Position numbers and translations under genes: made by a program. The notes under the pieces are model-generated. The model was not told the DNA's origin, searched no databases, and was given only the letters and a program-made list of their open reading frames with translations. Below are positions 1 through 35,911 of a stretch of 35,911 nucleotides of DNA, in pieces; the first letter of the stretch is position 1; each line of letters starts with the position of its first letter. The DNA comes from Elusimicrobiota bacterium (lineage in GTDB: Bacteria > Elusimicrobiota > Elusimicrobia > Elusimicrobiales > Elusimicrobiaceae), in assembly GCA_031262415.1 (NCBI GenBank), contig JAISHT010000058.1, forward strand, positions 1 through 35,911. The letters are read 5' to 3'.

Positions 1-3
1 TTA

Positions 4-43
4 GATAATTGAGCCACACAAAAAACCCCGCGGCTCAATTATC
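4..43. repeat. 12-bp inverted repeat / hairpin (gataattgagcc ... ggctcaattatc)
   Basis: Perfect complementarity of 4-15 with 32-43 around a 16-nt loop; at the window edge, function unknown. Confidence 0.6.
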
Positions 44-223
44 CTAAAGTCTCATATGTCTTTGATGTTTTACATGAAAATCTAAAAGTTATAGCTAAAA
101 ACAAACTAATACCAACTGAAACCCGCCGCTTTTCTAGCCCAGCCATCAAAAAAATATGGACATTGTTATCATAATATTATAACCTAATCTATATAGAAAC
201 CAATATAGTAATAGGAGGGTTTT

Positions 224-721
224 ATGGGAAAGAAAGCACGTGAAATTTTAGAAAAAAGAGGAATGAAAGTAGACGAGCTCATTAAAAAACTAAACAGAGC
301 TTACGCCGACGAATGGCTTGCCTATATCCAATATTGGACAGGCGCCCAAGTGGCCGAAGGTTTAATGCGCCCCAACATTGAAGCCGAAATGATGGAGCAC
401 GCTAACGAAGAATTGGGCCACGCCAAAAAAGTTTGTGATAGAATTATAGAACTTGGCGGCACGCCGATTTTGGACCCGAAAGATTATTTCAAACAAACAA
501 ATTGCGGCTATGATGTCCCCAAAAACTTCAGCACAAAAGCCTTGCTCAAACAAAATATTGACGCTGAAAGATGCGCAATTGCCGTCTATAATGATATTGT
601 GGAGTATGCAAGAAAGGGCGGCGATACCGTTACTTTCCACATCGCCCGCAGCATTATGCAAGACGAAATGGAGCACGAGCAGGATCTTGAAGATTTGTTG
701 ACAGATATTACGGTTAAATAA
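224..721 (+). CDS. Ferritin-like diiron protein (bacterioferritin/Dps-like)
   Basis: 165 aa four-helix pattern with ExxH-type ligands (ADEWLAYIQYW, EELGHAKK, DAERCAIAVYN, DEMEHEQDLEDLL); SD aggaggg upstream. Confidence 0.8.
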   Translation: MGKKAREILEKRGMKVDELIKKLNRAYADEWLAYIQYWTGAQVAEGLMRPNIEAEMMEHANEELGHAKKVCDRIIELGGTPILDPKDYFKQTNCGYDVPKNFSTKALLKQNIDAERCAIAVYNDIVEYARKGGDTVTFHIARSIMQDEMEHEQDLEDLLTDITVK

Positions 722-786
722 GCCGCAAAAAATCTGTTGCAAATTAAAAGATAAATATTGCAGAAAGAATACTGAAATATAAATTT

Positions 787-817
787 AACCCCCGCTAAAT
801 TGTTAGCGGGGGTTTTC
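787..817 (+). terminator. Rho-independent terminator downstream of the ferritin-like gene
   Basis: aacccccgctaa-attg-ttagcgggggtt followed by ttct. Confidence 0.8.
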
Positions 818-870
818 TATAAAGAAAGGTTGTGGCGTTAGAAGAGGCGCCAGAAGAGAAATAGGCTTGT

Positions 871-2151
871 TTAGCTTATGTTTTCCTCTTCAACAACGGG
901 GTCAATATCAACGGGGTCGTCAGCGGAAAGCTCTCCAGCTGGGCTATTCATATTATCTATGCTACCCGCACTATCCGCCTCAATACTTAAATGCTCCACA
1001 TTAGTTAAAGCCCTGTTTATTTGCCTTGTTCTTTTGCCGGAAAGTTCGCCAAGGGTAGCGTCGGCCGTGCGGATTTGCTTTTGAGCCTTTTCAAGCGCCG
1101 CTCCAAAAGTAATAAATTCTTTTTTAACTCTCTTTAAAACTTCCCAAACTTCTTGCGAGCGTTTTTCAATAGCCAGCGTTTTAAAACCAAATAATAATGA
1201 TGATAATACGGCCGATAGCGTCGTCGGGCCAACGGGGGTTATTTTGTATTTAGTTAAAAGTTCTTCAAAAAGGGCAGGGTCCCGCAGGACTTCGGCGTAA
1301 AGGCCCTCCGTCGGCAAAAACATAAGGGCAAAATCTGTTGTTTTGGGGGGGAAGATATATTTATCGTGTATATCTTTTGCAAAAGCGCGGATATTTTTTA
1401 TAAAAGATTTGCGCGCGGTTTCTATGCTTTCCTTGTCCTCAGCTTCCAAAATGCGGTTGTAATCTTCAATAGGAAACTTGCTGTCAATTGGCAGCAATAC
1501 AGGTTTTTCGCCCTCGCCATTACCCGGCAATTTAACAACAAACTCAACGCGTTTGTCGCTTTGTATTTCAACATTTTTATCATATTGCGACGGGGGTAAA
1601 ATATCGGATAATATTTTCTCAAGCCTTACCTCGCCGTATGTGCCGCGTTCTTTTACATTTGTTAAAGCGTTTTTTAGGCTTTTAGCGTCGGCGGCAAGGT
1701 TCTTCATTTCGCCAAGTCCTTGTTGCACATTATCAAGCTGTTTGCGGACTATTTCAAAAGATTGCGTTAAGCGGGTTTCCAGCGTTTTTTGAAGTTTCTC
1801 GTCAACAATTCCTTGCATTTGCTCAAGCCGCTTTTCATTACTTTCTTGCAAGGATTTCATTTTAACTTCCAAAGTTTCGGCAACTTTACCCAGTTGTTTA
1901 TTTGTTTCTTCACGATTATTTTGCAAGGTTTTTTGTATGCTGTCTTGTATTATGCTAAAGCGTTCAAATTGCACGGTAGTGGCTTTGGATATTTGGTTTT
2001 CAACGCCTTCTCTTTGCTCAATTGCGGAGTTTTTTAGTAGCAGCGTAATTTCGCCCAAATCCATTTTTTTGTTTTTAGTAAGTTGCAGTAAAATTACCGC
2101 CGCCAGTAAAATTACGCCGAGTATTGAAAAAATTAAAATAGCAGTTTGCAT
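871..2151 (-). CDS. rmuC: DNA recombination protein RmuC family
   Basis: N-terminal TM helix, coiled coil, then RmuC core (GTYGEVRLEKILSDILPPSQYDKN, LPIDSKFPIEDYNR, PTEGLYAEVLRDP, VGPTTLSAVLSSL). Start placed at Met 2151 with SD aaggaagg rather than the longer ORF to 2331. Confidence 0.92.
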   Translation of the reverse strand: MQTAILIFSILGVILLAAVILLQLTKNKKMDLGEITLLLKNSAIEQREGVENQISKATTVQFERFSIIQDSIQKTLQNNREETNKQLGKVAETLEVKMKSLQESNEKRLEQMQGIVDEKLQKTLETRLTQSFEIVRKQLDNVQQGLGEMKNLAADAKSLKNALTNVKERGTYGEVRLEKILSDILPPSQYDKNVEIQSDKRVEFVVKLPGNGEGEKPVLLPIDSKFPIEDYNRILEAEDKESIETARKSFIKNIRAFAKDIHDKYIFPPKTTDFALMFLPTEGLYAEVLRDPALFEELLTKYKITPVGPTTLSAVLSSLLFGFKTLAIEKRSQEVWEVLKRVKKEFITFGAALEKAQKQIRTADATLGELSGKRTRQINRALTNVEHLSIEADSAGSIDNMNSPAGELSADDPVDIDPVVEEENIS

Positions 2152-2238
2152 ATAAAACCTTCCTTTTAATATTAATTTAAAGTTATTTTGTAAAATAAAA
2201 ACTTTGCCGTTGCGATGTGTTCTTTTACATAATAATAG

Positions 2239-2251
2239 TATAATTTTTATA
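2239..2251 (+). promoter_or_regulatory. Candidate -10 element directly abutting the HAD start codon (possible leaderless mRNA)
   Basis: TATAAT at 2239-2244, ATG 7 nt after its last base; no SD sequence; no clear -35. Confidence 0.4.
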
Positions 2252-2949
2252 TGTATAAAGATATTAAAGTTATAGGCTTTGACGCTGACGATACCCTTTG
2301 GCACAATGAAAATATTTTTGCCTTTGCGCACAAAGAATTTGTAAAACTAATGCAAAAATACGCCAAAGACGAAAAAATAGAGCAAGAACTTACCGCTCTA
2401 GAAATTGAAAACTTGCCGCTTTATGGCTACGGCGTAAAATCCTTTACGCTTTCTATGCTAGAGGCCGCCCTTAAAATAACTAAAAATAAAATACAAGGTA
2501 GTGAGGTAGAGGCAATAGTCGCCCTTGGGCGGCATATGATAAATGCCCCAATTGTCTTGCTTGACGGCGTGGCCGACACCTTAAAAACACTTTCAAAAAA
2601 CTATAAATTAATAGTTGTAACAAAAGGCGATTTGCTTGACCAGGAGCGTAAATTAGCCAAATCAAACATAAGCAAATATTTTGACCATATTGAAATTATG
2701 AGCGAGAAAACCCCCGCCGCTTACCTAAACCTTACCGATGAGCTGGATATAAACCCAAAAGAGTTTTTGATGGTGGGTAATTCCGTTAAATCAGATATAA
2801 TCCCCGCCATAGAAATTGGCGCAAGCGCAGTGCTGGTGCCTTTTGAAGTTGTGGGTATCCACGAAAGAGCGGATAAAGAAACTATTTTTAGCGAAAATTT
2901 TAAAGAAGTAAAAAACATAACCGAGCTTGTAAACTTGCTTAAAAGTTAA
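2251..2949 (+). CDS. HAD superfamily hydrolase
   Basis: GFDADDTLWHNE motif I, VVTKGDLLDQERK, VGNSVKSDIIPA motif. Confidence 0.88.
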   Translation: MYKDIKVIGFDADDTLWHNENIFAFAHKEFVKLMQKYAKDEKIEQELTALEIENLPLYGYGVKSFTLSMLEAALKITKNKIQGSEVEAIVALGRHMINAPIVLLDGVADTLKTLSKNYKLIVVTKGDLLDQERKLAKSNISKYFDHIEIMSEKTPAAYLNLTDELDINPKEFLMVGNSVKSDIIPAIEIGASAVLVPFEVVGIHERADKETIFSENFKEVKNITELVNLLKS

Positions 2950-2973
2950 ATTAGTAAAAATTAAATTATTTAA

Positions 2974-3528
2974 ATGCTAAAACAAAAAACCAGCCTTTTT
3001 GAACTTTTTATAACATTTGCCAAAATAAGCGTTATGACTTTTGGCGGCGGCTATGCTATGTTGCCGCTAATAGAGCGGGAGCTAGTCGCTAAAAAACACT
3101 GGATAGACCAAAAAGATTTGCTTGAATTTTTTGCTGTTTCGCAAATAACCCCCGGCGTTATAGCGGTTAATGCCGCCTCGTTAATTGGGCAACGCCGCCG
3201 TGGAATAATAGGTCTTGTAGCCGCAACGCTTGGCGTGGCGGCCCCGTCCGTAATAATTATAACTATAGTAGCCGCTTTTCTTAGCAATATAATGCAATTT
3301 GAAATTGTGGGCAATATTTTTGCGGCGTTGCGTATTGCGGTAGCGGCATTAATTATAAATGCGCTTTTTCCGCTTTTCAAAAAAGGCATAACGGGCATTT
3401 TTACGGGACTGCTTTTTTTAATAACTTTTATTGCTTTTTATTTTTTTAAAATATCCCCGATACTACTGGTTATTTTATGCGCCGCCGCTACTTTAATTGT
3501 TGCTAAAGCAAAGGGGGCGTTAAAATGA
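2974..3528 (+). CDS. chrA: Chromate transporter half-size subunit 1
   Basis: FAKISVMTFGGGYAMLPLIERELV...FFAVSQITPGVIAVNAASLIG typical of the chromate transporter family. Confidence 0.88.
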   Translation: MLKQKTSLFELFITFAKISVMTFGGGYAMLPLIERELVAKKHWIDQKDLLEFFAVSQITPGVIAVNAASLIGQRRRGIIGLVAATLGVAAPSVIIITIVAAFLSNIMQFEIVGNIFAALRIAVAALIINALFPLFKKGITGIFTGLLFLITFIAFYFFKISPILLVILCAAATLIVAKAKGALK

Positions 3529-4088
3529 TTTTGCTTGCTCTCTACCTAGACTTTTTTAAAATAGGCCTTTTTGCCTTAGGCGGCGGGCTAGCCACAATTC
3601 CTTTTATATACGAACTTGGCTACAGCGCGGGCTTTTTTAACGCAAGCGAGATAGCAAATATGATTGCCGTAGCGCAAAGTATGCCCGGGCCAATTGGCAT
3701 AAATATGGCCTCTTATGCAGGTTTTAAAGTTGCCGGTTTTTGGGGGGCGGTGTCCGCCGCTCTTGGCGTGATAACTGCGCCGATGATAACTATTGCCATA
3801 ATTGCCAAAGCCTTGCAAAAATTTATACATAATAAATATGCGGCGGTTGCTTTTGGCGGGGCTATAGCCTGCGTTTGCGCTTTAATAAGCGCAGCGGTTT
3901 TTGATATGTTAAAAACGGCACTACTTCGCCCAGAAATTACGCAGACTTTAGAAGGATTAGTAGACGCAATTGCTATGAAAAATATAATATTTTTTATAGT
4001 AATATTTTTTGCAATTCGCAAATTTAAATGGCACCCATTTATTTATATTTGCCTGGCGGCTTGCGGTGGGTGTTTTGTAAAATTTTAA
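3525..4088 (+). CDS. chrA: Chromate transporter half-size subunit 2
   Basis: FFKIGLFALGGGLATIPFIYEL...IAVAQSMPGPIGINMASYAGFKVAG; ATGA overlap with the previous half. Confidence 0.88.
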   Translation: MILLALYLDFFKIGLFALGGGLATIPFIYELGYSAGFFNASEIANMIAVAQSMPGPIGINMASYAGFKVAGFWGAVSAALGVITAPMITIAIIAKALQKFIHNKYAAVAFGGAIACVCALISAAVFDMLKTALLRPEITQTLEGLVDAIAMKNIIFFIVIFFAIRKFKWHPFIYICLAACGGCFVKF

Positions 4089-4152
4089 AACATATTTAAA
4101 TAAATTAAATATAATGCTTATAGGTTAACTTTATAAATTAATTGGAGAAGAT

Positions 4153-4905
4153 ATGAAGAAAAAACTATCCGTTGTTTTGTTTATGCTGTGTTTTGGCTTT
4201 GGCTTAGCCAATGCTTTAGTTATACAAGAATACGCCGTGCGTGGCGTAAGGCCGTCTGATAGAGTATCCTCGCTTGAGTTTAACCCCGAGATTGATGTAA
4301 GCGACGATTCCCGTGGGGAATCCACCTCGCTCTTAACGGTTAAATATTATCAAGATATTAAAGATAAATACAGCATTGGTATAGAAGTGCCCGGCGCGCG
4401 CTACGAGTCGCCCGAAAAATCAAGAACAGGCCTTGGCGATATTTTGCTAGCCGCTTCTTACACGCAGGCTTTTGATAATTTCTCTATGGTTTTTCTTATG
4501 GAAAATACTTTGCCCACCGCTACAGACGATACTTTGGGCACAGGCAAGTGGTATGTTGATTTCAGCGCCGCATTTGATATTTCCTTTACCGATAATATCT
4601 TTTTTGCCACAGGCTACAAGTATTATGTATCCATACTTGGCGACGATAGCAGAAACAATATTAACCGTAGTCGTGTAAGGGGTATTTTGGGCTATATGAC
4701 AGATAGCACATTTTATGTTTTGCTGGATAATCTCTACCATATTGATTTTGAAAATTCCTCCCAAGCTTATATTTTAGATGTTGAGTTTGGTATGATGTTG
4801 GAAAATGACCTTTCGCTTTATATCAAACCGGGCTGGCAGCTTGGCGGCGCAAAGCATATTAAAGATTGGTCCTTAAGTTTTGGCGTAAAACTATTAAACT
4901 TATAA
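4153..4905 (+). CDS. Outer-membrane beta-barrel, Phenol_MetA_deg/transporter-like
   Basis: Signal peptide, LPTATDDTLGTGKWYVDFS motif and alternating barrel strands. Confidence 0.6.
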   Translation: MKKKLSVVLFMLCFGFGLANALVIQEYAVRGVRPSDRVSSLEFNPEIDVSDDSRGESTSLLTVKYYQDIKDKYSIGIEVPGARYESPEKSRTGLGDILLAASYTQAFDNFSMVFLMENTLPTATDDTLGTGKWYVDFSAAFDISFTDNIFFATGYKYYVSILGDDSRNNINRSRVRGILGYMTDSTFYVLLDNLYHIDFENSSQAYILDVEFGMMLENDLSLYIKPGWQLGGAKHIKDWSLSFGVKLLNL

Positions 4906-4941
4906 TTTATTTACTCTGTTAAATCTAAGTTTTAGATAGAC

Positions 4942-4975
4942 AAAACGCCCCGCTTAATTTTAAGCGGGGCGTTTT
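4942..4975. terminator. Bidirectional rho-independent terminator
   Basis: Perfect 15-bp stem aaaacgccccgctta/taagcggggcgtttt between convergent genes. Confidence 0.9.
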
Positions 4976-4988
4976 CTAGTTTTGAAAA

Positions 4989-6293
4989 CTACTTTATGCC
5001 GTGCATCCACTTTTTAATTTTACCTGATAAGCCCCATATTAATAAAGCGCACACAAGCGATAATATTGCCGGCACGGAAAAGAGTTGCACCAATTTTCCG
5101 TCTTCATAATTGCCCGCAAAAACGCCGCCAAGCAGCCCGCCAAAGAAATTGCCCGTAAACCAAACGCCCATAAACATAGCGGCGTATTTGGCTGGGGCAA
5201 GTTTTGTTATCATAGAAAGCCCGACGGGGGACATACAAAGCTCGCCAAGCACGCATACAAAATATAAGCTGGCTAGCCAAAAAATGCTAACGGGTTGCCC
5301 GCTTTTTTGATACACATAAGCGCCAACGGTTATTATTAAGAAAGATACGCCAAGTAGCGCCATACCCCAGGCAAATTTAGCGGGGGTAGAAGGCTCTTTT
5401 GCGCCAAGTTTGCCCCAAAGCCAAGCAAAAACAGGCGCCATAATAATAACAAACAAAGGCGGCAGTGCTTGCAAATAACCAACAGGCATTTGCCAGCCAA
5501 ATAAACTTGTATCGGTTGCCCTTTGCGCAAATAACATTAAAGAGGAGCCGGACTGCTCATAAAAAGCCCAAAAGAAGATAGCAAAAAACGCAAATATTAA
5601 AATGGCTTTTATTCTATCTTTTTCTTGCGCTGTTAGTGGTTTTTTAGGGGCGGGTTTGCCGTCAAGGTGTTCTGGCGCGGGCTTGTTGCCAATATGTTTT
5701 AATTGTTTGTTTTGTATAGCCAAAAACCAAACTAAACCAATTGCCATACCAAGGCCTGCAGCAATAAAGCCGTATTTAAAATCAATCTTTTCGCCAAGGT
5801 AGCTGCAAACTAAAGGGGCCAAAAATGCGCCTAAGTTAATAGCCATATAAAAAATGGTGAAAGCGGCGTCCCGCCTAGAGTCATTTTCCTCGTAAAGATC
5901 GCCGACTAAAGAAGTGATATTAGGCTTTAAAAAACCCGTGCCAAAAATTATTAAAATAAGGCCGAGGCTAAAAGCTATCGTTGCATTAATAAAACCATAG
6001 CTAGCAATGATAAACTGCCCAAGAATCATTAATACTGCGCCTAGTATAATGGAAGATTTTTTATTTAAAAACTGATCTGCCACAAAACCGCCAAGCACAG
6101 GCGTTAAGTAAACAACAGCTATAAAAATGCCAAAGATATGCATAGCTGTTTTATCATTAAAGCCAAGCGCAGGGCTTATCATAAACAAGACGAGCAAAGT
6201 GCGCGCGCCGTAGAAACAGAACCTTTCCCACATTTCAATGCCAGAGAGCATAAATAATGCCGCTGGCTGGGCCTTCTTTTTGTTGTCAACCAT
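4989..6293 (-). CDS. POT/PTR2 family proton-dependent oligopeptide transporter
   Basis: ExxERF motif (GIEMWERFCFYGARTLLVLFM), MFS topology, LKPNITSLVGDLY motif. Start set at Met 6293; the longer ORF would run toward an upstream terminator. Confidence 0.9.
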   Translation of the reverse strand: MVDNKKKAQPAALFMLSGIEMWERFCFYGARTLLVLFMISPALGFNDKTAMHIFGIFIAVVYLTPVLGGFVADQFLNKKSSIILGAVLMILGQFIIASYGFINATIAFSLGLILIIFGTGFLKPNITSLVGDLYEENDSRRDAAFTIFYMAINLGAFLAPLVCSYLGEKIDFKYGFIAAGLGMAIGLVWFLAIQNKQLKHIGNKPAPEHLDGKPAPKKPLTAQEKDRIKAILIFAFFAIFFWAFYEQSGSSLMLFAQRATDTSLFGWQMPVGYLQALPPLFVIIMAPVFAWLWGKLGAKEPSTPAKFAWGMALLGVSFLIITVGAYVYQKSGQPVSIFWLASLYFVCVLGELCMSPVGLSMITKLAPAKYAAMFMGVWFTGNFFGGLLGGVFAGNYEDGKLVQLFSVPAILSLVCALLIWGLSGKIKKWMHGIK

Positions 6294-6395
6294 ATTATTA
6301 TTTTTTACCTCAACAGAAGATGAACTATCTAAAATAATTATATCACAAAAAAACACGGGCAATATGTGGCTTTTGAGGAAGCTTTTTAAGCGCAA

Positions 6396-6425
6396 AAAAC
6401 CCCGCGCTTATATGCGCGGGGTTTT
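6396..6425 (-). terminator. Rho-independent terminator downstream of the M3 peptidase gene
   Basis: aaaaccccgcgc-ttatat-gcgcggggtttt, 12-bp stem with flanking A/T tracts. Confidence 0.85.
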
Positions 6426-6447
6426 AGAGAATTGTTTTACTATTTTG

Positions 6448-8499
6448 TTATTTTACTTTTACGCCGAAGTTTTTTAAGAAAGCTTTATTATTATAAGGCC
6501 TGCCTAAAAACTTTTCTACCATAGCGTTTGGATCTTGCGTGATGCCGGGCGTGTAAATATATTGCCTTAACTTCATACCAAGATCTTTGTTATCCAAACC
6601 CTCTTTTTCAAAGACGGAGAAGATATCGTCTGCAATAACAAGCGACCAAGCGTAAACATAATAACCGACATCATAAGGATCCGTTAGCGACATTATGTGC
6701 GAGAAATTTGCCTGCGGATAAGTGCCGGGCGTAAGCGGGACAAGGTAAATTTCCTTCATCAATTTGCCGTAAAGTTTTGTCGTATCAACGGGCTTGTTTG
6801 ATTTATGATATTGATAATCCAACTGGCCTAGGAAGTTTTGCCTTAACATCGGCAAAGCCGAGCCGACATTTTTGCTCTTTTGCAAATTGGCTATCATATC
6901 GTCAGGCAACTGCTCTCCCGTCTTATAATGCTTAGATATTTTCTTTAGGATTTTTGTGTCCCACGCCCAATTTTCAAGTAATTGAGAGTGCGCTTCTATG
7001 TAATCCCAAGTAATATTATCGCCGCCCAAAGTTGCGTATTTGGGGTGCGTTAAAGACATTTGCAGGACATGGCCAAACTCGTGGAACAAGGTTTCAACTT
7101 CGCTATGATCAAGCAGCGAGGGCAGGCCGTTGCCGGGGGGATTTAAGTTGGACGCTATGACGACAGACGGCGTTTGATAGCTGCCGTCAGCTTTTAAGAA
7201 ACCGTCAACAAAGCTCCAGCAAGCCGCATGGGTATATTTACCTTCGCGCGGATAAAGGTCCATATAAAAGTTTGAAATATGTTCGCCGCTGGCGGTATCT
7301 TTAATTTTATATGTTATAACATCTTTATGCCATTTTGGGAGAGTTGCTTTCTCAAAAGTAAGGCCAAAGAGATTGCCAAAAGTATCTAACATACCGTCAA
7401 TAATATGGTCCGTTGGCAAATATTCTTTGATTTTATCATTATCAACATTGTAATTAAGCTTTTTATAAAGGGCGCTGTAATAAGGCATATCCCAAAGATA
7501 AAAACCATCGGTTTTTTCTCCCACGGTTAAATCTTTTAAAGCCTGATATTCTTTTAACTCTTTTTTGCCAATGGGCTTTAAATTCTTTTCTATATCTTTT
7601 AAGAATTTTTTAAGAGTTTTTTCGTCTTTTGCCATACGGTCTTCTAAGACATATTGAGGGTGGTCTTTATAACCTAGTAGCCTTGAAGTTGTGGAGCGTT
7701 CCATTAAAACCGCCTCCAAAAGCTTTACATTTTCCGTGCCGCCGCGGTTTGCAAACTTTATTTGCAATTCTTTGCGGGCGGCTTCGTTTTTTGCATTAGC
7801 CATAAATGGATTGTAGTCGGGATATTTAAGCGTTACAATGTATTTTCCCTCAGGCGTTTTGTTTAAGCGGTTGATGTAGACATCGCTCATACCGTCAAGC
7901 TCCTGGCGGGTAAGTTCAAGCTGGTCCTTATGTTGCAAAAGGTTTACATTAAACTGAGTGATATTAGCCATTTTTTCATTATTTAAAACGGCGTAATCAG
8001 CGGCTTTTTGCTCGTCAAGTTCTGCGCCGGCTCGTTTAAATTTGTTAAGCCAGAAGTTAAGTAAGCGTTGCTCTTCGTTTTCAAGAGCGGGCTTAGTGTC
8101 TGCATATTCTTTAAGGGCATTATAAATATCTTTCCTTGCAAGTATGCTTGCTTTAAACTGATTGCCCTTTGCCTCTAGCTGAGAGGCGGCTTTTCGCACG
8201 CCGTCGTCGCCGTGGAAATAGGCTAAAAGAGCAAGTGGTTTTGCCACATACCAATAGCCTGTATAGGCGCGCTCAAAAGCAAGCAGCGTATTATCAAAAG
8301 TCCGCTCGCTGGGCGCTATATTTATTACGCTTTGGACATTTTTATCAAACTCCGCCGCCGCTTCGCTTTCTAGCGAAAGGACTTCCTTTGGAGTGTAGTT
8401 AAAACGCAAGTTGTCTTTTTGATACATCTTATTCATAGCTCCCCCGAAAGCCAAATTGGCCATGAGTAGGCCGCCGAGTAGTAAGGATAGTTTCTTCAT
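6448..8499 (-). CDS. Secreted M3 family metallopeptidase (peptidyl-dipeptidase Dcp-like)
   Basis: Signal peptide, zinc site ETLFHEFGHVLQMSL, downstream E in DYIEAHSQLLENWAWD. Confidence 0.93.
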   Translation of the reverse strand: MKKLSLLLGGLLMANLAFGGAMNKMYQKDNLRFNYTPKEVLSLESEAAAEFDKNVQSVINIAPSERTFDNTLLAFERAYTGYWYVAKPLALLAYFHGDDGVRKAASQLEAKGNQFKASILARKDIYNALKEYADTKPALENEEQRLLNFWLNKFKRAGAELDEQKAADYAVLNNEKMANITQFNVNLLQHKDQLELTRQELDGMSDVYINRLNKTPEGKYIVTLKYPDYNPFMANAKNEAARKELQIKFANRGGTENVKLLEAVLMERSTTSRLLGYKDHPQYVLEDRMAKDEKTLKKFLKDIEKNLKPIGKKELKEYQALKDLTVGEKTDGFYLWDMPYYSALYKKLNYNVDNDKIKEYLPTDHIIDGMLDTFGNLFGLTFEKATLPKWHKDVITYKIKDTASGEHISNFYMDLYPREGKYTHAACWSFVDGFLKADGSYQTPSVVIASNLNPPGNGLPSLLDHSEVETLFHEFGHVLQMSLTHPKYATLGGDNITWDYIEAHSQLLENWAWDTKILKKISKHYKTGEQLPDDMIANLQKSKNVGSALPMLRQNFLGQLDYQYHKSNKPVDTTKLYGKLMKEIYLVPLTPGTYPQANFSHIMSLTDPYDVGYYVYAWSLVIADDIFSVFEKEGLDNKDLGMKLRQYIYTPGITQDPNAMVEKFLGRPYNNKAFLKNFGVKVK

Positions 8500-8649
8500 T
8501 TATTCTCCTTTTACAGCAGGTATAAGCCCATTCTATAATATTTTTGAACTATTAAAATAGTATTTAATGCAACAGTTAATCGCAGAAGCAAAAAAAATAG
8601 CGAAATATCAAACAAAAGCAAATGAATGTAATTAACAAATTGAAGATAT

Positions 8650-9543
8650 TTACTTTATAATATATACGCCTGCCGTATTTTCTATTATTTTGCTCGTAGA
8701 AGGGGCAATTTGGAAGGTATAATCTATGGCGTGATATAGAGATAAGGTTGCATCTTGCAGTTGTTGGTTTTTTTCCAATGGGATTATAGAAAATCCTTTT
8801 TTATTTAATTCCTCTATACACAGAGGTCGTCCGTGATCTTTATGTTTATTATGCTGTCCAAGCCATTTGGCGATATCGGCAGCTTTTTTAGGGGGTATGT
8901 TTTGGTATTTTGTCAGCCATTCTTTAACTAAAATTATGGAGCGGTTTACAGCATTTTTGCATTCTGTTATTTTTGAGGGGGCATATTGTTGCAATATAAA
9001 TTGCCATGCAAAAGCATTGTTCCGATTCTCAGCGCATTCTTTTTTTGCTGTCTCAAATTGATCAATAATAGCTTGTGCTGGATAAAAATCAATTTGCCCA
9101 TTATTATTAACGAATGGCATTTGCGGGTCTATTGGGCCTAAAAAAGAATTTTTACCCATATATATTCTATTGCAAGCACAGCACCACATTGTTCCTGCGG
9201 AGTACGCAAACATTGGGACAATAACATCTATATTATCAAACTGCGTCCTTATATACTTAACTATTGATTCTATCGCATTTGTTTCTCCACCTGGAGTATG
9301 TAAGACTATGCAAACTTCTTTCTTTTCTTTATTAATGCCATAACACATGCTCATAAAAGAATGTATATCTTCCCGAGAAATACCAGAAGTTATTTTGTTA
9401 AAATTAGCAGCATATATAATAACAGGTTTTTTAATTTGGTCTGATAGAGATTTAAGGTATTTTCTTCTAACACAATCAACCGCTGTGTTCAGCGGTTGAT
9501 TGCAACCTTTAATTTCTAATAGTATATCTTGGGCTATAGGCAT
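8650..9543 (-). CDS. SDH-type (ClpP/SppA-fold) serine protease
   Basis: HTPGGETNAIESIVKYIR, MFAYSAGTMWCCACNRIYMGKNSFLGPIDPQMP match the serine dehydrogenase proteinase family (Ser in SAGT). Confidence 0.8.
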   Translation of the reverse strand: MPIAQDILLEIKGCNQPLNTAVDCVRRKYLKSLSDQIKKPVIIYAANFNKITSGISREDIHSFMSMCYGINKEKKEVCIVLHTPGGETNAIESIVKYIRTQFDNIDVIVPMFAYSAGTMWCCACNRIYMGKNSFLGPIDPQMPFVNNNGQIDFYPAQAIIDQFETAKKECAENRNNAFAWQFILQQYAPSKITECKNAVNRSIILVKEWLTKYQNIPPKKAADIAKWLGQHNKHKDHGRPLCIEELNKKGFSIIPLEKNQQLQDATLSLYHAIDYTFQIAPSTSKIIENTAGVYIIK

Positions 9544-9653
9544 TAGCGATTCTCTTTTTGAATAGTTGAATAGAAAGACAAATAATCACTTGTCCCTATA
9601 GGGGTTATCTTGGCATTTGTGGAAAGTCTCTCTTTATTCTCTTTTTTTGCCAT
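9543..9653 (-). CDS. 36-aa small protein of unknown function, coupled to the SDH-type protease
   Basis: ATG 9653 preceded by SD gggaggc; stop overlaps the protease start as TAATG. Peptide MAKKENKERLSTNAKITPIGTSDYLSFYSTIQKENR. Confidence 0.55.
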   Translation of the reverse strand: MAKKENKERLSTNAKITPIGTSDYLSFYSTIQKENR

Positions 9654-9853
9654 ATTGCCTCCCATTTTTAAGGAAAACCAACTTGAATAAGTCGCTGTTT
9701 GTGCCCTTAAAACAATATGTTTATATAAATATTGTACCAGTTTTTGGAACATTATCAATATCCTTTTTAAAATACTGACGATTCCCCCAAAACACTTATA
9801 CCATATTTTTACGACAAATAAACAAACTACTGCGGCTGCCGCAAATAGGCAAA

Positions 9854-9890
9854 CAAAAAACGCATCTAAAAAGAAAAGATGCGTTTTTTG
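9854..9890 (-). terminator. Rho-independent terminator downstream of the RND operon
   Basis: 14-bp stem caaaaaacgcatct/agatgcgttttttg. Confidence 0.85.
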
Positions 9891-9929
9891 TTATGTAAAT
9901 ATTAGCCTAAAACATTGCTTTGTTAAGCC

Positions 9930-11459
9930 TTATTTTGCCGCTGCGTCCGCTTTTTTGGGCTCTGCGGTTTTGCCGCTTGCGGCCGTTGCCGTAACGCCGC
10001 CTTTAAGAGTGGTTTCAGCGGGGGCGTCAAGATCGGCCTTTTTAGTTTTAGCGTCGGCGCTTTCGTGTATTTGCAAGGTATTATCGGCAGAGTTGCCTGT
10101 TAAACCGCCGCCCAAAGCTTTGCTTATGGCGACTACGGCATTAAGCTCGTTTTGCATGGCGCTGGCTTCGTCAATTTGGGCTTGCAAGAAATTGCGTTCA
10201 ACATCTAAAACATCAAGCATAGAAACTAAGCCTGCGTCGTATTGCTTTTTAACAAGGTCCAAACTGCGATTTAGCGCTTTGCTTTGGCTATGTAGAGCAT
10301 TAAAGCTCTGCCTGTTTAAACGGTTGGCAACTATAGCGTCGTAAGTTTCTTTAAAAGCATTTTGAACGGTTTTTTGATAATTGGCTACTAGCTCACGCTC
10401 TTTTGCGGAATATTCTTCAACTTGGGCTTTTATTTTGCCGCCTTCAAAAATTGGGCCGCTTAAGTTGGCGGCAAAATTCCAAAGGCCGCCGCTAAAGAGA
10501 TCTGTTAAAGAGGCGCTTTGTATACCGCCAGATGCCGTAAGTGAAATATCTGGGAAATAAGCAGCGCGGGCAACGCCTATGTTTGCATTTGCTTCAACTA
10601 GTTGATATTCCGCCACACGAATATCAGGCCTGTTTTCCAAAATGTTAGAAGGCACTTCTGCTGGAATATTTGGCACTATTGTAATTTCGGCAAGTTCCTT
10701 ACCCCTTTCTATTTTATTTTCAACTATTTGCCTCGGCGAACCGCCGATTAAAACAGAAAGCGCAGTTTCGTTTTGGGAAAGTGTTTTTTGTAATTCTATT
10801 AAAGAGGCTTGCACGCTATCTCTTTCGGCTTCCATACGGCGAAGGTCAAGCTCGCCAACAAGGCCGTTTTCGTAGCGGGTTTTGTAAATACGCACGGTTT
10901 CCTGACGGGCGTCTAAAGTCCTTTGCGTGGTGGCTATTTGCGAATCCAAAGTGCGAACGGTAAAATAAGCTTTTGCGACATCTGCCGTAAGCGTTAGGCG
11001 AACAACATCTCTTTGAGCTTCCGATTGCAAAAGTCTTGCACGGGCGGCTTGGTTTAAATTTCTGTATTTACCCCAGAGGTCAAGCTCGTAAGAGAAGGCT
11101 AAGCCGGCGGAATAGTCTTTAGCCTCGCCTTCAGCGGCCGAGCCGCCTGTCGCTAGGCCAGCTGCGCTAGCGGCTACGGCGGGTTTGGAATCTGCCGTTA
11201 CGACGCCTGCATCTGCTCTAGCCTGATCCACCCTAGCCATGGCCATAAGCAAGTCATTGTTATAGGAAAGGGCGGTATCTTCCAGTTTGTTTAAAGTATC
11301 ATCGTTAAATATGCTCCACCATTTCTGTTGGGTAAAAACGCTATAATCTTCAAGATCTTGTTGATCTGGCAAATCCAAATCCGGGCGTTTGTATTTTGCG
11401 GCAAAATTACAAGAGGCTATAAAAGCCACGCTTGTTAAAAGAAGTATTAATTTTCTCAT
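9930..11459 (-). CDS. RND efflux outer-membrane lipoprotein (NodT/OprM type)
   Basis: Lipobox FIASCNF, WWSIFNDDTLNKLEDTALSYNNDLLMA, AYFPDISLTASGG, YDAGLVSMLDVLDVERNFLQAQ. Confidence 0.93.
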   Translation of the reverse strand: MRKLILLLTSVAFIASCNFAAKYKRPDLDLPDQQDLEDYSVFTQQKWWSIFNDDTLNKLEDTALSYNNDLLMAMARVDQARADAGVVTADSKPAVAASAAGLATGGSAAEGEAKDYSAGLAFSYELDLWGKYRNLNQAARARLLQSEAQRDVVRLTLTADVAKAYFTVRTLDSQIATTQRTLDARQETVRIYKTRYENGLVGELDLRRMEAERDSVQASLIELQKTLSQNETALSVLIGGSPRQIVENKIERGKELAEITIVPNIPAEVPSNILENRPDIRVAEYQLVEANANIGVARAAYFPDISLTASGGIQSASLTDLFSGGLWNFAANLSGPIFEGGKIKAQVEEYSAKERELVANYQKTVQNAFKETYDAIVANRLNRQSFNALHSQSKALNRSLDLVKKQYDAGLVSMLDVLDVERNFLQAQIDEASAMQNELNAVVAISKALGGGLTGNSADNTLQIHESADAKTKKADLDAPAETTLKGGVTATAASGKTAEPKKADAAAK

Positions 11460-14400
11460 ATTTTATTTTCCTGTTCCTGTTCTGGTTTATCTTTTATGCC
11501 TGCCATTTTTGAAAATAGCACAAAGAAGAGCGGCACGAAGATAGGCGCAAGCAAAGTTGCCCCTAACATACCGCAAACTACCGCTGTGCCAATAGAATGC
11601 CTGCTTGCTGCGCCGGCTCCGCTACTAAGCATTAGCGGCAAACAACCTAAGATGAAAGCAAGCGAGGTCATTACAATAGGTCTAAAGCGTAGTTTTGAGG
11701 CTTGCAAGGCCGCCTCTGCTAAACTTAAGCCTTGTTTTTGCATATCAACGGCAAATTCTACAATCAAAATAGCGTTTTTAGCCGCTAGACCAATAAGCGC
11801 AACAAGGGCTATTTGGAAGTAAATATCATTGTATAAACCCCTTGCAAAAACGCCTATAAGCGCGCCAAATAAAGCAAATGGCACTGCGCCAAGCACGGCA
11901 AACGGCAGCGACCAACGCTCGTATTGAGCAGCTAAAATTAAGAAGACGACGAGCAATGCAAGCAGCATAATTACTGCGCTAGAAGAGCCGCTGCTCTTTT
12001 CTTGATAAGTGGTGCCAAACCAAGAAAGGGCAAAATCTGCGCCTAAAACATCGTTTGCAACCTCTTCCATAGCGGCAATGGCCTCGCCGGAGCTATAGCC
12101 AGATGCCGGCGTGCCCATAATTTTGGCAGCGGGGAAGACATTGAACCGCTCAACAGAATCTGCGCCTGTCATCAACTTAAGTTCTGCTAGCGATGACATT
12201 GGTATCATAGAGCCGCTTTGCGACCTTACAAAAATTTCTTGCAATTGCTCCGGCCTTGCGCGAAAATCGCCACGGGCCTGCATAATTACTTTGAAGCTTC
12301 TGCCAAATTTAGTGAAGTCGTTAATGTATAAGGTGCCAAAAGTTGATTGCATGGTAGCGTATAAATCGGAAATATTAACGCCCATAGATTTGGCCCTTAT
12401 TTCATTAGTTTCCATAGAATATTGAGGCGTATTGGTGGAGAAGGTTGTCGTTACGGAAGCTAGCTCCGGCCTTTTGCCTGCGGCTAAAACATATTCGTTA
12501 ACTTTTGCCGCCAAAACCTTACTATCTCCGGAGCCTTTATTTTGAATATAACCTTCAAGGCCGCCGGTTGTGCTTAGGCCCATAATAGCGGGCGGGTTAA
12601 ACGGCATAAAGAAAGCATTAGCTATTTGGCTGTTTACTTCTGCGCCTAATTTTTTAATAAGACCGGCTGCGCTTTGGCCTTTGCCTTTACGCTCGTCCCA
12701 AGGCTTCAAAAGAATAAAGAACGAGCCATTATTGGACTTTAAGCTTGAAGTTAACATATCATAGCCAGAAAGGCCCATTTCTTGGTCAACAGATTTTTCT
12801 TGCAAAATAATATCTTCAACTTTAGATACCGCCGCTTGTGTTTTTTGCAGAGAAGTGCCCGGGTCTAACATTAAAGAAGCCATAAACATACCTTGATCTT
12901 CATCGGGCAGCAATGCGCCGGGGACAGTTTTAAACAATACTAACAAGCTAACAAGCAATATAGCTATTAAAACTAGCGAGAGTTTTACTTTACTCAGGAA
13001 GAATGCCACTATAGTATTGTAGCTATTTGTTATTTTGGCAAACATTCTATCAAAAGCGGCAAAAAAACCGTGGTCTTTATGCTCGGTAGGTTTTAAGAGC
13101 AAAACGCAAAGAGCGGGGGTAAGAGTCAAAGCCACAATGCCCGATATTACCACTGAAACCGCAATAGTAATAGCAAATTGCTTATACATTTCCCCAGTAA
13201 AGCCGCCCATAAAAGCAACCGGGACGAAGACTGAACAAAGCACAAGCACAATAGCAATAACAGGGCCCGTAACTTCAGACATAGCCTTTATAGTAGCTTC
13301 TTTAACGGGCAATTTTTCCTCGTGCATAATACGCTCTACGTTTTCCATAACAACAATAGCGTCGTCAACCACTATACCTATTGCCAAAACTACGCCAAAT
13401 AGCGTTAAAGTATTAATAGAGAAACCAAAAGCTAACATACCCGCAAATGCGCCCACTATAGAAACAGGCACGGCTAAACACGGGATTAATGTAGCCCGCC
13501 AGTTTTTAAGGAAGATAAAAACCACAAAGAAAACTAGAACCATAGCCTCAAACAAAGTATGCAAAACTTCTTTAATGGATTCTGTTACGAAGATAGTTGT
13601 ATCATAAGTTACTTTATAATCAATACCATTTGGCAACTTTTTGGCAAGCTCTTTCATTTTTGCATTAACTTCTTTGGCGGTTTGCACGGAATTTGCGCCG
13701 GGAGCAAGATAAATGCCTATTGGCACAGAGGGTTGTTTATTATTGCTTCCAATAAATTCATAAGTCTGCGAGCCTAGCTCAAGATCAGCGACATCTTTTA
13801 AACGTAAAGTGGAGCCGTCGGGATTGGCGCGGATAATAATATCGCCAAACTCTTCAGGAGTTTCCAAGCGGCCGGGGGCGATGATAGAATAAACTCTATC
13901 AAGATTTTCCGGCACGGGCGGCTGGCCTATTTTGCCAGCGGCGCGCTGCGCATTTTGTTCTTTTACGGCATTGTAAATATCTGTAGTAGTAAGTTTTAAG
14001 CGGGACAATATATCAGGCTTTAGCCAAATGCGTATGGAATAATCGTTTGCGCTCATAACAGAAGCGTCGCCAACGCCGTCTAAACGCTTTAACTCGTCAA
14101 TAATATTAATCAAAGCATAGTTGCCTATATAGGTAGTATCGTAAATATTATCAGGCGAGGTAAGCGAAATAATTTGCAAAATAGAAGAAGATTTTTTATC
14201 AACCATAACCCCGTAATCTTGCACATCAGAGGGCAAAGAAGAAAGGGCGGATTGAACCCTGTTGTTTACGTCCATCATAGCAAGGTCTGGGTCTTTACCT
14301 ACTTTAAAGTAAACAAGCAATGTCATATCGCCGCTGGCGGCGGATATGGAGTTCATATAAATCATATCGGTAACGCCGTTTATTTGCTGCTCCAGCGGAG

Positions 14401-14587
14401 CGGCGACGGTTGTTGAAATAACCTCAGGGCTTGCGCCGGGGTATTTTGCCGTTACGGATATTGAGGGCGGGGTTAAATCTGGATATTGCTCAATAGGCAG
14501 GTTAAGTATTGAAACTGCGCCCGCCAAAAGTATAAGCAAGGAAATAACTGTAGAAAATATTGGCCTTTCTATAAAAAATTTGGACAT
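11456..14587 (-). CDS. RND multidrug efflux permease (HAE1/AcrB family)
   Basis: 1043 aa, MSKFFIERPIFSTVISLLILLAG, GIVVDDAIVVMENVERIM, AAKNAILIVEFA. Confidence 0.96.
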   Translation of the reverse strand: MSKFFIERPIFSTVISLLILLAGAVSILNLPIEQYPDLTPPSISVTAKYPGASPEVISTTVAAPLEQQINGVTDMIYMNSISAASGDMTLLVYFKVGKDPDLAMMDVNNRVQSALSSLPSDVQDYGVMVDKKSSSILQIISLTSPDNIYDTTYIGNYALINIIDELKRLDGVGDASVMSANDYSIRIWLKPDILSRLKLTTTDIYNAVKEQNAQRAAGKIGQPPVPENLDRVYSIIAPGRLETPEEFGDIIIRANPDGSTLRLKDVADLELGSQTYEFIGSNNKQPSVPIGIYLAPGANSVQTAKEVNAKMKELAKKLPNGIDYKVTYDTTIFVTESIKEVLHTLFEAMVLVFFVVFIFLKNWRATLIPCLAVPVSIVGAFAGMLAFGFSINTLTLFGVVLAIGIVVDDAIVVMENVERIMHEEKLPVKEATIKAMSEVTGPVIAIVLVLCSVFVPVAFMGGFTGEMYKQFAITIAVSVVISGIVALTLTPALCVLLLKPTEHKDHGFFAAFDRMFAKITNSYNTIVAFFLSKVKLSLVLIAILLVSLLVLFKTVPGALLPDEDQGMFMASLMLDPGTSLQKTQAAVSKVEDIILQEKSVDQEMGLSGYDMLTSSLKSNNGSFFILLKPWDERKGKGQSAAGLIKKLGAEVNSQIANAFFMPFNPPAIMGLSTTGGLEGYIQNKGSGDSKVLAAKVNEYVLAAGKRPELASVTTTFSTNTPQYSMETNEIRAKSMGVNISDLYATMQSTFGTLYINDFTKFGRSFKVIMQARGDFRARPEQLQEIFVRSQSGSMIPMSSLAELKLMTGADSVERFNVFPAAKIMGTPASGYSSGEAIAAMEEVANDVLGADFALSWFGTTYQEKSSGSSSAVIMLLALLVVFLILAAQYERWSLPFAVLGAVPFALFGALIGVFARGLYNDIYFQIALVALIGLAAKNAILIVEFAVDMQKQGLSLAEAALQASKLRFRPIVMTSLAFILGCLPLMLSSGAGAASRHSIGTAVVCGMLGATLLAPIFVPLFFVLFSKMAGIKDKPEQEQENKI

Positions 14588-14590
14588 ATT

Positions 14591-15916
14591 TTACTCCGCC
14601 GCAGCAACTTGCGCTTGTGCCGTTGCCTCAGGCTGAACTTGCGTTGCCGTGTCGGCTGTTGCCGCCACTGCCGCCGCAGTAGCTTGCTGCGTAATTTGGT
14701 TAGATAAAGTTTGCATAGGATCTTCTGTTTTATCCAAATTAGCAACGGGTTTAGGTTGAATGGAGCTTATATCAAGCTCTTTCATTTCCCCTTTAACGGG
14801 GCTGCCGGGCTTAACTTTTAATACGCCAGAAGATATAACAACATCGCCATCTTGCAAGCCTTCAACTATAGCAAAATCTTTATAATTGGTGGACTCTACG
14901 GGTTTTAAATTAGCCGTGCCGTTAGCGTCAATAACATATACCATATTGCCTTGCGCTGTGCTTAATACTGCGCCTTGTGGCACTATCATAGCGTTTTCAT
15001 AATTAATGCCTTTTAAAATAATTGTTACAAACTGGCCGGGTTGAAGGGCGCGGCTTTTTTCTGGGTTAGGCAAAGTCGCTTTTATAGAAATTGTGCCGGT
15101 GTTTTGATCTTCGCTAGAGTCAACAAATTTAAGAGAGCCGGTATGGGGGAAGATATTGCCATCTGGCATAACTACCTGCACTTGCATAATACCTTGCCCT
15201 ATTCCTTTTGTAAGGTCGCCATCAACGCTAAATTTGCCGTCTTTATAATTGCGAAGCAAATTATGCCATTGGCTGCTGGGCACGGAAAAGCGTATTTCAA
15301 GCGGGTCTATTTGAACTATATTAAGCAGGAAGCTAGCATCGCCTATGGTGGAAATTAAATTGCCTTCGTCGTATTTATCATTGCGGGTAACGCCGGAAGT
15401 TGGGGCTAATACTTTGGTATAGGTAAGTTCTATATTAGCGTCGTCCACAGTTCCTTGGGCAACTTGTAAATTGGCTTTAGCCCTTTCGTAAGCGGAGAGA
15501 GAATCATCGTGGTCTTTTTGGCTTACGGCATTTTCCTTATAAAGCTTTTTCATTCTATTATAATCGCGTTTTGTGCGGTTAACTTCGGTTTGGGCTTGGG
15601 CTAAAGTGCCTTCTGCTTTTTTAAGAGCGGTTTCATATTGGCTTGGGTCTATTTGGAAAAGCTGCACGCCTTCTTCAACATAATCGCCTTCTTTAAAAAA
15701 TTTCTTCTTTAATATACCGCCAACTTGCGCGCGCACATCAACATCAATAGAGCCTACAATTTGCGCCGGGTATTCAACGTCCCACGGCACGGTTGTTTTT
15801 ACTACTTTAATAGTTTCAACCAGCGGGGCTGCGCTTGTAGCTTGTTTTTTGCTATCGCATGCGCTAAAAGATATTAAGACAAATAAAGCCAAAAGGCCTG
15901 TGCAAACTTTTTTCAT
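14591..15916 (-). CDS. RND efflux periplasmic adaptor (MexA/AcrA family)
   Basis: Lipobox LISFSACDS, DVRAQVGGILKKKFFKEGDYVEEGVQLFQIDP, TYTKVLAPTSGVTRND. Start at Met 15916 with SD ggagag. Confidence 0.93.
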   Translation of the reverse strand: MKKVCTGLLALFVLISFSACDSKKQATSAAPLVETIKVVKTTVPWDVEYPAQIVGSIDVDVRAQVGGILKKKFFKEGDYVEEGVQLFQIDPSQYETALKKAEGTLAQAQTEVNRTKRDYNRMKKLYKENAVSQKDHDDSLSAYERAKANLQVAQGTVDDANIELTYTKVLAPTSGVTRNDKYDEGNLISTIGDASFLLNIVQIDPLEIRFSVPSSQWHNLLRNYKDGKFSVDGDLTKGIGQGIMQVQVVMPDGNIFPHTGSLKFVDSSEDQNTGTISIKATLPNPEKSRALQPGQFVTIILKGINYENAMIVPQGAVLSTAQGNMVYVIDANGTANLKPVESTNYKDFAIVEGLQDGDVVISSGVLKVKPGSPVKGEMKELDISSIQPKPVANLDKTEDPMQTLSNQITQQATAAAVAATADTATQVQPEATAQAQVAAAE

Positions 15917-16008
15917 ACACTCTCCATTTTCATTAAATAAAACCATATAAATTATACTATACAATATTTTTTAGTTTGTAAGTGTTTAGAAAATTTGAAA
16001 AATGCCAT

Positions 16009-16044
16009 TTGTTAGGAGGCTATTTTTTTTGTAATATATAGATA
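16009..16044 (+). promoter_or_regulatory. Candidate sigma70-like promoter of the purine operon, predicted to start at the folD ATG
   Basis: TTGTTA (16009-16014), 17-bp spacer, TAATAT (16032-16037), A of ATG 7 nt after the -10. Confidence 0.45.
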
Positions 16045-16913
16045 TGATATTGGAAGGCAAAACCCTATCAACGCAAATTCGCAGCACTCTAAAAAGTAGA
16101 ATTGAGGCTTGCCAGCAAAAACTGGGCCGTCCGCTAAAACTAGTCGGCGTGGCGTGGCAAGGCGGCTATGCGTCTTATTTATACCTTAAAAAAGAAGTTG
16201 AAGCCGCCGCAAAGCTGGGAGTGCAAGGCCAAGTTGTTGATATAGAACAAAACACCACTTTAGAAGATTTTGTCAATTTAATTAAAAAACTTTCCGCAGA
16301 CGATAATATTGATGCAATTTTAATACCCAAACCTTTGCCTAAACACCTAGATACGCCCGCCGCTTGGGAGGCTCTAGACCCCGCTAAAGATATTGACGGC
16401 GCAGCCGTTTTAAATATTGGCAGGCTCTTTTTATGCAAAACCGCTAGCGAAATTGAAAATATGCAAGACTTTGCGCCGTGCACGGCTAAAGCGGTTTTAA
16501 AATTGCTAGAGTATCATAAAATCCCGCTAAGTGGCGTTGAAACCGCTGTTATTGGCAGAAGCGGCACCGTCGGCAAGCCCGCAGCCCATATGCTTACTTG
16601 CCAAAATGCAACGGTAAAAATTTGCCACTCCAAAACAAAAGATATAAAGGCCTCGCTCTCTTCTTGCGATATTGTGATATGCGCCATAGGCTCGCCAAGG
16701 TTTTTAAAAGCCGATATGATAAAAGAAGGCGCAGTGGTGGTTGATGTCGGCACTAATGAGGACGAAAACGGCTGCTATTGCGGCGATGTTGATTATGAGG
16801 CAGTTTCAAAAAAAGCTTCAGCCATAAGCCCCGTGCCCGGCGGCGTCGGCCCGCTCACCCTAACATTTTTGCTGGAAAATATTGTTATAGCTGCTGAAAG
16901 GAAGATAAAATGA
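16044..16913 (+). CDS. folD: FolD-family methylenetetrahydrofolate dehydrogenase/cyclohydrolase (divergent active site)
   Basis: ETAVIGRSGTVGKPAAHML, GAVVVDVGTNEDENG, SPVPGGVGPLT. Catalytic-motif deviations reported in findings. Confidence 0.9.
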   Translation: MILEGKTLSTQIRSTLKSRIEACQQKLGRPLKLVGVAWQGGYASYLYLKKEVEAAAKLGVQGQVVDIEQNTTLEDFVNLIKKLSADDNIDAILIPKPLPKHLDTPAAWEALDPAKDIDGAAVLNIGRLFLCKTASEIENMQDFAPCTAKAVLKLLEYHKIPLSGVETAVIGRSGTVGKPAAHMLTCQNATVKICHSKTKDIKASLSSCDIVICAIGSPRFLKADMIKEGAVVVDVGTNEDENGCYCGDVDYEAVSKKASAISPVPGGVGPLTLTFLLENIVIAAERKIK

Positions 16914-17791
16914 CCAAACAATTAAACCTGCCTTTACTTAGAAAGGGCAAAGTTCGCGAAGTTTATGACTTGCAAGACAAATTATTAATAGTTGCTTCTG
17001 ACAGAGTTTCCACATTTGACCATATCTTACCCACGCAAATACCGGGTAAAGGCAAAATATTAAGCAAAATAAGCAATTTTTGGTTTAAAACCACAAAAGG
17101 TATTGTTCAAAACCATCTTATTTCAGACAATATTGACGAAATTAATAAAGTTTTACCCGCTGATGTCCAGCTTGATAAAGAATATTACGGGGGCAGAACA
17201 GTTTTAGTTAAAAAAGCCCAGCGCATTGATTTTGAATGCGTCGTGCGTGGATATATTGCAGGCTCGGCTTGGGAAGAGTATAAAAAACAAGGCACTGTTT
17301 GCGGCCAAAAAATGCCGCAGGGTTTATTAAACGCCCAAAAACTTGAAAGCCCAATTTTTACCCCCGCCGCCAAAAATGACGAGGGCCACGATGAAAATGT
17401 CCCCTTCTCTTATATGGAAGAAAAACTTGGCGCAAAACTTGCCGCTGAAATTAAAGAAAAAAGCATTGCCCTCTATAACTTTGGGGAGCAATATTTAAAA
17501 GAGCGGGGCATAATACTAGCCGATACTAAATTTGAGTTTGGTTTAATAAACGGCGAACTTATTTTGATTGACGAGGTTTTGACGCCGGATTCTTCCCGCT
17601 TTTGGGACGCCGCCCATTATAAACCGGGCAGCAACCCCGCCAGCTTTGATAAGCAATTTATACGCGACTATATGGAGCAAACCGGTTGGGATAAAAACAG
17701 CGTTCCCCCGGCGATGAGCCAAGAAATTGTCAACGGCGCCGTAGCAAAATATAACGAGGCGTTAGAAAGAATTACCAAAGGCAGCCTATAA
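16910..17791 (+). CDS. purC: Phosphoribosylaminoimidazole-succinocarboxamide synthase
   Basis: LLRKGKVREVYDL, VASDRVSTFDHILPTQIPGKG, DEVLTPDSSRFWDAAHYKPG. Confidence 0.96.
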   Translation: MTKQLNLPLLRKGKVREVYDLQDKLLIVASDRVSTFDHILPTQIPGKGKILSKISNFWFKTTKGIVQNHLISDNIDEINKVLPADVQLDKEYYGGRTVLVKKAQRIDFECVVRGYIAGSAWEEYKKQGTVCGQKMPQGLLNAQKLESPIFTPAAKNDEGHDENVPFSYMEEKLGAKLAAEIKEKSIALYNFGEQYLKERGIILADTKFEFGLINGELILIDEVLTPDSSRFWDAAHYKPGSNPASFDKQFIRDYMEQTGWDKNSVPPAMSQEIVNGAVAKYNEALERITKGSL

Positions 17792-17836
17792 ACGGCTGTC
17801 TTTTTTTAGCTTTAAACTTTTTGACAGGAGAAGAGA

Positions 17837-18292
17837 ATGGAAAGTTTTGTTGAAGTCTTTTACAAAAAAAATTACGGCGATAGAAAAATTATCCGCATAA
17901 AAAACCGCCTTGCTAGCGTGGGCCTTAAAAATATAAAAGAAATTATCCCAAGCACTATTTATAAAATCAGCGGGGATTATTCTGCGGCGCAAATTAAAAA
18001 AATTGCCCAAAATTTACTAACGGACCCTGTCCTTGAAACAAACCAAATAGGCCTAAGCAAGCCAAAAGATTTTTATAAAGTTGAAGTTTGGATAAGAGAT
18101 AGCTCTACAGATGTCGTCGGCGAAAGCGTAAAATACGCCGTTGCCGCTTTGGGCGAAAGTTTGCCGCTAGGCGTAAGGGTGGGCAATAGTTTTGCTATTA
18201 AAGGTTCTTTTACAAAACCGCAGCTAGAAGCGGCTGTTAAAAAAACATTTGTCAATGAAGTTGTAAATAAATTTACGATAGAGGGTTTTTAA
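17837..18292 (+). CDS. purS: Tandem PurS-domain protein (FGAM synthase subunit)
   Basis: 151 aa, two PurS-like halves; the second (KVEVWIRDSSTDVVGESVKYAVAALGESLPLGVRVGNSFAIKG) is clear; sits directly before purL. Confidence 0.75.
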   Translation: MESFVEVFYKKNYGDRKIIRIKNRLASVGLKNIKEIIPSTIYKISGDYSAAQIKKIAQNLLTDPVLETNQIGLSKPKDFYKVEVWIRDSSTDVVGESVKYAVAALGESLPLGVRVGNSFAIKGSFTKPQLEAAVKKTFVNEVVNKFTIEGF

Positions 18293-18293
18293 T

Positions 18294-20684
18294 ATGGAAA
18301 GAAAGCTTAAAGATTTTACTTCTTTATCCGCCTCGGCTTTATGCGCTTTGCAGGGCAATTGCGGTTGGAGTTTGTGCGAAGCCGAAATGTTAGCGGCGCA
18401 AAAATATTTTAAAACTATTGGCCGCGCGCCGACGCAGGCTGAAATGGAAACAGTAGCGCAAACTTGGTCTGAGCATTGCAAACATAAAACTTTTAACGAC
18501 CCTATTTCCTTTCAAAACGGCAATAAAAAAGAACTTATTAAAGAGGGCCTTTTTAAAAGCACGGTTTATAAAGCTACAAAAAAATTAAATAAGAAATGGT
18601 GCCTTTCCGTCTTCAAAGATAATGCCGGCGTAATTGAATTTGGCAAAGATAAAAAATGGGCGCTAGCCTTTAAGGCGGAAACGCACAATCACCCTTGCGC
18701 AGTTGAGCCTTACGGCGGGGCGGAAACTGGCGTCGGTGGCGTTGTGCGCGATATTTTAGGCGTTGGCCTTGGCGCAAAACCCGTTGTAAATACAGATATT
18801 TTTTGCTTTGCGCCGCCAAATTATTCCAAAAAATTACCGCCTGCCGCTTTGCACCCAAAACGCATTATCAACGGCGTTATTGACGGCGTGCGTGATTATG
18901 GCAACCGCCTAGGCATTCCAACGGCGGCCGGCGCAGTTTGGTACGATGATGACTTTGCTCTTAATCCTTTAGTATTTGTCGGCACTATTGGCATAATGCC
19001 AACTTGGGCCGTGCATAAAAAAGTTTATCCGGGCGATTTAGTCGTGGCTATCGGCGGCAGAACTGGGCGGGACGGGCTGCACGGCGCAACATTTTCTAGC
19101 GCAGTTATTGAAGACGCTAGCGAAGTATCCGCAGTGCAAATAGGCCACGCCATTAACGAAAAAAAGGTTTTAGACGCCATGATGAAATTGCAAGCCAAAA
19201 AACTTTATAGAGCCGTTACCGATTGCGGCGCAGGCGGGTTTTCCTCCGCCATTGGCGAGCTTGGCAGCGAGTGCGGCGTTAATATAGACCTTAAAAAAGC
19301 CATTTTGAAAGAGTCAAAAATACAGCCTTGGGAAATTTGGGTTTCGGAATCACAAGAGCGTATGATACTTTGCGTGCCGCCCAAAAACTTAAAAGCGGTT
19401 GAAAAAATCCTAAAAGCGGAAGATTGCGAATATGCCGTCTTAGGTAAATTTACCAAAACAAATAAACTTGAAGTTTATTTTGGCAAAGATAAAATTGTTG
19501 ATTTGGATAATTATTTCCTCCACGGCGGCGTGCCTAAAATTGTGCGCCGCGCCATTTGGCAAACGCCAAAACTTAAAGCCTCCAAACTTAATTTGCCCGC
19601 CAAAAAATACGGCGAACTTTTGCAAAAATGCTTAGCCAATTTAAACGCCTGTTCTAGAGAAGCCATTATCCGCCAATACGACCACGAAGTGCAAGGCGGC
19701 ACGGTGGTAAAGCCATTGCAAGGCATTAAACACGACGGCCCGGGCGACGCTTCCGTTATTTGGCCTGTAAGCGCAACGGGCAATCAAAAAGATTTCAACG
19801 GTTTTGCGGTTTCACACGGCATTAATCCGGAAATTGGCAAGAGCGACCCATATCAAATGGCTCTTAATTGCTGCGACGAGGCCGTGCGTAATTTGCTTTG
19901 CGTTGGGGCAGATATTAATAAAACCGCTTTCCTAGATAATTTCTGCTGGGGTAGCCCGGAAAACCCCAAACTTATGGGTGCGTTAGTTTTAACGGCCAAA
20001 GGCTGCTACGACGGGGCATTAGCTTACGGCGCGCCGTTTATATCGGGCAAAGATAGTTTTTACAATCAAAGTAAAGACGCCGCTGGCAAAGATTTGCCCG
20101 TGCCATCAACCATTTTAATTTCAGCAACTGCGCCTGTTTATGATGTGCGCCGCGCCATAACAATGGATTTAAAAGAAGCAGGCAATGACTTATATATTGT
20201 CGGCCTAACTAAGGACGAACTTGGCCGCTCAACCGCCGCCCAAATACTTGGCATAAAAGATACTTTTGTCCCGGTAGTTGACGCAAAATCAGCTTTAGCG
20301 GCATACAAAAAAATATACGGAGCAATGCAAAAAGGTTTAATTAAAACCGCTCACGATTTAAGCCAAGGCGGGCTTGCTGGCGCGCTAGCGGAAATGGCTT
20401 TTAGCGGCGGGCTTGGCGCAGAAATCAACTTAAACGCTTTGCCTTGCAAAGGCAAACTTTCAGACGGCCAAAAGCTGTTTAGCGAAAGCGCTAGCCGCAT
20501 AATACTTGAAGCCAGCCCAAAAGACGCGGCGGCAATTTCCAAAGCATTAAAAGGCAGCGTTTTTGTAAAAATAGGCAAAGTGTCTGAGGGCAAAAAACTT
20601 GTAGTAAAATACGGCAAAAAAGAAATAATTGCCCAGGATATTAACAAGCTTAAAAAAAGCTGGCAGAGCACAGCGGTTATGTAA
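18294..20684 (+). CDS. purL: Phosphoribosylformylglycinamidine synthase subunit PurL
   Basis: AQTWSEHCKHKTF, KAETHNHPCAVEPYGGAETGVGGVVRDILG, ISGKDSFYNQ. Confidence 0.96.
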   Translation: MERKLKDFTSLSASALCALQGNCGWSLCEAEMLAAQKYFKTIGRAPTQAEMETVAQTWSEHCKHKTFNDPISFQNGNKKELIKEGLFKSTVYKATKKLNKKWCLSVFKDNAGVIEFGKDKKWALAFKAETHNHPCAVEPYGGAETGVGGVVRDILGVGLGAKPVVNTDIFCFAPPNYSKKLPPAALHPKRIINGVIDGVRDYGNRLGIPTAAGAVWYDDDFALNPLVFVGTIGIMPTWAVHKKVYPGDLVVAIGGRTGRDGLHGATFSSAVIEDASEVSAVQIGHAINEKKVLDAMMKLQAKKLYRAVTDCGAGGFSSAIGELGSECGVNIDLKKAILKESKIQPWEIWVSESQERMILCVPPKNLKAVEKILKAEDCEYAVLGKFTKTNKLEVYFGKDKIVDLDNYFLHGGVPKIVRRAIWQTPKLKASKLNLPAKKYGELLQKCLANLNACSREAIIRQYDHEVQGGTVVKPLQGIKHDGPGDASVIWPVSATGNQKDFNGFAVSHGINPEIGKSDPYQMALNCCDEAVRNLLCVGADINKTAFLDNFCWGSPENPKLMGALVLTAKGCYDGALAYGAPFISGKDSFYNQSKDAAGKDLPVPSTILISATAPVYDVRRAITMDLKEAGNDLYIVGLTKDELGRSTAAQILGIKDTFVPVVDAKSALAAYKKIYGAMQKGLIKTAHDLSQGGLAGALAEMAFSGGLGAEINLNALPCKGKLSDGQKLFSESASRIILEASPKDAAAISKALKGSVFVKIGKVSEGKKLVVKYGKKEIIAQDINKLKKSWQSTAVM

Positions 20685-20724
20685 AGTTGTTTTTACAAAC
20701 ATTAATAAAAATTTGGGAGTTTAT

Positions 20725-21477
20725 ATGAAAAAGAAAGCTAAAGCTTTAGTTGTTAGAACAGCGGGCATAAATTGCGATATTGAAACAAAACTTGCGCTAG
20801 AAAAAGCAGGCGCAGTAGCCGAGCTTATTCATACTAATGAAATAACTTCAGGCAAAACAAAAATATTAAATTATGATATTTTAATTTTCCCCGGCGGATT
20901 TTCTTACGGCGATGATATTGCCGGCGGTAAAATATGGTCTGTTCATATTGATAAGGTTTACGCAGATGTAAAAAAGTTTATTGATTCTGGCCGCCCGGTT
21001 ATGGGTATTTGCAATGGCTTTCAAGTTTTAACAAAACTTGGTTTCTTGCCAGAAAGTAAAGATAAAAAACAAACCGCAAGTTTAACTTTTAACGATAGCG
21101 GCGTCTTTATAGATAAATGGGTGGAGCTTAAAGTTAATAAAAACAGCCCGTGTATCTTTACTAAAAATCTTAACGACATTATAGAATTGCCCATAGCCCA
21201 CGGCGAAGGCAAAATAGTTATTGACGATAAAACAGTTTTAGAAGAGCTCAAAAAAAATAATTATATCCCGCTTACTTATGTAGATAATCCAAACGGCAGC
21301 GTGCTTGATATTGCCGGCGTTTGCAATAAACGGGGCAATTGTTTTGGCCTTATGCCTCACCCCGAGCGTTATGCAAGCCCGCTTCATCACCCGTCTTGGA
21401 CAAGGCCGCAAATGCAAAAAGTAAAAGCCGCAGGCCTAGAGTTCTTTAAAAATGCGGTAGAGTATTTAAAAGATTAA
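20725..21477 (+). CDS. purQ: Phosphoribosylformylglycinamidine synthase glutaminase subunit PurQ
   Basis: FPGGFSYGDDIAGGKIW, GICNGFQVL nucleophile, GLMPHPERYASP. Start set at Met 20725 with SD gggag. Confidence 0.95.
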   Translation: MKKKAKALVVRTAGINCDIETKLALEKAGAVAELIHTNEITSGKTKILNYDILIFPGGFSYGDDIAGGKIWSVHIDKVYADVKKFIDSGRPVMGICNGFQVLTKLGFLPESKDKKQTASLTFNDSGVFIDKWVELKVNKNSPCIFTKNLNDIIELPIAHGEGKIVIDDKTVLEELKKNNYIPLTYVDNPNGSVLDIAGVCNKRGNCFGLMPHPERYASPLHHPSWTRPQMQKVKAAGLEFFKNAVEYLKD

Positions 21478-21513
21478 AAAATAATTTACTTGTAATATAT
21501 AAACGGAGGATAT

Positions 21514-22890
21514 GTGGGCGGTATAATAGGCATACAAGGCAAAAAAAATGCGGCGGAGTTAACGCAAATTGGCTTGTTCTCGCTTCAACATCGTGGGCAA
21601 GAATCTTGCGGAATAGCGGCCTATGACGCAAAGGCAAAAATATTTAATGCGCATAAAAGCAGCGGTTTAGTTTCGCACGCTTTCCCGGCCGATATTTTAG
21701 CCCAGCTTCAAGGGCAAAGCGCTATTGGCCATGTTCGCTACCCAACCTCAGGCGCAAAGTTTGGATTGCAAGACGCTCAGCCATTTGTCTTTCGCTCGCT
21801 TCTTGGCGATATTGCCATTGCTTTAAGCGGCAATATTATTAATGTTGAGCCTCTGCTAGAAAAAATGCGCAAAAGGGGCGCAATACTTCAACACTCTTCA
21901 GAAACAGAGCTTATTATCCATCTAATTGCTCAAGAACGTAGCGGCTTTGAGCCCGCTATAAAAAAAGCTTTGCGGCAAATAGAAGGCGGCTTTAGCGCAG
22001 TTATGTTGTTTGGCGATAAATTAATAGCTTTCCGTGATCCAAACGGAATTCGTCCCCTAGTGCTTGGCAAAAAAGATAATACTTATATGGTTTCCTCCGA
22101 AACCGCCGCAATAGAAGTTATGGGCGGCAAGTATCTGCGTGATATTAAACCTGCCGAGCTGATAATAATTGAAGACGGCAAACTTAAAACAAGTTTTTAT
22201 ACAAAGCCCGCAAAAACGCATAATTGTATTTTTGAGCAGGTTTATCTCTCCCGTCCCGATTCTGTTATTCGTGGGCATTCTGTAGCAGATGCTCGTATGG
22301 AAATGGGCAAAAAGTTAGCCCGTCAAATGCAAGGCATAAAGGCTGATTTAGTTATGCCTGTGCCCGATTCTGGCATTTTTGCCGCCTTAGGTTTTGCAAA
22401 AGAATCAGGCTTACCTTTTGAAATGGGACTGGTTAGAAATCACTATATGGGCCGCTCTTTCTTAAAAAGCGTGCAAAATATGCGCGAGCAAGTTGTAAGG
22501 CTGAAACTTCTGCCAATTTTTGATATTGTGCGCGGCAAAGATATTATTTTAGTGGACGATTCCTTAGTGCGTGGCACAACGGCTAAACAGCTTATTAAAA
22601 TTTTAAAGGAACACGGCGCGCGTAAAGTGCATTTTGCCGTTACCAGCCCGCCAATTGTCGCCCCGTGCTTTTACGGTATAAATACGCCAAGCCAAAAAGA
22701 ACTTATTGCTTGCACTCACACCCATGAGCAAATTAAAGAAGAGCTTGGCGTTGAAACTATGACTTTTATTACGCAGGAAAATGCCGCAGTAGCTTGCGGC
22801 GCAAAAGAAGGGCCCGCTGGATATTGCAACTCTTGCTTTACGGGTAAATATATAAGTAAAATTTCAAAAGAAACTATGGATAAAAGATGA
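21514..22890 (+). CDS. purF: Amidophosphoribosyltransferase PurF (Fe-S type, glutaminase nucleophile apparently missing)
   Basis: LQHRGQESCGIAAYD, GHVRYPTSG, ILVDDSLVRGTTAKQLI; GTG start after SD ggagga; N-terminus reads MGGIIGI. Confidence 0.93.
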   Translation: MGGIIGIQGKKNAAELTQIGLFSLQHRGQESCGIAAYDAKAKIFNAHKSSGLVSHAFPADILAQLQGQSAIGHVRYPTSGAKFGLQDAQPFVFRSLLGDIAIALSGNIINVEPLLEKMRKRGAILQHSSETELIIHLIAQERSGFEPAIKKALRQIEGGFSAVMLFGDKLIAFRDPNGIRPLVLGKKDNTYMVSSETAAIEVMGGKYLRDIKPAELIIIEDGKLKTSFYTKPAKTHNCIFEQVYLSRPDSVIRGHSVADARMEMGKKLARQMQGIKADLVMPVPDSGIFAALGFAKESGLPFEMGLVRNHYMGRSFLKSVQNMREQVVRLKLLPIFDIVRGKDIILVDDSLVRGTTAKQLIKILKEHGARKVHFAVTSPPIVAPCFYGINTPSQKELIACTHTHEQIKEELGVETMTFITQENAAVACGAKEGPAGYCNSCFTGKYISKISKETMDKR

Positions 22891-24146
22891 AGATACTTGT
22901 TATAGGCACAGCAGGCAGAGAGCACGCTTTAGCGTGGAAATTAGCACAAAGCCCAAAGGCTACGCTAGTTTACACTTCTGTTATGGCGGCGGCCTCACTA
23001 GAGCAGGGCGGAAAAATAAAATTTAACCCTGCCGATATTAGCACAAACGATAAAGTTATTGCTTTTTGCCAAGCAGAGGCAATTGACCTTGTTGTAATAG
23101 GGCCCGAGGCTCCTCTTGCAGCGGGGCTAGCGGACGCTTTACGCCAAGTTGGCATAAAAGTTTTTGGCGCAGTTAAAGCGGGAGCAATGCTTGAGTCTTC
23201 AAAAGAATATTCCAAAAAATTTATGGATAAATATTTTATCCCAACAGCGGCCTATAAAAGTTTTACCGACGCAGACGAGGCTTTAAAATATATTGAAACT
23301 TTAACCCCGCCAATTGTAATTAAGGCCGATGGACTGGCCGCAGGCAAAGGCGTTAATATTTGCCTTAGCAAAGAAAATGCCGCAAAAACTATAAACGATT
23401 TTATGGTGGAAGGAGTGTTTGGCGGCAGCGGCAGTAAAGTTGTTGTGGAAGAATTCCTTGAAGGCCGTGAGGCCAGCATAATAGCTTTTATTGACGGCGA
23501 TACTTACAAAACTATGCCTGTTAGCCGCGACCATAAAAGACTGCTGGACGGCGACCTTGGCCCGAACACCGGCGGCATGGGCGTATACTCGCCCGTTTTG
23601 GATATAACAGAAGAAGATATTGATTTTATAAGAGAGCATGTTTTTGATAAAGCCATAAAAGGCCTTAAAGCCGAGGGCGTGGATTATTGCGGCATTTTAT
23701 ACGCCGGCATAATGAAAGGCCCCAAAGGCATTAATGTGCTTGAGTTTAATGCAAGATCCGGCGACCCTGAAACTCAGGCTATTTTACCGCTCTTAGAGCA
23801 GGATTTGCTTGAGCTTATTTTGGCTTGCGTAAATAAAAATCTAAAAGATTTTGCCCTGTCAGCTATTAATAAAACTTCTGTTTGCATTACTTTGGCGGGG
23901 CGAGATTACCCCGTTAGCGGCAGTAAGGGGCTAGAAATTACTGGTCTAGACAAAGTGCAAGACGTTTTAGTCTTCCACGCTGGAACCAAGTTAGAAAATG
24001 GTAAAACATATACAAACGGCGGCCGTGTTTTAAGCGTGGTTGCCTTGGGCGAAAACTTGGCCGATGCTCGCCAAAAAGCCTACGCAGAAATTGCAAAAAT
24101 TAATTTTGACGGTATGCAATATCGCCGTGATATAGGAGAAGAATAA
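22887..24146 (+). CDS. purD: Phosphoribosylamine-glycine ligase
   Basis: AGREHALAWKLAQSP, IKADGLAAGKGV, GPNTGGMGVYSP, FNARSGDPETQ. Confidence 0.95.
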   Translation: MKILVIGTAGREHALAWKLAQSPKATLVYTSVMAAASLEQGGKIKFNPADISTNDKVIAFCQAEAIDLVVIGPEAPLAAGLADALRQVGIKVFGAVKAGAMLESSKEYSKKFMDKYFIPTAAYKSFTDADEALKYIETLTPPIVIKADGLAAGKGVNICLSKENAAKTINDFMVEGVFGGSGSKVVVEEFLEGREASIIAFIDGDTYKTMPVSRDHKRLLDGDLGPNTGGMGVYSPVLDITEEDIDFIREHVFDKAIKGLKAEGVDYCGILYAGIMKGPKGINVLEFNARSGDPETQAILPLLEQDLLELILACVNKNLKDFALSAINKTSVCITLAGRDYPVSGSKGLEITGLDKVQDVLVFHAGTKLENGKTYTNGGRVLSVVALGENLADARQKAYAEIAKINFDGMQYRRDIGEE

Positions 24147-24148
24147 AT

Positions 24149-24619
24149 ATGAAAAAAGCGCAAGTTTTAATTTTAATGGGCAGCGATAGCGATATGCCTA
24201 TTATGCAAAAAGCTCAGGAAGTTTTAAATGATTTTGGCGTAAACAGCGCAGTTAAAATTTGCTCGGCTCATCGCTCTCCAAATTTTTTGCATAAATTAAT
24301 GGAAGAATATAAAGACGCAGATGTTTTTATTGCCGGCGCAGGTATGGCGGCGCATTTGGCGGGCGTTGTACGTAGTTTAACAGTAAAGCCTGTTATAGGC
24401 GTGCCTTTAAACAGCGGCGCATTAAAAGGCGTTGACGCATTGCTAAGCACCGTTCAAATGCCTAGCGGTATGCCGGTAGCCACAGTTGCAATAGACGGCG
24501 CAAAAAACGCAGGCTTTTTAGCCTTGCAAATTTTAGCATTAAACGACGCAGCCCTTACGCAAAAACTTGCAGATTACAGGGTCAAGATGGAAAATGATGT
24601 TATAGGTAAAAACAAATAG
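24149..24619 (+). CDS. purE: 5-(carboxyamino)imidazole ribonucleotide mutase
   Basis: LMGSDSDMPIMQKA, CSAHRSPNFL, IAGAGMAAHLAGVV, QMPSGMPVATVAI. Confidence 0.95.
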   Translation: MKKAQVLILMGSDSDMPIMQKAQEVLNDFGVNSAVKICSAHRSPNFLHKLMEEYKDADVFIAGAGMAAHLAGVVRSLTVKPVIGVPLNSGALKGVDALLSTVQMPSGMPVATVAIDGAKNAGFLALQILALNDAALTQKLADYRVKMENDVIGKNK

Positions 24620-24631
24620 GAGCTATTTAAA

Positions 24632-25591
24632 ATGTCCACTTACAAAAAAGCAGGCGTAGATATAATTTTAGGCGATAAATTTGCAGATTTTATTGCAACA
24701 AAAGCAAAAGGTATAGGCGGATTTGCCGGCCTTTACCCATTGCCAATTAATAAAGAATACAGCCTTGTCGGCTCAACAGACGGCGTTGGCACAAAACTTA
24801 AACTTGCCTTTATTTTAAATAAGCACGATACTATTGGCATAGATTTGGTGGCTATGTGCGTTAATGATTTGGTTGTTTGCGGAGCAACGCCGCTTTTCTT
24901 TTTAGATTACTATGCAACTGGTAAATTAGATTTAGCGACATCTAAAAAAATTATCAGCGGTATTTTGGACGGTTGCAAACAAGCAAATTGCGCCTTAATC
25001 GGCGGGGAAACGGCCGAAATGCCCGGTTTTTATCAAAAAGGCGAATATGATTTGGCGGGCTTTTCCGTAGGCATAGTAAAAAATAGCGAGCTTATTGACG
25101 GACGCAAAATTAAAGCGGGCGATGTTTTGCTTGCGCTGCCTTCAAGCGGATTTCATAGTAATGGGTTTTCTTTGGTGCGTAATGTTTTTGCAAAAGAATT
25201 AAAAAAATACGCTAAACAACTAATCACGCCTACTAGAATTTATGTTAAAGATATTTTAAAACTTAAAGCCGGCCTTGCTAAAACTAAAAAAGAAATTTTA
25301 GGTATGGCTCATATCACGGGTTCGGGTTTGCCGGGCAATGTCCCACGCTTTTTACCCAAAAATGTTGCCGCTGTTTTAGATACTAAAACTTGGCAAGCGC
25401 CCTCTATAATTAAAACTTTACAGAAAAAGGGTAAAGTATCTGATAAAGATATGTATGATACTTTCAATATGGGCCTTGGTATGGTTATTTGCGTTAAAAA
25501 AGACGCTGTTGCTAGCGCAAAGAAAATTTTGCCTGAATTAATAGAAGTTGGTTATATAACAAAAGGTAAACAGGAAGTTATTTTAAAATAA
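24632..25591 (+). CDS. purM: Phosphoribosylformylglycinamidine cyclo-ligase
   Basis: TYKKAGVDI, GSTDGVGTKLKLA, IGGETAEMPGFY, HITGSGLPGNVPR. Confidence 0.96.
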   Translation: MSTYKKAGVDIILGDKFADFIATKAKGIGGFAGLYPLPINKEYSLVGSTDGVGTKLKLAFILNKHDTIGIDLVAMCVNDLVVCGATPLFFLDYYATGKLDLATSKKIISGILDGCKQANCALIGGETAEMPGFYQKGEYDLAGFSVGIVKNSELIDGRKIKAGDVLLALPSSGFHSNGFSLVRNVFAKELKKYAKQLITPTRIYVKDILKLKAGLAKTKKEILGMAHITGSGLPGNVPRFLPKNVAAVLDTKTWQAPSIIKTLQKKGKVSDKDMYDTFNMGLGMVICVKKDAVASAKKILPELIEVGYITKGKQEVILK

Positions 25592-25612
25592 ACATTTTAA
25601 AATAAAGATAAA

Positions 25613-26158
25613 ATGAAAAAAATAATAGTTTTCGCCTCAGGCAGCGGGAGCAACTTTCAAGCGCTAGCGGAGGCTTGCCAAAATAGTAAAAAAGAGAGCA
25701 TTGTTTTACTTGTAGCCTCAAAAAAAGGAATAGGGGCTATAGAAAAAGCAAAAAACTTTAATATACCTGTTTTCATTGAGGCTAGCGGCGATTTAACCGA
25801 AGAGCTTAAAAAATTTAAGCCAGATTTAATTTGCCTAGCCGGCTATTTAAAAAAGATACCGCCAAGCATTTTAGCTCTTTGTCCTATTATGAATATACAC
25901 CCCGCCCTGCTGCCAAAATACGGCGGCAAAGGTATGCACGGGATATATGTGCACGAGGCGGTTTTAAAAAGTGGAGATAAAATAAGCGGCGCAACGGTTC
26001 ATTTTATAGATGAAGAATATGATAAAGGCAAAATAATTTTGCAAAAAAGCGCGCCTGTTTTGGCGGGCGATACGCCGCAAACTTTGGCTAAACGGGTATT
26101 AGAGGTGGAGCATCAAATTTACCCAGCCGCCGTTAAAGAATTTTTTGAAAATAATTAA
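25613..26158 (+). CDS. purN: Phosphoribosylglycinamide formyltransferase
   Basis: ASGSGSNFQAL, MNIHPALLPKYGGKGMHG, VHFIDEEYDKGKIILQ. Confidence 0.95.
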   Translation: MKKIIVFASGSGSNFQALAEACQNSKKESIVLLVASKKGIGAIEKAKNFNIPVFIEASGDLTEELKKFKPDLICLAGYLKKIPPSILALCPIMNIHPALLPKYGGKGMHGIYVHEAVLKSGDKISGATVHFIDEEYDKGKIILQKSAPVLAGDTPQTLAKRVLEVEHQIYPAAVKEFFENN

Positions 26159-26189
26159 ATTTTGAAAAATAATTAAAAGAGGTTTTTAA

Positions 26190-27731
26190 ATGCAAACAAG
26201 TATTAAAAGGGCTTTAATTTCAGTATCAGATAAAACGGGCCTAGGCGATTTCGCTAAAGGTTTGCGCGAGCTTGGCGTTGAGCTAATTTCAACTAGCGGC
26301 ACCGCTAAATTTTTAAAAGAGGCGGGCTTGCCTGTTAGGGATTTAAGCAGTCTTACTAATTTCCCCGAAATTTTAGAAGGCAGGGTAAAAACTTTGCACC
26401 CAAAAGTCCACGGCGGTATTTTGTTTAAACGGGACGATAAAGAGCATACTAAAACTGTAGAGGAGCTTGGCATAGAGCCAATTGATATGGTTGTTGTCAA
26501 TTTGTATCCATTTAGGGAAACCGCCGCCAAAGCTAAAGAAAGTTTTGCCCCAGAAGTTATTGAAAATATTGATATTGGCGGCCCTTCTATGGTGCGTAGC
26601 GCGGCAAAAAACTTTAAAGATGTCGCTATAATTTGCCGCCCGCAGGATTATGAGGCTGTTTTAAAAGAACTTAAAGAAACAAAAAATCTTTCTTATCAAA
26701 CACGGCAAAAACTTTGCGTTGAAGCATTCTCTCACACCGCTTCTTACGACGCTGCAATAGCAACCGAGTTCCAAAAGGGCCTAGGCATAAAATATCCCGA
26801 AACAAAAATTATTGCGCTTGAAAAATTGCAATCTCTTCGCTACGGCGAAAATCCGCATCAAGCCGCCGCTCTCTATACCCAAAGCCACGGTTTTGCCTTT
26901 GAACAGCTTCACGGTAAAGAACTATCTTACAACAATATTTTAGACGCTTTTGGCACTTGGGATAATGTTAATGAATTTGAAGTTCCAGCTTGCGTTATTT
27001 TTAAACATATTACGCCTTGCGGCATTGGCACGGGAGCGGATATAAAAGAAGCTTTTGAAAATGCCTGGCGTAGCGATCCTAAATCCGCCTACGGCGGCAT
27101 AATTGCCTTTAACAGGCCGCTAAATGGCGAGACGGCGGAGCTTATAAAATCGTTTTTTGTAGAAGCAATTTGCGCCCCGGATTTTGACGAGCAGGCGCTT
27201 GAAATTTTGCAAAAAAAGAAAAATCTGCGTCTATTAAAACGCAAAACCCCTATAAGCAGCCGCCCGCTCTTAAAATCAATAGGCGACGAGGTTTTGCTTC
27301 AAGACCCTAATCAAATTTTATTTAAAGAAGCTTTAATCTGCCCAACAAAAAGGCAACCGACAAAAGAAGAAGAAACCGCCCTTAAATTTGCTTGGGCTTG
27401 CGTTAAACACATAAAATCAAACGCTATTGTTTTAACTTCAAAAAACGCTACTATAGGCATTGGCGCAGGGCAAATGAGCCGTGTTGACGCTGTTAAAATG
27501 GCGGGCATTAAATATAGCGAGTATCAAGAAACTAATGCAAAACCTAGCTTGTTAGTTTTAGCGTCCGATGCGTTCTTCCCATTTAGAGACGGCGTTGATC
27601 TTGCCGCCGAATTTGGCATTAGCGCAATTATAAACCCCGGCGGCTCTATACGGGACGAGGAAGTAATAAAAGCTTGCGACGAGCATAATATCGCTATGCT
27701 CTTTACAGGTATTAGGCATTTTAGGCATTAA
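26190..27731 (+). CDS. purH: Bifunctional AICAR transformylase/IMP cyclohydrolase
   Basis: ISVSDKTGLGDFAKGL, STSGTAKFLKEAG, GGRVKTLHPKVHGGIL-like segment, KHITPCGIGTG, SDAFFPFRDGVD. Confidence 0.96.
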   Translation: MQTSIKRALISVSDKTGLGDFAKGLRELGVELISTSGTAKFLKEAGLPVRDLSSLTNFPEILEGRVKTLHPKVHGGILFKRDDKEHTKTVEELGIEPIDMVVVNLYPFRETAAKAKESFAPEVIENIDIGGPSMVRSAAKNFKDVAIICRPQDYEAVLKELKETKNLSYQTRQKLCVEAFSHTASYDAAIATEFQKGLGIKYPETKIIALEKLQSLRYGENPHQAAALYTQSHGFAFEQLHGKELSYNNILDAFGTWDNVNEFEVPACVIFKHITPCGIGTGADIKEAFENAWRSDPKSAYGGIIAFNRPLNGETAELIKSFFVEAICAPDFDEQALEILQKKKNLRLLKRKTPISSRPLLKSIGDEVLLQDPNQILFKEALICPTKRQPTKEEETALKFAWACVKHIKSNAIVLTSKNATIGIGAGQMSRVDAVKMAGIKYSEYQETNAKPSLLVLASDAFFPFRDGVDLAAEFGISAIINPGGSIRDEEVIKACDEHNIAMLFTGIRHFRH

Positions 27732-27742
27732 AAGAGGTTTTT

Positions 27743-28282
27743 ATGGAAAAAGTAATACAAACTGCCGACGCTATTGAAAAAACTCTTCAACGTATGGCGT
27801 ATGAAATTATGGAAAAGCACGAAAGCGTTGATAATATCGTTTTTGTGGGTATACGCACAAGGGGCGTTTATCTGGCAAAAAGGTTAAAAGAAAAATTTGA
27901 TAAAGCCGCCTCAAAAAATGCTCCTATTGGCGAGCTTGATATTACGCTTTACCGAGATGATTTAAGCCAAATAGCCGATGCGCCCGTAATCAAAGCTACC
28001 ACTATAAATTTTGATATTAACGGCAAAAATATAATACTTACAGACGATGTTTTGTATACGGGCAGGACAATACGCGCCGCATTAACGGAACTTGCCGATT
28101 TTGGCCGCCCAGCAAGTATAGAACTAGCAGTCTTAATAGACCGTGGACATAGAGAGCTTCCAATAAGCGCAAATTATATTGGCAAGTCAGTGCCGACATC
28201 TCGCAAAGAATTTATCCAAGTAAAACTAAAAGAAGAAGACAAAGAAGATATTGTGATACTAGGAGAGAGAAATGACCGATAA
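27743..28282 (+). CDS. pyrR: PyrR bifunctional regulator/uracil phosphoribosyltransferase
   Basis: FVGIRTRGVYLAKRL, DITLYRDDL, ILTDDVLYTGRTIRAAL, DRGHRELPISANYIGKSVPT. Confidence 0.95.
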   Translation: MEKVIQTADAIEKTLQRMAYEIMEKHESVDNIVFVGIRTRGVYLAKRLKEKFDKAASKNAPIGELDITLYRDDLSQIADAPVIKATTINFDINGKNIILTDDVLYTGRTIRAALTELADFGRPASIELAVLIDRGHRELPISANYIGKSVPTSRKEFIQVKLKEEDKEDIVILGERNDR

Positions 28283-29228
28283 ATTTATCTGGACCAAAAA
28301 AGACCTCTTAGGCATTGAATATTTATCCGCAGCGGAAATTGAGCATATTTTAGATACCGCCGCCTCGTTTAAAGAAGTTTCCACCCGCGATATTAAAAAA
28401 GTGCCCGCCCTAAGAGGCAAGACGGCGGCCAACCTTTTTTACGAGCCTTCCACCCGCACTAGAGTAAGTTTTGAAGTGGCCGAAAAGCGGCTTTCTTGCG
28501 ATGTTATTAATATGGATATGAAAGCAAGCAGCGTTTTAAAAGGCGAAACTTTGGCCGATACGGGTCGTAATCTTGAAGCCTTAAAAATTGATGTTTTTAT
28601 AATCCGCCACACTTACGCAGGCGCGGCAAATGTTTTAAGTAAATTTGTAAAAGGCAGCGTTATTAATGCCGGCGACGGCAAACACGAGCACCCAACCCAA
28701 GCCCTTTTGGATATGTATACTTTGCGGGAGAAATTTGGCAAAATCAAAGGCCTTAATGTGGCCATTATTGGCGATATTTCTCATTCCCGTGTGGCTCGCT
28801 CAAATATTTGGGGGCTTAGAAAACTTGGGGCAAATGTGGTGTTATGCGCGCCCGAAATTATCTTGCCAAAATACGCCCGTGAGTTTGGCGTAAAAGTTAC
28901 CAGCAATATAGACGAGGCTTTAAAAGACGCCCACGCCATTAATGTATTGCGTATGCAATTTGAAAGGGACGATATAAAATCTTTCCCAACGCCAAGCGAA
29001 TATTTTAAAAATTATGGCATTACAAAAGAAAGGCTTAAAAAATGCCGCCCGGATATTGTAGTTATGCACCCGGGCCCAATGAATAGGGGGCTTGAAATAA
29101 GCTCCGATGTCGCCGACGGTAAAAATTCCGTTATTTTAGAGCAAGTTACAAATGGCATTGCCGTTCGTATGGCAGTGCTTTTCTTAACAATCACCGCCAA
29201 AAGGGGGGAAAATGAAATACTTAATTAA
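28272..29228 (+). CDS. pyrB: Aspartate carbamoyltransferase catalytic subunit
   Basis: NLFYEPSTRTRVSFEVAEKRL, INAGDGKHEHPTQALLDMYT, MHPGPMNRGLEI. Confidence 0.96.
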   Translation: MTDKFIWTKKDLLGIEYLSAAEIEHILDTAASFKEVSTRDIKKVPALRGKTAANLFYEPSTRTRVSFEVAEKRLSCDVINMDMKASSVLKGETLADTGRNLEALKIDVFIIRHTYAGAANVLSKFVKGSVINAGDGKHEHPTQALLDMYTLREKFGKIKGLNVAIIGDISHSRVARSNIWGLRKLGANVVLCAPEIILPKYAREFGVKVTSNIDEALKDAHAINVLRMQFERDDIKSFPTPSEYFKNYGITKERLKKCRPDIVVMHPGPMNRGLEISSDVADGKNSVILEQVTNGIAVRMAVLFLTITAKRGENEILN

Positions 29229-30507
29229 AAACGCCCGCATTATTGACCCGTCAAATAATTTTGATAAAGTAGCCGACTTGTTAATTGAAGACGGCAAAAT
29301 TGCCAAAATAGAGGCGGATATTAAAGCTAAAGACGCTAAAATTATTGACGCTAGCGGCCTAGTTTGCGCCCCCGGTTTTATTGACTTGCATACTCATCTT
29401 AGGGAACCCGGCTTTGAAGGTAAAGAAACAATTTTTTCCGGCACTCGTTCAGCCGCTAAAGGCGGATACACAACCGTTTGTATGATGCCAAATACTAACC
29501 CAACCGTTGACAATATTCAAACAGTTAAATTAGTAAAAGAAATAATAAAAAAAGACGCCTTAGTTAATGTGCAAATTGTTGCCGCCGCTACTCTTGCTAG
29601 AAAAGGCGAAACTTTAACCGATTATATTGCCTTAAAAAAAGAGGGCGTAGCCGCTTTGTCTGACGACGGCTCGCCAGTTGAAAATACTGAAGTTATGAGG
29701 CAAGTTTTAATTGAAGCCGCCCGTGCTGGTTTACCCGTTGCCTCTCACGCTGAGGATTTAAAACTCGCCAAAAACGGCGTTATGAACGATGGCTTTATCT
29801 CAAGCAAACTTGGCCTTAACGGTATTTCAAACGCCTCTGAATACAAAGCTATAGAGCGGGAAATTGCTGTAGCAAAAGAAACAAAAACGCCGCTTCACAT
29901 TTGCCATATTTCAACAAAAGAATCTTGCGAGTTAATTAAAAAAGCAAAAGCAGATGGTATTAAAATTACCGCCGAGGCTACGCCGCATCACTTTACCTTA
30001 ACGGAAAAAGAGTGCGAAGATTTTAGCGGCAATACAAAAATGAACCCGCCGCTACGCAGTCAAGGTGACGCGGAAGCCGTAAAGCAAGCTTTAAAAGATG
30101 GCACGCTTGACGCTATCGCCACAGACCACGCTCCGCACGCCCCGCACGAAAAGGAAGTAGAATTTGACCTTGCTCTATTTGGCATTATTGGGCTAGAAAC
30201 GGCTTTCCCCCTTGCCTATCAAACGCTGGTTGAAAGCGGGCTTATAACTTTAAATAAATTAATAGAGCTAATGTCTGTTAACCCTGCTAAAATTTTCAAA
30301 ATTCCCGGCGGCAATTTGGCGGTTGGGAGTAAAGCAGATATTGTCTTGCTTGATTTAAATAAAGAATGGATTTATAGTAAGGACGAAATTTTATCCTCCA
30401 GTCGCAATACGCCCTATATCGGGCGTAAAATGAAAGGCTCGCCCGCGCATACTTTTGTCAGTGGCCGCCATATTTTTAAAGAAGGGCAAATAAATGAAGA
30501 ATTTTAA
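29212..30507 (+). CDS. pyrC: Dihydroorotase
   Basis: PGFIDLHTHLREPGFEGKETI, MMPNTNPTVD, ATDHAPHAPHEK. Confidence 0.96.
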   Translation: MKYLIKNARIIDPSNNFDKVADLLIEDGKIAKIEADIKAKDAKIIDASGLVCAPGFIDLHTHLREPGFEGKETIFSGTRSAAKGGYTTVCMMPNTNPTVDNIQTVKLVKEIIKKDALVNVQIVAAATLARKGETLTDYIALKKEGVAALSDDGSPVENTEVMRQVLIEAARAGLPVASHAEDLKLAKNGVMNDGFISSKLGLNGISNASEYKAIEREIAVAKETKTPLHICHISTKESCELIKKAKADGIKITAEATPHHFTLTEKECEDFSGNTKMNPPLRSQGDAEAVKQALKDGTLDAIATDHAPHAPHEKEVEFDLALFGIIGLETAFPLAYQTLVESGLITLNKLIELMSVNPAKIFKIPGGNLAVGSKADIVLLDLNKEWIYSKDEILSSSRNTPYIGRKMKGSPAHTFVSGRHIFKEGQINEEF

Positions 30508-31267
30508 AGCAAAAATAATTGAAAACAAACAGGTTGCGCCGCAAATTTACAACCTTAAATTTGAAGCCCCAAAACTTGCCGCCGAGGCTAAGCCCGGCCA
30601 GTTTGTAGAAGCGCTTTGCAAAGGCTCAGGCGCGCCGTTTTTGCGCCGCCCCTTTGGCGTGCATATGGCCGATACAAAAAGCGGTGTTTGCGAGATTTTG
30701 TTTCGCATAGCCGGCCGTGGAACGGAGCTTTTAAGCCAAATGTCAGCAGGCGATTTTTTGGATATAACAGGCCCGCTTGGCAATGATTTTGAAATTAATA
30801 AAGGCAAAAAACATTTTATTGCAGGCGGCGGTATGGGCATTGCCCCACTGCTTTTTTTAGCTAAAGCAATTTGGCAAACGGGCGAGCAGGCAAAAATATT
30901 TTTAGCCGCAAAAACTGCCGCTGATATTGCCCGCCTTGATATTTTTAAAAATTTTGGCGAAGTTATTTTATCAACGGAAGACGGCTCTCTTGGCGAAAAA
31001 TGTTTAATTGATACCCCGCTTGAGCGAGCTTTAAAAACAGAACAAAACGCCGCTTTATATGCCTGCGGCCCGCGCCCAATGCTACGCTGCGTAGCTGAGC
31101 TAGGGGCAAAATATCAAACGCCAACGCAAGTTTCGCTTGAAGAAAAAATGGCTTGCGGTATGGGCGTTTGCCAAGGTTGCCCAGTTGAGGTTAAAAATAA
31201 AGATACCAAGTATAAAATGGTTTGCAAAGACGGCCCCGTGTTTAATGCGGAGGATATTGTATGGTAA
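30494..31267 (+). CDS. pyrK: Dihydroorotate dehydrogenase electron-transfer subunit
   Basis: FLRRPFGVH, GGGMGIAPLLFLAK, MACGMGVCQGCPVEV 2Fe-2S motif. Confidence 0.95.
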   Translation: MKNFKAKIIENKQVAPQIYNLKFEAPKLAAEAKPGQFVEALCKGSGAPFLRRPFGVHMADTKSGVCEILFRIAGRGTELLSQMSAGDFLDITGPLGNDFEINKGKKHFIAGGGMGIAPLLFLAKAIWQTGEQAKIFLAAKTAADIARLDIFKNFGEVILSTEDGSLGEKCLIDTPLERALKTEQNAALYACGPRPMLRCVAELGAKYQTPTQVSLEEKMACGMGVCQGCPVEVKNKDTKYKMVCKDGPVFNAEDIVW

Positions 31268-32172
31268 AGACAAAAATAGCTTCTTTAGAACTTAAAAACC
31301 CTGTTATGAGCGCAAGCGGCACCTTTGGCTACGGCAAGGAATTTGCCGAGTTTTTTGACCTTGGGCAACTAGGCGCAGTTGTGTGCAAAACCATCACTTT
31401 AAAACAGCGTTTTGGCAATAAGCCGCCCCGTATTACCGATACTCCTTACGGTATGGTAAATTCCATAGGGCTAGAAAATAATGGCGTTGAATATTTTATA
31501 AAAACCGCTTTGCCATTCCTTAAAAATTACGATACAAAAGTTGTTGTTAGCATAGCGGGCAATAATGCGGCCGAATATGGCGAGCTTGCAAAAATTTTGG
31601 ATACAGAAGATACTGTTAGCGCAATTGAAATTAATTTATCTTGCCCAAATGTTGCGCACGGGCAAAATAAATGTTTGTTTAGCCAATGTCATATAAGCAG
31701 TCAAGATATTGTCGCCCAGGTGCGTAAAAACACAAAAAAACCTATTTTTGCAAAATTGTCCGCCCAAGTGTCCGATATAACCCCAGTAGCTAAAGCGTGC
31801 GAGGCCGCCGGCGCAGATGCTCTTACCCTAATAAACACTTTACCCGCCTTAGCGGTTGATTTAAAAACCCGCAAGCCGATGTTAGGTAATGTTTTTGGCG
31901 GGCTTAGCGGCGGAGCTATAAAACCCGTTGCTCTAAAGTTTGTTTGGGAAGCCTATAATGCCGTCAAAATACCGATAATTGCAAGCGGCGGTATTATGAA
32001 CGCAACTGACGCCCTTGAATTTATTTTATGCGGCGCAAGCGCAGTGCAAATTGGCAGCGCAAATTTTGTCAACCCGCTAGCCTGCCCCGAAATCGTAAAA
32101 GGTATTGAAACTTGTTTTGAAGAAAATAAAATAAAAGATATTAATGAATTAAGAGGAAAATTAAAACTATGA
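31261..32172 (+). CDS. pyrD: Dihydroorotate dehydrogenase B catalytic subunit
   Basis: NPVMSASGTFGYGKEF, NSIGLENNGVEYF, EINLSCPNVAHG, IASGGI. Confidence 0.95.
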   Translation: MVKTKIASLELKNPVMSASGTFGYGKEFAEFFDLGQLGAVVCKTITLKQRFGNKPPRITDTPYGMVNSIGLENNGVEYFIKTALPFLKNYDTKVVVSIAGNNAAEYGELAKILDTEDTVSAIEINLSCPNVAHGQNKCLFSQCHISSQDIVAQVRKNTKKPIFAKLSAQVSDITPVAKACEAAGADALTLINTLPALAVDLKTRKPMLGNVFGGLSGGAIKPVALKFVWEAYNAVKIPIIASGGIMNATDALEFILCGASAVQIGSANFVNPLACPEIVKGIETCFEENKIKDINELRGKLKL

Positions 32173-32873
32173 AACCAGCAGATAAAATTATAGTAGCTTT
32201 AGATGTTAAGACGGAAAAAGAAGCCTTAGCTTTAGTAAAAAAACTAAAAGGCAAAGTTGGCGTTTTTAAAATAGGTAAAGAACTTTTTACAGCTTGCGGG
32301 CCTGCTATAGTTAAAAAAGTGCAAAAATTAGGCGGCAAGGTTTTTTTAGATTTAAAATTTCACGATATTCCAAATACCGTAGCTAAAGCGGTTTTGCAAG
32401 CTACAAAACTTGGCGTTTATATGATGACCATACACACAAGCGGCGGCGTTGAAATGATGAAGGCCGCAACTCAAGCCGCCAAAGAAGCCGCCCCAAAAGG
32501 CAAAGCTCCAATACTACTTGGCGTAACTATTTTAACTAGTTTAGACGATAAAACTTTAAAGGAAATTGGCTTTAAATATACGCCTGAGCAAATGGTTATT
32601 AGGCTTGCAAAAATGGCAAAAGCCGCAGGGCTTGGCGGTATAGTATCATCTCCAAAAGAAGTTAAAAAACTGCGTAAAGCCTTAGGGGCAAGTATGTTTT
32701 TAGTAACGCCCGGCATACGCCCAATATGGGCGGCGGTAGGCGACCAAAAAAGAATAATGACGCCAAAAGACGCCGTTAAAGCGGGTGTAGATTTTATGGT
32801 AATAGGCCGCCCAATAACCGCCAGCAAAAACCCAGCCCAAGCGGCTGATTTAATTGCAAAAGAAATAGCATAA
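32169..32873 (+). CDS. pyrF: Orotidine 5'-phosphate decarboxylase
   Basis: IVALDVKTEKEAL, VFLDLKFHDIPNTV, VTPGIRP, VIGRPITAS. Confidence 0.95.
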   Translation: MKPADKIIVALDVKTEKEALALVKKLKGKVGVFKIGKELFTACGPAIVKKVQKLGGKVFLDLKFHDIPNTVAKAVLQATKLGVYMMTIHTSGGVEMMKAATQAAKEAAPKGKAPILLGVTILTSLDDKTLKEIGFKYTPEQMVIRLAKMAKAAGLGGIVSSPKEVKKLRKALGASMFLVTPGIRPIWAAVGDQKRIMTPKDAVKAGVDFMVIGRPITASKNPAQAADLIAKEIA

Positions 32874-32916
32874 AATGAGTTGATATTTTAGCTGTTAGGC
32901 CGCTTTAAACAAAACA

Positions 32917-32949
32917 AAAACGCCCTGCTTAATATAAGCGGGGCGTTTT
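32917..32949. terminator. Terminator between pyrF and convergent pyrE
   Basis: aaaacgccctgctt-aatat-aagcggggcgtttt hairpin with one G-T pair. Confidence 0.85.
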
Positions 32950-33022
32950 CTGCTAGATACAACAAAACTTCTTGTTTAAAAAGTTTTTGCTTAAAACTTT
33001 TACTTAAATTTTAGACTAATCT

Positions 33023-33598
33023 TTATTTAAAAACTCTGCTGCCGGGCTTTACCAAAGGCTCGCCTTTTTTGCACATTGGGCAGGCGGTTTCGTCGTAAGT
33101 TTCAACTTCAACGGCGGCCATGGTAGCAAGCGGCACGCCAAAATCAACATTACCATTGCTTCTATCTATTAAAGAGGCGCAGGCAACAACTTTTGCGCCG
33201 CCAGCATTAATAACTTCTATAACTTCTTTTGTGCTTTTGCCGGTTGTAACGACATCTTCGGCAATTAAGCAGCGTTCGCCCTTTTCCAAAGCAAAGCCGC
33301 GGCGAAGCATAACCTGCCCGTCAACTCTCTCTGTAAAAATGCCGCGCACGCCAAGTTGCCTTGCAAGTTCGTAAGCAATAATAACGCCGCCCATAGCCGG
33401 GCCAATAACAACATCTATTTTAATATCTTTAAGTTTTTGGGCTAACTCTTTGCATAATTTTTCTGAAAGAGCAGGGTGTTGCAAAACTTTTGCGCATTGC
33501 AAATATTTTGAGCTGTGTAGTCCGCTAGAAAGTTTAAAATGGCCTTCCAAGAGGGCGCCACTGTCTTTAAAAATCTGTAAAACTTCTTCTTTTGTCAT
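33023..33598 (-). CDS. pyrE: Orotate phosphoribosyltransferase
   Basis: GHFKLSSGLHSSKYLQCA, GPAMGGVIIAYELAR, CLIAEDVVTTGKSTKEVIEVI; C-terminal CPMCKKGEPLVKPGS. Confidence 0.94.
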   Translation of the reverse strand: MTKEEVLQIFKDSGALLEGHFKLSSGLHSSKYLQCAKVLQHPALSEKLCKELAQKLKDIKIDVVIGPAMGGVIIAYELARQLGVRGIFTERVDGQVMLRRGFALEKGERCLIAEDVVTTGKSTKEVIEVINAGGAKVVACASLIDRSNGNVDFGVPLATMAAVEVETYDETACPMCKKGEPLVKPGSRVFK

Positions 33599-33639
33599 AA
33601 CAAATCTCCTAAAATATTATTATTGATATTATAACTTTT

Positions 33640-33669
33640 TTAACAGAGCTAGGCGGAAAGTTATATAAT
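33640..33669 (+). promoter_or_regulatory. Candidate promoter of the NlpE-like gene
   Basis: TTAACA (33640-33645), 18-bp spacer, TATAAT (33664-33669), then SD and ATG. Confidence 0.45.
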
Positions 33670-33695
33670 GAAATTATATTTTTAGAGGATATTTT

Positions 33696-34094
33696 ATGAA
33701 ACATTTATTTGCTTTTTTTATTTTTAGTCTTTTTTTGTTTGGGTGCAGCGTCCCGTCTACTCCAAAGAACACGCAAGATTTGTTAAAAAATTATACAGGT
33801 ACTTTTGCAGGCCTTTTGCCTTGCGCCGATTGCAGTGGGCTAGACAGCGAGCTTCATCTAAACTCTGATTATACTTTTAAACTTACCGAAACTTACCTTG
33901 AAAAAGGCGGCCCGTTTATAACAACCGGCGTTTGGAGCCCTATTAAAGACTTTAAAGCCGTGAAACTTGTTTCTGACGAAACCCCACCCGCAACATCTTT
34001 CTACGGTTTTATTAATAAAGATACTATTCTTTGGCTGGACTCTAATGCTGAAGTAATTGAAAGCAATTTTAACTACAAACTAAACAGAATTTAA
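33696..34094 (+). CDS. NlpE N-terminal domain lipoprotein
   Basis: Lipobox LFLFGCSV; YTGTFAGLLPCADCSGLDSELHLNSDYTFKLTETYL typical of NlpE/CutF N-domain. Confidence 0.82.
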   Translation: MKHLFAFFIFSLFLFGCSVPSTPKNTQDLLKNYTGTFAGLLPCADCSGLDSELHLNSDYTFKLTETYLEKGGPFITTGVWSPIKDFKAVKLVSDETPPATSFYGFINKDTILWLDSNAEVIESNFNYKLNRI

Positions 34095-34117
34095 ACGGTG
34101 ATTTTATAACTAAATAA

Positions 34118-34142
34118 CCCCCGCTAAAGTTTTTAGCGGGGG
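34118..34142. terminator. Bidirectional terminator
   Basis: cccccgctaaa-gtt-tttagcggggg between convergent genes. Confidence 0.8.
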
Positions 34143-34170
34143 CATTCATTATCAGACAGTCTATAAGCTA

Positions 34171-35394
34171 TTAAAATTTATATTTTACGCTTGCGCCCAT
34201 TAAATGGCTTGAGCCGTTTTTATACGAAACGGGTATTCCACTCGGGCCGGGATCTGTTGTGCCAGATAGGCTTGTGCCTATAAGGTAAGTATAGGAAAGA
34301 TCCAAAACCACATCTTTAAACAAGTTTAAACCTGCGCCAACGCCGAAGAGATGCCTATCGTTTACAGGTATCATAACGTCCATATAATCATTGTTAACGG
34401 GAGCTTTATCAAAAATATAGCTGCCTCGCAAAGTTACTACTTTAGATAAAGTATATTCTGCGCCCATACCTATTCTAAAAGTATCTTTCCACTCTTTCTT
34501 TTCGCTTTTAGTGCCGGAAGTGGACGGGCTGCGGGGCATTTTGTCAAAATTGATAGCAATTTCATCAAAGCTGCTCCAGAAGATATTCATCCAATTAAAC
34601 TCAATTAAAAGTTTTTCTATAGGCCTATAAGAAACGCCAAAAGCAATTTGAGCGGGCAAATTAATAGTGCCGTTAGCGTCGCCATTTTGGAACATAGGCG
34701 CTTGCGTATTATAAGTTGCGGTGCCGTCTAGGGCTTGTTTAATTCTAAAGCGGTAGCTTACGCCAAAGTTAACTTTTTCGTTAGCTTTATATGCTAAGGC
34801 GACCATAGGGGCAAGGCCAATGCTATCGCCCTCTACATTTAAATCAATTCCGCCCATAGCTGGGGTAACGCGGTTGCCTTTTTCAAATTTAAAATACATA
34901 ACTTCCAGCGCAGCTGCGGCCGAAAGCCTGTCCGTTACCTGATAAGCAACTGTTGGCTGCACGGAAAATGATTCCACGCCAACTTTATAAGTGCTGGTTG
35001 CGCCTGCCCAATTTTTATCGGGGTATTCATTGCTCAGCCCAAAACGGGGGAAGACGCCAATACCGGCGTACCAACGTTCGGTAAGTTCTTGGGTATAAAA
35101 GAAGGTTGGCAAAGTCCACCAAGCTCTGTTTGGGGTTGCTGTTTGTCCATTATAAGTAGCTTGGGCAAGGGCGGTAACTTCCGTTACGCCCAGTTGTATT
35201 TGCGAGCCTTTCAAATCAGTTATCAAGGCTGGGTTTAAAGCTAAAGAAGCAGGTTCTGCCGGGCCTGCCATTACTGCGCCACCTAAAGCATTGCCTCTTG
35301 CGCTAAACTCGTATAAGCCAAAGCCTGCGCTAAAAGCATTTGTTGCCGCTAAAGCAAAAGGTATTGCCGCTGCGGCGATTTTACTTAAGTTCAT
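34171..35394 (-). CDS. OmpP1/FadL family outer-membrane protein
   Basis: Signal peptide, GFGLYEFSARGNALGGAVMAGPAEPASLALNPA N-terminal signature, C-terminal barrel ending ASVKYKF. Confidence 0.9.
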   Translation of the reverse strand: MNLSKIAAAAIPFALAATNAFSAGFGLYEFSARGNALGGAVMAGPAEPASLALNPALITDLKGSQIQLGVTEVTALAQATYNGQTATPNRAWWTLPTFFYTQELTERWYAGIGVFPRFGLSNEYPDKNWAGATSTYKVGVESFSVQPTVAYQVTDRLSAAAALEVMYFKFEKGNRVTPAMGGIDLNVEGDSIGLAPMVALAYKANEKVNFGVSYRFRIKQALDGTATYNTQAPMFQNGDANGTINLPAQIAFGVSYRPIEKLLIEFNWMNIFWSSFDEIAINFDKMPRSPSTSGTKSEKKEWKDTFRIGMGAEYTLSKVVTLRGSYIFDKAPVNNDYMDVMIPVNDRHLFGVGAGLNLFKDVVLDLSYTYLIGTSLSGTTDPGPSGIPVSYKNGSSHLMGASVKYKF

Positions 35395-35481
35395 TTTTCC
35401 TCCTAAAGGCTCTAATTGCCTTTGTTGGGCCCACTTGGGCTAAATAGGCACCTAAAGTAGATGCCCATATATAAATTTTAC

Positions 35482-35511
35482 AAAAAAACCACGGCTTTAT
35501 AAAAGCCGTGG
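35482..35511 (-). terminator. Terminator downstream of the MscS-like gene
   Basis: ccacggcttt-ata-aaagccgtgg with A tract on + strand (T tract on minus). Confidence 0.8.
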
Positions 35512-35541
35512 CTAAAGAATTAGGGCAAAATATATTAAAAA

Positions 35542-35911
35542 TTATTCGCCATAAAGCTGGTAAACTTTTAGGTCAAAAACACTTATGATAGCTAGGAAAT
35601 GGTCAAAAATATCTGATTGTATATTTTCATAAGGAACCCAGTTTGTATTTGATGAAAATGCATATATTTCCAAAGGCAAGCCCTGCGGAGTTGGGGCAAG
35701 CTGGCGTACCATACAGGTAAATTTATCGGAAATATAAGGATTTTTCTTGAGATAATTAAAGCAATAAGCGCGAAAAGTGCCAATATTGCTTAGGCGGCGG
35801 GTATTATATGGGCCAGCGTCTTTGCCGGCATTCTTTTTTATATCATTTTCTTTTGCTTCAAGATAATCCCGCAACAAATCTATTTGTTTTAGCTTTTCAA
35901 TATCAGCTTCA
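35542..35911 (-). CDS. MscS-family mechanosensitive channel (YbdG-like), C-terminal part; 5' end beyond window
   Basis: Frame stays open to the window edge (EADIEKLKQIDLLRDYLEAKENDIKKN); NIGTFRAYCFNYLKKNP, MVRQLAPTPQGLPLEIYAFSSNTNWVPYENIQSDIFDHFLAI typical of the YbdG C-terminus. Confidence 0.85.
   Translation of the reverse strand, partial: EADIEKLKQIDLLRDYLEAKENDIKKNAGKDAGPYNTRRLSNIGTFRAYCFNYLKKNPYISDKFTCMVRQLAPTPQGLPLEIYAFSSNTNWVPYENIQSDIFDHFLAIISVFDLKVYQLYGE

What the first reader, a model, noticed from the sequence alone, without database searches (positions are those of the whole stretch)
21514..21903. PurF lacks the glutaminase nucleophile: MCGI replaced by MGGI, with further damage at the oxyanion hole and Gln-binding motif
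Seen: the frame starts GTG GGC GGT ATA ATA GGC ATA (MGGIIGI). An in-frame stop lies at 21493-21495 and there is no other ATG/GTG/TTG between, so a propeptide or alternative start cannot supply a Cys. One T>G change (TGC to GGC) from canonical MCGIIGI explains it. Two other glutaminase motifs also deviate: the AHNGN segment (Asn101/Gly102 oxyanion hole in E. coli PurF) reads ALSGN at 21820-21834, and the S-D-(S/T)-E segment (Asp127) reads SETE near 21901. The PRTase half is largely intact (VDDSLVRGTT) and the four Cys expected to bind the [4Fe-4S] cluster of B. subtilis-type PurF appear present (CIFEQV, APCFYG, YCNSCFTGKY). Inference: a full-length PurF that has lost glutamine hydrolysis and may use free ammonia, or take ammonia from a partner. 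Multiple independent changes argue against a simple sequencing error.
Basis: partly seen in the sequence, partly recalled or inferred. Interest (0 to 1): 0.85.

Follow-up and report, generated by a model that had tools for sequence, protein, structure and literature searches.

The report
Glutaminase-dead PurF paralogue in Elusimicrobiaceae
A group of gut bacteria keeps, inside its purine-making operon, a first-step enzyme (PurF) whose glutamine-splitting half is conserved but lacks its catalytic residues, so the cells probably start purines from free ammonia; archaea have a comparable Cys-less PurF that was described in 2011 and, as far as I found, never tested.

Summary
The 458-aa PurF at 21514-22890 has Gly for the catalytic Cys1, ALSGN for AHNGN and SETE for SDTE, and no upstream start supplies a Cys. 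It is not an error or a decaying gene. Seven species in two genera of Elusimicrobiaceae carry the same protein ('PurF-v'). At five positions that are otherwise essentially invariant (C1, N83, H101, N102, D127; 112-113 of 113 canonical PurFs) all seven have the same changed residue. PurF-v is monophyletic (100/100), under strong purifying selection (dN/dS about 0.08; its GATase half about 0.10), and absent from the rest of 345 phylum genomes. The PRTase half is largely canonical. PurF-v occupies the ancestral purL-purQ-purF-purD position. A second PurF with the Cys lies elsewhere in four of these seven genomes, but in the window's own genome it carries an in-frame stop, and it was not found in three others (64-88% complete).

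Best reading: an ammonia-dependent PRPP aminotransferase with a retained, repurposed pseudo-glutaminase domain, analogous to human CPS1. Ammonia use is inferred from E. coli Cys1 mutants and not shown here. The closest known case is crenarchaeal PurF' (Brown 2011); this is an independent bacterial origin.

The parts
21514..22890 (+). purF-v: full-length PurF with an inactive-looking glutaminase domain, 458 aa, GTG start
   Evidence: TIGR01134 434 bits, cut-off 350; phmmer to B. subtilis PurF 1ao0 E=4e-121; AF2 model pLDDT 86.8, pTM 0.86, best PDB matches are PurF, TM about 0.9
21517..21519 (+). GGC (Gly2) at the position of the catalytic N-terminal Cys1
   Evidence: Gly in 7/7 orthologues, Cys in 113/113 canonical PurFs
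21772..21774 (+). GAC (Asp87) at the invariant Asn83 of canonical PurF
   Evidence: Asp 7/7 versus Asn 113/113
21820..21834 (+). ALSGN in place of AHNGN (His and oxyanion-hole Asn replaced by Leu-Ser)
   Evidence: Leu 7/7 versus His 112/113; Ser 7/7 versus Asn 113/113
21901..21903 (+). GAA (Glu130) at the glutamine-binding Asp127
   Evidence: Glu 7/7 versus Asp 113/113
22552..22581 (+). PRPP-binding loop VDDSLVRGTT of the PRTase domain, intact
   Evidence: alignments
22225..22227 (+). Cys238, first presumed [4Fe-4S] ligand; the others are at 22666-22668, 22825-22827 and 22834-22836
   Evidence: Cys at these aligned columns in A1 and aligned with B. subtilis 1ao0
22459..22503 (+). PRTase flexible loop region; the conserved Pro (B. 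subtilis 316) is Ser in this protein and Ser/Asn/Thr in all orthologues
   Evidence: canonical Pro 111/112, v S/S/S/S/N/T/S; low pLDDT at 309-319
21505..21509 (+). ribosome-binding site GGAGG of purF-v
   Evidence: sequence
20725..21477 (+). purQ directly upstream, glutaminase Cys motif GICNGF intact
   Evidence: TIGR01737 198 bits; motif
22887..24146 (+). purD directly downstream
   Evidence: TIGR00877 494 bits
16044..27731 (+). purine operon folD-purC-purS-purL-purQ-purF-v-purD-purE-purM-purN-purH
   Evidence: family hits; purS and gene order

Best explanation
PurF-v is an ammonia-dependent PRPP aminotransferase. The PRTase half makes 5-phosphoribosylamine from PRPP and NH3. The N-terminal GATase half has lost glutamine hydrolysis and is kept as a structural, regulatory or ammonia-entry domain with a remodelled pocket. 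It arose by duplication of purF in an ancestor of Elusimicrobium and its sister genus. The copy at the ancestral operon site became glutamine-independent; a Cys-containing copy (PurF-c) lies elsewhere and is patchy or sometimes broken. Shown: loss of the catalytic residues, selection, phylogeny, synteny. Inferred: the ammonia-dependent activity and the role of the dead domain.
For: Substitutions at five (near-)invariant positions in and around the glutaminase site are fixed in 7/7 orthologues, while no PRTase position has so clean a swap; the nearest, D387N, is shared by PurF-c of the same genome. v is monophyletic at 100/100, with v and c sisters at 100/99. dN/dS 0.084 overall, 0.104 GATase, 0.066 PRTase; purL 0.062, purQ 0.094 in the same genome pair. 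Ancestral gene order purL-purQ-purF-purD across the class. PRPP loop and aligned Fe-S ligands kept; PurF fold predicted. In the window genome PurF-c carries an in-frame TAA, and PurF-c is not found in G023, G025 or G016, nor at the carAB site of G018 in the first two, so v may be the only full-length PurF there. E. coli PurF Cys1 to Ala/Ser loses glutamine use but keeps ammonia use (Mei and Zalkin 1989, as cited in PMC3261824). Human CPS1 is the precedent for an ammonia enzyme with a dead glutaminase domain (PMC4655335).
Against: No activity was measured. The PRTase has some lineage changes (P316S/N/T in the flexible loop, D387N, T353Q in two orthologues), so altered chemistry is possible. PurF-c is intact in the finished genome G018 and in G009 and G015, so v need not be the sole enzyme. 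The three genomes without PurF-c are 64-88% complete, and the TAA in G000 PurF-c could be an assembly error. A pocket that had merely become useless would be expected to drift, but its changed residues are invariant, which suggests a positive role that plain ammonia use does not explain.
Confidence: 0.55

Rival explanations
1. PurF-v is a pseudo-subunit: it assembles with PurF-c into mixed oligomers and tunes or stabilises the glutamine-dependent enzyme (regulatory paralogue), with little activity of its own.
For: Both paralogues coexist and are full-length in G009, G015 and the finished genome G018. The PurF fold and the GATase domain are conserved. The fixed pocket residues suggest a retained binding or contact role. 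PurF enzymes are homo-oligomers (established knowledge).
Against: PurF-c is not detected in three v-bearing genomes and is interrupted in the window genome. PRTase catalytic motifs are kept, which a pure pseudo-subunit would not need. v, not c, sits in the pur operon.
Confidence: 0.2
2. PurF-v receives ammonia from another glutaminase (PurF-c or the neighbouring PurQ) by protein-protein channelling rather than from solution.
For: purQ is the adjacent upstream gene in the v loci where the upstream side is held, and its Cys is intact in the window. PurF-c is present in four of the genomes.
Against: purQ-purF adjacency is the ancestral order with canonical PurF too, so it is not evidence of a new link. 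PurQ acts within the PurSLQ complex (PMC10912719).
Confidence: 0.1
3. PurF-v is neofunctionalised: the rebuilt pocket binds another ligand, or the PRTase uses another amine or acceptor, for a reaction other than PRA synthesis.
For: Pocket residues are not drifting but fixed to G, D, L, S and E in 7/7; there are lineage changes in the PRTase loops (P316, T353Q).
Against: Position inside a complete IMP operon; in the genomes checked, v-bearing ones have purL and v is absent from those of the family without purL; mostly conserved PRTase.
Confidence: 0.12
4. Sequencing or assembly artefact, or a pseudogene in decay.
For: Only that the window is a draft contig (135 contigs, 88.9% complete).
Against: Same five residues in seven independent assemblies including a single-contig genome; dN/dS about 0.08; open frames throughout.
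Confidence: 0.01

Closest known systems
Crenarchaeal PurF' (Brown et al. 2011, Biol Direct 6:63, PMC3261824)
   Same: A second PurF-like protein that lacks the N-terminal Cys, conserved across a clade, clustered with purine genes, alongside a Cys-bearing PurF; ammonia-dependent activity was proposed there and left untested.
   Different: PurF' has often Ala or Val and lies near purF; here it is Gly, in bacteria, nested beside its own family's PurF (independent origin), with the Cys-bearing copy unlinked. Whether PurF' also changes N83/H101/N102/D127 could not be checked.
Methanocorpusculum labreanum Mlab_0150 (PMC3261824)
   Same: PurF duplicate with the nucleophile replaced (Ser).
   Different: Described as a relatively recent duplicate in one species; here an old duplicate under strong selection in seven species.
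Canonical PurF of B. subtilis type (1ao0/1gph)
   Same: Full length, PRTase motifs, positions of the four Fe-S cysteines, fold.
   Different: Catalytic Cys, oxyanion Asn and Gln-binding Asp replaced.
Human carbamoyl phosphate synthetase I (PMC4655335)
   Same: Amidotransferase that keeps an inactive glutaminase domain and uses free ammonia; works-like comparison only.
   Different: Glutaminase domain of a different class (Cys-His-Glu triad) and a different synthase; not a homologous system.

Membership tests
Amidophosphoribosyltransferase PurF (TIGR01134, EC 2.4.2.14) | whole-protein match above the curated cut-off | tested here: met
   434 bits against 350
Amidophosphoribosyltransferase PurF (TIGR01134, EC 2.4.2.14) | N-terminal catalytic Cys for glutamine hydrolysis | tested here: not met
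   Gly in all seven; no upstream Cys start
Amidophosphoribosyltransferase PurF (TIGR01134, EC 2.4.2.14) | oxyanion-hole Asn and Gln-binding Asp | tested here: not met
   N102S, D127E in 7/7
Amidophosphoribosyltransferase PurF (TIGR01134, EC 2.4.2.14) | PRPP-binding PRTase loop | tested here: met
   VDDSLVRGTT; T353Q in two orthologues only
Amidophosphoribosyltransferase PurF (TIGR01134, EC 2.4.2.14) | glutamine-dependent PRA formation | not testable with these tools
   needs an assay
PurF' (Cys-less PurF paralogue) | PurF homologue without the Cys nucleophile, conserved as a clade | tested here: met
   v clade of 7, support 100/100
PurF' (Cys-less PurF paralogue) | coexists with a Cys-bearing PurF in the same genome | tested here: inconclusive
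   yes in G000 (with in-frame stop), G009, G015, G018; not found in G016, G023, G025
PurF' (Cys-less PurF paralogue) | shares ancestry with the crenarchaeal PurF' clade | not tested
   no crenarchaeal sequence was in hand; v nests with the PurF of its own family, which argues for independent origin
Ammonia-dependent PRPP aminotransferase | NH3-dependent, glutamine-independent activity | not testable with these tools
   inferred from E. coli Cys1 mutants cited in PMC3261824

The most novel reading that the evidence does not exclude
In a lineage of gut bacteria the main, operon-encoded entry into purine synthesis has switched from glutamine to free ammonia by converting the glutaminase half of PurF into a new conserved pocket that acts as an allosteric sensor or ammonia port, with the old glutamine enzyme becoming dispensable and being lost in some members.
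Probability: 0.3. Interest if true: 0.75.

Novelty: new variant of a known kind. Interest (0 to 1): 0.6.

Why it matters
De novo purine synthesis is taken to begin with a glutamine-dependent step. A conserved, selected PurF without glutaminase residues would be a natural counterpart of the E. coli Cys1 mutants and of human CPS1. It would answer, in bacteria with a cultured representative, the question left open for crenarchaeal PurF' since 2011. It also warns that annotation pipelines call this protein amidophosphoribosyltransferase above cut-off although it cannot be expected to use glutamine.

Tried and rejected
Sequencing error or pseudogene: rejected by seven orthologues and dN/dS. Alternative upstream start or propeptide supplying Cys, as happened for three archaeal PurFs in PMC3261824: rejected in all seven, stops lie close upstream and there is no Cys. 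General loss of glutaminases in these genomes: rejected for those looked at; GlmS and PurQ of G000 and CarA of G018/G025 keep their Cys motifs. Synteny of PurF-c: none, it sits in different places, and its tree joins G018 with G000 against the v tree, so c may have moved horizontally. G020 purF is a C-terminal fragment at a contig end; its class stays unknown, although it keeps the canonical Pro316 and Asp387. Literature: no paper on Elusimicrobium and purF was found, and no later work on PurF' in the library; the E. minutum genome paper is not held. The second structure job and two fold searches were not used.

Full report
What is there. The window is a contig (C129) of a 1.23 Mb draft genome, 88.9% complete. 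Relatives place it in a family whose single-contig member G018 has 1,643,562 bases; from my own knowledge that is the size of Elusimicrobium minutum Pei191, and the contig of G025 is deposited as 'Elusimicrobia bacterium Lab288P4bin46', so the family is taken to be Elusimicrobiaceae. The window holds a complete purine operon, folD-purC-purS-purL-purQ-purF-purD-purE-purM-purN-purH, followed by pyrimidine genes. The purF frame 21514-22890 begins GTG GGC GGT ATA ATA GGC, with GGAGG upstream and an in-frame stop at 21493-21495.

It is a conserved subfamily. Among 60 relatives, seven genomes of two genera have this form, called v here. All seven begin MGG[VI]IG and have ALSGN and HSSETE. Against 113 canonical PurFs from the class and other phyla, the positions where v is invariant and different while the canonical residue is at least 99% conserved are exactly five: C1>G, N83>D, H101>L, N102>S, D127>E (B. 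subtilis numbering). From established knowledge, Cys1 is the nucleophile, the Asn of AHNGN forms the oxyanion hole and Asp127 binds the glutamine amino group. The glutamine-carboxylate Arg and the following Thr are kept. In the PRTase half the PRPP loop and the cysteines aligned with the B. subtilis Fe-S ligands stay; the changes there are P316>S/N/T in the flexible loop, D387>N (also in the window genome's own canonical copy), F243 and A244 (the latter also Ser in two canonical copies of the family), and T353>Q in two orthologues.

History. v is monophyletic at 100/100, the Cys-bearing PurFs of the same family (c) are monophyletic at 100/100, and v and c are sisters at 100/99, next to the PurFs of the sister family. 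So purF was duplicated within this family and one copy lost its nucleophile. Across the class the single canonical purF, where its neighbours are on the locus, commonly sits between purQ and purD. v sits in that place in the genomes where the flanks are held, whereas c lies elsewhere: next to carAB in G018, pgm-eno in G000. The glutaminase was therefore lost by the copy in the ancestral position. v was found in 7 of 90 family genomes and 7 of 345 phylum genomes, with profile scores of 277-295 bits against 163-173 for c. Most of the family shows no PurF at all, and the five family genomes without PurF that were checked also have no PurL.

It is selected. Between G023 and G025, where synonymous sites are not yet saturated, dN/dS of v is 0.084; the GATase half gives 0.104 and the PRTase half 0.066, against 0.062 for purL and 0.094 for purQ of the same genomes. 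Tree lengths over four species are 1.27 (GATase) and 0.97 (PRTase) for v, and 1.17 and 1.08 for c: a slightly looser but still constrained GATase domain. The AlphaFold2 model has pLDDT 86.8 and pTM 0.86, and its best solved matches are B. subtilis, Arabidopsis and E. coli PurF at TM of about 0.9.

Is v the only PurF in some cells? In the window genome, c (C30:426-1811) has intact catalytic residues but an in-frame TAA at C30:1389-1391 before the PRPP loop. c was not found in G023, G025 and G016 (88, 66 and 64% complete), and the site beside carAB where G018 has c holds other genes in G023 and G025. This favours v working alone, but draft genomes cannot prove absence, and the TAA cannot be checked against reads here.

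Mechanism. E. coli PurF with Cys1 replaced by Ala or Ser loses glutamine use but still accepts ammonia (Mei and Zalkin 1989, as reported in PMC3261824). v keeps the PRTase machinery and lacks the nucleophile, so ammonia-dependent PRA synthesis is the simplest function; this is inference. Human CPS1 shows that an enzyme can keep an inactive glutaminase domain and take ammonia from solution (PMC4655335). What the plain model does not explain is why the changed pocket residues are fixed rather than drifting; a ligand site, an ammonia port or a contact with another protein are open. Rivals are a pseudo-subunit of PurF-c, ammonia supply by a partner, and a changed reaction.

Known or new. Brown et al. 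2011 (PMC3261824) described PurF' in Crenarchaeota: Cys-less PurF paralogues near purine genes, with ammonia-dependent activity proposed and not tested, and a Ser variant in Methanocorpusculum. The Elusimicrobiaceae case works like that, but arose independently within its own family's PurF, changes at least five active-site positions, and holds the ancestral operon position. No paper connecting Elusimicrobium and purF was found in the library searched. Verdict: real, selected, a new bacterial variant of a known but unsolved kind.

Noticed in passing
L004 (G000:C30) 426-1811, stop at 1389-1391: Second purF of the window genome, catalytic residues intact, but one in-frame TAA splits it before the PRPP loop; recent nonsense change or assembly error.
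   Followed up: partly
L043 2608-3920 and 6348-6908; L044 4188-4751, 7198-7761, 7846-8607; L037 6505-7107; L039 1067-2143; L167 5088-6634: Small genes, most with signal-peptide-like or membrane-protein N-termini, are inserted between pur genes (purS-purL, purL-purQ, or after purQ) in relatives; different ones in different genomes, while the window operon has none.
   Followed up: no
L043 and L044 purF-v, PRPP loop: The PRPP loop reads VDDSIVRGTQ (Thr353 to Gln) in these two orthologues only.
   Followed up: no
PurF-c of G018 and G000 (L038, L004): PurF-c of G018 groups with that of G000 (100/99) against the v phylogeny, and its neighbourhood differs between genomes; possible horizontal movement of purF-c.
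   Followed up: partly
family-wide: Most Elusimicrobiaceae genomes show no PurF match, and the five checked have no PurL either, so de novo purine synthesis seems lost in most of the family and kept in a few species.
   Followed up: partly
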